Source: Gammaproteobacteria bacterium
GTDB taxonomy: Bacteria; Pseudomonadota; Gammaproteobacteria; Steroidobacterales; Woeseiaceae
Assembly: GCA_009937445.1 (NCBI GenBank)
Contig: JAACFM010000016.1
Location: 1-64,000, forward strand
DNA: 64,000 nucleotides
Reading direction: 5' to 3'
Numbering within the stretch: position 1 is the stretch's first letter; the number at the start of each line of letters is the position of its first letter. The notes under the pieces were generated by a model. That model ran no database searches. It was not told the origin of the DNA and worked only from the letters and a program-made list of their open reading frames with translations. Shown here one piece after another: positions 1-64,000 of this stretch. The position numbers were made by a program, and so were the translations under genes.

Positions 1-86
1 TGCTCATGATTCAGGCCAACATCAGCAAACGCGTACAAAATTGGCGTGAGCGGCGCGCCACTGCCGTGGCGACCATCGCTCCGTAA
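1..86 (+). CDS. C-terminal fragment of an unidentified CDS entering from the left edge
   Basis: Open frame from position 3 to TAA at 84-86 (…LMIQANISKRVQNWRERRATAVATIAP*); too short to identify. Confidence 0.35.
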   Translation, partial: LMIQANISKRVQNWRERRATAVATIAP

Positions 87-245
87 AGCGGTCTCTAATT
101 CGGGAAAACAGGTAAAAAAAATCAATCCAAATTGCTTTCTCACGCATCTAATAGTCAAGTGATCGGGATGATCGCTTGAAGTAGATCGCTAACTCATTGT
201 TTCTATTGTTGGTTTTAATTAGGCAGTAAATTTGTGAACTACGTG

Positions 246-287
246 TTGCGTTATACCGATCTAGTGTTATACTTAACTACAACACTA
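246..287 (+). promoter_or_regulatory. Promoter of RND operon with overlapping 26-bp palindromic operator
   Basis: TTGCGT (246-251), 16-bp spacer, TATACT (268-273), embedded in TAGTGTTATACTTAACTACAACACTA (262-287). Near-identical element at 48764-48789. Confidence 0.7.
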
Positions 288-307
288 AAGAGATAAGCCA
301 GAACGCC

Positions 308-1393
308 ATGAAAACAAAAAACCTGTTTCCAGCCACCCTATTTGCTTTGACGCTGTCCAGTGCCGCCCTTATATCCGCTTGTGGCACTGGTGTCGCGAGC
401 GTTCCAGACGCCGAGGCCATCGAGGCAGCAACGCCAGTGCCGGTTGAAACGGCGACACCGTTCCGCTCCGACATTTACGCAACGTATTCAGCCAGTGCCT
501 CTATTGCTTCGGACGCTGATGCGCCTGTGACCGCACGCGTCGCTGGAGAAGTTGTAGAGTTGCTCGTCGAAGAAGGCGATCGCATCAAAGCGGGACAGGT
601 ACTCGCGCGTCTGGACGGCGAACGGCTGCGTCTGGAAATGCTGGCAGCCAAAGCGAATCTCGATCGCGCGCAGAGGGAATACCAACGGAATATCGACTTG
701 CATGAGCGCGGCCTGATCAGCTCCGCATTATTTGAAGGACTGGAATATGATCTTGCGTCACTGAAAGCCACTCATGATCTAAAGCGCCTCAACTACGATT
801 ATTCCAATATCAGAGCTACCATCACCGGCGTTGTGTCATCGCGCAATATCAAGGCCGGTGAAAGCCTCACCGTCGGCCAGGTTGCGTTTCGAATTACCGA
901 AACATCAGAACTCATCGCGTATTTACAAATTCCGCAAGCCGAACTCGCGAAGTTCACGGCAGGTGATGATGCGACCGTCGAAGTAGCCTCCATGCCGGAC
1001 AATAATTTTGCGGCAACAATCGTTCGCATTAGCCCAACCATCGATGCGCGCAACGGTACGTTTCGCGCAACAGCGGTCATAGACAATACCGACGGAAATC
1101 TCGCCCCAGGCATGTTTGGTCGATTTACGATTGCGTATGAAAAACACACGAATGCTCTGGTGATTCCGACGAATGCCCTGCTCGACGAAGATGAAGAAAC
1201 AACGGTCTATGTTGTCAGGAATGACGAGGTTATTCGCCGCGCAGTTGAGGTTGGTATAGAGGAAGACGGACGCGTAGAAATACTGGATGGACTGCTCGAC
1301 GACGATCAGGTCGTTGTAGTCGGACATTCGGGACTTCGCGAAGGCAGCAAAGTACTCGCTAGCGCAACTGATCTGGACCGATTCACGGGCTGA
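308..1393 (+). CDS. Efflux RND transporter periplasmic adaptor (MFP/HlyD-like), lipoprotein
   Basis: 361 aa; lipobox-like LISAC; adaptor motifs (VTARVAGEVVELLVEEGDRIKAGQVLARLD, coiled-coil hairpin, APGMFGRF). Confidence 0.92.
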   Translation: MKTKNLFPATLFALTLSSAALISACGTGVASVPDAEAIEAATPVPVETATPFRSDIYATYSASASIASDADAPVTARVAGEVVELLVEEGDRIKAGQVLARLDGERLRLEMLAAKANLDRAQREYQRNIDLHERGLISSALFEGLEYDLASLKATHDLKRLNYDYSNIRATITGVVSSRNIKAGESLTVGQVAFRITETSELIAYLQIPQAELAKFTAGDDATVEVASMPDNNFAATIVRISPTIDARNGTFRATAVIDNTDGNLAPGMFGRFTIAYEKHTNALVIPTNALLDEDEETTVYVVRNDEVIRRAVEVGIEEDGRVEILDGLLDDDQVVVVGHSGLREGSKVLASATDLDRFTG

Positions 1394-1458
1394 TCAAAAT
1401 TTCCGCAGTGGCTGCACTCAAGAAAGACCACTGCGGCAGAAGCATAAGGGGATTCCAT

Positions 1459-2526
1459 ATGAAGCTATTTCGCATTGGCTTGACTGCGTTCGCGTGCGTT
1501 TTGCTGCTCTCAGCCTGTCAACCGGGAGAAGCGGTAGAAGACGAAAAGGACGCCGAGGAAGAGACTCCTCCGGTACCGGTCGAAACCAGCGTCCCGATTC
1601 GTGGCGACATCCTCGCAACCTATACCGGCACGGCGCCGATAGAGGCGTCCGCAGAAGCCGACGTCATCGCGAAGGTTGCCGGCGAAGTTCGCGAACTGCG
1701 TGTCGAAGAAGGCGACATAGTCAGCAAGGGCCAGATTCTGGCGACTCTCGATGGTGACCGTCTGCGTCTCGAGCTCAGTGAGACCCAGGCAAGACTCAAA
1801 AAATTGCAACGAGATTTTCAACGCAACGAGGAGCTTCAGGAAAAGGGTCTGATCAGCGAAGGAGATTTTGAAAAAATGCGCTACGATCTGGAGGCGCTCC
1901 AGGCCTCTTACAATCTCGCCAGCCTCGAACTCGATTACACCAAAATTCGAGCGCCGATTGATGGCGTCATATCGGAACGTTATTTGAAACTGGGTAATAC
2001 GATCAAAACCGGCGACCCGGTATTCCGGGTGACCGGTCTTGATCCTTTGGTTGCATACATGTTTGTGCCGGAAAGAGAGTTTCAACAAATCGCCGCAGGA
2101 CAACCTGTTTTCATCGAGATCGATGCGTTACTTGGGCCACCGGTCGCAGCTTCTGTCACACGCGTCAGTCCGATTGTGGATCCCGATACCGGAACATTCA
2201 AAATAACGATTGAACTGAACGGTGTCGGTCAGAATATCAAGCCCGGTATGTTCGGACGCATGAGTATCATCTACGACAAACACGAAAACGCATTGCAAAT
2301 CCCGCGCAGTGCAATCGTTGAGACTGCGAGTGACACCTTTGTTTTCGTCGTCGAAGACAGTGTTGGCATCCGTAAGGCTGTCGAAACCGGATTCAGCAGC
2401 AACGGAATGGTTGAAATCACCTCCGGGCTCACGATGGATGAAAACATCATTACTGTCGGTCATATAGGACTAAAAAACGATGCGAGCGTCGTGGTCATTA
2501 ATGCGGCCGATGAGGACGTTGAGTAA
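1459..2526 (+). CDS. Second efflux RND periplasmic adaptor, lipoprotein
   Basis: MKLFRIGLTAFACVLLLSACQPGE lipobox; paralogous to the upstream adaptor over its whole length; ATG 1459 preferred over ORF start 1408. Confidence 0.92.
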   Translation: MKLFRIGLTAFACVLLLSACQPGEAVEDEKDAEEETPPVPVETSVPIRGDILATYTGTAPIEASAEADVIAKVAGEVRELRVEEGDIVSKGQILATLDGDRLRLELSETQARLKKLQRDFQRNEELQEKGLISEGDFEKMRYDLEALQASYNLASLELDYTKIRAPIDGVISERYLKLGNTIKTGDPVFRVTGLDPLVAYMFVPEREFQQIAAGQPVFIEIDALLGPPVAASVTRVSPIVDPDTGTFKITIELNGVGQNIKPGMFGRMSIIYDKHENALQIPRSAIVETASDTFVFVVEDSVGIRKAVETGFSSNGMVEITSGLTMDENIITVGHIGLKNDASVVVINAADEDVE

Positions 2527-5500
2527 TGCGTCGCCTGATTGAAATCGCCACTGAGCGTCGCGTAACGATCATGATGTTGATGACGGCCATCGTGTTGTTC
2601 GGCATGGTATCGCTCTCACGACTGAACCTGAATCTGTTACCCGATATCTCATACCCAACGCTCACCATCCGCGCAGAGCTGACGGGCGCAGCGCCGGTCG
2701 AAATTGAGAACCTTCTGACCAAACCGATCGAAGAAGCCATCGGCGTGGTACGAAACGTGCGGCTGGTGCGGTCAGTATCACGTTCGGGTCAGGCCGACGT
2801 TACGATCGAGTTTCTCTGGGGTACCGACATGGATATGGCCGGTATCGACGTACGAGAGAAGCTGGATGTCCTGTTTCTGCCTCTGGAAGCCAGTCGTCCC
2901 TTGCTGCTGCGTTTTGACCCGTCCTCTGAACCTATCGTTCGTCTTGGTTTGCTCTGCAAACCTGAATGGACGGTGCCAGAGAGCACAGATGACCAGGGGG
3001 TGGTGACGCCAGCTGTAACAAAGCAAGACCCTGAATGTGGCTCCGAAGCCCGACTAAAGTCTTTGCGCCGCTTGGCCGAAGACCGTATCAAGACGGAATT
3101 GGAGGCCGAAGAAGGCACTGCTGCAGTTAAGGTCAGTGGTGGACTTGAAGATGAAATACAGATTCGTGTCGACCAGCATAAGCTCTCGCAGTTGGGCATC
3201 AGTATTGGCCAAATTTCAGAGCGCATTCGCACAGAGAATGTGAATCTTTCTGGAGGCCGACTGGAAGAAGGCAACCAGCGCTTCCTCGTTAGAACACTGA
3301 ATGAATTTCAGAGCGTCGATGAGTTTCGCGACGCAATTATCGCTTACGTCTCCGGACAACCAATTTACCTGCGTGATGTTGCGACCGTCGAACAAGGCTA
3401 CAAAGACCGGGAAGCAATCACACGGGTCAAGGGCCAGGAATCTGTAGAACTTGCCATCTACAAGGAAGGTGACGCAAACACAGTCCAGGTCGCCCAGCGT
3501 ATCGAGCGTCGCCTGCAAGCTGTCCGCAAGTCCTTGCCCGAAAACTTCGAACTCATCACCGTTTACGACCAATCGACGTTTATCTCATCTGCGGTATCTG
3601 ATGTCCGCCTGGCGGCCGTTCTGGGCGGATTGATCGCAATTTTTGTGCTCTATGGTTTCCTCCGGGATGCGCGAGCGACAACCATCGTCGGGATTGCAAT
3701 CCCCGTCTCGGTGATCGGCACTTTCTTGTTGATGTACATGAACGACATATCGTTGAACATCATGTCTCTGGGCGGCATTGCGCTTGCCGTTGGTATGCTC
3801 GTCGATAACTCAATCGTCGTACTTGAGAATATTGTTCGTAAGAAAGAACAAGGCGCCGGCATTCTTGAGGCGGCTCAGACTGGCACGACCGAAGTCGGCT
3901 CAGCCGTAGTTGCCGCCACGCTAACGACGATTGCCGTATTTTTTCCGATGGTATTTATCAGCGGGATCGCCGGACAGTTATTCAAAGATCAGGCCTTGAC
4001 GGTCACGTTTGCGTTGACCTTTTCCCTCATTGTCGCACTCACACTCATCCCGATGCTCGCATCGCTTGGCGCCAAAAGCCGTTACGACGAAGGCGATGAT
4101 GGTCAGGCTGCCAACTGGTTCACACGCTCTGTTGCGTTCGTTGTGAGAATGCTCGGATATGTCGCCTTCGCCATTGGGAAATTATTCTGGATTTTATTGT
4201 GGGCACCTACCTGGGTATTGCAGGCTTTCTACAGATCGATCGCGGCTGTATATCCCGGGCTTCTGAAATGGTCGCTGCAACACCGCCCCAGTGTCATTCT
4301 TGTTTCATTAATTTTGTTTCTCTCTACCATGGCTTTGGTGCCACGGCTCGGGACAGAGTTGATCCCACAGTTTTCGCAGGGTGAATTTACAGCCAACCTG
4401 AGGCTGCCACCGGGAATGCCCCTGGCTGAAACAGATAAGGCTATTCAGTCCGCTCAGCGCGTTGCGGCAGCCATAGACGCCGTTGAGCTCAACTACTCGG
4501 TAGCGGGCACAGGTAACCGGCTCGACGCGAATCCGGTTGATGCGGGTGATAACAGCGGGGCACTTAGCATTACGCTCAAGAAGGGCTCCGGTCGCGAAGC
4601 CGAAAACGAAACCATGGCCGCAATGAGAGCCGAACTGTCAACGCTCGCAGGTGTCCAGTACGAGTTCACGCGACCGTCGTTACTGTCTTTCGACAGCCCA
4701 CTGCAAATTGAGGTTTCCGGGTACGACCTGGCCAGCCTGGCCAGAGTCAGCCAGTCAATCGTGCAAGCAATGTCAAGCTCTGATCGATTCACGGATATCA
4801 AAACATCTGTCGAAAGTGGCAACCCGGAGATCCAGATTGTCTTCGATCAGGAACGCGCTGCGAAGCTCGGTCTCGCTGTACGCGACATAGCGAACAGTGT
4901 CGTTGCCAATGTTCGTGGCGAACTGGCAACCCGGTATACCTGGCGAGACAGGAAGATCGACGTATTGGTGCGCAGCGTCGACACGCGGCAGTCAAGTATC
5001 GAAGAAATTCGCAATCTGATTGTCAATCCGACCTCCGAACGCCCGGTAACACTTGATGCTGTAGCGGATATAGTGGTCTCAGAAGGACCCGCTGAAATTC
5101 GCCGCGTGGCTCAAGATAGAGTGGCTATTATCACGGCGAACCTCGCTTACGGCGACCTTGGCGCCGCTGCGCTGGAAGCTGGAAAGATCGTCAGCAAAAC
5201 ACCCATGCCCGCCGGCGTTAGTGCCATTGTGTCGGGCCAAAGTGAAGAAATGCAGGACTCGTTCAAGTCAATGCAGTTCGCATTGGCTCTCGCTGTGTTT
5301 CTTGTCTACCTGGTGATGGCTTCGCAGTTCGAATCACTGATTCATCCGTTTGTGATTCTCTTCACAATTCCGCTCGCTTTGATTGGCGCCGTTCTCGCCC
5401 TGTTCATTACGGGCACTACCATTAATATCGTCGCCTTTATCGGCGTCATCATGCTCGCCGGTATCGTCGTGAACAATGCGATCGTTCTGGTTGATCTGAT

Positions 5501-5750
5501 CAATCAGCTGCGCGCACAGGGCAAGGAACGACTTGAGGCCATACTTGAGGCCGGCACCGCCCGGTTGCGGCCTATCCTGATGACCTCGCTAACCACGACT
5601 CTTGGACTGCTACCCATGGCAATGGGCTTCGGTGAAGGTTCCGAGGTACGCACGCCGATGGCCATTACCGTGATTGGCGGGCTCACCGTCTCCACACTGC
5701 TGACCCTGGTCGTTATACCTGTCGTCTACTCACTGATGGACAGAAGATGA
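2526..5750 (+). CDS. Efflux RND transporter permease subunit (AcrB/HAE1-like)
   Basis: 1074 aa; RND motifs (LPDISYPTLTIRAELTGAAPVEIENLLTKPIEEAI; GMLVDNSIVVLENI; GIVVNNAIVLVDLINQLRAQGK). Overlaps upstream stop. Confidence 0.95.
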   Translation: MRRLIEIATERRVTIMMLMTAIVLFGMVSLSRLNLNLLPDISYPTLTIRAELTGAAPVEIENLLTKPIEEAIGVVRNVRLVRSVSRSGQADVTIEFLWGTDMDMAGIDVREKLDVLFLPLEASRPLLLRFDPSSEPIVRLGLLCKPEWTVPESTDDQGVVTPAVTKQDPECGSEARLKSLRRLAEDRIKTELEAEEGTAAVKVSGGLEDEIQIRVDQHKLSQLGISIGQISERIRTENVNLSGGRLEEGNQRFLVRTLNEFQSVDEFRDAIIAYVSGQPIYLRDVATVEQGYKDREAITRVKGQESVELAIYKEGDANTVQVAQRIERRLQAVRKSLPENFELITVYDQSTFISSAVSDVRLAAVLGGLIAIFVLYGFLRDARATTIVGIAIPVSVIGTFLLMYMNDISLNIMSLGGIALAVGMLVDNSIVVLENIVRKKEQGAGILEAAQTGTTEVGSAVVAATLTTIAVFFPMVFISGIAGQLFKDQALTVTFALTFSLIVALTLIPMLASLGAKSRYDEGDDGQAANWFTRSVAFVVRMLGYVAFAIGKLFWILLWAPTWVLQAFYRSIAAVYPGLLKWSLQHRPSVILVSLILFLSTMALVPRLGTELIPQFSQGEFTANLRLPPGMPLAETDKAIQSAQRVAAAIDAVELNYSVAGTGNRLDANPVDAGDNSGALSITLKKGSGREAENETMAAMRAELSTLAGVQYEFTRPSLLSFDSPLQIEVSGYDLASLARVSQSIVQAMSSSDRFTDIKTSVESGNPEIQIVFDQERAAKLGLAVRDIANSVVANVRGELATRYTWRDRKIDVLVRSVDTRQSSIEEIRNLIVNPTSERPVTLDAVADIVVSEGPAEIRRVAQDRVAIITANLAYGDLGAAALEAGKIVSKTPMPAGVSAIVSGQSEEMQDSFKSMQFALALAVFLVYLVMASQFESLIHPFVILFTIPLALIGAVLALFITGTTINIVAFIGVIMLAGIVVNNAIVLVDLINQLRAQGKERLEAILEAGTARLRPILMTSLTTTLGLLPMAMGFGEGSEVRTPMAITVIGGLTVSTLLTLVVIPVVYSLMDRR

Positions 5751-8700
5751 AACATACCGAAGTTGCGTTACGCCGCCCGGTTACGACAGTCGTTGTATTC
5801 GTCGCTTTGTCTCTGATCGGATTGCTCGCGTCGAAATTGCTGCCGCTGGAAAAATTCCCGGATATCGAATTTCCCGGAATTTTTGTGATGGTTCCTTACA
5901 ACGGCTCAACACCGGAGGAAGTTGAACAGCTCATTACCCGTCCGGTCGAGGAGGCGCTCGCAACACTATCTGGCGTCGAGGCCATGTACTCAACCTCCAG
6001 GGAAGACCAGGCAGAAATCTTTCTGCAATTTGGCTGGGACCAGAGTATGGGAGCCAAAGGGATCGAGGCACGGGCAAAAGTCGACAGCATCCGACATCTG
6101 TTGCCGAGCGATGTCCGTCGAGTATTGGTCTTCACCGGCTCGTTGGGCGATCAGCCCATACTGCAGCTGCGAATCTCATCAGAACGCGACTTGTCCGACA
6201 GCCATGAAATGCTCGAACGCTTGCTCAAACGACGTTTGGAACGCATTGCAGGCGTCTCACGAGTCGACCTTCAGGGTGTTGAACCACGTGAAATCCGAAT
6301 CCTGCTGAAGCCGGACCAGTTAGCCGCTCACGGCATTGATATCGCCACCGTTCGCGCACTGCTGATGAACAGCAATTTCGCCGTCAGTGCAGGCAGAATT
6401 ACGGCGGCAGACCAGCGCTTCAGTATTCGGCCCAGCGGCGAATTCGAGTCTGTCGATGACATTCGCGACCTGGTCCTCAATGCCAACGGCCTGCGCCTCC
6501 GTGACGTCGCGAATGTAGAGCTGCTGACGCCGGAACGAAACTACGGTCGTCATCTGGATAAGCAATATGCAATTGGCGTTGCCATCAGCAAGGCAACGGG
6601 CGCCAATTTGGTGGACGTCACTGATCGTGTCATTGCCGAAGTCGAAGAGATCGGCCAACTACCAGAAATGACGGGCATCAAGATATTCTCTTTGGACAAT
6701 CAGGGTGACTCCGTTCGCGAATCGCTCGGTGATCTGCTGAGTGCCGGCGCCCTCGGTGGCCTGCTCGCCATTATCGTCTTGTACCTGTTCCTGCGGCAGG
6801 TAACGACCACACTGATCGTCACGGCGTCGGTGCCGTTCTCTCTTATGATCACACTCGGTGCGATGTATTTTGCCGGTCTGACCTTGAACATCCTGTCGAT
6901 GATGGGTTTGATGCTTGCGGTCGGCATGTTGGTGGACAACGCCGTTGTCGTTACCGAAAGTATTTTTCGACATCGAACGGATGATCCGAAAAACCCGATT
7001 GAGGCAACCATCCGCGGTGTCAAGGAAGTTGGCCTCGCCGTGATCGCCGGTACCGCGACAACTATCATTGTGTTTGCTCCGATGATTGTTGGCGCGCGGA
7101 CCGATATGTCGATCTTCCTGTCTCACGTTGCAATCACCATCATCGTTGCACTCGTCGCCTCGTTATTCATCGCACAAACCCTTGTGCCGATGCTCGCTGC
7201 GCGTATTGCTGTTCCACCGCAGCCAGGGTCCGGTGCCCTGATATCACGCCTTACGACTCGTTACGCTGCCAGTCTCGAGTGGATACTGCAGCATCGATGG
7301 TGGACCGGCGCGGGCATCGGCCTGGTGTGCCTGATCGGTGTGGCACCGCTGATGCTGGACCTGATCAAGTTCGATATGTTCCCTCAGGACGTCGGTCGGC
7401 GATTGTTCATGCCCTACCATGTGGAAGGACAGCATTCCCTGGAACGCGTGGAGCAGTCAGTCGACAAGATCGAGGAGTACCTGTACTCCCGTCAGGAAGA
7501 ATTCAATATTCGTTCGGTTTACAGCTATTACGATCAGGGCCGGGGCGAGTCGATCATCTTGTTGACCAACAAAGAGGACGCAACGCTTTCAACCAAGGAA
7601 ATCATTGCGTTGATTGAGGCGGACCTGCCACAAATCGCGATTGGCAAACCCAGCTTTTCGTTTGACCAGCAAGGCGGCGGCGATGGCGGCTTTACGATTC
7701 AGATCAGCGGTGATTCCACAGAGGTCCTGAATGATCTTGCACGTGAAATCTCCCGGTCACTGGCAACCGTGGAAGGCCTGAAAGATATTCTTAGCGATGG
7801 TGAATCCGGCAATAAGGAAGTGCGCGTCACGATCGATCGTACGAGAGCGGCGAATGTCGGACTATCGGCTGAAACGATCGCGCAAACTATCAGTACTGCA
7901 ATGCGCGGCGAGAGCCTGCGCGAATTCCGCAACGATAATGGTGAAGTAGCCGTTCGCATGGCGTTTCGAGAAAGCGACAAACAAAGCATTGAACAACTTG
8001 CGAATCTGCCGCTTTACACACCTGAAGGCCGTCGGATAACTCTTGGAACCGTCGCCTCGCTACACGTCGGTCGATCGCCGGACAGCATCAGGCGCACCGA
8101 CCGCCAGACTGCCGTCATTTTGTCCGCGAATCTGGATGATGAAGTTACGGCTGATGATGTTCGACCGCGCGTCAACAACCTGATGGCGAACTTTCAAATG
8201 CCGCCGGGATATAGCTGGAAAGAAGGTCGTGGCTTTGAGCGTCAGGACGAAACTGCTGACATGATGGCAACCAATATTCTGCTGGGCGTGGCCTGTATTT
8301 TTCTGGTGATGGCAGCGCTGTTCGAATCATTGATCTTGCCGTTCTCTATTATTCTGGGCTCCATCGTATTTTCGATTTTTGGCGTATTTCTATTCTTTGC
8401 TGCGACCGGTACGACATTTTCCTTCATGGCGATGATTGGCATTATGATTCTCATCGGTGTTGTGGTGAATAACGGTATCGTTTTGGTCGATCACATCAAT
8501 AACCTGCGCCAGGAGGGCGTCGACAGGGACAAAGCGATCGTGATGGCAGGCCGCGATAGATTACGGCCAATTCTGATGACGGTGGCAACGACTATTGTCG
8601 GTTTGGCTCCACTGGCAATCGGCACGACTCAGGTGGGTGGTGACGGGCCACCTTACTATCCGATGGCAAGAGCAATTATCGGCGGGCTGGCTTTCTCGAC

Positions 8701-8818
8701 AGTCGTGTCATTACTGGTGGTCCCGGCTCTGTATGTCTACTTCGACAGCCTTGCAGCATGGGGTAGGAAGGTCATGCGCACGGTCCGTAAAGGCCGTACG
8801 CACACCGTTAAAGCTTAG
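5747..8818 (+). CDS. Second efflux RND transporter permease subunit
   Basis: 1023 aa; RND motifs (KFPDIEFPGIFVMVPYNGSTPEEVEQLITRPVEEAL; VGMLVDNAVVVTESI; GVVVNNGIVLVDHINNLR). 4-bp overlap with previous CDS. Confidence 0.95.
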   Translation: MKHTEVALRRPVTTVVVFVALSLIGLLASKLLPLEKFPDIEFPGIFVMVPYNGSTPEEVEQLITRPVEEALATLSGVEAMYSTSREDQAEIFLQFGWDQSMGAKGIEARAKVDSIRHLLPSDVRRVLVFTGSLGDQPILQLRISSERDLSDSHEMLERLLKRRLERIAGVSRVDLQGVEPREIRILLKPDQLAAHGIDIATVRALLMNSNFAVSAGRITAADQRFSIRPSGEFESVDDIRDLVLNANGLRLRDVANVELLTPERNYGRHLDKQYAIGVAISKATGANLVDVTDRVIAEVEEIGQLPEMTGIKIFSLDNQGDSVRESLGDLLSAGALGGLLAIIVLYLFLRQVTTTLIVTASVPFSLMITLGAMYFAGLTLNILSMMGLMLAVGMLVDNAVVVTESIFRHRTDDPKNPIEATIRGVKEVGLAVIAGTATTIIVFAPMIVGARTDMSIFLSHVAITIIVALVASLFIAQTLVPMLAARIAVPPQPGSGALISRLTTRYAASLEWILQHRWWTGAGIGLVCLIGVAPLMLDLIKFDMFPQDVGRRLFMPYHVEGQHSLERVEQSVDKIEEYLYSRQEEFNIRSVYSYYDQGRGESIILLTNKEDATLSTKEIIALIEADLPQIAIGKPSFSFDQQGGGDGGFTIQISGDSTEVLNDLAREISRSLATVEGLKDILSDGESGNKEVRVTIDRTRAANVGLSAETIAQTISTAMRGESLREFRNDNGEVAVRMAFRESDKQSIEQLANLPLYTPEGRRITLGTVASLHVGRSPDSIRRTDRQTAVILSANLDDEVTADDVRPRVNNLMANFQMPPGYSWKEGRGFERQDETADMMATNILLGVACIFLVMAALFESLILPFSIILGSIVFSIFGVFLFFAATGTTFSFMAMIGIMILIGVVVNNGIVLVDHINNLRQEGVDRDKAIVMAGRDRLRPILMTVATTIVGLAPLAIGTTQVGGDGPPYYPMARAIIGGLAFSTVVSLLVVPALYVYFDSLAAWGRKVMRTVRKGRTHTVKA

Positions 8819-9591
8819 CGGGTTAACGATCGGATTCGCTTACGCCCTGCGACGCCAAGTAGAGCCAGCAGCCCGATGAGTCCTAGCGATCCGCCACCAC
8901 CCCCTTCATTCACGACAATCGTTGTGCCAGGCGGTGTGTCACGACCAGCATCCTCCAGCGGCAAGTACGACAGTTCAGATGACTCTTGTGGACCGAAACT
9001 GGCCACGAAACTGCCGTCGTATGTGTCGAATAGTTCGATCAGCATATCGTAATCGCCCGATTGGTAGCCGGAGAGCAACTCGGTATCTATCGAGTACGTA
9101 TCATCGCCTGATGCCCCGAAGATCCTGAAGTCATCGGTCGATGCGTATTCATTCCAGGGTCCGTAGTCATAACTCAGGTAGATGACAGCATAAACATCCG
9201 CCGAACTGTAAACGGTGTCTGCATCAAACGTGAGGTCAATACCGAAATAGTAGCCGTCCCTGTCCAGGTCCGAATAGAGCTCAACGCTTGCGTCGTAGAT
9301 CCAGAACTCTACGTTCGGCGTTCGCGTGATCGTTTGCGATCCAGCTGCCAATGACGCTTGCTGCACGCTGCCGCGTGTCGACTTGTCGCGGTCGCCGCTA
9401 GTGACCAGCGGTTCCAGCTCATCGAGAGCAATTACACTATCGCTGCTCTGATGGATGCTCTGCCCCGCTATGCTGGAGCTGATTCGCGGTTCGGACATCT
9501 CGTCTGCCCGAGTTGTCGCGGCACCGGCCATTAGCAATAGCGCCGCTGATAAGTACCAGGTCAGATTGAACTTTCGCGTTTGAGTTTTCAT
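8815..9591 (-). CDS. Secreted protein with Gly-rich C-terminal anchor (GlyGly-CTERM-like; choice-of-anchor type)
   Basis: Signal peptide (LSAALLLMAGAATTRA) and C-terminus GGGGGSLGLIGLLALLGVAGRKRIRSLTR (Gly stretch, hydrophobic helix, basic tail). Confidence 0.65.
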   Translation of the reverse strand: MKTQTRKFNLTWYLSAALLLMAGAATTRADEMSEPRISSSIAGQSIHQSSDSVIALDELEPLVTSGDRDKSTRGSVQQASLAAGSQTITRTPNVEFWIYDASVELYSDLDRDGYYFGIDLTFDADTVYSSADVYAVIYLSYDYGPWNEYASTDDFRIFGASGDDTYSIDTELLSGYQSGDYDMLIELFDTYDGSFVASFGPQESSELSYLPLEDAGRDTPPGTTIVVNEGGGGGSLGLIGLLALLGVAGRKRIRSLTR

Positions 9592-9675
9592 TTCATGCCC
9601 TCCTGCATGTTACGACCCTATTAGATGCCCGCGTCGATGAATCCTCGCTGAATAGATATGCCTGCGGTATGACTC

Positions 9676-10608
9676 GTGCGATCATGTTCAGCCTGTATTC
9701 ACAAAAATGAGCACACCGCCGTGCATCAGACACCTCAAACCGATCACGTAGGACGCGCCATCGCCTGGTTGCTTCTCGGTGTGACGGGCGGTCTTGGCCT
9801 GGACCTGTGCGCAAAGGAATTACTGCAGACGTATTCGCTGGAAGAGTTTGTGTTGATGCGCAGCGTTATTGGCGTTGTCATTTTCCTGATGCTCGCCCCG
9901 CGTCTGTTCGGTGGTTATCGCATGTTGCAAACGCGACGGTGGAAATGGCATCTGCTTAGAACTGTGCTGGCAACGGGCGCGATGTTTGGTTTCTTCTACG
10001 GACTTTCCAGGATGCCGCTGGTCAACGCACTGACGCTTGGGTTTACCGCTCCGCTGATGGTTACCGCCTTGTCCGTGCCATTTCTTGGAGAACACGTTGG
10101 ATGGCGACGCTGGATGGCGGTTCTGGTCGGTTTCGCTGGAACGCTGATCATGCTGCAACCCGGCAGCGGTGATTTCTCTTTCGCTTCTTTCGCGATTCTC
10201 GTCGCGGCATTTTGCTATGCCAGCCAGGCGATAACCGCGAGATACCTGACGACCGAGTCTATGTTGTCCTTGTCGACATACGTTGTTGCCGGACCAATGA
10301 TTATCGCTATCGGTCTAATCAACACCGGCAATTGGCTGACGCCCGATACCAAGGGCTGGACCCTGTTCCTGATCGCCGGTGGTTGCTCGGTTATTGCGTG
10401 GGTGGGATTTATCAACGGATACCGGGGGTCATCGCCGGCGATTCTTGCGCCGTTCGAATACGCCGCTTTGATCGGCGGCGCAATCGCTGGGTATCTGATC
10501 TGGGGTGAAGTACCGGACCGCTGGGTACTGGTCGGCGCTGCGACGATAATCTCTTCAGGTTTGTACGTCGTTTACCGAGAGATAGGACTTCGCCAGACCG
10601 ACGCATAA
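9676..10608 (+). CDS. DMT superfamily transporter (EamA family)
   Basis: ~10 TM segments, two EamA-like repeats; true start may be GTG 9721. Confidence 0.88.
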   Translation: MRSCSACIHKNEHTAVHQTPQTDHVGRAIAWLLLGVTGGLGLDLCAKELLQTYSLEEFVLMRSVIGVVIFLMLAPRLFGGYRMLQTRRWKWHLLRTVLATGAMFGFFYGLSRMPLVNALTLGFTAPLMVTALSVPFLGEHVGWRRWMAVLVGFAGTLIMLQPGSGDFSFASFAILVAAFCYASQAITARYLTTESMLSLSTYVVAGPMIIAIGLINTGNWLTPDTKGWTLFLIAGGCSVIAWVGFINGYRGSSPAILAPFEYAALIGGAIAGYLIWGEVPDRWVLVGAATIISSGLYVVYREIGLRQTDA

Positions 10609-10620
10609 ATCGAGAACAAA

Positions 10621-10646
10621 AAAAACGGGCTAAACGCCCGTTTCTC
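10621..10646. terminator. Bidirectional intrinsic terminator between convergent genes
   Basis: AAACGGGC-taaac-GCCCGTTT (10623-10643), A-run on one side and T's on the other. Confidence 0.8.
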
Positions 10647-10667
10647 TGTAGCTTGATGTCGCCGGGT

Positions 10668-11111
10668 TTAAACGTCGCCCGCAACCAGGCCGGCGATCTG
10701 TGCCGGCGTTACCTGCAGCGCGTTTGCAACGCCATTAAAGAAGTCGATTTCAAGCACGCTGACATTGCTGTCGCTACGGAATACATCGGCTAAGGCCTGA
10801 ATGGTCTCTGCACAATGCGCTTCCGTCATTTTCTTGCGCACACTTCCGAGGTATTTGCGCAATGTCGATTCCGCGTACAATTCTGCGCGGGCGGCAACCC
10901 GGATGTCCGCAGAGGTGAATTCTTCGCCAGTGTGCTTTTTGAGAATCGCCCGAATCCTGTCGACCTCCACCGTTTGAATATTGATGTCAGCGTCAGCTGC
11001 TCTGGCAAGGGTCATCAGCAAGACTTCCTTGAACAGCTCGTTCTGATGATCTTCACTGACGTCGGCTCCGCCAAAGATGTTGAGGACGTTCTTGAGGTCT
11101 GCGATTGCCAT
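10668..11111 (-). CDS. TerB-like family protein
   Basis: 147 aa all-helical protein (LFKEVLLMTLARAADADINIQTVEVDRIRAILKKHTGEEFTSADIR…). Confidence 0.6.
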   Translation of the reverse strand: MAIADLKNVLNIFGGADVSEDHQNELFKEVLLMTLARAADADINIQTVEVDRIRAILKKHTGEEFTSADIRVAARAELYAESTLRKYLGSVRKKMTEAHCAETIQALADVFRSDSNVSVLEIDFFNGVANALQVTPAQIAGLVAGDV

Positions 11112-11203
11112 GTATGTTCTCTTTGTTGGATGGTTGGCTTAGCGGGTAATAATAACCTGAAAATCAACGCCGGTTGAAGTCGTTTTTCAAACTATTTTTC
11201 TTC

Positions 11204-11232
11204 TTGGAATTTATGCACTTACGAGACATACT
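11204..11232 (+). promoter_or_regulatory. Predicted sigma-70 promoter of the micro-transcript
   Basis: TTGGAA (11204-11209), 17-bp spacer, CATACT (11227-11232). Confidence 0.45.
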
Positions 11233-11265
11233 GACGTTGGGCAAACAAATAAAAGGAGGTGATCC

Positions 11266-11346
11266 ATGTCTAGTGGGATAACAGAGGTATCTGAAAAACC
11301 GATGGGTCTGACGCGAAAGACGGAGCACCGATTCACACTTCGCTAA
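11266..11346 (+). CDS. Candidate 26-aa small protein/leader peptide MSSGITEVSEKPMGLTRKTEHRFTLR
   Basis: ATG six nt after GGAGG inside AAAAGGAGGTGATCC (near-perfect complement of the 16S 3' end); TAA at 11344-11346; terminator right after. Confidence 0.45.
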   Translation: MSSGITEVSEKPMGLTRKTEHRFTLR

Positions 11347-11373
11347 CCCTCCTTTCAGATACAACATCTCACG

Positions 11374-11400
11374 GAAGGCCGCAGCAATGCGGCCTTCTTT
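11374..11400 (+). terminator. Intrinsic terminator with GCAA tetraloop
   Basis: GAAGGCCGCA-GCAA-TGCGGCCTTC followed by TTTGTTT. Confidence 0.85.
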
Positions 11401-11410
11401 GTTTGCAAAC

Positions 11411-11443
11411 CAAGGCGGCCGCAAGAGCGGCCGCCTTGTTTTT
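11411..11443. terminator. Second strong hairpin/terminator
   Basis: CAAGGCGGCCGC-AAGA-GCGGCCGCCTTG, then TTTTTC on the + strand. Confidence 0.75.
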
Positions 11444-11456
11444 CAAGCCTTGAGAC

Positions 11457-12233
11457 TTATTCTTCTTCGCGAATTTGGCGGCGCACAGTCCCGTCGTAAA
11501 CACGAGCAACATCACAGTCGATCATGTCGCCCATTATTTCGCCACGTTTCATGTAGCCACCGCCGGTAGTGTATAAGTCGAAATCCCGACCCATACCGGC
11601 ATGGTTGTCATATGCGTTGAGCATTTTGAAATCGAAGTCTTGATCAGCGCCGCCGTAGGCAGGAAACAACACCCACGTACCATTGCCATAGCCCTTCTCA
11701 GCTTGATGCGTAGCCCACGCTTCCATCCCCGCAAATACTTCATCCCACTCTCGTCCTTCCTCGACATCACAGTCAGAGAAAGACAATACGAGGCTATTTG
11801 GAGTTTCGCGCTCTGGTGGCTCTTTCACTACCATAGTGGCGAACTGACTGTGTGTATCGCAGGTCAGTACACTCGCAAATCCCGCAGCGGTTTCTCCACC
11901 GTCGGCACGATAACTGTCTCTACCTGCACCCATTAGCTCAGCCGTTGGCGCCGCACCTAACCAAGCAACATCGAAAGTATCCGCGCCGTGCATTTGCGGC
12001 GTCATCGTCATCGCAAAATATTGGTCACCGCCGCTTTCATCCATATAAGCAGTCCACTGATCGACCGCTGCTTCAAGATCGGCGGGACCTTTGCCATCGT
12101 TATAGTTGCAAGTGAACGTTTCCAGCGGAGGGAAGCTTGGCCCCTTGTCTTCATCCTGTGCGAGTACTGCTGGCGAAGCGACGACAGCGAAACATGCCGT
12201 CGCGAGCGCGAGCGAAAGAGTCTTATTCATATT
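11457..12233 (-). CDS. Hypothetical secreted protein
   Basis: Signal peptide MNKTLSLALATACFAVVASPAVLAQ; no family recognised. ORF extends to 12254. Confidence 0.7.
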   Translation of the reverse strand, partial: NMNKTLSLALATACFAVVASPAVLAQDEDKGPSFPPLETFTCNYNDGKGPADLEAAVDQWTAYMDESGGDQYFAMTMTPQMHGADTFDVAWLGAAPTAELMGAGRDSYRADGGETAAGFASVLTCDTHSQFATMVVKEPPERETPNSLVLSFSDCDVEEGREWDEVFAGMEAWATHQAEKGYGNGTWVLFPAYGGADQDFDFKMLNAYDNHAGMGRDFDLYTTGGGYMKRGEIMGDMIDCDVARVYDGTVRRQIREEE

Positions 12234-12308
12234 GTTTTCCTCGATAGTTTTCACCAGCTTTGTAGCCGGATGCCCTTAAGTATAGTCAAGGAATACTGTT
12301 TCGTTAAG

Positions 12309-13580
12309 CTAAGGCGATAAAAGGGGCTGCAGGGCGCGTAGAAACTCGTCAATTTCATCTATGCTGTTGTAATGCACGGGTCCAATTCGAGCCACGCCAC
12401 CCGATTCGTGGATACCCAGGGTCTTTACAACATCGACTGCATAGTTGTGACCACTCCAAATGAAGATATTCTGTCTGGCCATCTCCTCTGCGATAACGTC
12501 AGGGGCGATCTTGTTGTGTGTGAATCCTACGGTAGGAACTCTGCGATCTATAGCATCATGATCCGAGATTCCCTGAATGGTAACTCCGTCAATATCAAGC
12601 AAGCCATCGATCAACCGTAAGACCAGCTTTTTTTCGTATTGCAGAAAAAGATCCATAGCCGCATGCACGTGCTGCCGCCTGCCAGAGAATTGCGGCCAGT
12701 TACCCGCATAATCGCCAGCCATCGATGATCCAATCGACGAGAAATAGTCGACGGCGGCACCAATACCAGCGATTCCTTCGTGGCTTAGAGTGCCCGACTC
12801 AAAACACCACGGTAACTCGTCCGCCGCTGGTCGAAGCTTGTAGGGCTCGAGTTTTTCCAGGACCTCACGACGCCCCCAAAGAATCCCCTGATGCGGACCG
12901 AAGAATTTATACGACGAACACACATAAAAGTCGCAGCCTATGTCCTGTACATCGGTCGCAACGTGCGGCGCAGACTGCACACCGTCGATGAACGACAGCG
13001 CTCCCACTGCACGAGCTTTCGAACAAATCGCTTTAATATCATTGAGCGTTCCGGTTAGATTGCTCGCCCCGCCAACACAGATCAGACGAGTGCGTTCCGA
13101 AATAATCTCATCCAGCTCGTCAAGGTCGAACTCGAAGGTACCCGTGTTAAACGTCAACCAGCGAACCTCGATCCCGAGGTCGCGAGCCATCATGGCCCAC
13201 GGCCAGACGTTCGCATCATGGTCCATCCTCGTCAGGATAATCTCATCGCCGGGACGAAGTAGCCGACCTATAGATCGTGACAAGTGCAAGGTTAACGTCG
13301 TCATGTTCTGGCCGAATATCACCTCATCCGACGACGGGGCATTTAAGAAATCAGCCATCGCATCTCGAGCGCCCTGCACTACGGCACCGGCATCATGAGA
13401 TGACGTGAAGTAAGCGCCCAGATTCGCGTTCTTCGTCAACAGACAATCTGTCATTGCTTCTGCAACACAGGTCGGGACCTGAGTGCCTGCAGGATTGTCA
13501 AAGTAGATACGGCGCATACCGTTATCTGTTATCGCCAACGCAGGAAACTGCGAGCGTATCGCTTCTAGATCAAAAGACAT
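12309..13580 (-). CDS. Class V aminotransferase / cysteine desulfurase-like PLP enzyme
   Basis: 423 aa; fold-type I PLP motifs (IYFDNPAGTQVP; SFIDGVQSAPHVATDVQDIGCDFYVCSSYKFFGPHQGILWG). Confidence 0.88.
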   Translation of the reverse strand: MSFDLEAIRSQFPALAITDNGMRRIYFDNPAGTQVPTCVAEAMTDCLLTKNANLGAYFTSSHDAGAVVQGARDAMADFLNAPSSDEVIFGQNMTTLTLHLSRSIGRLLRPGDEIILTRMDHDANVWPWAMMARDLGIEVRWLTFNTGTFEFDLDELDEIISERTRLICVGGASNLTGTLNDIKAICSKARAVGALSFIDGVQSAPHVATDVQDIGCDFYVCSSYKFFGPHQGILWGRREVLEKLEPYKLRPAADELPWCFESGTLSHEGIAGIGAAVDYFSSIGSSMAGDYAGNWPQFSGRRQHVHAAMDLFLQYEKKLVLRLIDGLLDIDGVTIQGISDHDAIDRRVPTVGFTHNKIAPDVIAEEMARQNIFIWSGHNYAVDVVKTLGIHESGGVARIGPVHYNSIDEIDEFLRALQPLLSP

Positions 13581-13583
13581 GAA

Positions 13584-13790
13584 TTATTCCTGCGGCTTCC
13601 CGCCCCATTTTTCGAGATGCGCATCTCTAGCGCGCTGCCGAACTTTCGCGTGTCGGCGATTGAGATTGAGTGAATCCGGATCGCACACCTCGGCTCTGAT
13701 AATGCCGAGATCGCTGGCTGCGTCGAAAAGACTCGGATACCAGCGCTCCCAGTTCGGGAGGAGTGCTTCAACTTGGTCGCGAAGGGTCAT
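13584..13790 (-). CDS. Small hypothetical protein (68 aa)
   Basis: 3-bp gap to the downstream aminotransferase; acceptable coding composition; no family recognised. Confidence 0.5.
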   Translation of the reverse strand: MTLRDQVEALLPNWERWYPSLFDAASDLGIIRAEVCDPDSLNLNRRHAKVRQRARDAHLEKWGGKPQE

Positions 13791-13845
13791 TGTCGCAATG
13801 TAACTGAGCTACAACGACAAGACAATGACGTCGTTCCTTGGTTCG

Positions 13846-14184
13846 CTATTCTTCCAGCAAGCGCAGACTAAGCAGTCCGACAGCCAGCAAGATAGCGCCC
13901 AGCACAACAGTCTGGAACTGAGGGATCGAGCTGCTGGCGGCGATAACGATGTCCTCCGGTATCAGGAACGAAAGATTCGCAAGCGTCATGACCAGACCGG
14001 CCAATGGCTTGAAGGCCACCGCCCCGCCTATGACAGCGGCAACCGGCAGCGTCAGCCTGCGAAACCACAATTGTCGATTGACTCTGCTGACAACCCTGGC
14101 ACTGAACCCATCGTCCGCCAATGGCGGAGACTCAAACAACGACTCCAACAGTCGGTCTTCTGCGTCTTTGATTTTTTCAGCCAT
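13846..14184 (-). CDS. Small membrane protein, possible anti-sigma factor
   Basis: Two TM segments; ATG at 14182-14184 overlaps the stop of the upstream sigma factor gene. Confidence 0.6.
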   Translation of the reverse strand: MAEKIKDAEDRLLESLFESPPLADDGFSARVVSRVNRQLWFRRLTLPVAAVIGGAVAFKPLAGLVMTLANLSFLIPEDIVIAASSSIPQFQTVVLGAILLAVGLLSLRLLEE

Positions 14185-14728
14185 GTTTATGATCTTTAAT
14201 GTCAAAACTATTCCTGATCTTCTGTTTACCACGAAATATTACCGATTTCACTGTTCCCACCGGCATATCGGTTGCGTCACCTATCTCACGATGCGATAAG
14301 CCGCATGCATATGACATAACCATGATGGCGCGCTCCTCTTCTGTCAGCACCGCCAAAAACTTGTCCAGATCCGTCACTTCGTCATCAGGTGCCACGTGGC
14401 TTCTGGACTCCTGATCAGCCACATGCCCAGCCGAATCGAGTATCTCTGCATAGCGTTTCGACTTGCGTTTCGACTGCAGAAAAGTCGTGTAAGCGACTTT
14501 GAGCAACCAGCCGATGAACGACCCTCGACCTGAGTAGGTTTGCAATTTATCCCATGCGTGCATGAAACAGTCCTGCGCCAGATCGTCCGCCAGCGTGTAA
14601 TCACCAGAAAGCTTGCGCAGGAAATTACGCACATGCGACTGGTGTCGCCGGACCAGCTCGCCAAAAGCGGCGGAATCTTGTCCTGATACCGCCCTGGCGA
14701 CCAGGTCATTGTCAGTGCTGCTGGACAA
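14177..14728 (-). CDS. RNA polymerase sigma factor, sigma-70/ECF family
   Basis: FGELVRRHQSHVRNFLRKLSGDYTLADDLAQDCFMHAWDKL…; region 4 HREIGDATDMPVGTVKSVIFRGKQKI. Confidence 0.93.
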   Translation of the reverse strand: MSSSTDNDLVARAVSGQDSAAFGELVRRHQSHVRNFLRKLSGDYTLADDLAQDCFMHAWDKLQTYSGRGSFIGWLLKVAYTTFLQSKRKSKRYAEILDSAGHVADQESRSHVAPDDEVTDLDKFLAVLTEEERAIMVMSYACGLSHREIGDATDMPVGTVKSVIFRGKQKIRNSFDIKDHKHG

Positions 14729-14742
14729 CGTGATTCGACCCG

Positions 14743-15099
14743 CTATTCTTTGTCAGTAAACTTGTGAAGAATCAGATAGGCAGCGCCGATGCAGAATGGA
14801 AATGCCGCGCCCGCCAGTGTTCCTCTCAACGCATCGGGTTCCGGAATAGCAAAACCGACCAACACAAGCGCTAACGCCAATGAAAGCCAGATGATGCCGT
14901 ATCGCAGATCCTTGTCTTTCGGTGTCCTCGGATGACCAAGACGGTCAATGACTTCGGGCGACAGCTCCTGTCCTTTATCCAGCGCCGCTCGAAAGGTTGA
15001 TTGCATTTCAACTCTCGCTTTGTATCGAAACCAGAACAGCGCAACGAATACGATCGTTATTCCACCGAACATTACAATCGGGATCATTTCTTCGGTCAT
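14743..15099 (-). CDS. DUF6249-like membrane protein
   Basis: 118 aa, three TM segments, SPEVIDRLGHPRTPKDKDLRYGIIWLSLALAL. Confidence 0.6.
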   Translation of the reverse strand: MTEEMIPIVMFGGITIVFVALFWFRYKARVEMQSTFRAALDKGQELSPEVIDRLGHPRTPKDKDLRYGIIWLSLALALVLVGFAIPEPDALRGTLAGAAFPFCIGAAYLILHKFTDKE

Positions 15100-15293
15100 T
15101 TTTCTTACTCCATAATAAATTCATGAGTTGCTTTCACTGGTCAGATGCTCAACAAAGTAGTTTTGGATGCAAGATTTTTAAGTATATGTTTTCATTGGCT
15201 ATTATTTCCATCTGGAGCACTCAACGTCAACCGATCTGCGGCCAGACCGTTACTTTTGGAACGCTGGTGCAGTTTGATTATAGGATGGAATAC

Positions 15294-16676
15294 ATGAGCA
15301 AGGGTGTTATTGCTGCTTCGCGATTCGGTCTCGGTGCCCGGCCCGACGACTTGAAGACCACCAAGCACAATCCCGAAGCATGGCTGCTGGACCAGATACA
15401 AGGCCCACCGCGATTGCACGACGAGATCCAGCGTCTCCCTGACTCTGCTGCCGTGCTGGTCGCGGTTCAAGATCTGCGCCGTCAGGAGCGGGAAGAAAAA
15501 AACAAGGATCCCGACGCGGCGAAGACCTATGGCCGTATTGTCCGCCGCCACTATACCGAGCAAACGAACGCACGCTATCGAGCCGCCGCCGAAACCGACC
15601 ACCCGTTTCACGAAAGACTTGTGCATTTCTGGTCGAATCATTTTGCGATTTCCGCAGACAAGCAACCCATACCGGCGATTGCGGGCCTGTATGAAAAGGA
15701 GGCTATTCGCCCAAACGTAAGCGGAAAGTTCATCGACCTGCTGCTCGCAGCCGAGAAGCACCCGGCAATGATTGTTTATCTGGACAATCAGCGTTCGGTC
15801 GGCCCGGCCTCGCCGCTGGGCAAGCGGGCAAATCGCAAAAGAAAGGATCGCGAAATCGGTCTGAACGAGAATTTGGCGCGTGAGATTCTCGAGCTGCACA
15901 CCCTTGGCGTCCACGGCGGCTACACGCAGCAGGACGTGACGACGCTCGCAAAAGTCATTACAGGCTGGTCGGTTGGCGGCACCAATGACCGCGGACAATT
16001 CGCTGCCGGCGTGCCTGGAACATTTGAATTCAGAGAAACAATACACGAGCCGGGCGCGCATAAAATCCTGGGCAAACGCTATGCCCAGGCGGGAATGAAA
16101 CAGGGTGAAGCGGTCCTCAGAGACCTCGCGTCCCACCCGTCGACGGCCCGGTTTATCTCGACCAAGCTGGCACGCCATTTCGTTGCCGACGATCCACCTG
16201 AGTCAATCATCGACAAACTGACAACGGTGTTTCTCCGGACTGGAGGCGACCTGGCGGCCTGTTACGAAGTACTGATCAAGTCCGAAGAAGCCTGGCTCAC
16301 GGTCTACAACAAGTACAAGACACCACATGATTTCGTCGTATCGACACTGCGAGCATTCAATCACAGTCCCGGTAATCCCCGCTTCATTACCGGTGCACTG
16401 GATCTGATGGGCCAGACTCCCTACCGACCAGGATCACCCGCAGGTTGGCCCGACACGGCAGCCCACTGGGGTGGTGCTGATGCGCTCTACAAACGCATCG
16501 AGTGGTCGAATACCGTTTCCCGCATTGTTGGGTCACGCGTCAATCCGGTCGATCTGGGTGACGCGATATTGGGTGACGCGTTCAACCCTGAAACACGCAA
16601 AGCCATATCCCGGGCAGACAGCCTGCAACAGGGCATGACCTTGTTTCTTGCATCACCGGACTTCCAGAGGAGATGA
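15294..16676 (+). CDS. DUF1800 domain-containing protein
   Basis: SRFGLGARPDDL…RLVHFWSNHFAIS…NENLAREILELHTLGVHGGYTQQDVTTLAKVITGW; ORF opens at 14997 but the N-terminus fits ATG 15294. Confidence 0.9.
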   Translation: MSKGVIAASRFGLGARPDDLKTTKHNPEAWLLDQIQGPPRLHDEIQRLPDSAAVLVAVQDLRRQEREEKNKDPDAAKTYGRIVRRHYTEQTNARYRAAAETDHPFHERLVHFWSNHFAISADKQPIPAIAGLYEKEAIRPNVSGKFIDLLLAAEKHPAMIVYLDNQRSVGPASPLGKRANRKRKDREIGLNENLAREILELHTLGVHGGYTQQDVTTLAKVITGWSVGGTNDRGQFAAGVPGTFEFRETIHEPGAHKILGKRYAQAGMKQGEAVLRDLASHPSTARFISTKLARHFVADDPPESIIDKLTTVFLRTGGDLAACYEVLIKSEEAWLTVYNKYKTPHDFVVSTLRAFNHSPGNPRFITGALDLMGQTPYRPGSPAGWPDTAAHWGGADALYKRIEWSNTVSRIVGSRVNPVDLGDAILGDAFNPETRKAISRADSLQQGMTLFLASPDFQRR

Positions 16677-17881
16677 GCATGTTAAATCGCAGAGATGTGC
16701 TGCAGTCCGTTGGGCTCGCCGCATTAGCGGGCGGCATGCCGGGGCTGGCAGTTGCAACAACAAAATCAAACGCACGATTCGTCTTGATCGTCCTGCGCGG
16801 CGCTGTTGACGGACTCGCCGTCGCGGCTCCCTACGGCGACCCAAACTACAAGAAAACCCGTGGTGAACTCGCCATTCCGAAACCGGGCGCCTCCGACGGC
16901 CTGCTAAAGCTGGACGGACTGTTCGGCCTTCATCCATCCCTTTCGAAGGTCTACGAGAGTTTCTCTGCCGGCGAGGCCAGCATCGTTCACGCAGTAGCGA
17001 GTCCCTATCGTGAGCGTTCACACTTCGATGGGCAGGACATGCTCGAGAATGGCGGTACGGTAGTGGGCGGTACTCGCGATGGCTGGTTAAACAGAGCGTT
17101 GGCCCACGTCGACGGCGCCGCCGGCAGCGAAACAGCGATTGCGTTGGCTCAAAATACGCCTTTGGTATTACGCGGAGATAATTCGGTAACCAGTTGGGCA
17201 CCGTCGAAGTTGCCCGACGCCGATGACAGCACCCTTTTGCGTCTGCAGCGCCTGTACGCCGATGACGAGTTCTTCGCCACCCGATTGCAGCAAGCGCTTC
17301 GGTCTCAGGAGATCGCGGGCGAGCAATCAATGCTGGACGCTGCTGCAAAACGCGGCAACGATGCTCAGCAGTTCGCCGAGCTGATGACCTCCGCTGCACG
17401 CTTTCTCACTACACCGGACGGCCCGACGATTGCGGTTGCCGAGCTCGCTGGGTGGGATACGCATGCGAATCAGGGCGCATCGGGTGGTGCGCTGGCCAAC
17501 CGTCTGGCGGCGCTCGACACGGGACTGGGAAACTTACGTGATGGTCTTGGCGATAGCTGGAAGAGGACGGTGGTTGCCGTTGTCACTGAATTCGGGCGCA
17601 CCGTTAGAGTGAACGGAACGCGCGGAACGGATCATGGTACGGGCACCGCTGCACTTTTGATCGGTGGAGCAGTCAACGGCGGAAAAGTCATCACCGACTG
17701 GCCGGGATTGGGCAAGAATGATCTCTACGCGGGCCGAGACCTGTTACCCACTACCGACATTCGCAGCGTGTTCAAAGGCGTGCTCGCTGACCATCTGGAA
17801 ATTGCACCGGCGTTTATTGATCGCGAGGTCTTTCCCGACAGTGCGACTGCCAGACCACTCAGGGATTTGATTACGACTTAA
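16673..17881 (+). CDS. DUF1501 domain-containing protein
   Basis: Signal region MLNRRDVLQSVGLAALAGGMPGLA; ILVLRGAVDGLAV…; WDTHANQG; VVAVVTEFGRTVRVNGTRGTDHGTG. Overlaps the DUF1800 stop. Confidence 0.92.
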   Translation: MSMLNRRDVLQSVGLAALAGGMPGLAVATTKSNARFVLIVLRGAVDGLAVAAPYGDPNYKKTRGELAIPKPGASDGLLKLDGLFGLHPSLSKVYESFSAGEASIVHAVASPYRERSHFDGQDMLENGGTVVGGTRDGWLNRALAHVDGAAGSETAIALAQNTPLVLRGDNSVTSWAPSKLPDADDSTLLRLQRLYADDEFFATRLQQALRSQEIAGEQSMLDAAAKRGNDAQQFAELMTSAARFLTTPDGPTIAVAELAGWDTHANQGASGGALANRLAALDTGLGNLRDGLGDSWKRTVVAVVTEFGRTVRVNGTRGTDHGTGTAALLIGGAVNGGKVITDWPGLGKNDLYAGRDLLPTTDIRSVFKGVLADHLEIAPAFIDREVFPDSATARPLRDLITT

Positions 17882-17915
17882 ACCCGAACGCGTTTGCCCG
17901 ACGTTTATATCGGGC

Positions 17916-18761
17916 ATGAAGATGTTCAATCGGTTTGCACAAACGCTGCGGGACCCGCGCTACTACCAGATAATCGTACTCAGTCTGCTGCTGATCTATG
18001 GCATCACTGCACTCGACTTCGGCATTCGGTGGCAAAACGCACTGGTCATTGTGCTGACTGCCCTCGGTATTCAATTTTTGGGCACGCACTATTCTCGCCT
18101 GCCTCGATTCGATCCGCTGAGTCCGCTGATTACATCACTGTCACTCACGTTGCTGTTGCGAACAGACGATGTGATGTTTGCCGCGCTGGCCGCGAGCCTC
18201 GCGATCGGCAGCAAATTTCTGATTCGGTTTCGCGATAAGCATATCTTCAATCCTGCCAATTTCGCGCTCGTCACATTGATGCTGCTAAGTGATCATACAT
18301 GGGTGTCTTCAGGGCAATGGGGCAGTGCCGCTATCGGAGCTTTCGTCCTGGCATGCCTCGGCTTCCTTGTGCTTACTCGCGCCCGGCGCGCCGAAACGAC
18401 GATCGCGTTCATTGCCCTATACGGCGCGATGCTCTTTGCTCGGGCGATTTGGCTTGATGACCCCTTGAGTATTCCTCTGCACCAGGTGCAAAACGGTGCG
18501 TTGTTGATATTCGCTTTCTTCATGATCTCCGACCCGAAAACGACGCCCAACACAGCGGGCGGACGCATCCTGTTTGCGGCGCTGGTTGCGAGCGTCGCCT
18601 ACACCATTCAATTCATCTATTACCAACCTAACGGTCCAATCCTTGCGCTTATCATCTCTGCACCTTTGGTGCCTTTGATTGACGCTCTGCTTGAGGGCCG
18701 AATCTACCGGTGGGAACAACCGGCTGAGCAAAAACTCAGCCGCATCAAAGGAGTGTTCTAA
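17916..18761 (+). CDS. RnfD/NqrB-like membrane protein (orphan)
   Basis: Polytopic; KHIFNPANFALVTLMLLSDHTWVSSGQWG; FFMISDPKTTPNTAGGRILFA resembles the RnfD flavinylation-site region. Confidence 0.75.
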   Translation: MKMFNRFAQTLRDPRYYQIIVLSLLLIYGITALDFGIRWQNALVIVLTALGIQFLGTHYSRLPRFDPLSPLITSLSLTLLLRTDDVMFAALAASLAIGSKFLIRFRDKHIFNPANFALVTLMLLSDHTWVSSGQWGSAAIGAFVLACLGFLVLTRARRAETTIAFIALYGAMLFARAIWLDDPLSIPLHQVQNGALLIFAFFMISDPKTTPNTAGGRILFAALVASVAYTIQFIYYQPNGPILALIISAPLVPLIDALLEGRIYRWEQPAEQKLSRIKGVF

Positions 18762-20095
18762 TGCGAATTATCGCAACTTTACTTGCGGCGGCATTGACCG
18801 TCATAGTCACCACAACGGCTCAGGCATTTTGCGGCTTTTATGTTGCGCGAGCTGACACCAGTCTTTTCAACAAGGCATCGCAGGTCGTGCTGGTTCGCGA
18901 TGACGACCGGACGGTGATTACGATGGCCAATGATTTCGAGGGCGATGTCAAAGACTTTGCCGTGGTAATCCCGGTACCAACAAAGATCGAACGCGAGCAA
19001 ATCAATGTCGGTGACCGTGCGATCGTGCAGCATCTGGACGCCTATACGGCACCGCGTCTCGTCGAGTACCACGACCCTGATCCTTGCATGCGCCATGACC
19101 GCTACAAGATGTCGGCCGATAATGCCTTTCCAGAGGCCGCGATTTTGGAGAAATCCAGGGAATCAGCGCGCTCGCTTGGTGTGGTTATCGAAGCGAGCTA
19201 TACGGTTGGTGAGTACGATATTTTGATTCTGTCCGCAGAAGACAGTGGCGGCCTGATCGCGTGGTTGAAGAAAAACGAGTATCGACTGCCACACGGTGCC
19301 GAAAAAGTTGTCGACAGCTATCTGAAACAGGACATGCGGTTCTTTGTCGCCAAGGTCAATATTGAGGCGCAATCGAAGCTCGGCTACCAGTACCTGCGTC
19401 CACTGCAAGTGGCTTATGAAAGCAACAGGTTCATGCTGCCGATTCGGCTTGGCACGCTCAATGCCAAAGGCAAACAGGAATTGTATGTTTACGCGCTGAC
19501 CCGCAGCGGCCGGGTCGAGACCACTAACTATCGTACCGTTAAGATGCCCAGCGACGTGGATGTACCTGAGTTTGTGCAGGGCGAGTTTGCCGAGTTCTAC
19601 CGCGACATGTTTTCGCAGCAGGTTGTCGCAGAGAATGAGCGAGCCGTTTTCCTCGAATACGCCTGGGACATGAACTGGTGCGACCCGTGCGCCGCAGACC
19701 CATTGAGCCAGCAGGAATTGCGGAGCCTCGGCGTCTTCTGGGTTGGCGGCAAGGGCGCCAGCAAGATCGCTCCGATGCCAGCGCAAGACGTATTCGTTAC
19801 GCGCCTGCATGTTCGCTACGACAATGAACACTTTCCCGAAGATTTGATGTTCCAGGAAACCGGCGATCGCCAGAATTATCAGGGCCGCTATGTCATCCGT
19901 CGCCCCTGGAAAGGCGAAGCATCCTGCGATATCAGTGACTACCAGGCCGACGTACGTAAACGTCAGGAGCGAGAAGCACAGCAACTGGCCAACCTGACCG
20001 GCTGGAGTATCGAAGACATTCGCAAGAAAATCCCGTTCCCTGACGGCACAAACGGACCGGACGACGAGCCTTGGTGGAAGCGAATCTGGAGCTAA
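18761..20095 (+). CDS. DUF2330 domain-containing protein
   Basis: Signal peptide, CGFYVARADTSLFNKASQVVLVRDDDRTVITMANDFEGDVKDFAVVIPVPT; 1-bp overlap with RnfD-like gene. Confidence 0.88.
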   Translation: MRIIATLLAAALTVIVTTTAQAFCGFYVARADTSLFNKASQVVLVRDDDRTVITMANDFEGDVKDFAVVIPVPTKIEREQINVGDRAIVQHLDAYTAPRLVEYHDPDPCMRHDRYKMSADNAFPEAAILEKSRESARSLGVVIEASYTVGEYDILILSAEDSGGLIAWLKKNEYRLPHGAEKVVDSYLKQDMRFFVAKVNIEAQSKLGYQYLRPLQVAYESNRFMLPIRLGTLNAKGKQELYVYALTRSGRVETTNYRTVKMPSDVDVPEFVQGEFAEFYRDMFSQQVVAENERAVFLEYAWDMNWCDPCAADPLSQQELRSLGVFWVGGKGASKIAPMPAQDVFVTRLHVRYDNEHFPEDLMFQETGDRQNYQGRYVIRRPWKGEASCDISDYQADVRKRQEREAQQLANLTGWSIEDIRKKIPFPDGTNGPDDEPWWKRIWS

Positions 20096-20224
20096 AGTAA
20101 AGGCAGATTCAAATGCTACGCGCAGAGATGCTGCTGGTACGCCAATGGCTTCTCCACGACCCACAGTCAACGGCGTCGGCTATCCGTAGCCAATGCCGGA
20201 CCAAGAACTCCACCGGTGAATTAT

Positions 20225-21337
20225 TCAGGCGATTCGTGCTTTCCAGGCCGCTATCAGCTCAGCTTCACGTTCTGCGGAAAGGCCGGCCTTCATATTGGCC
20301 TTGCGCTCCTCACTCTGACAGTCCCACCAGGACAGCAGATTTCTTGCCGTTTCGCGCTCCGGTCGATTGTGCAGCCCCGCGGCGCGGGCTGCTGCGCCAC
20401 TATATGTCCCGGCTCCGCTGTGCTCACCTGTAGAGGGTGCCCAAATGGGTAATGCCCGGCTCCCTGCCAGCTCGTGTTCATAAGCGAACTCTTCGCTGAT
20501 CCACAACGGATCGACAGTGGTTCCGGTGACGGCTTGTGAGTCTTCAAGCAAATCACCCATGGTAAATTCGCCGGCCGGATCAACTGCGTTGAACACACCT
20601 GAAATACCGTGATCCACGCTGTCGAGGGTAAAGTTGGCCAGGTCATTCACGTCGATAATCTGAATGACGTCGCTCGGACTTCCCGGCCAAATCATCTCGC
20701 CGCCCTTGCGCGTGCGAATCGACCAATAAGAAAACCGATCAGTATGATCGCCAGGACCACAGACATAAGTCGGTCGTATGATGGTCAACTTATCCGCATC
20801 AATTTCGGCAGCAGCGCGCTTTTCACAAAGCGCCTTTAATGGACCGTAGGTTTCGCCAGTGACTTCTTCAATGGTCTCATCCGCAATCGTTGCAAGCGGC
20901 GAAGACTCGGTGTTGTGCACCGTATAATCCGCGTAAACAGAAACCGTCGAGGTGTAAACGTAACGATCGCAATTGTCCGCCAGTAGTCGAGCAGAGTCCT
21001 GAACGTGTCGTGGCACATAGCCGGAGTTATCCAGAACAGCGTCCCAGGATCGACCCTTTAATCCATCCAGGCCGTTATCCCGATCTCCCTTGATCGTTTC
21101 CAGATCCGGAAACAAGCTACTGTTCGAACGCGCCCGATTAAAGAGGGTCACCGTGTGGCCGCGCCGCAGCGCTTCACGCACCATGTGCGGTCCAAGAAAT
21201 CCTGTACCACCAAGTATCAGGATATTCAGCGGTTTGAATTTCTTCTCACCCGCCTCTGCAATTTGCGGCAAACCTGTGACCGCAGCTGCACCACCCAATA
21301 CACCCGCCTTGATGAACTGGCGACGACTACTTGTCAT
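20225..21337 (-). CDS. NAD-dependent epimerase/dehydratase with Tat-type signal
   Basis: MTSSRRQFIKAGVLGGAAAVTG; Rossmann NILILGGTGFLGPHMVREALRRGHTVTLFNR. Confidence 0.88.
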   Translation of the reverse strand: MTSSRRQFIKAGVLGGAAAVTGLPQIAEAGEKKFKPLNILILGGTGFLGPHMVREALRRGHTVTLFNRARSNSSLFPDLETIKGDRDNGLDGLKGRSWDAVLDNSGYVPRHVQDSARLLADNCDRYVYTSTVSVYADYTVHNTESSPLATIADETIEEVTGETYGPLKALCEKRAAAEIDADKLTIIRPTYVCGPGDHTDRFSYWSIRTRKGGEMIWPGSPSDVIQIIDVNDLANFTLDSVDHGISGVFNAVDPAGEFTMGDLLEDSQAVTGTTVDPLWISEEFAYEHELAGSRALPIWAPSTGEHSGAGTYSGAAARAAGLHNRPERETARNLLSWWDCQSEERKANMKAGLSAEREAELIAAWKARIA

Positions 21338-21356
21338 GATAATTTTCCGTCGTTTG

Positions 21357-22412
21357 CTATCGGTAGCGGTTTTGGAGCTTCTTGAGCTCGGCACTACCTG
21401 GGTTCAAACCGTCAAAAGGTAACTGTGACAATGGCGTCTCGACGTTTCCTGACAGTTCATGCATTTCAGCTCGAGACTCGTCCAGATAGAGTAATCCGGT
21501 CGTTATCTCGCCGGCATTGAAACGCTCGCGCAAATACCCGAAAGCAGACGCCCTGCTGGTCAGGTCATAGTCCTTATCAACTTTGCGCAATACGATCGTG
21601 CTGCCATCGTGCATTTCCAGAGGCATCGCCTCGCCTTCTGCATAGGCCGCTTTGATCTCGTCAGCGGGCTGAATGTAGTCGATATCGATGACGTGGTGAT
21701 AGAACTGGCGAGTATGCGCGTAACTCTTGGTTGAGCCTTCATGATCATTAAACGTGACGCATGGACTCACGATGTCGACCAACGCAAAACCGCGATGCAT
21801 CAGCGCACCCTTCAACAAGGGCACGAGTTGCTGCTTGTCTCCCGAGAAACTCCTCGCGATGTAAGTGGCCCCGAGACTCAACGCGGTACTGACCGGGTCG
21901 ATGGGTTCCTGGTTATTAGCGTCGCCTTTCTTGGGTTTGCTGCCGATGTCAGCCGACGCCGAAAACTGGCCCTTGGTCAGACCATAAACACCATTGTTTT
22001 CGATGACGTAGCACATATTCACATTGCGACGAATGGCATGCACAAACTGACCAACACCAATGGACAGGGAATCGCCGTCGCCGGACACCCCTATGTAGGT
22101 CAGGTCGCGGTTCGCTGCGTTCGCACCCGTGGTTACCGATGGCATTCGACCGTGTACCGAGTTGAAGCCGTGCGACTGACTGACAAAGTAGGTTGGTGTT
22201 TTCGAGGAACAACCAATACCGCTCATTTTCGCCAGCATATGCGGTTCTATTCCCAGCTCGAATACAGCCTGGATAATTGCCGCTGTCACCGAATCATGAC
22301 CGCAACCCGCGCAAAGCGTGGATACAGAACCCTCATAGTCGCGAGAGGTCAGCCCGAGCTTGTTCTTGGGCAGGCCCGGATGACTGACTTTGGGCTTCGA
22401 TATGTAACTCAT
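21357..22412 (-). CDS. 2-oxoacid:ferredoxin oxidoreductase subunit beta
   Basis: TPP-binding GCGHDSVTAAIIQAVFELGIEPHMLAKMSGIGCSSKTP…YIGVSGDGDSLSIGVGQFVHAIRRN. Confidence 0.92.
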   Translation of the reverse strand: MSYISKPKVSHPGLPKNKLGLTSRDYEGSVSTLCAGCGHDSVTAAIIQAVFELGIEPHMLAKMSGIGCSSKTPTYFVSQSHGFNSVHGRMPSVTTGANAANRDLTYIGVSGDGDSLSIGVGQFVHAIRRNVNMCYVIENNGVYGLTKGQFSASADIGSKPKKGDANNQEPIDPVSTALSLGATYIARSFSGDKQQLVPLLKGALMHRGFALVDIVSPCVTFNDHEGSTKSYAHTRQFYHHVIDIDYIQPADEIKAAYAEGEAMPLEMHDGSTIVLRKVDKDYDLTSRASAFGYLRERFNAGEITTGLLYLDESRAEMHELSGNVETPLSQLPFDGLNPGSAELKKLQNRYR

Positions 22413-22418
22413 TATCGT

Positions 22419-24230
22419 CTACTCCGCCTGGGCCGCTCGGCCTTTTGCGATTTCTTCAAGCACCCGGTCGACCACGAATCCGGAATTGATCGGCATACCG
22501 TTGTAGTGCAACAGTGAAACCAGCTTCGTCTGGTCCGCGCCAATATCATTAATCAGCAAGGTGCGTAATTGTCCGTCCCGGTTTTGCTCAACGACGTAAA
22601 CAACCTCGTGCTGCTCGATAAACTCGCTGACTTCGGCACTGAAAGGAAATGCTTTGATTCGACAGTAGTTCAGGCCGATGCCTTGTGCTGCCAGTCGATC
22701 AAGTGCCTCGGCACAGGCACCGTCACCGCTGCCCAAGGTGATCACAGCCGCCTTGTTGAATTTCGAATAACGAATGTCCGGCTTTGGGACCAGGGTTCGG
22801 GCTGTTTCCCACTTAACGAGTAGCCGGTCAATGACTTCCTGGTAGGCCGCCGAATCTTCTGTATAGGCGCCTGTTTTGGCGTGCCCGGAACCGCGCGTGA
22901 AATAGGCACCCTTGGGGTGCACGCCCGGCAATGACCGATAGGGAATGCCATCACCGTCAACGTCCATGTAACGATAGAAAACTTCCATTTCCTCGAGTTG
23001 CTCGGCGGTCAATACTTTGCCGCGATCCGGTATGTAGCTGTCGTCCCATTCGAGCTCCGGCACCATCCAGTCATTCATGCCGATATCAAGATCAGACAGA
23101 ACCATGACCGGCGTTTGCAAACGCTCCGCCAGATCGAACGCCGTAGGCGCCGTGTAAAAACACTCCTCCGGGTTCGCCGGAAACAACAGCACATGTTTCG
23201 TGTCGCCGTGTGAGGCGTAAGCGCAGCTCATAAGATCGCATTGCTGGGTGCGCGTTGGCATGCCTGTCGATGGCCCACTGCGCTGTACATTGAAAATGAC
23301 CGTCGGAATTTCTGCGTAATACGCATAACCAATGAACTCACTCATCAGTGATATGCCCGGCCCGCTCGTCGGTGTGAACGAACGCGCTCCATTCCAGGCG
23401 GCTCCGATCACCATGCCAATTGCGGCCAGCTCATCCTCAGCCTGAATCACACAATAGTTGTTTTTGCCGGATTCGGGGTCGACTCGATACCGCGCGCAGA
23501 AACCCCGATACGCGTCCATCAACGAGGTAGAGGGCGTTATCGGGTACCAGGCTCCGACGGTTGCACCGGCGTACATGCAGCCAAGACCCGCCGCCGTATT
23601 ACCGTCCATAATGATGCTTTTTGACGTCGCATCCATACGCTTGATGTGCGATGGCAGCGGACAAACAACGTTCTCGCGCGCATAGTCGTAACCGAGCTTG
23701 ATTGCCTGCATATTGGACTCGATCAGGTGCGCTTTCGCGGCAAACGTCTCCTCCAGCAGCGACGTGATAACGTCGAGTTCGATATCAAGTAGCGCAGCAA
23801 CAGCGCCAACATAGGCGATGTTCTTCATCAGGATGCGCGCACGCGCTCCGTCAAAACTCTCATTGCACAGCCTGGAAAAAGGAATACCAATGACGGTAAT
23901 GTCTTCACGATCCAGTTGCTTGCTGCGGGGCCATGTCGAGTCGTATATCAACCAACCACCCGTCCCGACATCCGCCATGTCCTGCGCGTAAGTCTGCGCA
24001 TTCATGGCAACCATGATATCGACCCGATTTGATCGCGATTGGTAACCGTCCCCGGTGACACGAATTTCATACCAGGTAGGCAGACCCTGAATATTCGACG
24101 GGAAATAATTCTTGCCAACAACCGGGACGCCCATCCTGAAAATGGACTTCATCAACAAACCGTTCGCACTGGCGGAGCCCGTACCGTTGACCGTGGCAAT
24201 CTTGATTACAACATCATTTTCTGTTGCCAC
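22419..24230 (-). CDS. 2-oxoacid:acceptor oxidoreductase subunit alpha (gamma-alpha fusion)
   Basis: 603 aa; N-terminal gamma domain then GNTAAGLGCMYAGATVGAWYPITPSTSLMDA…; SEFIGYAYYAEIPTVIFNVQRSGPSTGMPTRTQQCDL. Confidence 0.92.
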   Translation of the reverse strand: MATENDVVIKIATVNGTGSASANGLLMKSIFRMGVPVVGKNYFPSNIQGLPTWYEIRVTGDGYQSRSNRVDIMVAMNAQTYAQDMADVGTGGWLIYDSTWPRSKQLDREDITVIGIPFSRLCNESFDGARARILMKNIAYVGAVAALLDIELDVITSLLEETFAAKAHLIESNMQAIKLGYDYARENVVCPLPSHIKRMDATSKSIIMDGNTAAGLGCMYAGATVGAWYPITPSTSLMDAYRGFCARYRVDPESGKNNYCVIQAEDELAAIGMVIGAAWNGARSFTPTSGPGISLMSEFIGYAYYAEIPTVIFNVQRSGPSTGMPTRTQQCDLMSCAYASHGDTKHVLLFPANPEECFYTAPTAFDLAERLQTPVMVLSDLDIGMNDWMVPELEWDDSYIPDRGKVLTAEQLEEMEVFYRYMDVDGDGIPYRSLPGVHPKGAYFTRGSGHAKTGAYTEDSAAYQEVIDRLLVKWETARTLVPKPDIRYSKFNKAAVITLGSGDGACAEALDRLAAQGIGLNYCRIKAFPFSAEVSEFIEQHEVVYVVEQNRDGQLRTLLINDIGADQTKLVSLLHYNGMPINSGFVVDRVLEEIAKGRAAQAE

Positions 24231-24239
24231 TTCTACCCT

Positions 24240-26054
24240 CTAAGAGCCGGATCCGGCTGCTGGCAATGGTTGGTCATCGGGTAATTCATCTTTCGCGTAC
24301 GGGACAAGAATCTTCGATTTCTGCATGTCCCAGGCGCCGGTCGGACAACGCTCGGCACACAGGCTGCAATGCACACAGAGGTCTTCGTCCTTAACCATCA
24401 CTCGACCCGTGTGAGGCAGTCCTGCTGACACATACAATGCCTGGTCATGATTCTCCGCCGGGGCAGCCAGGCGAGTTCGAAGATCGTCTTCCTCCCCGTC
24501 CTGCGTGATGGTCAGGCAGTTCACGGGACAAATATCGAGGCAGGCGTCGCACTCAATACAAAGGTCGGCGGTAAAAACGGTTTGAATATCGCAGTTCAGA
24601 CAGCGCTCGACTTCCCGTGCGGCTTGTTCTGCGGTGAACCCCAGCTCGACCTCGATATCGATTTTCTTGAATCGTTCCTTGAGATCGACATGCGCCATCA
24701 ACCCGCGTTCCGAGCCATCGTAGTCGTTGGAGAAACTCCACTCGTGCATGCCCATTTTTTGGCTGGCGAGGTTCAGGCCATTCGGCAGGCGGTCCGCAAC
24801 GCTTTCACCCTGACAGTATCGATGTATTGAAATTGCGGCCTGATGCCCATGCTCAACCGCCCAAATGATGTTCTTTGGTCCGAAAGCCGAATCACCACCG
24901 AAGAATACGCCATCGCGGTCACACATCATCGTGGTCTCATTCACAACCGGACAATCCCAGTCGTTGAACTCGATACCAATGTCACGCTCTATCCATGGGA
25001 ACGCGTTGTCCTGACCAATAGCCAGCACAACGTCATCGCAGGGAATGATTTTCTCGCCGGTCACCGTGCCACGATCGATGCGACCGTTCTCGTCAACGTT
25101 GTATTCCATCAACTCGAACTTCATGCCGATCAGCTTGCCATCTTCAATGACAAACTCTTTCGGCGAGTGATTGATCAGGATCTCAACGTTTTCTTCCTCG
25201 GCATCTTCAAGTTCCCACTCTGATGCCTTAAAGAAACCACGCGGCTTCCTCGCCATGACCTTTACGTCATCAGCACCGATCCTGAGTGACGTGCGACAAC
25301 AGTCCATCGCGGTATTGCCGACGCCGATAATCAAGACTCGCTTGCCAATCTCTTTGATGTGTTCGAATGCGACGGACTCGAGCCAGTCGATACCAATGTG
25401 GATTCGATCAGAATCGTAGCGGCCCGGAATCTCGAGATTCTTGCCCCGCGGCGCACCGGTTCCAACAAACACGGCATCATAGTCCTCGGCTAGCAACGCC
25501 TTCAGACTGCCGATGGGGTGATTCAGTTTGAGGTCGACATTCATGTCGAGGATGTAGCCTATTTCCTCATCGAGGACCTTCGGCGGCAATCGAAATTGCG
25601 GGATATTGGTCCGCATCAGGCCGCCCGTCGTTTGCAGCGCTTCGAAGATAGTCACTTCGTAACCGAGTGGCGCAAGATCGTTCGCCACGGTCAACGATGC
25701 GCAACCGGCGCCGATCAGTGCGACCTTTTTGCCGTTACTCACCTCTGGCGCTTGCGGTAATTGATCGCTGATGTCGTCGCGATGGTCCGCTGCAACCCGT
25801 TTCAGGCGGCATATCGCAACCGGCTTTTCTTCGACGCGACCGCGCCGGCAAGCCGGCTCACAGGGACGATCACATACCCGCCCCAGAATGCCGGGGAATA
25901 CGTTGGATTTGCGATTCTCCATGTAAGCCGCGGAGAAATCGCCTTGCGCAATCATGCGGATATAGGCAGGAACATCAGTGTGCGCGGGACAGCCCCACTG
26001 ACAATCGACGACTTTGTGGAAGTACTCTGGGTCAGTAGTATCTGTTGGCTTCAT
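24240..26054 (-). CDS. GltD/NfnB-like FAD-NAD(P) oxidoreductase with two 4Fe-4S ferredoxin motifs
   Basis: GRVCDRPCEPACRRG; KVALIGAGCASLTVANDLAPLGYEVTIFEA; CIECDACLDICPVNC and CVHCSLCAERCPTGA. Confidence 0.9.
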   Translation of the reverse strand: MKPTDTTDPEYFHKVVDCQWGCPAHTDVPAYIRMIAQGDFSAAYMENRKSNVFPGILGRVCDRPCEPACRRGRVEEKPVAICRLKRVAADHRDDISDQLPQAPEVSNGKKVALIGAGCASLTVANDLAPLGYEVTIFEALQTTGGLMRTNIPQFRLPPKVLDEEIGYILDMNVDLKLNHPIGSLKALLAEDYDAVFVGTGAPRGKNLEIPGRYDSDRIHIGIDWLESVAFEHIKEIGKRVLIIGVGNTAMDCCRTSLRIGADDVKVMARKPRGFFKASEWELEDAEEENVEILINHSPKEFVIEDGKLIGMKFELMEYNVDENGRIDRGTVTGEKIIPCDDVVLAIGQDNAFPWIERDIGIEFNDWDCPVVNETTMMCDRDGVFFGGDSAFGPKNIIWAVEHGHQAAISIHRYCQGESVADRLPNGLNLASQKMGMHEWSFSNDYDGSERGLMAHVDLKERFKKIDIEVELGFTAEQAAREVERCLNCDIQTVFTADLCIECDACLDICPVNCLTITQDGEEDDLRTRLAAPAENHDQALYVSAGLPHTGRVMVKDEDLCVHCSLCAERCPTGAWDMQKSKILVPYAKDELPDDQPLPAAGSGS

Positions 26055-26159
26055 TCAGATCGTCACGCCAGGCAGCTCTTTCACCCAGCTATCAGTTGCG
26101 GTCCATTATTTGGCGCTAGCATAGCGACATCGCCGGGAAAGTAAACTTTTTCTGTGTGC

Positions 26160-27500
26160 TCAGCGTGCGCGCCCGAATTCGAGCTTTTGACCCGCCACGG
26201 TTCCGGTCAGTTGACCGTCGCGATAAACGATGTCGCCATTAACGATCGTCGTGTCGATACTGGCTGAAAATTCGTGCCCGTCGAAAGGCGACCACTGGCA
26301 CTTACTGAGTAGATTCGACTGCGCAACTCGATACGGCCGAGCCGGATCGACTATCACAAGATCTGCGTAGTAACCCTCCCTGACGTAACCTCTCTCTTTG
26401 ACGCCGAAAATGTCCGCGGAGGCGTGACAGGCTCTGTCGACGAGTAGCTCGACAGTGATCTGGTTGTCCTTAGCCAGATCAAACAGAGTCAGCAGTGCGT
26501 GCTGGACCAATGGCAACCCGGCCGGCGAGAGAAAATACGTCGTTGCTTTTTCCTCTGCCGTGTGGGGCGCATGATCTGTCGCGATCACATCTATTCGCTG
26601 CTCATTCAGTGCGGCGATCAATGCTGCACGATCCTCTTTGCGTTTTATCGCCGGATTGCATTTGATGTTCGCGCCAAGCTCGTCATAGCGAGATTCGTCG
26701 AACCACAGATGATGTACACAAACTTCTGCAGTAATCCTCTTCTTCGAGCGATGGGCCGCGGAGAACAAGCCCATCTCGATCGCAGTAGTCAGGTGCAGGA
26801 CATGCAGTAATGCGTCATGCCGGGTCGCCAGATCGACTGCGAAACTCGATGACTTGAGGCACGCCTCGGCGGAACGAATCGACGGGTGCTCGCTGAATGG
26901 CACATCATCGCCGTATTTCTGCCGCGCGGCGGATTCGTTTTCCCAGATCATTGGTGAGTCTTCACAATGTGTGAGAACAATCAACGGCGCATGCTCGAAG
27001 AGCTTTTCAAGAGCCTCGGGACTGTCAACCAGCATATCGCCGGTCGATGCACCCATGAACGCCTTGATTCCTGCCGCCTCGCCAACCTGCAGTGCTTTGA
27101 CCTCTTCGATATTGCTGTTCGTCGCTCCAAAGTGAAAACCGTAATTGGCTGTGCAACGGTCTTTTGCGATGGCGTATTTATCGCGCAACACCGAACGGGT
27201 GGTCGTTTGCGGGTTAACGTTGGGCATATCCATGAAGCTGGTGATGCCGCCGGCGACCGCGGCGGCCGACTCCGTTGCCAGATCCCCCTTGTGGGGCATA
27301 CCGGGTTCGCGAAAATGGACCTGATCATCAATCATTCCTGGCATCAGGTATTTTCCATCGAGATCGATCACCTCGGCACCTTCCGGCGCCGCAATCGACG
27401 CTGCGACCGTTGCGATACGCTCACCGTCAATAAGGACATCAACGTCCCGGACTTCGCCTTCATTAATGAGGCGGGCATTGCAGAGAAGAAGCTTGCTCAC
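26160..27500 (-). CDS. Dihydroorotase / cyclic amidohydrolase
   Basis: DLDGKYLMPGMIDDQVHFREPGMPHKGDLATESAAAVAGGITSFMDMPN; VIATDHAPHTAEEK; GTG 27500 more likely than ORF start 27614. Confidence 0.88.
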   Translation of the reverse strand: MSKLLLCNARLINEGEVRDVDVLIDGERIATVAASIAAPEGAEVIDLDGKYLMPGMIDDQVHFREPGMPHKGDLATESAAAVAGGITSFMDMPNVNPQTTTRSVLRDKYAIAKDRCTANYGFHFGATNSNIEEVKALQVGEAAGIKAFMGASTGDMLVDSPEALEKLFEHAPLIVLTHCEDSPMIWENESAARQKYGDDVPFSEHPSIRSAEACLKSSSFAVDLATRHDALLHVLHLTTAIEMGLFSAAHRSKKRITAEVCVHHLWFDESRYDELGANIKCNPAIKRKEDRAALIAALNEQRIDVIATDHAPHTAEEKATTYFLSPAGLPLVQHALLTLFDLAKDNQITVELLVDRACHASADIFGVKERGYVREGYYADLVIVDPARPYRVAQSNLLSKCQWSPFDGHEFSASIDTTIVNGDIVYRDGQLTGTVAGQKLEFGRAR

Positions 27501-27603
27501 GAGGCGCGATCCTTGGATGGTGGGACCCTCATTATGAAAGGGTCGAGGATTGATTACCATTGCTACCTTTGCGGATGGCTTCCCGGTGTGCGATAACCGC
27601 GAG

Positions 27604-29121
27604 ATGAACACCATTAACTACCTCGATTTGATCCGGGATGCGAACGTTTATGACGTAGCAATCGAATCGCCGCTAGAACTGGCAACCGTTCTTTCTGAGC
27701 GTCTTAACAACCGCGTCCTGATGAAGCGCGAGGACCTTCAGCCAGTGTTTTCGTTCAAGCTGCGCGGCGCTTACAACAAGATCTCGGGTCTCGATCAGGA
27801 GCAGGTAGCAAACGGTGTCATCTGCAGTTCGGCCGGTAATCACGCGCAGGGCGTGGCGCTGGCGGCGAAAGAGCTGGGTCTGCGTGCCGTCATCGTCATG
27901 CCGGTTACGACGCCAACGATCAAAGTCGACGCGGTGCGCGCTTTGGGTGGTGAAGTGGTTTTGAGCGGCGACGCCTACGACGATGCCTATGCGCATGCCC
28001 GCACACTTGAGAAACAACAGGGCCTGGCATTCATACACCCATTTGACGATCCGGCAGTGATCGCTGGCCAGGGCACGATCGGCGCGGAAATACTCAAACA
28101 GACGGACGGCAATATCGATGCGGTCTTCGTGCCTGTTGGCGGCGGCGGTCTGATTGCCGGAATCGCCACCTGTATCAAACTGCAATTCCCGAATATTCGA
28201 ATCATTGGGGTCGAACCTGAAGACTCTGCCGGCATGCAAAAATCGTTGGCTGCAGGCGAACCGGTGTCACTGGATCATGTCGGTATTTTCGCCGATGGCG
28301 TTGCCGTTCGCCGGGTGGGCGACGAGACATTTCGACTGTGCAAGGAATATGTCGATGAGATGATCACGGTAGACACTGATCAGTGTTGTGCCGCGATACG
28401 CGATATTTTCGAGGACACGCGGTCAATCGTCGAACCGGCTGGTGGACTCGCTGTCGCGGGCGCCAAAAAATACGTCGCTGAGAACAAACTGAAGAACAAG
28501 ACACTGGTAACGATCAGTTGCGGCGCGAACGTCAATTTTGATCGTTTGCGGCATATCGCCGAGCGTGCTGCGGTGGGCGATCAGACAGAAATGCTGATCG
28601 CTGCACAAATCCCTGAGGAACCAGGGAGCTTTCGCCGCTTTTGCGAAGTACTGGGGCGCAGAGGGATTACAGAGTTTAACTATCGCTACGCTGACACAAA
28701 AAAGGCGCACATATTTGTCGGCGTGCAACTGTCTGAGGGGCAGCCGGAGGCTGAGAAACTGTTGACCTCCTTAGGCGACGCCAGCTTTCCCGTTGTAGAT
28801 CTCAGCAACAATGAAACGGCCAAGCTGCATGTTCGTCATATGGTCGGGGGACGATCCGCAGAGGTAAAAAACGAACGCCTTTTTCGCTTCGAGTTTCCGG
28901 AACGCCCCGGTGCCCTACTCGATTTCCTCAACGCAATTGGCACCGACTGGAACATCAGTCTTTTCCACTATCGAAATCACGGCTCCGACTACGGCCGCGT
29001 ACTTGCTGGCATCGACGTACCGGAACAAGAGACCGAGGAACTGGAATCCCATCTGGCCAAACTCGGCTACGCGCACTGGGAAGAAAGCGGTAATCCAGCC
29101 TATACGATGTTCCTGTCCTGA
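27604..29121 (+). CDS. ilvA: Threonine ammonia-lyase, biosynthetic
   Basis: VLMKREDLQPVFSFKLRGAYNKI; SAGNHAQGVALAA; VPVGGGGLIAGIA; two C-terminal ACT-like repeats. Confidence 0.95.
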   Translation: MNTINYLDLIRDANVYDVAIESPLELATVLSERLNNRVLMKREDLQPVFSFKLRGAYNKISGLDQEQVANGVICSSAGNHAQGVALAAKELGLRAVIVMPVTTPTIKVDAVRALGGEVVLSGDAYDDAYAHARTLEKQQGLAFIHPFDDPAVIAGQGTIGAEILKQTDGNIDAVFVPVGGGGLIAGIATCIKLQFPNIRIIGVEPEDSAGMQKSLAAGEPVSLDHVGIFADGVAVRRVGDETFRLCKEYVDEMITVDTDQCCAAIRDIFEDTRSIVEPAGGLAVAGAKKYVAENKLKNKTLVTISCGANVNFDRLRHIAERAAVGDQTEMLIAAQIPEEPGSFRRFCEVLGRRGITEFNYRYADTKKAHIFVGVQLSEGQPEAEKLLTSLGDASFPVVDLSNNETAKLHVRHMVGGRSAEVKNERLFRFEFPERPGALLDFLNAIGTDWNISLFHYRNHGSDYGRVLAGIDVPEQETEELESHLAKLGYAHWEESGNPAYTMFLS

Positions 29122-29239
29122 CGGCCTGGTCTCAGACCGTGGGACGCCTTATGCCATTTTGTTTGCAACCGTTTCGGCCATCCGAGCATCCTATAGTCAT
29201 ACAAAACACGCGCAGAAATTCGCAACCAGGAGAAAAACT

Positions 29240-29428
29240 GTGTCTTCAAAAGCCGTACTCGTCGTCCTCTGGGCCTGCTGTATCGCAGGAGCCGCAGTTG
29301 CAAGCGAAAGTCACCGACTTTGCGGGCTGCACGAACACGCTGAATTAATTCGACTGCACGACGAGCTGCAAGTGATTGAAGAGGAAACTGACGTGCTGAT
29401 CATTGCCGAGTTGGACGTAACAAACTAA
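29240..29428 (+). CDS. Small secreted/exported peptide (62 aa)
   Basis: GTG with AGGAG 7 nt upstream; signal peptide VSSKAVLVVLWACCIAGAAVAS; followed by a strong terminator. Confidence 0.6.
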   Translation: MSSKAVLVVLWACCIAGAAVASESHRLCGLHEHAELIRLHDELQVIEEETDVLIIAELDVTN

Positions 29429-29460
29429 TCATCCCTTATGCTGTTTGTTTCGTATTAAAT

Positions 29461-29490
29461 GGCGGTGGCTTCGGCCACCGCCTTTTTTTT
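29461..29490 (+). terminator. Intrinsic terminator with TTCG tetraloop
   Basis: GGCGGTGGC-TTCG-GCCACCGCC-TTTTTTTT. Confidence 0.92.
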
Positions 29491-31588
29491 ACCACATCTC
29501 GCGCAATCGCGACGCAACATCAATCTGGCGACCAGAACGCCTGCCAAACTGGCCAGCCCTGGCTTCCGATCGCCCCTCGAATCGCTTCTCCAGTGTCTCT
29601 AACAACGCCTCCGTCATGAATCGGCTGCGGGCCCCGTAGACATGCTTATCGCCATCTCTGCGCTGCTGGGTAACGTGATATCGAAGTGGGGCGATCAATG
29701 ACAATGACTGTTTCGCGCGCGTCATAGCCACGTACAACAAACGCCGTTCTTCTTCGATCATCTCCGGCTTGCCCGTCGCAAACTCGGACGGAAAATTTCC
29801 GTCCGAAACATTCAGAACAAAAACGGACTCCCATTCCTGACCTTTCGCCGAGTGCACAGTCGAAAGAACCAGGTAATCCTCATCGAGCAATGGATCACCC
29901 GCAAGATCTCCAGCTGCGGACGGTGGGTCCAGAGTCAATTCAGTTAAAAATCGCTCGCGCGTCGGATATCGCCCGGATACCTGTTCGAGTTGTTCCAGGT
30001 CCGCTTCGCGGGTATCAAGTCCGTCATACAGTCGTTCAAGCTGCGGTTGATACCAGCAGCGCACCGCGGATAGCTGTGACTGCCATCCCTGTTCTTCGAA
30101 CTCGGCGTCCGACAACGATTCCAGCAAATCGCAAAACGCCGTCCACCCTTCGCGGCAAGCCGCTGGCGCACGAAACGACCGCAATGCCGAAAACAGATGA
30201 TCGCCAATAGCCAGGTGCTCGAAACAGCGAGTCGCATGGGCGGGACCCATTCCAGGCATTAATTTCAGTACACGAAAAGCTGCAATCTCGTTCTTCGGAT
30301 TCTCCGCCCATTTCAACACTGACAAGAGGTCCTTGACGTGTGCCGCTTCGAGAAATTTAAGCCCGCCATATTTCACATAGGGAATATTTCGCCTCACAAG
30401 CTCGAGTTCCAGCCGGTCACTGTGATGAGAACCACGGAACAACACGGCCTGCTCTTTTAACTGTATCCCCAACTCTCGGTTCTCGAGAATCGACTTGACC
30501 ACGTACTCCGCTTCAGCATCACCATCTTCAACTGTCACGTAACGAGGCTTGCTGCCATCCTTGCGTTCAGAAAACAGGTTCTTGCGATACTGGCGCTGGC
30601 TTTCCGCGATCAATTGATTGGCACTGTCCAGGACCGGTTGGGTTGAGCGATAGTTTTGTTCCAGCGTAATTATCTGGGCCGACGGCATGTACTGATCTGG
30701 AAATCCCAGGATGTTTTCGACTTCTGCCGCACGAAATGAATAAATCGATTGCGCATCATCGCCAACCACCGTAATGCCTTTACCATCCGGCTTCAGCGCG
30801 TTCAGGATTTGTGCTTGCACGAGGTTGGTATCCTGGTACTCATCGACCAGAACATGATCGAACGACGAACCTATCTGTTCGGCAAACTCCTGCTCCATAA
30901 CCAGGTGCTGCCAGTACAGAAGCAAGTCGTCATAGTCGAGCGCCTGATTTTGTTGTTTGCGCAAAACATAATGTCGAAACAATTCGGCCAGCTCATCGGC
31001 CCAGTCAGCGCACCAGGGATAGGTGGCGTCCAGCGTTGCAGATAAAGGCCGCCGGGTATTGACACAACGCGAGTAAATCGCGAGGCAGGTGTCTTTTTTG
31101 GGGAAGCGGCGAGACGTCCGTGTCAGCTTCAGTTCGTGGCGAACGACATCCATAATATCCGCAGCATCACCGCGATCAAGCACCGAAAAACCCGGATCCA
31201 GTCCCAGATTGTGTGCAAAGCGACGCAACAGGCGATTCGCCACGGAATGAAAGGTCCCGGACCAGGGCAAGCCTGCAGCAGGCAAAACGGCTGCGCCATG
31301 TCCCTTCGTTGCCGCCCGGACAATGGACTCCACGCGCCTCGTCATTTCCTGCGACGCCCGACGCGTAAACGTCAGTAAAAGAATGCGCTCCGGACTGATA
31401 CCCGAAATCACCAGATGGGCCACCCGATGCGCCAACGTCATTGTTTTGCCGGTTCCGGCCCCGGCAATGACCAGTAGTGGCCCCGCTGAAAAAACCTTGT
31501 CCTGGGACAACTCTCCGTATGCGGCAGCCTGACGTTGCGCGGGATTCAAGGTTCCCAGATGGTCGTATGTCTGCTCTGCTGGCAACAC
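29489..31588 (-). CDS. UvrD/Rep-family ATP-dependent DNA helicase
   Basis: 699 aa; LLVIAGAGTGKTMTLAHRVAHL; VDEYQDTNLVQAQIL; VGDDAQSIYSFRAA; TVHSAKGQEWESVFVLNVSDG. Confidence 0.94.
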   Translation of the reverse strand: MLPAEQTYDHLGTLNPAQRQAAAYGELSQDKVFSAGPLLVIAGAGTGKTMTLAHRVAHLVISGISPERILLLTFTRRASQEMTRRVESIVRAATKGHGAAVLPAAGLPWSGTFHSVANRLLRRFAHNLGLDPGFSVLDRGDAADIMDVVRHELKLTRTSRRFPKKDTCLAIYSRCVNTRRPLSATLDATYPWCADWADELAELFRHYVLRKQQNQALDYDDLLLYWQHLVMEQEFAEQIGSSFDHVLVDEYQDTNLVQAQILNALKPDGKGITVVGDDAQSIYSFRAAEVENILGFPDQYMPSAQIITLEQNYRSTQPVLDSANQLIAESQRQYRKNLFSERKDGSKPRYVTVEDGDAEAEYVVKSILENRELGIQLKEQAVLFRGSHHSDRLELELVRRNIPYVKYGGLKFLEAAHVKDLLSVLKWAENPKNEIAAFRVLKLMPGMGPAHATRCFEHLAIGDHLFSALRSFRAPAACREGWTAFCDLLESLSDAEFEEQGWQSQLSAVRCWYQPQLERLYDGLDTREADLEQLEQVSGRYPTRERFLTELTLDPPSAAGDLAGDPLLDEDYLVLSTVHSAKGQEWESVFVLNVSDGNFPSEFATGKPEMIEEERRLLYVAMTRAKQSLSLIAPLRYHVTQQRRDGDKHVYGARSRFMTEALLETLEKRFEGRSEARAGQFGRRSGRQIDVASRLREMW

Positions 31589-31635
31589 GGCAGTCCCCCG
31601 TAAAAGTCTGTATTTTTATACAGTACTGTATATAT

Positions 31636-32514
31636 TTACAAGGTTTTCTTCAGGAATAGCTCGATTTGTTCAGCGAGCCATTCCGGTGCCTCAAAGTGGA
31701 CCATATGACCCACCCCGCCAACTTCGACTGTCTCGCTAACGGGAAACGGCAATGTCGCAATATCACCAAACTGACGAGCGAACGGACTATTGGCACCGCT
31801 GACCAGCAACACAGGGGCCCTGACATTGCGCCAGCAAGCCTCGGTCTCAGCGCGCCGATACAGCACCGCATTGGGCATTTTGTGTTTAGGATCGGCGCGC
31901 AGACTGATACCGGCACCCTTTTCGCTTGCCCATTCCCGCGCAATGAAGCCCGCCCTGGCCTTGCTGAGGCCAGCGTTGCGCAAACCTATCTTCCTCGCCA
32001 GATCGGCAAAATCCGGGTATCGGGAGAATTGTGCGGCCGTCTCTTGCGCCTCAAGCCAGCCACGGTAGCGTTGCGGCGCATCTTCAGGGTCTGAATCAAC
32101 CAGCCCGAAGCCTTCAATGTTAATGACAGCGTTCACGCGTTCCGGCATCGACCCGGCATACAGCGATGCAATGTTGCCGCCCATGCTGTGGCCAACCAGA
32201 CAGACCGGCTCATCCGGCGAATAGTGCTTCAGAATCTCGTGCAAATCCGCCAGATAGTCCGGAAACCAGTACGGGCCATCCGCGTGTGAGCTGCGGCCGA
32301 ACCCTCGCCAATCCGGCGCGACAACCCGCCAGCGAGACGCAAGCGCATCAACAACAAACTGAAAAGTAGACCCCGTATCAGCCCAACCGTGCAGGTAAAA
32401 GATGATGGGCGCGTCATCGTCGCCCCATTCATTGACACAATAGTCGATGCCCCGAACACGTAGTCTTTGCATTCGTCTTGTCACGACAGGCCGGTAGATT
32501 TCAGTATCGATCAT
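31636..32514 (-). CDS. Alpha/beta hydrolase
   Basis: IFYLHGWADTGSTFQ; VCLVGHSMGGNIASLYAG; catalytic His region GGVGHMVHFEAPEWLAEQI. Confidence 0.92.
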   Translation of the reverse strand: MIDTEIYRPVVTRRMQRLRVRGIDYCVNEWGDDDAPIIFYLHGWADTGSTFQFVVDALASRWRVVAPDWRGFGRSSHADGPYWFPDYLADLHEILKHYSPDEPVCLVGHSMGGNIASLYAGSMPERVNAVINIEGFGLVDSDPEDAPQRYRGWLEAQETAAQFSRYPDFADLARKIGLRNAGLSKARAGFIAREWASEKGAGISLRADPKHKMPNAVLYRRAETEACWRNVRAPVLLVSGANSPFARQFGDIATLPFPVSETVEVGGVGHMVHFEAPEWLAEQIELFLKKTL

Positions 32515-32605
32515 TTCTGTGTTTCACACTGCGCTTACAGCACTCGTGACTATGTTACGTCAGGTCGTGTATAAAACGAGTTGATTCCTTGAAGAATAAA
32601 ACGGC

Positions 32606-34923
32606 ATGACGTTCGAGATCTCACTCGTTCTGGGCATATTGGTTATCTCGCTGATACTTTTTATCAGCGAAGTTATCCGTATGGACGTTGTCGCGTTGCT
32701 CGTGCTCGGCGCGCTGGCTGTTACCGGCCTGGTTGATTCGAATCAGGCGTTCGCCGGTTTCAGCAATAGCGCCGTTATCACGGTCTGGGCGATGTTCATC
32801 CTGAGCGAAGGCCTCACACGGACAGGCATCGCCGATATCATCGGCCGGCAAGTGATGCGTTTCGGCGGCAGCCGTGAAATTCCGCTGATTTTCGTCATTA
32901 TGATAACCGGTGCCGTATTGTCTGCCTTCATGAACAACATCGGCGTTGCGGCTCTAATGCTTCCGGTTGTGGTCGAAGTTGCGCGCAGGACCGGCGTTGC
33001 TGCTTCACGATTGCTAATGCCTCTAGCCTACTCGACCCTGCTCGGCGGATTGACGACCCTGATCGGAACGCCACCTAACCTCCTGATCAGCGAGTCTCTG
33101 GTGTTGGGCGGGCATGAACCTTTCGGGCTTTTCGATTTCACGCCGTTGGGCGGCGCCGTCATGGTAATAGGTGTCATCTTTGTCGTTATTGGCGGACGAT
33201 TCCTGTTACCCAGCACCAGCGTCAAGCGTGATAAGCACGTCAGCCAGCGCAGCCTGCGCTCGCAGTACAAATTGCAGGAACGCACGTTCGTCATGCACGT
33301 GCCAATGGATTCAGTGCTGGTTGGAAAAACGCTTGCGGAGTCCCGTATCGGGGCATCGACAGGCCTGATAATCCTGTCGCTGTTGCGCAATGGCCGCAAC
33401 GACACATTACCGAGACGGCAAACGGTGATTCGTGGCGGCGACGGCCTGCTGGTACAGGGCCGAATTGATCAGTTCAGAGAATTACGGCGCTGGAGCGATC
33501 TGGTCATTGAGCGCGAATCTTCTGTGCTCAAATCAATGGTCGCATCAAAAGTCGTATACGCCTCGGTCGTTGTGAACGAGGGTTCTCCCGTTGTCTCTGA
33601 ACTGATCCGACACGCAGCCTTCAGAACTCGCTTCGATGTAGCGGTTGTCGGCGTCCTTCGCAAGGGACGCTATCGATTGACCAATCTTGCGTATGTTCCA
33701 GTGAAAGCGGGAGACCAGATTTTGGTGCAGGGCGAGGTCGATGCAATCGCACAACTCGAGAAGTTCCCGGACTTCAGAGACGTCGAAATTTTCTCGCCTG
33801 ACCAATTGCGCGACGCCTACCAGACGGACGAACGAATGTTCGTCGTCAGGGTGCCAAAGGACGGCGACCTTGCGGGGGAAACGCTGCAAAAGAGCCGCCT
33901 CGCTGACGTGTTCGACTTTCGAGTGCTCGCTGTCTTTCGTGACGGTGAACTCAGGATAATGCCGCGCGGCGATGAGATTTTGCTGGGCAGCGATTTGTTG
34001 CTTATTGAGGGTCAACAGACCGATCTCGATGTATTACGCGGCATGCAGGAACTTGAGATCGACACCAAGGTTCCCGGTAACCTCGGAACACTCGAGTCCG
34101 AGCGCCTGACACTAATGGATGCCACACTTGATCCGCGCTCATCGCTCGCGGGCAAAACGGTCGGCGAGATGAACTTTCGAGAACGCTACGGCATTGAACT
34201 GGCCGGTATTTGGCGCGAGGGAACCACTATCGGCACCGAACTTGCTGATGAGCGACTGCAAATCGGCGACGCACTGCTGCTGTTGGGACCGCGAGATCGT
34301 CTGCAGTTATTGTCAACCGATTCGGACTTTCTGATCCTCACGCCACTCGGGCAGGAACCGCCTGACACCCGCAGAGCGCCGCTCGCTGCGCTCATCATGG
34401 CAGGGGTTGTAGGTTCTGTGATGATGGGAATGGCGCCCATTTCCGTTGCGGCCGTCATCGGCGGCACCATTATGGTGCTGACGGGCTGCCTGAACATGGA
34501 GCAGGCATACCGGTCTATCGACTGGCGCGCCAGGATAGCGGTGCAGCCGTGTATCTCGCAAACCAGGTGATGGAGTTGCTCGGCGATGCCGGGCCGTGGC
34601 CGGTGATCATGGGTCTTTATATTCTGACCGCCATGGCGACCATGATCATCCCGACCGCAGCACTGGTGGTATTGATGTCGCCCATCGTCTTGTCTGCCAT
34701 GTCAGAAATGGGACTGCAGCCAGAAACAGCCATGATGGCTGTTGCAATGGCGGCGTCCGCAAGTTTTACCAGCCCGATATCGCACCCGGCCAACATTCTG
34801 GTCATGGGCCCGGGTGGCTATCGCTTTGTTGATTACCTGAAAGTTGGCGTGCCATTAACCATCGTGGTGTTTATTACCGTCATGGTGTTACTGCCTATTC
34901 TGTGGCCGCTGGCCCCTGTTTAG
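32606..34923 (+). pseudogene. SLC13 family permease with RCK/TrkA_C domains, disrupted by an apparent small internal deletion and frameshift
   Basis: Two ORFs (32606..34570 and 34549..34923) together give one SLC13 protein; break at …AYRSIDWRA | QDSGAAVYLANQV… near 34524-34531. Confidence 0.75.
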
Positions 34924-34953
34924 AACATGAGTCCATTTGGTGGAGGCAATTAA

Positions 34954-36171
34954 GTGACCGAAAGAGTTGTAATAGTGGGGGCAGGACACGCTGCGGGACA
35001 ATTGGTGGCGTCGCTTAAACAAAAGAAGTTCGCTGGGCAGATCGTGCTCGTGGGTGATGAGAAATACCTCCCCTACCAGAGACCCCCGCTATCCAAGAAA
35101 TTCCTGTCAGGGGACCTTCCGGCCGAGCGACTGTTCGTCAAGCCGGCCGGGTTTTACGATGACCCCCAAATCGAACTCCGACTCGACACTCTGATCACGA
35201 AAATAGACCGCGAAGGCAAGAAACTGAGAACTGAGAGCGGCGACGATATTTCGTACGACACGCTGATTCTTGCGCTGGGATCGAGGGTACGGCAGCTGCC
35301 GATAGAAGGCGCCGATCTGGATGGCGTGCATTACCTGCGCAGCATTGCCGATGTAGACGGCATTCGAAGCGAGTTAGAAAACAAAAAGAATGCCGTTATC
35401 GTCGGTGCCGGCTACATTGGACTCGAGGTCGCTGCGGTAACGCGCCAACTGGGCCTCGATGTTACTGTCGTCGAAATGGCTGACCGCGTAATGAGCCGGG
35501 TTGTGTCCCCTGAAATATCAGACTTTTACCAGATCGAACACACCAATCACGGCGTCAAATTGCGACTCTCTACTGGAATCACCGCTTTCCGCGGCAAAGA
35601 TCGTATCGAAGCGGTGGAAACGGCGGACGGCGAGTTAATTCCTGCCGATTTCGTTGTCGTGGGTGTCGGCATCCTGCCGAATACAGAGTTGGCAACCGAC
35701 GCCAGTCTCGACGTCGAAGACGGAATAGTTGTCAACGACCGCTGCCAGACCAATGATCCGAATATTTACGCGGTGGGTGATTGCACACGCCACCCGAACG
35801 CTATTTACGCTCGCCAGCTGCGACTGGAGTCTGTACACAACGCTCTGGAACAAGCCAAGACGGCCGTTAGCAATATTTGCGGTGACGAAGCGCATTATTC
35901 ACAGGTACCCTGGTTTTGGTCAGACCAGTACGATCTTAAACTTCAGATCGCAGGACTCTCCACAGATTACGACGACGTCATTATCCGCGGAAATCCTGCC
36001 GACCGGTCATTTGCCTGTTTGTACTTGAAGAACAAGACGCTGATCGCTACTGATGCCGTTAATTCGCCAAAAGAATTCGTGCAATCGAAAGCTCTTATTG
36101 CAAATCGTGCCAAGCTCGATCGAGATCAGCTTGCGAACACAGACATGCAACTCAAGGAACTACTGGAATAG
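34954..36171 (+). CDS. FAD-dependent oxidoreductase, ferredoxin reductase-like (rhodocoxin/putidaredoxin reductase type)
   Basis: VVIVGAGHAAGQLVASLKQKKFAGQIVLVGDEKYLPYQRPPLSKKFLSG; VGAGYIGLEVAAVTRQLGLDVTVVEM; IYAVGDCTRHPN. Confidence 0.93.
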   Translation: MTERVVIVGAGHAAGQLVASLKQKKFAGQIVLVGDEKYLPYQRPPLSKKFLSGDLPAERLFVKPAGFYDDPQIELRLDTLITKIDREGKKLRTESGDDISYDTLILALGSRVRQLPIEGADLDGVHYLRSIADVDGIRSELENKKNAVIVGAGYIGLEVAAVTRQLGLDVTVVEMADRVMSRVVSPEISDFYQIEHTNHGVKLRLSTGITAFRGKDRIEAVETADGELIPADFVVVGVGILPNTELATDASLDVEDGIVVNDRCQTNDPNIYAVGDCTRHPNAIYARQLRLESVHNALEQAKTAVSNICGDEAHYSQVPWFWSDQYDLKLQIAGLSTDYDDVIIRGNPADRSFACLYLKNKTLIATDAVNSPKEFVQSKALIANRAKLDRDQLANTDMQLKELLE

Positions 36172-36177
36172 CGGCGG

Positions 36178-36900
36178 CTAATTGTCGTCGGGAAAGCTAT
36201 CCATTTCGGCACCGACTTCAGCAGATATGCTTGGCAACTCAATGATCAATTGCCCTTCGGCGGCCAGTGGTCCGTCCTCCACGCGCCAGGCACCGACAGA
36301 CAGTGTCTCGACACCCAGCATTTCCATTCCGGCGAACTCACCGGAACCACCCACTACTCTGGCCATACCCAATGTTTCGGGTCCGTCCGTGATGTTGCCC
36401 AACCATGTTCCTTTCCAGGTACCGCCCGAGTGACGATAGGCAGGAATAACGATATCTCGCAGATAATCCCAGTAATTTTCGGATTGCTCCACGAAGAAGC
36501 TGCCTTGCCCGGGCAAATACACGTACCAAATACTGTCTAGCAGCGCTTTGCCCTTCAGGAGGCGCGTGCTTTCTGCTGCCGATGAGACTTTGACCCCCAC
36601 CCCGGCCACCTGACTGCGCCCATCCCGTAACACTGTGACCATCGCTGAGCTTTGCCGGATTGGAGCTTCCCAGAGCTGCTGAACCTTCTCCGGTAGCGGG
36701 TCGACTCGAGATTCGCCATCGTTCGTGTACATGATGGCATCCGCTGCGACGGCAGAATAACTCAACATCACCGTCCGTGAATCAGTCACAGCCAATGGCG
36801 AAAGCGCCGGTTTACCAACGAACGGATTGTAGGTCAGTCCAACCGCAAACAAAGCCACGCCCGTCAAAAGGCCCAGCAGCAGAACCACTATGTATTTCAT
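36178..36900 (-). CDS. Hypothetical membrane-anchored periplasmic protein
   Basis: N-terminal TM (IVVLLLGLLTGVALFAVGL); shares motif spacing with the adjacent upstream gene. Confidence 0.65.
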   Translation of the reverse strand: MKYIVVLLLGLLTGVALFAVGLTYNPFVGKPALSPLAVTDSRTVMLSYSAVAADAIMYTNDGESRVDPLPEKVQQLWEAPIRQSSAMVTVLRDGRSQVAGVGVKVSSAAESTRLLKGKALLDSIWYVYLPGQGSFFVEQSENYWDYLRDIVIPAYRHSGGTWKGTWLGNITDGPETLGMARVVGGSGEFAGMEMLGVETLSVGAWRVEDGPLAAEGQLIIELPSISAEVGAEMDSFPDDN

Positions 36901-37493
36901 TCGAGTGACTCCGCTTCCTGATCTTCAAACGAATTCGAATTGCCTACGTATGTAGCCAGTAACTCGATACGTCCCAGGGGAGCATCGTCGCCGCCAGATG
37001 TGTCGGAGACCCAACGCTCCGTTACAAAGCCCGTCAGATCATCAAACTCCTGTGACCCGGCCCGTAACTTTCCGATTCTGCGACCACCCTCGAGCGACTG
37101 AGGCTCTATACCAACAAACAGTGATCCGCGAGCCGGTAAGTGAATAACCCAGTCGATGAGGTCAGCATCGTTCTCTTTTTCCAGCGCACGCGCCGCGACG
37201 CCGATAACTGTATTTTGCGCATTACGAACTTTGAATATCTCTATGCTGACATTGGAGAGAACCTCGTCTTTCGGCCATTCCAATCCAATCGGCAAGCTCG
37301 AGTTCTGCCCCGCAGCGCCAGTCATGACGCGGTCAACCGGGATATTAATATGGAACGCCTCCCGACTACCGCCATTGGGTGCAACGGAAACGAGCGATAC
37401 TTCTCGATACTGATCAACGACGGGAACTGCGTACAGCACACCCGCCGCCGCCGCCATGCCCAGCAAAGTCCCGAATATGAAAGTTTTTAGCAA
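36897..37493 (-). CDS. Hypothetical membrane-anchored periplasmic protein
   Basis: N-terminal TM (LLKTFIFGTLLGMAAAAGVLYAVPVV); TTG 37493 is a proposed start; ORF extends to 37616. Confidence 0.6.
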   Translation of the reverse strand: MLKTFIFGTLLGMAAAAGVLYAVPVVDQYREVSLVSVAPNGGSREAFHINIPVDRVMTGAAGQNSSLPIGLEWPKDEVLSNVSIEIFKVRNAQNTVIGVAARALEKENDADLIDWVIHLPARGSLFVGIEPQSLEGGRRIGKLRAGSQEFDDLTGFVTERWVSDTSGGDDAPLGRIELLATYVGNSNSFEDQEAESLE

Positions 37494-37680
37494 AACGTCA
37501 CCGCCGCCTGTTGTTATGCGCCTTTCTAAGGCTGTGGCAGCAAGTTTAGTTAAGTTGCGCCATATCCAACAACGAATACGATCGATTTTGTGACGGACCG
37601 CACACCTGACCGCCACCGAAGGCGCCGTGTTCCCGAAAATGCCTCTACCGCGTCGTAAGCGGCGCGCCGCCTAGGCAGTC

Positions 37681-39303
37681 TTAAGCGAAATACTGCTGCA
37701 AATACTCATCCAGTCCGATCACATCGGCCGCTTCGATCTCTTGCTGACGTTGCAGCGATTCCCGGGCTTCCCGGCGCAGCCGTTCGTTTGAAGCATCATC
37801 GGGTTGGGTAATCGAGGCAAAGTAGTCGCGATGACTTTGGGCCATCGACAGCGCAAAGCCAAAAAAGCTTGTGTTGGCTTGCCGGATTTCCGCGATTATG
37901 CGCGCTGACGGTGTCGCGTCAGGCTGATCGATCAGGTCTTGCATCAGACGCGCAGCTTCGGAGTAGCTGTCGTTATTATCGTGTCGATCCAGTTCGGCTG
38001 CGACAGCCAGTACACCATCGATAATCTCGTGGCCCCACTCGCTGATCGACACCTTTTTACCACCGCGAATCAGGCGAAAATCGGGATCACGCCCAAATTT
38101 TGCCGTACCGGTTTGATTGTTCGCAATCTCTTGAAGCTCATCATCGCTGAGCTTCGGACTGTCTGCCAGCAAACAGAAAATCAGCAGCGCCTCCATGAAA
38201 CGCATGGCATTTTGATTGATACCACACGGATCGAACAAATTGATATCCAGCGAACGAATCTCGACGTATTCGATACCGCCTCTTTCAAGCGCAGCCGTCG
38301 GCCTCTCGCCTGAAAGAGCAACCCGCTTTGGTCTTACCAAAGAGTAAAACTCATTCTCAATTTGCAGCAGATTGGCATTCAATTGTCGATACTCACCATC
38401 GACCTTGACGCCTATCTCTTCATACGATGGTTCTCGCGTATTGATTGCTTCAGTTAGATCCCGAACGTATTCGCTGAGGCTGTTGAGTGAAATATTGATG
38501 CGCGATTGATTCTGGTTGCTGTAACCAAGATCGCTCATGCGCAATGACGTTCCGAACGGCTCGAAATAGGTATCGTCGCTCAAGGACTTCATCGCGGACG
38601 CTTCGCCACCAGCGAAGGATTTGCAAAGTGCAGGGGATCCACCGAACAGGTATAGCGTCAGCCAACCTACCCGTTTGAAATTTCTGATCAGACCGAGGTA
38701 GTGTTCCGATTTGAAATCATTGAGCGCGGACTTGTCACCCAACATGGATCGATACGCTTCCCAGAATTTCTCGGGGACTGAGTAGTTAAAATGCACGCCC
38801 GCTATGGATTGCATTTGTCGACCGTAGCGATAACCCAACCCGCGACGATAGATCGTTTTCATCTGACCGACATTGGATGATCCGTATCGGGCCAGCGGAA
38901 TCTTGTCTTCCTCGGGAATGCGGCACGGCATACTTGCAGGCCACAACATTTCCTCTCCAAGTTGGGAATACGTGAACTGATGAATGTCACAAACGCAGTG
39001 CAAAGCTTCCCAGGTGGTCTCGAATGCAGGAGTGACAAACTCCAGCAACGCTTCCGAAAAATCCGTCGTGATATAGCGGTTGGTCATCGCTGAACCCAAT
39101 CCGATCGGATGATCAAGCATTGACAGACTGCCATCTGCAGAAATACGCAAGGACTCCTTCTCAATCCCTTTCAATCCTCCATACAGGAGATCGCCGCCAG
39201 CAGAAGCGAGCGCGTTCAGACGCTTGTCGAATTGTTGATTCAAATGATCGTCCCGGATATCACAGTCAAATGCCGCGTCAGTTTTACCATAACTATCAAA
39301 CAC
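37681..39303 (-). CDS. gshA: Glutamate-cysteine ligase
   Basis: GIEKESLRISADGSLSMLDHPIGLGSAMTNRYITTDFSEALLEFVTPAFE…LWPASMPC matches the GshA N-terminus. Start uncertain (ORF to 39402). Confidence 0.93.
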   Translation of the reverse strand: MFDSYGKTDAAFDCDIRDDHLNQQFDKRLNALASAGGDLLYGGLKGIEKESLRISADGSLSMLDHPIGLGSAMTNRYITTDFSEALLEFVTPAFETTWEALHCVCDIHQFTYSQLGEEMLWPASMPCRIPEEDKIPLARYGSSNVGQMKTIYRRGLGYRYGRQMQSIAGVHFNYSVPEKFWEAYRSMLGDKSALNDFKSEHYLGLIRNFKRVGWLTLYLFGGSPALCKSFAGGEASAMKSLSDDTYFEPFGTSLRMSDLGYSNQNQSRINISLNSLSEYVRDLTEAINTREPSYEEIGVKVDGEYRQLNANLLQIENEFYSLVRPKRVALSGERPTAALERGGIEYVEIRSLDINLFDPCGINQNAMRFMEALLIFCLLADSPKLSDDELQEIANNQTGTAKFGRDPDFRLIRGGKKVSISEWGHEIIDGVLAVAAELDRHDNNDSYSEAARLMQDLIDQPDATPSARIIAEIRQANTSFFGFALSMAQSHRDYFASITQPDDASNERLRREARESLQRQQEIEAADVIGLDEYLQQYFA

Positions 39304-39381
39304 ACGCGCTTTTTCGATGGTCTCGCATTTGTAGACCCGGCGCACGACATTTTGGTCTAAACTGGCTGCGAGACATAGCAC

Positions 39382-39780
39382 ATGATTGATACCAACAAAC
39401 ATTTCATTCTTATTGCCTTCGTGACAGCGACATTGCTTCTGAGCAGTACGTCAGCCTTTGGATTTCGCTGCGGTAGAAAAATTGTTACCGAGGATATGCA
39501 TGAGGCTCAGGTAATCAGGGCGTGCGGCAACCCAACTACCTCCCGTCATCTCGGCTACGCTGTACGTGGCACATTCGTCCCTGTGCGCCAAAGTCTAACG
39601 GGCGGCATAACTGTTGAGCATTTTCCGGGTTACGGTCAGTTCACCGAGGAGGTTGTGCTGACCGAGTTCGTTTACAACTTCGGTCCACGCAAGTTGATGC
39701 GACGACTGATGTTCGAGGGCGGGGTCTTGGTGAAGATTGAAACTATCGGCTACGGATATCGAGAGAAAAAGTCGAAATAG
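39382..39780 (+). CDS. DUF2845 domain-containing secreted protein
   Basis: Signal peptide, FRCGRKIVTEDMHEAQVIRACGNPTTSRHLG. Confidence 0.8.
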   Translation: MIDTNKHFILIAFVTATLLLSSTSAFGFRCGRKIVTEDMHEAQVIRACGNPTTSRHLGYAVRGTFVPVRQSLTGGITVEHFPGYGQFTEEVVLTEFVYNFGPRKLMRRLMFEGGVLVKIETIGYGYREKKSK

Positions 39781-39831
39781 GGTAGTATTCGCCCCGATAG
39801 TCCCATTCCTTACTTGTGGAGCTGCAGCTGC

Positions 39832-40227
39832 ATGAACGAAACCAGGCTAAGACGTATGCGTGACCAATCTTCGGGCAAAGCGACCCTGATTAACGAGGGC
39901 TGCAAAATCAGTGGCGAAATCACCGGAGACGGCGACTTTATAATCAACGGAGAGGTTGTCGGTGACTGCGAGGTGAGCGGCACTGTGTCACTGGCTGGAA
40001 ACGGTTATTGGCAGGGCTCTATTAAAGCCGACAATGTCGTAGTAGCGGGCCATATCGAGGGCGATATCACGGCCAATGGCAAGGTTGAAATCACCAACAC
40101 GGCAAGAATCGCCGGAACGGTCACCGCTGAGGCAATTGCCGTCGCCGAGGGAGCCGTGGTAGAGGGCGTTATGCGGACAACAGGGAACTCGGAACCGCTT
40201 GAATTCACTGAGAAACGCGACAGCTAA
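39832..40227 (+). CDS. Bactofilin (polymer-forming cytoskeletal protein)
   Basis: LINEGCKISGEITGDGDFIINGEVVGDCEVSGTVSLAGNGYWQGSIKADNVVVAGHIEGDITANGKVEI. Confidence 0.93.
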   Translation: MNETRLRRMRDQSSGKATLINEGCKISGEITGDGDFIINGEVVGDCEVSGTVSLAGNGYWQGSIKADNVVVAGHIEGDITANGKVEITNTARIAGTVTAEAIAVAEGAVVEGVMRTTGNSEPLEFTEKRDS

Positions 40228-40327
40228 ATCCTTATTTGATCCAATGCGGATACTTGCTGATTCAGTGCTGCGGCTAGTGTTACACTAGGCATTGGATTTT
40301 TGGCCGAATCCGAATAATAATAATGAA

Positions 40328-42778
40328 ATGATCGGCAACAGATCGCCTCGTATACTTTTGCTCGCAGCCGTAATCGGCATCGCCATCTTTGGCCTGATGC
40401 TTGCCGTCTTCTATGGTCAGTATCAATGGTTGGCAGACCGGATCGTTGAGTCGAGTTCTACTGAATTCACCCAATTGGTAGAAGCCAACTTTGAGCAACG
40501 GGCGCGGGCCGAGCTGCAACTTGCATCGAACAAGGTACAAGATGCTGTGGGCAGCGGGCAGACAGGAGACGTATCTCTTGCGCTAAACGTTATCTTCACC
40601 GACAGCCAGAATCTGGCTGGCATACGGTTCGTTGACTTGTCCGGTCAGACATTCGAATCAGGTGGCTTCTTCGAGTATGCCGATTTCGGCAAGTCCGTAT
40701 GGCTCGAGAGGCAACTGCTTGTATCGCAGAAAGTCTTTGTCAATGACATCGAAGTTGGCGTTCTTCACGGAGCTTTCGACCTCTCTGAGATGCGCACCGA
40801 TGCAGCGCGATTCGCAGATAAAATCACCAGCTCCGAAATCGCAAGCAGGCAAGTCAGCTACCTGTGGGCAGGTGCCGGCACACTGGCAGCAGCATTGCTT
40901 CTTGGTGGGGGCGTATGGTGGTTGGCTCACGGCCAGATAAAGCGAATACGGCAGCTCAAAAGTCAAGTCGAAAAACTCAGGGATTCCGACTTCAGCGAAC
41001 CGCTGTATGCGCCCCAACACGGTGAACTTGGCGAACTGGCCGCCGTGTTCAACGACATGCGCGAACGTTTGCGAAATACCATGCATTCACGAGATTACGT
41101 TGACAGCATTCTCTCCGGAATGAATGAAGCAATCATCGTTACAACTGACGATGGAAAAATCGCACGAATCAACACCGCGACATCTTACTTGCTTGGCTTC
41201 GACGAAGACGAACTGATCGACACCAACATTGACCGCATAGTGAATACGGACAAAAGTCGATCACTAGCAGAAAGCGCGCCGTCACGCCTACCGAGGGAAG
41301 CAATATGGGAAAGCAAATTTGGCGAATCAATTCCAGTATCGTATACATGCTCTATTGTTGAAGACGAAAAAGGTGGCCCGTCGAGCCGCATTTATGCCGC
41401 ACAGAACATAACGGAACGACAAAGAGCGGAAAAGCGTATCCGTTATCTCGCGCGCATCGACCCCCTGACCAAAATCCCCAATCGGATGCAACTGCAGCAC
41501 TTATTGCAAAGAGCAATAGCGAGGGCCAGACGCTCTGGCAGGTCCTTGTGTGTATTCTATATCGACGTCGATCATTTCAAGGAAATCAATGACACGTTTG
41601 GTCATTTGGCCGGAGATACAGCACTTGAGACTGTAGCTGAACGTCTGCAATCTGCGATACCTGGTCAATCGATAATTGGCCGTCTTTCTGGCGACGAATT
41701 CGCTGTCGTTATTGATGGTTACAGTCCGGATGAAAGCGGCATTGTGGCAACAAGCGAGTTAGCGCAGAAACTGCTGAATCGACTTGCCGACCCATTCTTT
41801 GTGCAAGGGCACGAAGTCTTTATGACAGCCAGTATGGGCATTGCTTACTTCCCGAAAGACGCTCCCAATGTTATCGACCTGATTCGCAACGCTGACGCGG
41901 CGCTGTATCACGCGAAGAAATCCGGCGGCAATGTGCTTTCTTTCTATGCGCCAAAAATGAATGAGGCCTCGGTTGAGCGGCTCATAACGAAAAGCAAACT
42001 AAAGCGCGCCTTCGAACGAGACGAACTCCTGGTTCACTATCAACCCAAATTCAATTTGCAAACCGGAGAGGTTTTCGGCGCCGAAGCGCTCGTTCGCTGG
42101 GAACTTCCAGAAAGAGGGTTAATCCTGCCTTCGGATTTCATTCCCATCGCGGAAGATTCGAATCTCATTATCGAGATTGGCGAGTGGGTATTGGACAAGG
42201 TATGCGAGGACTTTCGTTTATGGCAACGATCGGTTTCGTCAGCGGGCCGAGTCTCTGTCAATCTTTCGCTCAAACAACTTCGGCAGCTCAATTTCGTCAA
42301 CCGCATTAGTGCAATTATGCGAGGCCATGAAATATCACCTACCTCGCTCGAACTGGAAATTACAGAAACAACCTTGATGGAAAACCCGGATCGAACCATT
42401 AAAATGCTGGATCAACTGTACGGGCTGGGCTTGCATCTTGCGATTGACGATTTCGGGACCGGCTATTCTTCGCTAAGTGCCCTGCAGCAGTTCCCTATCA
42501 GCACTTTGAAAATTGACAGGTCCTTTGTCAGGAACATCGTAAACAACGCCGACGACGCAACGATCGTTGATACGATAATTCAGATGGGGCGCAATATGAA
42601 CATGGACGTAGTTGCGGAGGGCGTAGAAAATGAGGAGCAACTGACGTTCCTGCAGAAGCTGGGGTGTACGTACGTGCAAGGCCATTTGTTCGGCGATGCC
42701 ATGAGCTCGGATAACTACCTGGAGTTACTGATGGCGCAATCGGATGGAACGGATACGTTCCGAGCCTTATTCGCTTGA
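40328..42778 (+). CDS. PAS-GGDEF-EAL cyclic-di-GMP signalling protein with periplasmic sensor domain
   Basis: Two TM segments, HAMP-like segment, PAS, GGDEF site as LSGDEF, EAL site as EALVRWELPERG. Confidence 0.93.
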   Translation: MIGNRSPRILLLAAVIGIAIFGLMLAVFYGQYQWLADRIVESSSTEFTQLVEANFEQRARAELQLASNKVQDAVGSGQTGDVSLALNVIFTDSQNLAGIRFVDLSGQTFESGGFFEYADFGKSVWLERQLLVSQKVFVNDIEVGVLHGAFDLSEMRTDAARFADKITSSEIASRQVSYLWAGAGTLAAALLLGGGVWWLAHGQIKRIRQLKSQVEKLRDSDFSEPLYAPQHGELGELAAVFNDMRERLRNTMHSRDYVDSILSGMNEAIIVTTDDGKIARINTATSYLLGFDEDELIDTNIDRIVNTDKSRSLAESAPSRLPREAIWESKFGESIPVSYTCSIVEDEKGGPSSRIYAAQNITERQRAEKRIRYLARIDPLTKIPNRMQLQHLLQRAIARARRSGRSLCVFYIDVDHFKEINDTFGHLAGDTALETVAERLQSAIPGQSIIGRLSGDEFAVVIDGYSPDESGIVATSELAQKLLNRLADPFFVQGHEVFMTASMGIAYFPKDAPNVIDLIRNADAALYHAKKSGGNVLSFYAPKMNEASVERLITKSKLKRAFERDELLVHYQPKFNLQTGEVFGAEALVRWELPERGLILPSDFIPIAEDSNLIIEIGEWVLDKVCEDFRLWQRSVSSAGRVSVNLSLKQLRQLNFVNRISAIMRGHEISPTSLELEITETTLMENPDRTIKMLDQLYGLGLHLAIDDFGTGYSSLSALQQFPISTLKIDRSFVRNIVNNADDATIVDTIIQMGRNMNMDVVAEGVENEEQLTFLQKLGCTYVQGHLFGDAMSSDNYLELLMAQSDGTDTFRALFA

Positions 42779-42867
42779 CTTCACTCCTGCCCGACAACGT
42801 GGTTAAATCACCTGCGCACCCTTAACCAGTTGCAGCCTTGCTGCAACACCCAACTGAAGTTGATGCA

Positions 42868-43236
42868 ATGACTAAAATGACAAAAGTACTGATTTCCCTC
42901 GCACTTGTTTTCGTGGCCCCGCTTGCTCTGGCCTGTGACTATCCTGCTCCGCCCAAAGGTCTTCCGGATGGGGCAACCGCGAGCAAAGAAGAGATGCTCG
43001 CTGGCGTTAAGCTCATCTCAACGTACCAGGCAGATATGGCTGAGTATCTTGCCTGTATTGAAGCTGACGAGATCTTGTCAGATCAAGCGATCGCCAATGA
43101 CGATGAAGATGAAGATGCCAAGAAACAGAGTAAAGCTTTGTTCGACAAGAAATATAATGCTGCGGTTGAAGAGCAAACCAAGACGGTCGAACAGTTTAAT
43201 GTTGAGATTCGGGCCTACAAAGCAAAGGCACAATAA
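42868..43236 (+). CDS. Hypothetical exported protein
   Basis: Signal peptide MTKMTKVLISLALVFVAPLALA; acidic helical mature region. Confidence 0.7.
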   Translation: MTKMTKVLISLALVFVAPLALACDYPAPPKGLPDGATASKEEMLAGVKLISTYQADMAEYLACIEADEILSDQAIANDDEDEDAKKQSKALFDKKYNAAVEEQTKTVEQFNVEIRAYKAKAQ

Positions 43237-43266
43237 ACTTTAAAAACACATAGCAGTCAAAACAGG

Positions 43267-43297
43267 AAAACGCTCGTCAACAGACGGGCGTTTTTTT
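43267..43297 (+). terminator. Intrinsic terminator
   Basis: ACGCTCGTC-aaca-GACGGGCGT plus T7; one G-T pair. Confidence 0.8.
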
Positions 43298-43307
43298 ATT
43301 CTGTGTA

Positions 43308-43526
43308 TTACAAGTTATCGATCTCGCGGCCGAGGTCATGCTTGCTTTCGGTAACGATCCTCTCGAGGACTCGAATGCGTTCTTCCAGCAGTTCGATCTT
43401 CTTCAATGATTCCTCTAGTTCCGGGTCGTGCTGGTTTTTTTCGTGTTTCATTTTCAAATACTTTTGAAAGCAGTCCGCTGTGAAGACAACGGCAACGATA
43501 CATACGACATAAAACATGGTGTTCAT
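43308..43526 (-). CDS. PspB-like envelope-stress membrane protein
   Basis: 72 aa; single N-terminal TM plus coiled coil (LLEERIRVLERIVTESKHDL), last gene of the psp cluster. Confidence 0.65.
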   Translation of the reverse strand: MNTMFYVVCIVAVVFTADCFQKYLKMKHEKNQHDPELEESLKKIELLEERIRVLERIVTESKHDLGREIDNL

Positions 43527-43557
43527 AGACGCATCCCTTTACTACTGTTTTTATGTG

Positions 43558-43998
43558 TCACAGACGACTCAGCTCCTGCTCAAGCTGAAATCGACGAGAC
43601 GTAACGAGTTTTTCGAGTCGCCTCAGGCGCTCATCAAGGATTCGACAACGACGCTCGATATCAGCCGCTGCCGAGTGTCTTGCTGATTCCGCAAACTCCT
43701 GATCCTTTCGTGATTTACGAGTCTTCCGAGACTTGCGGGACCTGCGACTTCGCCAGGATACCTCTTCGATCTCAACGGTATTATTCAGTCCTGAGGCCGA
43801 GGGGATCAAAAACACAGCAGCTAGATACCCAATCACCGCTATCGGCATCGCCATCAGGAAGGCAATGAACGCCAGAATACGCGTGACCTTGAGATTAAAT
43901 CCCAAATAACCAGCAAGTCCTGCGCACACACCACCCAACACAGCGCGGTCTGCATCTCTATACAATCGCCTGTCCGAACTGGCATTAACCGTGATCAT
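43558..43998 (-). CDS. PspC domain protein with basic linker and C-terminal coiled coil
   Basis: LYRDADRAVLGGVCAGLAGYLGFNLKVTRILAFIAFLM; then RSRRSRKSRKTRKSRKDQ. Confidence 0.88.
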   Translation of the reverse strand: MITVNASSDRRLYRDADRAVLGGVCAGLAGYLGFNLKVTRILAFIAFLMAMPIAVIGYLAAVFLIPSASGLNNTVEIEEVSWRSRRSRKSRKTRKSRKDQEFAESARHSAAADIERRCRILDERLRRLEKLVTSRRFQLEQELSRL

Positions 43999-44303
43999 AA
44001 ATGCCTCCACTTATCGCGCTTATAGCGATACCAAAACTCATTCTCGCTATTGCTTCCTGAGTAGACCAATGGTTTTTCTCTTATGAGCAAGGTTGCCCCA
44101 AGATACAACGCAGCAGTCAACCAGAAGAACAACAACAAGGAAATTATTGCGATTACTCTGACCGTAGCAACGCGAAAATTGAAGCGCTCGGCAACGCCCG
44201 CACACACGCCGAATACCCATCCGTGTTCACGGTCACGATAAAAGCCTCGCAAAGGTCCGTAGTCAATATTCCAGGTGTCTCGACTCATCCATTCGTCCTC
44301 CAC
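43995..44303 (-). CDS. Second PspC domain protein
   Basis: FYRDREHGWVFGVCAGVAERFNFRVATVRVIAIISLLLFFWLTAALYLGATLLI. Confidence 0.85.
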   Translation of the reverse strand: MEDEWMSRDTWNIDYGPLRGFYRDREHGWVFGVCAGVAERFNFRVATVRVIAIISLLLFFWLTAALYLGATLLIREKPLVYSGSNSENEFWYRYKRDKWRHL

Positions 44304-44310
44304 TTACCGA

Positions 44311-44997
44311 TTACTCTGCCTCTGCCGAGGTCGCCTTTTCTGCTGCAACGCGCTGCTTCAGTGCATCCAACTCGGCCTTGATCGATTCTTCTGCCTCCAG
44401 ACTTGCGAATTCGTGGTTCAGGTCCTTCGGTAATCCGAGGTCATAAGCCTCCACTCGACCTTCAACATCGTCAATTCGCCGAGTGTATTGCTCAAAACGC
44501 ACCATGGCATCGTCAATTTTGTAATCATGAATCTTCTTTCTTGCGGCGAGACGACTGTTAGCCGTCTTGTGTCGCGCCAAAAGCGCCTTTTGTCTCGTCT
44601 TAGCGTCTTCGAGTTTGCTCTCCAGGCGTGCGATGTCGTCGTTTAATTTAGTCAGACCTTCGTCGACCGATAGATAATCCTGTTTCAATGCATCGACTGC
44701 AGTTGCGGCTCGGGATTTCTCAACCAGGGCCGCTTTGGCCAGGTCCTCACGTCCCTTGCGCAACGCCAACTCGGCTTTTGCGTCCCAGTCATTCAAGTCG
44801 CGATCCAATGCCCCTATTCGTCGATTCAGGTCCTTCTTGTCCGCTATCGAGCGGGCGGCGGCGGATCGAACTTCGACCAGCGTGTCTTCCATTTCCTGAA
44901 TCATCAGACGAACGATTTTTTCCGGATCCTCTGCTTTGTCCAATATAGCGTTGATATTGGAGTTCACGATGTCACTGAATCTCGTGAATATGCCCAT
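44311..44997 (-). CDS. pspA: Phage shock protein A
   Basis: MGIFTRFSDIVNSNINAILDKAEDPEKIVRLMIQEMEDTLVEVRSAAARSIADKK. Confidence 0.97.
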   Translation of the reverse strand: MGIFTRFSDIVNSNINAILDKAEDPEKIVRLMIQEMEDTLVEVRSAAARSIADKKDLNRRIGALDRDLNDWDAKAELALRKGREDLAKAALVEKSRAATAVDALKQDYLSVDEGLTKLNDDIARLESKLEDAKTRQKALLARHKTANSRLAARKKIHDYKIDDAMVRFEQYTRRIDDVEGRVEAYDLGLPKDLNHEFASLEAEESIKAELDALKQRVAAEKATSAEAE

Positions 44998-45037
44998 GGA
45001 ATTATCCTCTCGTGTGGTTGATGCCTACCTGTACTAT

Positions 45038-45056
45038 TTGCATCTATCGTGCCAAG
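45038..45056 (-). promoter_or_regulatory. Sigma-54 promoter of the psp operon
   Basis: Minus strand TTGGCACGATAGATGCA: GG and GC separated by exactly 10 nt (-24/-12), between divergent pspA and pspF. Confidence 0.88.
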
Positions 45057-45187
45057 TGGACCGAAACCACATAAGTCTATGTTTTAAATAATTTTTTTAG
45101 ACCTTAGTGGAAGGAATAGAGGAATTCGTGATTAGCTATTTTTACTAACTATTAGCGTTTTACGTTACTTTTTGGCTAAATAGACCA

Positions 45188-46198
45188 ATGCCTACCCCTA
45201 CGCAATCGCAACAAATCATCGGCGAAGCCCCGGTCTTCCTCGAAATGCTGGAACATGTCTCGCGGGCAGCGCCGCTTTCCAAGCCCGTTCTGGTCGTTGG
45301 CGAAAGAGGCACCGGCAAGGAGCTCATCGCCTCAAGACTCCATTTTCTTTCCGATCGGTGGGAACAGAATGTTGTCAAGGTGAACTGCGCGGCCCTGACC
45401 GAATCCATTCTAGAGTCCGAACTGTTTGGCCATGAGGCCGGGGCGTTTACGGGAGCGGCCAAAACCCACATCGGTCATTTTGAGAGAGCAGATGGCGGCA
45501 CTCTGATTCTGGATGAGGTGGCAACGATTTCCCTGCGCATGCAGGAAAAAATATTGCGGACGATTGAGTACGGAGAGGTTCAGCGAGTTGGCGGCAGTAA
45601 GACACTGACAGTGGACGTGCGCATCGTCGGCTCAACGAATGCTGATTTGCAGCGTCTGGCGGCCGACGGGAGTTTTCGTAAAGACCTGCTTGATCGGCTC
45701 GCTTTCGACGTCGTCACAGTCCCCCCTCTACGGGAGCGCGTAGAGGACATCATGCCACTGGCGCACGCTTTTGCCATCAACATGGCGAGTGAGCTGAAGT
45801 GGAGTTACTTCCCTGGCTTCAGCCCGCGAATCTCTTCGGCACTGCTGCGAAACAGATGGCCGGGTAACGTGCGGGAGCTCAAAAATTCGATTGAACGCTC
45901 CGTGTACCGATCCGCGGATCAGGATAAGCCGATTACGAAGCTGGCGCTCGACCCGTTCGACACGCCCTTCAGGGTCGACGAGTCAGCATCCGCAAAAAGC
46001 AAGCCTGTGATGCCGCGGCGTGCACCTTTACTGCCAGCTGATCTCAAACAGCGCCTGGTCGATACGGAAGTAAACTTGCTGAATGCTGCGCTGGAGAAGG
46101 CGCGATTCAATCAGCGGCTGGCGGCGGATCTGTTGGGGCTGAGCTACCACCAGTTTCGCGGCAAGCTGCGAAAATTTAGTATTCGCAGCAAACCGTGA
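45188..46198 (+). CDS. pspF: PspF, sigma-54-dependent activator of the psp operon
   Basis: VVGERGTGKELIASRLHFLSDRWEQNVVKVNCAALTESILESELFGHEAGAFTGA; GNVRELKNSIERSVYRS; C-terminal HTH; no receiver domain. Confidence 0.96.
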   Translation: MPTPTQSQQIIGEAPVFLEMLEHVSRAAPLSKPVLVVGERGTGKELIASRLHFLSDRWEQNVVKVNCAALTESILESELFGHEAGAFTGAAKTHIGHFERADGGTLILDEVATISLRMQEKILRTIEYGEVQRVGGSKTLTVDVRIVGSTNADLQRLAADGSFRKDLLDRLAFDVVTVPPLRERVEDIMPLAHAFAINMASELKWSYFPGFSPRISSALLRNRWPGNVRELKNSIERSVYRSADQDKPITKLALDPFDTPFRVDESASAKSKPVMPRRAPLLPADLKQRLVDTEVNLLNAALEKARFNQRLAADLLGLSYHQFRGKLRKFSIRSKP

Positions 46199-46218
46199 AG
46201 CTGGCCGCCTAAAGTTGA

Positions 46219-47136
46219 TTAGCTCTCGTCGCGGAAACGCCGCACGTAAACCGCTCCGGTCGAGAGCAGTCCGCAGACGAGAACACCCGCCCACATAGCC
46301 GGGCTTGTCAGGAACTGCACAACATCCAGATGAACCAGCAAACTGGTCGCGTCGTCCGCTATTCGCCATCGGTCCTCATCGAAGAACCTTTCGATATCCC
46401 CAATTCGAAACAGCGGCAATCCATCTCCGCGAGCGAGTACGTTATCTGCGAACACATGAGACCTGAAAATAATCCCCTCGAGCAAGCCGATCAGAATCAG
46501 TGGCATAAATGCCATCAGCAACGGTGACCGCTTGGTATAGGCGGATACCAGCAAGAACCAGCCCACAAATGGAGACATCCAGATTCCGGACGCGATCACA
46601 ACGATAAACGCGGCGAGCCAGTTATCCAGCAGTGAAATAGAACCCCAGATCAGCATGCCGCCATCACCACCTTTCATCGACACCCAAATACTCACCACAA
46701 TAAGGTTAACCAGATGCGTCACGATTATTCCAAGAACCATAACAACCGGAATAACGACTATGGCTGTGAGCAGTTTTGATACCACTGTTTCAGCGTCGGT
46801 AACCGGTAGCGAGCGCCAGAACAAGATGCTCTTGTCCTTGCGTTCCGCATACAGAGAATCCAGACAATAAAATATGGTTAGAATCGCTATAGCAACAATG
46901 AATATCCACGATGTGCCCAGGAAGAATACCGTTAGCGCTGCTTTGCGCTCCGGGTCCCCAGCCAAATTTTGCGCACCGAAAATCGCAATATCGAGTTCTG
47001 CCGTAAAACCTGACGCAAACATCAGTCCTGCCAGAACGCCCAAGGTTACTATGGTGGCAATGGCCAGAGGGGTCACATAGATAGAGCGGTGTTCCCAGAT
47101 TTCGCGTTTCACGAGTGCTAATTGGTGGGTGATCAT
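46219..47136 (-). CDS. ABC transporter permease (ABC-2 type)
   Basis: ~6 TM segments; overlaps the ATPase gene by 4 bp. Confidence 0.85.
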   Translation of the reverse strand: MITHQLALVKREIWEHRSIYVTPLAIATIVTLGVLAGLMFASGFTAELDIAIFGAQNLAGDPERKAALTVFFLGTSWIFIVAIAILTIFYCLDSLYAERKDKSILFWRSLPVTDAETVVSKLLTAIVVIPVVMVLGIIVTHLVNLIVVSIWVSMKGGDGGMLIWGSISLLDNWLAAFIVVIASGIWMSPFVGWFLLVSAYTKRSPLLMAFMPLILIGLLEGIIFRSHVFADNVLARGDGLPLFRIGDIERFFDEDRWRIADDATSLLVHLDVVQFLTSPAMWAGVLVCGLLSTGAVYVRRFRDES

Positions 47137-47990
47137 GATCGCGCTCCTTTGACCTTGGCCACGAAGAGGTCGGCTACCGACGGCGTCCTTAGATCGCCAA
47201 GCCCCTCCAGATGCTCACGGCTCACGCCTTCGAACAACATCACGGACTTGCCGAACATCTGCCCCTCAGCGATGGGTCCGAGCCCTCTTGCGCTATCGGC
47301 ATCGCCTGCGGATACCGCCACTTCGGTGTAGGTGTCGGCCAGCGTCTCCATCGGCGAATCGAGCAATATCCTGCCATCGTTGATGAACATGATATCTGTC
47401 AACAGGTTCTCGACTTCTTCCACCTGGTGGGTTGTCACCAATATGGTCCGCTCCTCGTCGAAATAATCGTTTAGGAGATTCGCATAGAATTCTTTGCGAA
47501 ATATAATATCCAGACCCAGAGTCGGCTCATCAAGCACCAGTAATTTCGCATCAATCGACATGATGATTGACAGGTGTAACTGGGTGACCATGCCCTTTGA
47601 TAATTCTTTGACTTTGGAGTTGGCCATGATTTTGGTTTGTTGCAACAACTCTTCTGCTCGTTTGCGAGAAAAGTTGGGATGAATGGCTTCGACATAGTCA
47701 AGCAACTGAGAGACTCTGATCCAGCGAGGCAAGACAGCAACGTCTGCGATAAAACAGATGTTCTGCATCAATTTCTTGCGTTGCTTGAACGGGTCAAGGC
47801 CCATGACCGACAGCTGACCTTCACAGTCTGTCAGACCAAGAAGAGCCTTTAATAAGGTTGTCTTTCCGGCACCATTCGGGCCAATCAAACCCAGAATCTT
47901 GCCGCGTTCGATGTCAAAACTGACATTATCAACAGCAGTAAACGAACCAAACTTTTTGGTGACTCCCCGAGCACTAACCAGACTAGTCAT
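47133..47990 (-). CDS. ABC transporter ATP-binding protein
   Basis: Walker A GLIGPNGAGKTTLLKALLGL; LLVLDEPTLGLD; H-loop TTHQVEE. Confidence 0.95.
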   Translation of the reverse strand: MTSLVSARGVTKKFGSFTAVDNVSFDIERGKILGLIGPNGAGKTTLLKALLGLTDCEGQLSVMGLDPFKQRKKLMQNICFIADVAVLPRWIRVSQLLDYVEAIHPNFSRKRAEELLQQTKIMANSKVKELSKGMVTQLHLSIIMSIDAKLLVLDEPTLGLDIIFRKEFYANLLNDYFDEERTILVTTHQVEEVENLLTDIMFINDGRILLDSPMETLADTYTEVAVSAGDADSARGLGPIAEGQMFGKSVMLFEGVSREHLEGLGDLRTPSVADLFVAKVKGARS

Positions 47991-48375
47991 TCTCCCCTCC
48001 AGAATGCTTGGATGAATTGGTTGATTCCACTTTTCTTAGCAAATCGTCGGCATCAAGCCCGAGGCGCTCTATGGTCGCAACCACCTGCGGCCATTCTTTT
48101 TCAAGAAACCGGTGGCGCTCGGCTTTCAACAGCTTCGTACGCGCACCTTCATTCACGAACATCCCTCGTCCGCGCTTCTTCTCAACGAGACCCTCGTCAA
48201 CAAGCTCCTGGTAGCCCTTCAGCACTGTCAGCGGATTGAGTCGATACTCTGCAGCGACGTTTCTGACCGACGGCAATGCGTCGCCATCAGTCAGGACCTC
48301 TTCGAGGATCATCGCGACCACTCTGTCTCGCAGCTGCCGATAAATCGGCTGGTCTTCATTCCATTTCGGATCCAT
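47983..48375 (-). CDS. GntR family regulator (YtrA-like subfamily)
   Basis: 130 aa; PIYRQLRDRVVAMILEEVLTDGDALPSVRNVAAEYRLNPLTVLKGYQELVDEGLVEKKRGRGMFV; short C-terminus; translationally linked to the ABC genes. Confidence 0.93.
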   Translation of the reverse strand: MDPKWNEDQPIYRQLRDRVVAMILEEVLTDGDALPSVRNVAAEYRLNPLTVLKGYQELVDEGLVEKKRGRGMFVNEGARTKLLKAERHRFLEKEWPQVVATIERLGLDADDLLRKVESTNSSKHSGGEND

Positions 48376-48422
48376 TACCTTTTGCTTCCCTGTTTAATTC
48401 GGAAGTTACGCGCTGAACGCGT

Positions 48423-48456
48423 AAAAAGGCGCCGATCTGCCAATGCAGACCGGCGC
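48423..48456 (-). terminator. Intrinsic terminator downstream of the 83-aa gene
   Basis: Minus strand GCGCCGGTCTGC-attg-GCAGATCGGCGCC-TTTTT, one G-U pair. Confidence 0.75.
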
Positions 48457-48474
48457 GAAGATTCCGTCGCTACT

Positions 48475-48726
48475 TTACTCGTCTTCGCCACGGAAATGAC
48501 TCAAGTCGGCGGCGACTGCGATGCTGATATTCAGCCCCTGCTCACCAATGTGTCCACGAAGATCGATATTGAGCCGATCTTCCAGAGCCTCGATTGGAGC
48601 AACTGATATCGCCTCTTCAGCCGCTTGGTCGCTAGCGCCTGCCTGCCCTGCCACCAGCGCCACCACCATCAACAGCATGACGGCGAGGCTGATGTAGTTA
48701 TTGAAATGTATGATTGGTTTGCTCAT
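48475..48726 (-). CDS. Small exported/membrane protein (83 aa)
   Basis: Hydrophobic segment YISLAVMLLMVVALVAGQAGA; first gene behind the palindromic promoter. Confidence 0.65.
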   Translation of the reverse strand: MSKPIIHFNNYISLAVMLLMVVALVAGQAGASDQAAEEAISVAPIEALEDRLNIDLRGHIGEQGLNISIAVAADLSHFRGEDE

Positions 48727-48763
48727 TTTCTTTGTCCTGGGCCGTCCCGACCCCTATGTGAAC

Positions 48764-48805
48764 TGGTGTTGTAGTTGACTATAACACTAATAAGATAGAT
48801 TGCAA
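48764..48805 (-). promoter_or_regulatory. Promoter with 26-bp palindromic operator, near-duplicate of the site at 262-287
   Basis: Minus strand TTGCAA (48800-48805), 16-bp spacer, TATAGT (48778-48783), inside TAGTGTTATAGTCAACTACAACACCA. Confidence 0.7.
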
Positions 48806-48971
48806 GTCCTTTGTTCACCCTTTTCTAACCCGCAAGCCACCTCGGCGCCGTTTATCTTAGGTATCGACACAAGGGCGGTTTATGACTTTCTGCAGGAACG
48901 CCATCATTAACAAACCGAATCAGGGGCCCACAAGGCTTTGCACGAAAGGTGAGCTGGCCTATGCTCCTCCC

Positions 48972-49520
48972 ATGGGTCACATTCCTGAAGACAGCGCCCT
49001 GATGCTGCGGTACAAAGAGGGCGATATAGCAGCGTTCGAAACCCTGTATCGGCGTCACAACGATGCGCTGTACCGATATCTTCTGCGTCTTTGCCGGCAC
49101 CAGGCAACCGCGGAGGACCTGTTTCAGGATGTCTGGGGAAAAATAATCAAAGCCCGGGCGAACTACCGAGCCACCGCCAAATTCACAACCTTCATGTATC
49201 GGGTTGCGCACAACTGTTTCATTGATCATGTCCGTCGCAATAAACGTCACTCGAACAATACAGAGTTGGAGGATGAGCGATACGCCGACACCTCGGAACA
49301 ACCGGACACCATGGCGGAGCGTAGCCTGGCCAAAGAGCGACTGGCCATCGCGTTAAACGAATTGCCCGAGGAACAACGCGACGCATTCCTGCTGCACGAA
49401 GAAGCCGGACTCAACATTGATCAGATAGCGTCGGTGACCGGCAGCAATCGTGAAACGGCCAAAAGCCGTCTGCGTTACGCCGTGAACAAGCTGCGCGCGG
49501 CGATTGAGGAGCCACAATGA
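48972..49520 (+). CDS. RNA polymerase sigma factor, ECF family
   Basis: AAFETLYRRHNDALYRYLLRLCRHQATAEDLFQDVWGKII; LPEEQRDAFLLHEEAGLNIDQIASVTGSNRETAKSRLRYAVNKLR. ORF opens at 48882. Confidence 0.93.
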   Translation: MGHIPEDSALMLRYKEGDIAAFETLYRRHNDALYRYLLRLCRHQATAEDLFQDVWGKIIKARANYRATAKFTTFMYRVAHNCFIDHVRRNKRHSNNTELEDERYADTSEQPDTMAERSLAKERLAIALNELPEEQRDAFLLHEEAGLNIDQIASVTGSNRETAKSRLRYAVNKLRAAIEEPQ

Positions 49521-50080
49521 CAAGCGAGCGAGACAAATTCGAGGGGGACGAGCGCGTGACCGAGGCGTATCGTGAACTTGGCGCGGAGAAAGCGCCTGAG
49601 AGTCTTAACCAGACCATTATCGAGATGGCGGCACAGGATGCGCAGCAGGCTGGCGCTCGCAACACGCTGTCAGCGGTCTGGATGAAGCCGCTGGCCTGGG
49701 CCGCGACGATCGGTTTAAGCCTCGCGATCGTGCTTGAGCTTACGCAGGTACCTACCACGACTATTCGATACGATGCGCCCCCCGGCGAAAACCGTTCTGC
49801 GATCAAGAAAGACGAGGTTGCTGACGATGTCGAGGTTTTCCGCCGTGAATCCAAAAGAAAGATGGAGGTCATAGCGGCTCCGGCGCCGATGGCAGCATCG
49901 GCTGGTTTGGCGGAGGAAAAAGAAGCCGACGTTGCTGAATCATGTGATGCACAAGCACAACTCTCGGCAGATGACTGGATGGCGTGCATCGAAGATCTGC
50001 GGCAAGCAGGCGCGGCGGAAGCGGCTGATCGGGAATACGAAGCATTTATTCTCAAATACCCGAGCAATCCTGAAAATTAG
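49517..50080 (+). CDS. Putative anti-sigma factor / membrane protein
   Basis: 4-bp overlap with the sigma gene; cytosolic N-terminus, one TM (LAWAATIGLSLAIVLEL), periplasmic C-terminus. Confidence 0.6.
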   Translation: MTSERDKFEGDERVTEAYRELGAEKAPESLNQTIIEMAAQDAQQAGARNTLSAVWMKPLAWAATIGLSLAIVLELTQVPTTTIRYDAPPGENRSAIKKDEVADDVEVFRRESKRKMEVIAAPAPMAASAGLAEEKEADVAESCDAQAQLSADDWMACIEDLRQAGAAEAADREYEAFILKYPSNPEN

Positions 50081-50176
50081 CAACCGAATAAGTAGTCAAC
50101 ACCAGTGTCTGAAACGGCTCCCGGTGTTAAAATCGCCAACCCATTACTCAGAACTCCTTCGGCAGGAATCCCTACA

Positions 50177-51154
50177 ATGAAAGCACCCGTTCGCGTCACA
50201 ATAACCGGCGCTGCTGGCCAGATCGGCTATCAGCTAGCATTCCGTATCGCCTCTGGCCAAATGCTCGGCTCAGATCAACCGGTTATTTTGCAATTATTGG
50301 AAATTCCACCCGCACTACCGGCCCTGCACGGCGTCGTCATGGAACTCGACGACTGTGCGTTCAGTACGTTGGCGGGTATCGTCGCGACAGATGATCCGAA
50401 CGTCGCCTTCAAAGACAGCGACTATGCCCTGCTGGTCGGCGCGCGACCGCGCGGCCCCGGAATGGAACGCAAGGATTTGCTGGAAGCCAATGCCGCAATA
50501 TTTTCGGTGCAGGGCAAAGCGATGAATGAGCATGCCAATCGAGACATCAAAGTCCTGGTCGTCGGTAACCCGGCGAACACCAATGCGCTGATTGCCAGCA
50601 GCAATGCGCCTGACATTGATGCAGGAAATTTCACCGCGATGACGCGTCTTGACCACAATCGCGCAATGGCACAGCTTGCAACCAAAACGGACAGTCATGT
50701 CAACGACATTTCCTGCATGACAATCTGGGGCAATCACTCAGCAACGCAATATCCGGACGTCAACCATGCCAACATCAACGGCAAAAATGCCGCCGATCTG
50801 GTTAGCCAGGATTGGCTGGCTGATGAATTTATTCCGGTGGTACAACAACGCGGTGCGGCAATTATCAAAGCGCGAGGCGCCTCATCTGCCGCTTCAGCCG
50901 CTTCAGCCGCAATCGACCATATGCATGACTGGGCGCTGGGCACACCCGACGGTGACTGGGTGAGTATGGCGATACCAGCTGATGGCAGTTATGGCATCGA
51001 ACCCGGCATCATCTATTCCTACCCGGTGCGTTGCAGCGGCGGCCGCTATAACATCGTTCAGGGTCTCGATATTGATGCCTTCAGTCGCGCTCGAATGGAG
51101 ACAACCGAAGCGGAGTTGCGTGAAGAACGCGCCGCGGTTGAGGAACTGCTATAA
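50177..51154 (+). CDS. mdh: Malate dehydrogenase
   Basis: [80 protein letters not shown]. Confidence 0.96.
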
Positions 51155-51209
51155 AGTGAGTCAACGCGCTCGCATCGCGCTTTCGACAGACAAAAGAGAG
51201 GATTAGACC

Positions 51210-53774
51210 TTGTCCGGATTCACAGTGGGATTGCTTTGGTTCATGCTGTTTTTTGGCGGAGGACTTTTTCTCGCCTATCAGCGAATTGATCTTCGAACGT
51301 CAACAATCGCGGCCGGCATAGCGGTCGCGGCCTATGTTCTCTTTGGGGATGGCTATTTCCTCTGGAAGCTAATCATGATGGCGGCCTTCGGCTGCATGGT
51401 CGTCCCCAACATCATTGAATTCCGACGCGAGAAGCTCACCAAGCCTTTGCTCACGATGTATCGCAAGATGCTGCCGTCCATGTCGGATACTGAGCGCGAA
51501 GCATTGGAAGCGGGCAATGTCGGATGGGACGGCGAACTGTTTTCAGGCATGCCGCAATGGGATCGCCTGCTGTCCTATCCGGCACCCAAATTGTCTGATG
51601 AAGAGCAGGCATTTCTCGATGGGCCGTGCGAAGAATTATGCCGAATGCTCGACGACTGGGAAGTCTGTCATGAGCTTATGGATCTGCCGAAAGAGGCTTG
51701 GGAATTCATTATCGAGAAGCGTTTTTTCGCGATGATCATTCCCAAGCAATACGGCGGACTTGAGTTTTCTGCCTACGCCAACGCGGTTGTCATTTCCAAG
51801 CTGGCGAGCCGCAGCACGACCGCCTCATCGACAATTGGCGTTCCCAATTCACTGGGCCCCGCTGAACTGCTTTTGCACTATGGAACACAAGAGCAAAAAC
51901 AACGCTATCTTCCCGGCCTGGCAGATGGCAGCGAAATTCCGTGTTTCGCCTTAACATCACCGCAAGCCGGATCGGATGCCGCGGCACTGATCGACAGCGG
52001 CGTGGTTTGCAAGGGCCAATGGAACGGCAAGACCGTTACCGGTATTCGCCTTAATTGGGATAAACGCTACATCACACTTGCGCCGGTCGCGACAGTGCTT
52101 GGCCTCGCGTTCAAACTCTACGATCCAGAGCATTTGATCGGCGATCAGGACGAATGTGGCATTACAGCTGCTCTGGTACCAACGGACACACCCGGGGTCG
52201 AGGTTGGACGACGCCACTACCCGCTGACCATCGCTTTCCAGAATGGGCCGACATCCGGCAAAGATGTCTTTGTGCCAATCGACTCCATCATCGGTGGACC
52301 GAAGATGGCGGGCAAAGGATGGAAGATGTTGGTCGAACTGCTATCCGTCGGCCGTGCCATTACGCTGCCATCCACATCGTCCGGCGGCGGCCAGGCAGCA
52401 AGCTATGCGACCGCCGCTTACGCGACCATTCGTAAACAGTTCAATACATCGATTGCGAATTTCGAGGGCGTCGGAGAAGCGTTGACCCGCATCGCCGGGC
52501 ATACCTATATTATGAATGCCGCCGTTGCGGTAACCGCCGGGGCAATTGATCAGGGTGAAAAACCTGCTGTGCCCTCTGCGATCCTCAAGTATCACTGCAC
52601 AGAGATGGGCCGCAAAGTAGCCAACGATGCGATGGACGTGCATGGCGGAAAGGGTGTCATGTTGGGCCCGAAAAATTATCTCGGTCGTACATTCATGGCA
52701 ACGCCGATCGCTATTACCGTTGAGGGAGCCAATATCCTCACGCGTAGCCTCATCATCTACGGCCAGGGTGCCATTCGCTGCCATCCCTTTGTACTGCGGG
52801 AACTTAACGCAGCAGGCGACGAGGATCAGGATCGCGGACTGATCGAATTTGATGATGCGTTGTTCGGTCACATTGGTTATGCGATCAGTAATATGGCCCG
52901 ATCGTTCTTCCTCGCGCTGACGCATGCGAAATTCAGTCGCGTGCCGCTGAATACGCCGACACGGCGCTATTATCAGAACATCAATCGTTACAGTGCCAAT
53001 TTCGCTCTGGCCTCCGATTTCGCGATGCTGACTTTGGGCGGAGCTCTCAAAAAACGCGAGCTACTGTCCGCGCGGCTCGGTGATGTTCTCAGCTCTATGT
53101 ACCTGGCTTCGACGGTATTGAAACATTTCGAAGATCAGGGGCGTCGAGCCACCGACCTGCCTTTGGTCGAATGGTCGGTACGAACGCTGATGTACCAGGC
53201 GCAGGAGTCACTGCACTCCTTCCTTCGCAACTTCCCGAATCGCTGGGTGGCCGGCATTCTGCGCTTCTTTATTTTCCCGCGAGGACGCACGTATTCCGCA
53301 CCATCTGACGAGATTTCCGCAAAAGTTGTCGAGCTGATTACGACACCGGGTGAAGCGCGAGACCGCCTGTGCCAGCTCGCATACACGACGCTCGAACCGG
53401 GTAACCCGCTCGGTTTGTTGCAGGAGGCGCTGGAACTCACAATAGAATTTGATCCTATAGAACGGCGGCTGCGACAAGCGAGAAAAGAAGGTCTGCTGTC
53501 GTCTGATTACCTGGGTAAGCAAATCGAAGAAGCCGAGAAAGCACAAGTCATCAGCAAGGCGGAAGCGCGCAACATGCGTGCATACCATGAAAAGGTTCTT
53601 GCCCTTCTGGCTGTGGATGACTTCGACTCCAGCGAACTTACTCGATCGTCGTCAACCTCAAATGAGCAAGTGACGCCGGCAAAGAAACCGTCCAGGCCCG
53701 CCAAGAAAGTCGCGCAGAAGGTTTCCAAAAAGAAATCCCCGGCGGCAAAAAAAACATCGAAAAAGAAAGTCTAG
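51210..53774 (+). CDS. fadE: Acyl-CoA dehydrogenase (FadE type) with Lys/Ala-rich C-terminal tail
   Basis: 854 aa; N-terminal membrane region; ACAD core (CFALTSPQAGSDAAALID; GGGQAASYATAAYATIRKQF); tail PAKKPSRPAKKVAQKVSKKKSPAAKKTSKKKV. Confidence 0.92.
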   Translation: MSGFTVGLLWFMLFFGGGLFLAYQRIDLRTSTIAAGIAVAAYVLFGDGYFLWKLIMMAAFGCMVVPNIIEFRREKLTKPLLTMYRKMLPSMSDTEREALEAGNVGWDGELFSGMPQWDRLLSYPAPKLSDEEQAFLDGPCEELCRMLDDWEVCHELMDLPKEAWEFIIEKRFFAMIIPKQYGGLEFSAYANAVVISKLASRSTTASSTIGVPNSLGPAELLLHYGTQEQKQRYLPGLADGSEIPCFALTSPQAGSDAAALIDSGVVCKGQWNGKTVTGIRLNWDKRYITLAPVATVLGLAFKLYDPEHLIGDQDECGITAALVPTDTPGVEVGRRHYPLTIAFQNGPTSGKDVFVPIDSIIGGPKMAGKGWKMLVELLSVGRAITLPSTSSGGGQAASYATAAYATIRKQFNTSIANFEGVGEALTRIAGHTYIMNAAVAVTAGAIDQGEKPAVPSAILKYHCTEMGRKVANDAMDVHGGKGVMLGPKNYLGRTFMATPIAITVEGANILTRSLIIYGQGAIRCHPFVLRELNAAGDEDQDRGLIEFDDALFGHIGYAISNMARSFFLALTHAKFSRVPLNTPTRRYYQNINRYSANFALASDFAMLTLGGALKKRELLSARLGDVLSSMYLASTVLKHFEDQGRRATDLPLVEWSVRTLMYQAQESLHSFLRNFPNRWVAGILRFFIFPRGRTYSAPSDEISAKVVELITTPGEARDRLCQLAYTTLEPGNPLGLLQEALELTIEFDPIERRLRQARKEGLLSSDYLGKQIEEAEKAQVISKAEARNMRAYHEKVLALLAVDDFDSSELTRSSSTSNEQVTPAKKPSRPAKKVAQKVSKKKSPAAKKTSKKKV

Positions 53775-53791
53775 GAATTCGTTAGCACATC

Positions 53792-55204
53792 ATGTCGAAT
53801 TCGACCGGCCCACTGTATGAGACCACGTATGTCGTTGCGACAGACGCACGCGAAGCATTCGACAGCTGGATACGGGAATTCCAGCAGCGCTCGCTGTCCC
53901 AGACCGGTATCGAGGAGGCCAGGGGTTACGAAACTGACCCGGAAGACGACGGCTATTTCAGAGTCGTGTTCCGATATCGCGCAACTGACGACCCTACGAT
54001 GGACGCGCTGCTCGATGGCTTCTTTACGGATGCGGACGGTGAGCTGGCCGAGCGGTTCGGTGATACCGTCACAACTGAGAGCCGGGTCCTCCGGGAAGAT
54101 GACTCACGTGACGTAACCACTCTGGACAACCCGAACTGCCTGAATTGCGGCACGCGATTGGGAGGGCAGTATTGTGGAAAATGCGGTCAACGATCACGAA
54201 GTCGTTTGATCAGCATATGGCAGTTACTCCAGGAAGCCTTTGGCGATCTTCTCGAACTTGACTCCAGATTGTGGCGCACAGTGTTGCCACTATTGATCAG
54301 ACCAGGACAGCTAACGAAAGATTACCTTGAAGGCCGGCGCGCCCGATATATGCCGCCCTTTCGAACCTATCTCGTCCTCAGTGTCATATTTTTTGTAGTG
54401 GCGTTTTTCGACCCGAAAGAAGATCTGAGTTTCTTTTTTGAGCCGGAGCCGCCGCCCACTGCCGAAGAAATCGCCGAGCAAGAAGAGGATGCGAAGCGCG
54501 CAGCGGCGGAAGAGCAGGAACATCTGGGCATGGCGCTTGAGAAGCTGCAGACACTCGAGGCTGAGGGCAAGATTGACCACAGCGTAGTTCAAGAGTTCGA
54601 AGACAACCAGAACGACTTCGTTATTTCCTTCGGCGGCGATGATGACGAGAACGATGAGGGGATTTTCGGCGATTGCGAGAACGTCAATTTGTCCAATGAA
54701 GAGGACATGCCCGAGTGGGTTACCAAGCGCTTTACGGATGAACGCGTAAAACAGATATGTGAACGCAACAAAGCGCGTGGTAACGACAATTTTGTCGACG
54801 CTATTCTGGATAATATTCCGGTTGCGTTGATCGTTCTCTTGCCTATCATGGCGATGGTCTTAAAGGTGTTGTATCCGCTTTCCAGACGTTACTTCGTCGA
54901 GCACCTGCTTTTCTTTGTCCATTTTCACGCGTTTTTCTTCCTGATATTGATTCTCCAGATCCTGTTCGCGCGCCTGGCCGGCTTATTGGGCCCGGAGGAC
55001 GGCGCTATCGATACAATTGGTACGCTGATACTGGTCGCGACATCATTCTACATACCGGTGTATCTTTACAAAGCGATGCGGCTCGTCTACGGACAGGGAC
55101 ACCTCGCAACACAGCCGAAATACTTTATTCTGTCGGTCGCCTATGTGGCCGGCGCCGCACTCACGATGGTTGGCGCGTTTTTAGTCGCTTTGCTATCCGC
55201 CTGA
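53792..55204 (+). CDS. DUF4286-like N-terminus fused to DUF3667 (zinc ribbon plus TM) protein
   Basis: N-term LYETTYVVATDAREAFDSWIREF…; CLNCGTRLGGQYCGKCGQ ribbon; C-terminal multi-TM region. Confidence 0.75.
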   Translation: MSNSTGPLYETTYVVATDAREAFDSWIREFQQRSLSQTGIEEARGYETDPEDDGYFRVVFRYRATDDPTMDALLDGFFTDADGELAERFGDTVTTESRVLREDDSRDVTTLDNPNCLNCGTRLGGQYCGKCGQRSRSRLISIWQLLQEAFGDLLELDSRLWRTVLPLLIRPGQLTKDYLEGRRARYMPPFRTYLVLSVIFFVVAFFDPKEDLSFFFEPEPPPTAEEIAEQEEDAKRAAAEEQEHLGMALEKLQTLEAEGKIDHSVVQEFEDNQNDFVISFGGDDDENDEGIFGDCENVNLSNEEDMPEWVTKRFTDERVKQICERNKARGNDNFVDAILDNIPVALIVLLPIMAMVLKVLYPLSRRYFVEHLLFFVHFHAFFFLILILQILFARLAGLLGPEDGAIDTIGTLILVATSFYIPVYLYKAMRLVYGQGHLATQPKYFILSVAYVAGAALTMVGAFLVALLSA

Positions 55205-55219
55205 TGAAAGGAACGAACC

Positions 55220-55717
55220 ATGAAACCATACCTGTTGATTATTGCTTTACCGATGGTATTCGCCGCCTGCACAGACAAGCCCGCTGATGAAGCGCTCGAA
55301 GCGGCGCAACCCGCCACCACCGCACCAGCGGAAGCGGTCCCTGCACCAGCTCCTGCTATTGCGCGCACAGCATCAGTTGAGGGTGCCGAGGTATTCTTCA
55401 TAGCACCGGCTGACGGAGCCACAGTCAGCAATCCAATCAGTATCGAGTTTGGCATCGCCGGTATGGACGTCGTCAAAGCCGGTAATAACCAGCCAAATTC
55501 GGGCCACCATCACCTGTTAATCGATACGGGTTTACCGGATCTGGGGCTACCCATTCCAGCTGACGAACACCACGTACACTTTGGTGATGGCAGCACCAGC
55601 ACCGAGATTTCCTTGCCCCCGGGCGAGCACACGTTGCAGATGTTACTGGGCGATCACATGCATATTCCGCACAATCCGCCCCTGACTTCCGCACAAATCA
55701 CGATTATGGTGGAATAA
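55220..55717 (+). CDS. DUF4399 domain-containing lipoprotein
   Basis: Lipobox VFAAC; VFFIAPADGATVSNPISIEFGIAGM…SGHHHLLIDT. Confidence 0.85.
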   Translation: MKPYLLIIALPMVFAACTDKPADEALEAAQPATTAPAEAVPAPAPAIARTASVEGAEVFFIAPADGATVSNPISIEFGIAGMDVVKAGNNQPNSGHHHLLIDTGLPDLGLPIPADEHHVHFGDGSTSTEISLPPGEHTLQMLLGDHMHIPHNPPLTSAQITIMVE

Positions 55718-55774
55718 GTAGTTGAGCAAACGGCTCGGGGACACTAAAATCGCCGGGCTAACCAGACACCATCT

Positions 55775-57259
55775 ATGAATCAACCCAAACAAAAACAATC
55801 CATCGGAATCAGCGGACTTGCGGCATACATACCGCCGTACCGCGTATGGTTGGAGGATTGGTGCGACTGGACAGACAATCAGTGGCCCAAGATCCGCGAG
55901 GTTGTTGGGCGCAGCTTCCGCGTTCGTGGCCCAAATCATAGCGTTTACACCATGGCGGCCAATGCCGTCCTACGCCTGATCGACCAGTACGACGTGGACC
56001 CGACCCGGGTCAAATTTCTTGGCCTTGGCACGGAATCCAGCACCGACAATTCGGCCGGCGCAATCATTGTCAAAGGCATGGTGGACCAGGCACTGGAGGC
56101 GCGCGGCAAGTCGCCGATATCGCGCAGCTGTGAGGTTCCCGAGTTCAAACATGCCTGCCTTGGCGGCGTATACGGCATGAAGGGTGCAATTCGTCACCTG
56201 GCGCTTGATGGTGCCGGGAGTCAGGCTATCGTCGTTTGCGCCGATATTGCCGAATACGCGCGCGGCAGTTCGGGTGAGCCCACCCAGGGTGCCGGCGCGG
56301 TGGCAATGCTGCTTGAGGAAGATCCTCAGCTCGCCATCGTCGACCTGATTGGATCAGGTTCCGCCTCGGACTACCGAATTATGGACTTTCGCAAACCGAT
56401 GATGCGGTTTTGCGGGCAGGATCGGTCAGAATCTCATCAGGTTCAGGATTTTCCCGTTTTCAACGGCAAGTACTCTACAACCTGCTACATCGACGAGACC
56501 TTGCATGCGCTGAACGACATGTACGAAAAGCGCGGCCTCAATGCGATGGAGCATTTGCGCTCGCTGCGCACACTGTTTCTGCATCGACCCTACCGTCGAA
56601 TGCCCGAAACCGGTTGGGCTGTTTCTTATTTGTTCGCACTGGGGCAAGGCACGGCCGAAGATCGTGCTGAACTGGCGTCTTATTGCTATGAGGCGGGCGT
56701 TGACATCGATGCACTTCTGGCGGAAATGATCAGCAAACCCGATGTAACGAGTCTGGCAGAGCCGGAACGACTGCAATTTGAAGCCTATCCAATGGCAATG
56801 GCCGTCCTGCGTGCCTTCCGCGCCTCGCGCCGTTACTGTCATGAAATTCTCGACAAACTGCGGCTTGGCAGCGACACCATGCTCGACCTCGGCAATCTCT
56901 ATACCGCCGCGTTGCCCGCCTGGATGGCCGCCGGTTTCGAGCAGGCACTGGATGAAGATTCGCTGTTGGTTGGAGAGGAAGTGCTGACCCTGGGATACGG
57001 GAGTGGCGATGCAGCTGAAGTCATACCCTTCTTCATGGCCGAAAACTGGCGCGAAGCTGCAGCAAAAATTCGCTTCGCCGGCGCGATGGAACTGACACTG
57101 GATCTTGATCGTTCTCAGTACGAGGCCTTACATGACGGCCACCAGGTTCAGGGCTTGGATTACATCGCCAGAAACGAATTCATCATTGATCGCGTCGGCA
57201 CGACCGACGACCGTCATTTTTCCGACCTCGGAATTGAGTACTACCGCTACATCGCGTAA
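55775..57259 (+). CDS. Hydroxymethylglutaryl-CoA synthase family protein
   Basis: 494 aa thiolase fold; IGISGLAAYIPPYRV; GTESSTDNSAGAIIVKGMV; catalytic-Cys-like EFKHACLGGVYGMKGA; FLHRPYRRMPETGW. Confidence 0.88.
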   Translation: MNQPKQKQSIGISGLAAYIPPYRVWLEDWCDWTDNQWPKIREVVGRSFRVRGPNHSVYTMAANAVLRLIDQYDVDPTRVKFLGLGTESSTDNSAGAIIVKGMVDQALEARGKSPISRSCEVPEFKHACLGGVYGMKGAIRHLALDGAGSQAIVVCADIAEYARGSSGEPTQGAGAVAMLLEEDPQLAIVDLIGSGSASDYRIMDFRKPMMRFCGQDRSESHQVQDFPVFNGKYSTTCYIDETLHALNDMYEKRGLNAMEHLRSLRTLFLHRPYRRMPETGWAVSYLFALGQGTAEDRAELASYCYEAGVDIDALLAEMISKPDVTSLAEPERLQFEAYPMAMAVLRAFRASRRYCHEILDKLRLGSDTMLDLGNLYTAALPAWMAAGFEQALDEDSLLVGEEVLTLGYGSGDAAEVIPFFMAENWREAAAKIRFAGAMELTLDLDRSQYEALHDGHQVQGLDYIARNEFIIDRVGTTDDRHFSDLGIEYYRYIA

Positions 57260-57816
57260 CGGGCCAGCCGCTCTCCATAACTTTCTTTCAACGCTTGCCA
57301 TTCCTGCATAAACCAGGGTGTAAATCGCTGTGGCTGAGTTGCAAGCTCTTCGTCCATATTGCTCACTGAGACAAAACGTACAGCGGCAATCTCGCTCTCG
57401 TTCGGCTGAATGGCGCCGTTGATCCTGCCCAGATAAACGTGGCAAAGCTCGTTCTCGGAACCCAGTTCATTGAATTCGGCTTGATAGCAAAATTGATAGA
57501 CGTACTCCAGATCAGCGGCCGTATTGAGCTCATCATGCAGCCGCCGCATGGTTGCGATCGATAGCGTCTCGCCACGCCTCGGATGGCTGCAGCAACTGTT
57601 CGACCAGTATCCCGGCCAGAGACGTTTCTCGGCACTTCGTTGCTGCAACAACAACTCGCCTTTGTCGTTGAACAAAAATAATGAAAAGGCACGGTGCAGC
57701 ACGCCGGGACCGTCGTGGCAATCGGCTTTTGACCGATAGCCTACTTCGTTGTCCTCACTGTCGACGAGAATGAGTTCCTCACTCTCGGACGACACAGCAC
57801 GATGAAGATCACTCAA
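57247..57816 (-). CDS. idi: Isopentenyl-diphosphate delta-isomerase, type 1
   Basis: Nudix-like LHRAFSLFLFNDKGELLLQQRSAEKRLWPGYWSNSCCSHPRRGE. Confidence 0.95.
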   Translation of the reverse strand: MSDLHRAVSSESEELILVDSEDNEVGYRSKADCHDGPGVLHRAFSLFLFNDKGELLLQQRSAEKRLWPGYWSNSCCSHPRRGETLSIATMRRLHDELNTAADLEYVYQFCYQAEFNELGSENELCHVYLGRINGAIQPNESEIAAVRFVSVSNMDEELATQPQRFTPWFMQEWQALKESYGERLARYAM

Positions 57817-57821
57817 TCGTC

Positions 57822-60041
57822 TTATCCTTCAAGGTTTGTGGATTGCAGGGTTTTGTAGCCTGCCTGATGCAGGGCGGAACGTACCACATCCTCTGTACCC
57901 GGACACAAAGCCACAATCGATCCGCCGCCGCCGGCCCCCGTCAGCTTCGCGCCCACCGCGCCTCTCTGTCGGGCAATGGAAACCATATTTTCAAGATCGG
58001 GGGTGGAGACCTCTATCGCGTTCAACAGACCATGGCAGAGATTCATTAACGCTCCCAGTTCGCTGTATTGCTTTGAAGTCAACGCCTTCGCGCCCGCTTT
58101 GCTGATGTCGTCAATCTGATCAAAGATTGCGTTGTAGCGAGACGGATTCTGATCGAACCGTGATCTGACGCCTGCAACCTGTTCCTGTGTCGGCCCCGCC
58201 GAACGGCTGAAGGCAACGACCAGCGGCGGTACTTCATCCAGCACCAACGTCTCGACTGTCAGAGCACCGGTATTTCGAAACAGCATCGGGGTCCCATAGC
58301 AGGACAAGGTATTGTCGACTCCGGATGGTGTTCCGTGGGCAAGCTTTTCGCAGTCGAATGCGATCTCGTTGACGTCAGTGTCATCAATTTTGATCGCCGC
58401 GCACTTCGCAACAGCGCGAATAATCGCGACCGCGATAGCGGCAGACGACCCGAGGCCCATGCCACGTGGCAGGCACGAAGAAACGTTAATCGCAAAGCTC
58501 GCGTGTCCAACATCGAGCCTTTCAAGAATCAGATTGATCGCAGCATCGATGCCGTCGCTGCTATCGGGCCTGATGACCGATCGAAAGCCCCAGTCACGCA
58601 CGGTCAGCGTCGTCTCTTTATCGCTGCGGACAACTGCTGCTCGTACGGCATCGGGTATCGGCACTGCGAGCACGTGGCGACCGTACACAGCGGCGTGTTC
58701 TCCGAGCAGAATAATCTTCCCTGCGGCAGTCGCTTCGGCCGCATCAGTTGGCGTTTCGCTACTGGTTAAACCATCGAGAATTTCCCTGGCTTTCCAGTTT
58801 TTGATCTCGCCGCTTGCGACCAGTTTGTCGACAACCTCATCCAGTTGCTCGTCCGGTGTACCCGCAGACGTCGCAACACTGCGCGCGTGCAGTCGCATGT
58901 GCCCTTTCTGGATGCCACTGGTTGCGAGCGCTCGCAATGCCGCAAAATTCTGTGCAAGACCCACCGCCGCCATCAATTCGGTCAGGTGTGCTGCAGACTG
59001 TGTGCCTGCAATTGCCAGCCCGAGCGCCGCTGCGGGATTCGACAATACGGTGCCGCCAACGATGCCGGGTTTGAGCGGCACCTTGATCTGGCCGATCAAA
59101 TCGCCGTTCGCGCCAACCGACCACTCGGTCAATGATGAGTACTGACCGCTCCTCGCGGCATACGCATGTGCGCCCGCTTCAATCGCCCGCCAGTCATTAC
59201 CGGTCGCGATAGCGAGCGCGTCGATGCCATTCATCACGCCCTTGTTGTGCGTTGCGGCTCGATACGGGTCAACGACCGCGATTTCGCTGGCCGTCACAAT
59301 CCGGTCCCGAACCGCCGGGCCGTCCATTGCATCGCTTGCCAGACTGTCCACGCTGTAACGAACCGTCGCCGAACAAACAGAACGGTCCACGAGATTCGTC
59401 AGTATTCTTAACGCGATTTCCCCACTGCAGATTTCAGCAATCCGCGGCGCTATTGATTCACACAGGGTATTGACCAGGTTGGCCCCCATCGCGTCACAGG
59501 TATCAACCAGAACATGTACGGCGACAACCGGGCTGCCATCCTGCAGTCGCAGGCTGCGAAATTCCAACTCACGAACGCCACCGCCGCGCGTCTGCAAACG
59601 AGGGTGTACGGCATCGGCGAGGGCGCGTAATTCATCAGACGAATCCTTCAGGCGAGTGATGGCCTCGTTGGTGTCCGTAATGCCAACCACATGAATTTGC
59701 CCCGCCAGCAAGGACTCTTCGAGGCTCGCTGTAAACCCGCCCGTGCCTCTGGACAAGGCCGCAGCATTGCTTAACGCGGCAACAATGGACGGCTCTTCCA
59801 CCACCAGGGGGACGATGTGCTCACGCTGGTTCACAATAAAATTGGGCGCGATGGCCAGCGGCAGCCCGAATACGCCGACGACGTTTTCGATCATCTTGTC
59901 TGCCGCAATGGCAGAAATTGTCTGGCGACCAGCCTGTAGATCGTGAGCGGCATTTGCTGTCAGCCACCCCAGCCTCTCAAGTTCAGCAATGCGTTCTGGC
60001 ACGCTGAGCTTGTAAAGACCTGCAATGCGCGAGTCGCTCAT
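57822..60041 (-). CDS. Fusion: class II hydroxymethylglutaryl-CoA reductase (N-term) + mevalonate kinase (C-term)
   Basis: Single 740-aa frame from ATG 60041. HMGR: LSVPERIAELERLGWL…, ENVVGVFGLPLAIAPNFIVN. MK: AAGKIILLGEHAAVYGRHVLAVPI, LPRGMGLGSSAAIAVAI, GTPSGVDNTLSCYG, GAKLTGAGGGGSIVAL. Junction near 58740-58800. Confidence 0.93.
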   Translation of the reverse strand: MSDSRIAGLYKLSVPERIAELERLGWLTANAAHDLQAGRQTISAIAADKMIENVVGVFGLPLAIAPNFIVNQREHIVPLVVEEPSIVAALSNAAALSRGTGGFTASLEESLLAGQIHVVGITDTNEAITRLKDSSDELRALADAVHPRLQTRGGGVRELEFRSLRLQDGSPVVAVHVLVDTCDAMGANLVNTLCESIAPRIAEICSGEIALRILTNLVDRSVCSATVRYSVDSLASDAMDGPAVRDRIVTASEIAVVDPYRAATHNKGVMNGIDALAIATGNDWRAIEAGAHAYAARSGQYSSLTEWSVGANGDLIGQIKVPLKPGIVGGTVLSNPAAALGLAIAGTQSAAHLTELMAAVGLAQNFAALRALATSGIQKGHMRLHARSVATSAGTPDEQLDEVVDKLVASGEIKNWKAREILDGLTSSETPTDAAEATAAGKIILLGEHAAVYGRHVLAVPIPDAVRAAVVRSDKETTLTVRDWGFRSVIRPDSSDGIDAAINLILERLDVGHASFAINVSSCLPRGMGLGSSAAIAVAIIRAVAKCAAIKIDDTDVNEIAFDCEKLAHGTPSGVDNTLSCYGTPMLFRNTGALTVETLVLDEVPPLVVAFSRSAGPTQEQVAGVRSRFDQNPSRYNAIFDQIDDISKAGAKALTSKQYSELGALMNLCHGLLNAIEVSTPDLENMVSIARQRGAVGAKLTGAGGGGSIVALCPGTEDVVRSALHQAGYKTLQSTNLEG

Positions 60042-61039
60042 GTTGTCCCCGTCTCCGTTTCCTCTGTGGTGACACCAGCCAAAGTCAGCCTGCATTCAAG
60101 CACGGAGAATTTCGCCGCCAGAGCACTGGCAAAGGCATTGACGGCGGCCTCATCCGTTCCCATTAAAATACCCACATCGCCTCCGCCTGCGCCGCAGGGT
60201 TTGTAGGTCAGGTGCGCAGCATTCGCTGCTCGCCAAAGTTCATCGTGGCCAGCATCGAATATGCCGAGGTCATGGTCAACACTGAACTGGCGCAATTGCT
60301 CGCTGTAGTCGCGATAATTCTTGATGATCTGGTCCGCATCGCCGCCATGCCAGGCGCTGGCCATATCTTCAGAAGCACTGACAAGCCGCACTCGCGACGG
60401 CTTGCTGATTCCCGCGTTGAGTTTTGCCAGCTTGCCTGCCGTACTCGCCGGAACGCCGGTCCAAATCAGGCGATACGACAAACCATCGGGCCAGTTCAAT
60501 GGTGTCACCGACGCGCCTTCCATTCGATACTCGATCAGTCCGCCAGTCAAACTGCAGGCAATGTCAACGCCGCTTCCGGCGCCTCTCTGCAGATCTCTGT
60601 GCGCACGTTGCGCTACAGCCATTATGGACGCGGCTTCAGTCGAGCCCTTGACGGCCGCGCACAACGCCACCGTCAGTGCCGCGCTCGAACCGATGCCGAT
60701 TTTTCGGCGACGATCTTTATCATTGAACTCTGACGTATCCAGCTCGATGCTCCGAGCGCCGCCCGGTAACGCGTTGGCAGCCCGCCAGACCGAGCCCACA
60801 ATCCTGAAAACCGCCTGACCGTTGAGCCACCGTAGATTCCCGTTGACCGATTCGAAACGACCCGTTTTGTCGGTAAACCCTGGCGCGCGGACCTGAGTAA
60901 CTGCACCGTCCGCAGCGGCGAGAGTCACTCGAGCGCGTCGGTCCACCGCCATGCAAATCGCCGGCGCACCGTCGAGTACTGCGTACTCACCAGAGAGCAC
61001 CACCTTTCCAGGTGCGCTCGCTACAACAACTTTGGTCAC
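60038..61039 (-). CDS. GHMP kinase, probable phosphomevalonate kinase
   Basis: VVVASAPGKVVLSGEYAVLDGAPAICMAVDRRARV; KIGIGSSAALTVALCAAV; GAGSGVDIACSLTGG; PCGAGGGDVGI; position between MvaD and HMGR-MK. Confidence 0.82.
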   Translation of the reverse strand: MTKVVVASAPGKVVLSGEYAVLDGAPAICMAVDRRARVTLAAADGAVTQVRAPGFTDKTGRFESVNGNLRWLNGQAVFRIVGSVWRAANALPGGARSIELDTSEFNDKDRRRKIGIGSSAALTVALCAAVKGSTEAASIMAVAQRAHRDLQRGAGSGVDIACSLTGGLIEYRMEGASVTPLNWPDGLSYRLIWTGVPASTAGKLAKLNAGISKPSRVRLVSASEDMASAWHGGDADQIIKNYRDYSEQLRQFSVDHDLGIFDAGHDELWRAANAAHLTYKPCGAGGGDVGILMGTDEAAVNAFASALAAKFSVLECRLTLAGVTTEETETGTT

Positions 61040-61998
61040 AGACTTTCGACCAATCGGGCCGCAGACCCCAGGCCAGTCGTCATGATTTCCTGCACGCCGG
61101 ACGTCTCTGCCAGTGCCTGGCTCACAGCGTCGACATCGGCCGGCAAACAGACCGCTTTTACCTGCGGACCGGCATCAATCGTAAAGAACACCTGATGCCC
61201 CTCTCCCTGCAATCGCCGCACTGTCTGCAGGCATCTCATGGTCGCCGCATTCCAAAAGACCATCGGAGGACGAGAGGCCCACATAACCGAATGCATTTTC
61301 AGACAGTTGTGTTCGGCTATCGTCGCAAGCTGGGCGAAGTCTCGCCGATCTATCGCTGCGCGCGCCACCTCCAGATCATATTCCTGCTGCGCAACCCAGT
61401 TATCGTAGAATGGCGATGTCTCTCGCGAAATTTCCATCGCTTCTGTCGAACCGGTGGCCTTGGGCCCTGTTTGGGTGATCGCGACAACGACCTGCAGTGG
61501 CCATGAATCAACGTCGCACAGTGGCGTCAACGTGATGTTGTCATCCGCATTCTTGAGCTCGACAAACCCACCATACAGCGAGCGAGCTGCTGATCCCGAC
61601 GAGGCCCCGGCAAGCCGCGCAAGATCTTGCGTGCCAAGCGACAAATTAGCGGCGCCCGCGGCGGCAACCGTGGTTGCGGCAAATGCTGAGGCCGACGATG
61701 CGAGACCGGCGGCGATGGGAAAGTTGCTGTGACTTTGCATGCTGGCGCGCAAACGGCTTTGACCCAGGACCTTATCGAGGCAGGCGCTCATGCGCGGCAA
61801 CATGGCCTGATTCTCGTCTCCATTTACGAGCAGGATGTCATCGGACAATCCGTCCCGTAGTTCAACGCTGACCTTTGTCTGGAGATCACTCAAGGTAATG
61901 GAGATTGATCCGACAGCCGGTAAATTTCTGTCGATATCTCGTTTGCCCCAGTATTTGATCAGCGCAATATTCGGCTGTGCAATTGCCGTCGCCTGCAT
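61036..61998 (-). CDS. mvaD: Diphosphomevalonate decarboxylase
   Basis: AIAQPNIALIKYWGKRDIDRNLPAVGSISITL; NFPIAAGLASSASAFAAT; ASSGSAARSLYGGFVELKN; ATG 61998 preferred. Confidence 0.94.
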   Translation of the reverse strand: MQATAIAQPNIALIKYWGKRDIDRNLPAVGSISITLSDLQTKVSVELRDGLSDDILLVNGDENQAMLPRMSACLDKVLGQSRLRASMQSHSNFPIAAGLASSASAFAATTVAAAGAANLSLGTQDLARLAGASSGSAARSLYGGFVELKNADDNITLTPLCDVDSWPLQVVVAITQTGPKATGSTEAMEISRETSPFYDNWVAQQEYDLEVARAAIDRRDFAQLATIAEHNCLKMHSVMWASRPPMVFWNAATMRCLQTVRRLQGEGHQVFFTIDAGPQVKAVCLPADVDAVSQALAETSGVQEIMTTGLGSAARLVESL

Positions 61999-62038
61999 GG
62001 ACTTGAATCCTGATTTTCCGAGCCGTATAGGGACGCGA

Positions 62039-62044
62039 ATTATA
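62039..62044 (-). promoter_or_regulatory. Predicted -10 (TATAAT) for the mevalonate operon
   Basis: TATAAT on the minus strand 41 bp upstream of the mvaD ATG; -35 not clear. Confidence 0.4.
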
Positions 62045-62104
62045 GCCCAGTGCGAGCCGCGCACAGTGCCTGATTTCGGTGTACGCTACACGGCCCGACA
62101 AAGA

Positions 62105-63007
62105 GTGAAAGCCGCTTTGCCCGAAAACTTCAAAGCCCGCATCAGCACCTATACCGACCGCGTTAATCTGGGTCTGGACAGGACCTTACCGCCAACGACG
62201 ACGCGGCCGCATCGCCTGCACGATGCGATGCGATACTCGGTGCTCAACGGTGGTAAGCGGGTCCGACCGCTGCTCGTCTATGCAGCGGGAGAATGCCTGA
62301 ATGTCGATACTCCACTGCTCGACGCGCCGGCCATCGCCATTGAGCTGATTCATGCGTTTTCGCTGGTTCACGACGACCTGCCGGCAATGGATAATGACGA
62401 TTTGAGACGGGGCAAGCCGACCGTCCACAAACAATACGACGAAGCCACGGCGATTCTCGCAGCAGATGCACTGCAACCGCTCGCGTTCGCGGCACTGTCC
62501 AGGATCGAAAACGTGCCGGCTGATGCGGTCATCGGACTTGTCCAACTCATCGCCGATGCCTGCGGCTCGATCGGCATGACCGGCGGGCAGTCCATCGACC
62601 TCTCCGCAGAGGGCCAGTCCCTGTCGAAACAGGAACTTGAGCACATGTACGCACTGAAGACCGGTGCCTTGATTCATGCTGCGATTGTCTCAGCGTGTCT
62701 GCTCAAAGTGGGTTTGCCGCCCGCAGATGCAGAGGCCCTCGATCGATTCGGTCGAGACATCGGCATCGCGTTTCAGATCAAAGACGACATCCTCGACGTC
62801 GAAGGCGATACCGAGGTCATCGGCAAGCCGGCAGGATCGGATGAGGCATTGAATAAGGCCACCTATCCGGCACTGTTTGGTATTGATGAGTCGCGAGCAC
62901 GTTGCGACGAACTTCTCGCCGGCGCACTCGGGAATCTCGAACGATTTGGCAGTTCGGCCAAGCCATTGGTTTGGCTCGCGCGCTATATCGTCGAGCGCGG
63001 CCAATAA
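62105..63007 (+). CDS. ispA: Polyprenyl synthetase, farnesyl diphosphate synthase type
   Basis: MRYSVLNGGKRVRPLLVYA; FARM ALVHDDLPAMDNDDLRRGKPT; SARM IKDDILDVEGD. GTG 62105 proposed; ORF opens at 61835 over mvaD antisense. Confidence 0.93.
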   Translation: MKAALPENFKARISTYTDRVNLGLDRTLPPTTTRPHRLHDAMRYSVLNGGKRVRPLLVYAAGECLNVDTPLLDAPAIAIELIHAFSLVHDDLPAMDNDDLRRGKPTVHKQYDEATAILAADALQPLAFAALSRIENVPADAVIGLVQLIADACGSIGMTGGQSIDLSAEGQSLSKQELEHMYALKTGALIHAAIVSACLLKVGLPPADAEALDRFGRDIGIAFQIKDDILDVEGDTEVIGKPAGSDEALNKATYPALFGIDESRARCDELLAGALGNLERFGSSAKPLVWLARYIVERGQ

Positions 63008-63011
63008 GCCG

Positions 63012-64000
63012 GTGTCGCCGTCAACACGCAGCATTTTGCATGTTGATATGGATGCTTTTTATGCGTCCGTCGAGCAACGGGACAATCCACAGCTAAAGGG
63101 AAAACCGGTCGTTGTCGGTGGCGGTACCAATCGCGGGGTTGTCGCAGCGGCTAGCTACGAAGCGCGAAAATTCGGGATTCGTTCCGCCATGCCGATGGCC
63201 GAAGCGATTCGTCGCTGCGACCATCTGGTCCGGGTAAAGCCGCGCATGTCCCACTATAAGGATGCGTCTCAATTGATCTTCGCCATCTTCCGGGAATTCA
63301 CGCCGCTGGTGGAGGGCCTGTCCCTCGATGAGGCCTTTCTCGACGTGACGGCCAGCGTCAAGCTCTTCGGATCTCCCGAAGCCATAGCCAGCAGGATCAA
63401 GCAGCGTATTCTGAGTGCAACGGCGCTTACGGCGTCGGTCGGTGTCGCCCGCAATAAACTGGTCGCGAAAATAGCCTCTGACCTCGACAAACCGGATGGC
63501 CTGACAGTCGTTCTGCCCGACGACTATCGGGACAAGCTGGACCCTCTACCCGTGCGCGTCATTCCAGGTATCGGTCGTGAGACCCTGAAGAAACTGGACA
63601 GGATTCACGTCACGACTATTCGCGATCTCCGTCAGGCCGATAACCGCGATCTCGAACCGATTTTCGGCCGTTTCACGCAAAAGACGCGCGATCGCGCAGC
63701 GGGTATCGACAACCGTCCAGTGATATCCGGACGAGAGGAAAAATCAATTAGCGCGGAAGAAACCTACGACCGGGACCTTTGCAGACCGGCTGACATGCAT
63801 CGCGAACTGCTGCGACTGGCAGAGCGAACGGCGACACGTCTTCGCAAATCCTCGCTGGGTGCGGGTACCGTGCAAATAAAAATTCGACGCGGCGATTTTT
63901 CAACCTGTACGCGCCAACACAGCGTTAATCCTCCCGCAAACGGCACCGACCAGCTCTACGCAATCGCCAGAGAACTGCTCGATTCATGGCTGGCAAGCAA
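63012..64000 (+). CDS. dinB: DNA polymerase IV, truncated by the right edge
   Basis: RSILHVDMDAFYASVEQRDNPQLKGKPVVVGG…AASYEARKFGIRSAMP…LSLDEAFLDVT; no stop before 64000. Confidence 0.94.
   Translation, partial: MSPSTRSILHVDMDAFYASVEQRDNPQLKGKPVVVGGGTNRGVVAAASYEARKFGIRSAMPMAEAIRRCDHLVRVKPRMSHYKDASQLIFAIFREFTPLVEGLSLDEAFLDVTASVKLFGSPEAIASRIKQRILSATALTASVGVARNKLVAKIASDLDKPDGLTVVLPDDYRDKLDPLPVRVIPGIGRETLKKLDRIHVTTIRDLRQADNRDLEPIFGRFTQKTRDRAAGIDNRPVISGREEKSISAEETYDRDLCRPADMHRELLRLAERTATRLRKSSLGAGTVQIKIRRGDFSTCTRQHSVNPPANGTDQLYAIARELLDSWLAS

Follow-up and report, generated by a model that had tools for sequence, protein, structure and literature searches.

An in-frame HMG-CoA reductase-mevalonate kinase fusion in Woeseiaceae and other bacteria, predicted to be a single bifunctional biosynthetic enzyme

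The mevalonate pathway is classically controlled at HMG-CoA reductase (HMGR), and its classic target of feedback inhibition is mevalonate kinase (MVK). In a 64,000-nucleotide stretch of contig JAACFM010000016.1 (Woeseiaceae), here called the window, a reading made from the letters alone had proposed that one uninterrupted frame encodes both enzymes, and had left the direction and the cofactor preference of the reductase open. This locus thus raises the question whether the two are indeed one protein and, if so, whether this protein serves the synthesis or the degradation of mevalonate and in which way its two parts are joined.

The frame lies where the sequence-only reading had placed it and runs through 739 codons to its stop; the strand, which had not been given, is the minus strand, the plus strand across 57822-60041 being riddled with stops (Table 1). 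The full TIGR00532 model (class II HMGR) matches residues 1-386 with 372.5 bits, compared to a curated cut-off of 260, and the full TIGR00549 model (mevalonate kinase) matches residues 439-712 with 239.5 bits (model positions 1-276; cut-off 163). The domain search that had been suggested gave the expected outcome, Pfam HMG-CoA_red, GHMP_kinases_N and GHMP_kinases_C all being recognised on this one protein. Either a break between the domains or damage to one of them had been named as grounds for abandoning the proposal, and neither was found. The start codon of the fusion gene, an ATG at 60041, shares letters with the stop codon of the kinase gene upstream in an ATGA overlap. The fusion is the single HMGR and the single MVK found in the window's assembly, a 175-contig draft that is about 90% complete and from which a second copy of either could be missing.

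Table 1. Features of the fusion gene and its neighbourhood, in positions of the window
Feature	Position	Strand	Basis
HMGR-MVK fusion gene, 739 aa, ATG start	57822..60041	-	open frame; TIGR00532 and TIGR00549 above cut-off
Class II HMGR part, residues 1 to ~425	58767..60041	-	TIGR00532; alignment to solved class II HMGRs to ~425; Foldseek 1qax
Cofactor helix motif H146-P-R-L-Q-T-R152, NADPH-type His and Arg	59586..59606	-	alignments; motif rule in PMC13370337
HMGR C-terminal three-helix (flap) domain with catalytic His381, residues ~376-429	58755..58916	-	model helices; junction alignment; L050 model
Short variable linker, residues ~426-437, without in-frame start codon	58731..58766	-	alignment; model; start scan
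Mevalonate kinase (GHMP) part, residues ~438-739	57825..58730	-	TIGR00549; solved mevalonate kinases; Foldseek 6mde
PMK-like GHMP kinase gene, directly upstream of fusion	60038..61039	-	best NCBIfam TIGR01220, 97.7 bits, below cut-off 165.7; position conserved
Diphosphomevalonate decarboxylase (MVD) gene	61036..61998	-	TIGR01240, 236.9 bits, cut-off 171
Type 1 isopentenyl-diphosphate isomerase (IDI) gene, directly downstream of fusion	57247..57816	-	TIGR02150, 151.4 bits, cut-off 106
HMG-CoA synthase gene, divergent, opposite strand	55775..57259	+	Pfam HMG_CoA_synt_N and _C above cut-off; TIGR01835 below cut-off
Farnesyl-diphosphate synthase (FPPS) gene, divergent	61988..63007	+	NF045485, 331.5 bits, cut-off 275; homology begins near 62150

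As the assembly is a fragmented draft, and as some bacteria have HMGR and MVK as separate neighbouring genes, one could suspect that faulty assembly or a frameshift has merged two genes. The survey of how widespread the architecture is, as had been proposed, recovered 104 distinct loci with a fused frame, spread over many independent assemblies. Among these are the NZ_ isolate genomes of Cryobacterium aureum, C. levicorallinum, C. psychrotolerans and Endozoicomonas sp. G2_2. The conserved open frames refute such an artefact, to which we attach a negligible probability. Both domains score above cut-off in the fusions of C. aureum and Endozoicomonas sp. G2_2. Among 100 relatives of the source genome 82 carry the fusion, a few of them cut by contig ends, and an 83rd match (G083) has merely a weak kinase match. 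A class-wide sample of 387 gammaproteobacterial genomes contained it in nine, the window's own genome included, and in other families as well. Single-frame fusions make up 42 of the 80 named loci from GTDB genomes, with carriers in Woeseiaceae, Salinisphaera, Endozoicomonas sp. G2_2, three Cryobacterium strains and metagenome-assembled genomes (MAGs) of Calditrichota, Acidobacteriota and Planctomycetota, the taxon labels of the MAGs being those deposited. Matches in Virgibacillus and Myxococcus that were listed as adjacent were rejected as fusions, as each consists of two genes. None of the 61 plasmid records with a match covered 80% of the query.

Both halves keep all catalytic residues that were examined. 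On the reductase side, Glu83, Lys267, Asn271, Asp283 and His381 (P. mevalonii numbering) are kept in all 108 aligned fused rows, which include a few second records of genomes already counted among the 104 loci. In the kinase, the GHMP motifs Lys442, Ser533, Glu565 and Asp576 and the KLTG loop are invariant across 23 diverse fusions; their catalytic roles are those established for rat MVK. The AlphaFold model of the fusion protein has a mean pLDDT of 82.9 and a pTM of 0.53. Its HMGR part resembles P. mevalonii HMGR (1qax) with a Foldseek target TM of 0.87 and its kinase part the M. mazei mevalonate kinase (6mde) with a target TM of 0.89. The fusion shares with the P. mevalonii class II enzyme (1qax, TIGR00532) the whole fold and the Glu83/Lys267/Asp283/His381 numbering, at 45% identity by structure alignment. 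Conversely, P. mevalonii HMGR is a single-function protein with Asp146, whereas the fusion has His146 and Arg152 and a kinase following its C-terminal domain. With the mevalonate kinases (TIGR00549; 2x7i, 6mde) it shares a complete GHMP kinase with all motifs, but it is no free protein, its N-terminus being tied to HMGR.

Class II HMGRs are often regarded as NADH-linked and catabolic, and the direction of this one had been raised as a question. A degradative NADH-linked enzyme, in which HMGR would work catabolically, oxidising mevalonate to HMG-CoA with the kinase as an accessory, would agree with the word 'degradative' in the title of TIGR00532 and with the NAD-bound state of the nearest solved HMGRs, for example from P. 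mevalonii and Delftia. The cofactor helix speaks against it. According to the rule of Miller and Kung (quoted in PMC13370337), Dx(V/L)xxxL marks NADH use and (H/Y)xSxxxR marks NADPH use, and in a 2025 study of the Ruegeria pomeroyi HMGR, Asp154 was critical for NADH specificity (PMC12292504). Residue 146 of P. mevalonii HMGR is Asp and the aligned residue of the fusion is His; His occupies this first motif position in 107 of the 108 fusions and Arg the seventh (position 152) in 105. Asp154 of R. pomeroyi is taken here to be the equivalent of position 146. As His146 and Arg152 stand in place of the NADH-type Asp and Leu, the fusion HMGR is predicted to prefer NADPH; since position 3 is Arg, Asn or Lys instead of Ser in nearly all fusions, dual cofactor use is possible.

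The genomic setting points the same way, the gene being grouped with PMK-like, MVD, IDI and FPPS genes in what is a complete mevalonate cluster. Of the 104 distinct fused loci, 89 have PMK or MVD as the nearest identified upstream gene on the same strand, 90 have IDI as the nearest downstream gene and 77 have both. The names of the PMK-like kinase and the HMG-CoA synthase rest on position and weaker matches, both below NCBIfam cut-offs, and should be read as putative. The start Met of MVD at 61998 was picked by the usual N-terminus, its open frame beginning at 62064. Promoter and terminator scans of the cluster returned no more sites than shuffled sequence. At 494 aa the putative HMG-CoA synthase is long, and it is divergent, scoring well below the NCBIfam cut-offs for that enzyme; the PMK-like kinase shows the lowest conservation among the proteins of the cluster.

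Moreover, fusion and MEP pathway are mutually exclusive among the 100 relatives. DXR (PF02670) occurs in 16 and GcpE (PF04551) in 17 of them, none of which has the fusion; all 17 relatives with an MEP gene lack it, and all 82 fusion-bearing relatives lack both DXR and GcpE. These genomes are related and hence not independent trials, but the pattern of exclusion is complete. One relative (G026, 73% complete) carries neither the fusion nor the MEP markers, and in the window's own assembly (about 90% complete) DXR and GcpE were not found. Fusion-bearing relatives missing DXR and GcpE need the mevalonate route, so that the fusion is to be read as biosynthetic and not as degradative. Together with the NADPH-type helix this narrows the question of direction considerably and leaves a catabolic, NADH-linked role very improbable; 'degradative' is the name of the TIGR00532 model and not a property of the fusion gene. 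The exclusion marks a pathway replacement in a large gammaproteobacterial group (Woeseiaceae and relatives), and dozens of species that have lost the isoprenoid pathway usual in bacteria retain the fusion. Within family f4 both states occur, one genus having MEP alone and another the fusion alone (G063 versus G077 and G090), and the switch between MEP and mevalonate can be dated within it. Outside the order, the class-level genomes G141 and G847 and locus L083 carry the fusion with a full DXR match, and Cryobacterium genomes (L079, L085 and L091) combine it with split, weak DXR matches. In these, two isoprenoid routes may coexist, the fusion being an addition and not a replacement.

Family models, catalytic residues, predicted fold and conservation of the fusion all agree with the bifunctional reading first proposed, and we consider it very probable that the gene encodes a single biosynthetic enzyme in which HMGR, most likely using NADPH, and a GHMP kinase acting on mevalonate are tied one to one. 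The N-terminal class II HMGR would convert HMG-CoA to mevalonate, most likely with NADPH, and the C-terminal kinase would convert mevalonate and ATP to mevalonate-5-phosphate. The connection between the two parts would run through the mobile helical domain at the C-terminus of the reductase and a short, variable linker, a single chain would fix their ratio at 1:1, and coupling of the ATP-driven kinase step to the reductase step would pull flux forward. We infer the activity of each domain, the NADPH preference and the flux pull, and true substrate channelling is only a possibility. For isoprenoid engineering, such a gene would provide a ready module in one piece that probably depends on NADPH, and the natural fusion allows one to ask whether mevalonate is channelled when consecutive steps are joined.

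The joint itself differs in part from the earlier description. The stretch that had been quoted as linker corresponds to residues 420-439, and the first half of these forms the final helix of the C-terminal domain of HMGR, whose three helices span residues 377-392, 397-410 and 415-429 in the model of the window protein. The true linker measures about 10-12 residues in this protein, its residues 427-431 having a pLDDT below 50, and it differs widely in length and sequence among fusions. A separate internal start for the kinase is unlikely, as the 20 codons preceding the kinase motif of the window gene hold no in-frame ATG, GTG or TTG; across fusions, a start with a Shine-Dalgarno-like tetramer before this motif occurs in just 10 of 103.

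Whether the joint does more than hold the domains together is a separate matter. The HMGR C-terminal domain bears the catalytic histidine and must be positioned for catalysis (PMC13370337). As this domain is mobile and the kinase is joined to it, the kinase hangs on a moving part. Six genus-mates (L049, L050 and L131-L134) show a gap of about 30 residues shortly behind H385 in the junction alignment, so that the three-helix domain that is complete in the window protein is incomplete in them: two of the three helices are gone, catalytic His381 is kept and the kinase follows almost directly. The model of L050 accordingly has a helix at 377-385 alone, then a disordered stretch and then the kinase. 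L050 nevertheless reaches a full HMGR score of 384.5 bits, although TIGR00532 does not extend over the lost helices. In these flap-trimmed forms HMGR either can do without its last two helices or has the kinase standing in for them, and they allow a direct test of the role of the HMGR C-terminal domain. A bolder reading makes the kinase physically part of the HMGR catalytic cycle: it would be tethered to the closing C-terminal domain, replacing two of its helices in one subclade, with mevalonate handed over or turnover coupled to the state of the kinase. We regard this as rather unlikely, and we know of no such coupled enzyme in the mevalonate pathway. That the domains are merely co-translated, with fixed stoichiometry and neither coupling nor channelling between the active sites, seems somewhat probable to us. 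The wide variation of the linker fits it, as do the predicted domain orientation, which is not fixed (pTM 0.53), and the separate neighbouring genes as which HMGR and MVK function in Myxococcus and Virgibacillus; the persistence of the fusion in 104 distinct loci without clear re-splitting weighs slightly against it, and the shortening of the joint into the HMGR C-terminal domain in six genomes hints at closer contact. The domain orientation given by AlphaFold was rejected as usable evidence, pTM being 0.53-0.54 for the window protein and L050.

Returning to the very probable single bifunctional enzyme, its nearest precedent is MvaE of Enterococcus faecalis (acetoacetyl-CoA thiolase/HMGR, cited in PMC13370337), likewise a natural fusion of HMGR with a mevalonate-pathway step. 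MvaE fuses a non-adjacent step, before HMG-CoA synthase, whereas HMGR-MVK fuses the immediately following step, on the C-side of HMGR. In MvaE the thiolase lies on the N-side of HMGR; the window protein has no thiolase domain and its HMGR begins at residue 1. IspDF of the MEP pathway (PMC13001223) is also a natural bifunctional bacterial enzyme of isoprenoid-precursor synthesis, but belongs to the other pathway and joins non-consecutive steps, while those of HMGR-MVK are consecutive. IspDF fusions are named in a 2026 review of isoprenoid pathways in bacteria (PMC13001223), which has no mention of an HMGR-MVK fusion, and no description of such a fusion was found in the open-access literature searched, most subscription journals lying outside its scope. 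The architecture is apparently undescribed, its component enzymes being known. Myxococcus, Corallococcus, Virgibacillus and Oceanobacillus have HMGR and then MVK in the same order, but as two neighbouring genes. The unfused HMGR of the Myxococcus type shares His146 and Arg152 with the fusion; the unfused pairs precede MVD, whereas the fusion precedes IDI.

The joining of HMGR and MVK apparently happened a single time, and many bacteria without the MEP pathway now carry the product. The unfused rows of the HMGR-domain tree, with the sole exception of L093, make up one side of a branch with an SH-aLRT of 98. L093, which breaks the fused group, was rejected as a case of fusion loss because it runs into a contig end, and no clear case of re-splitting was seen in the 104 distinct loci. 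Given a root among the unfused rows, a position that the tree does not itself infer, this topology is compatible with one fusion event followed by horizontal spread. The pairwise identities of the two domains correlate across 71 fusions (r=0.89), and HMGR and MVK domains appear to have diverged together. The MVK-domain tree is noisy, with one fused row on a long branch with Myxococcota kinases, and speaks neither for nor against one origin. Elsewhere in the window, genes for a DUF1800 protein (14997-16676, plus strand, 559 aa) and a DUF2330 protein (18761-20095, plus strand, 444 aa) lie a few kb apart.
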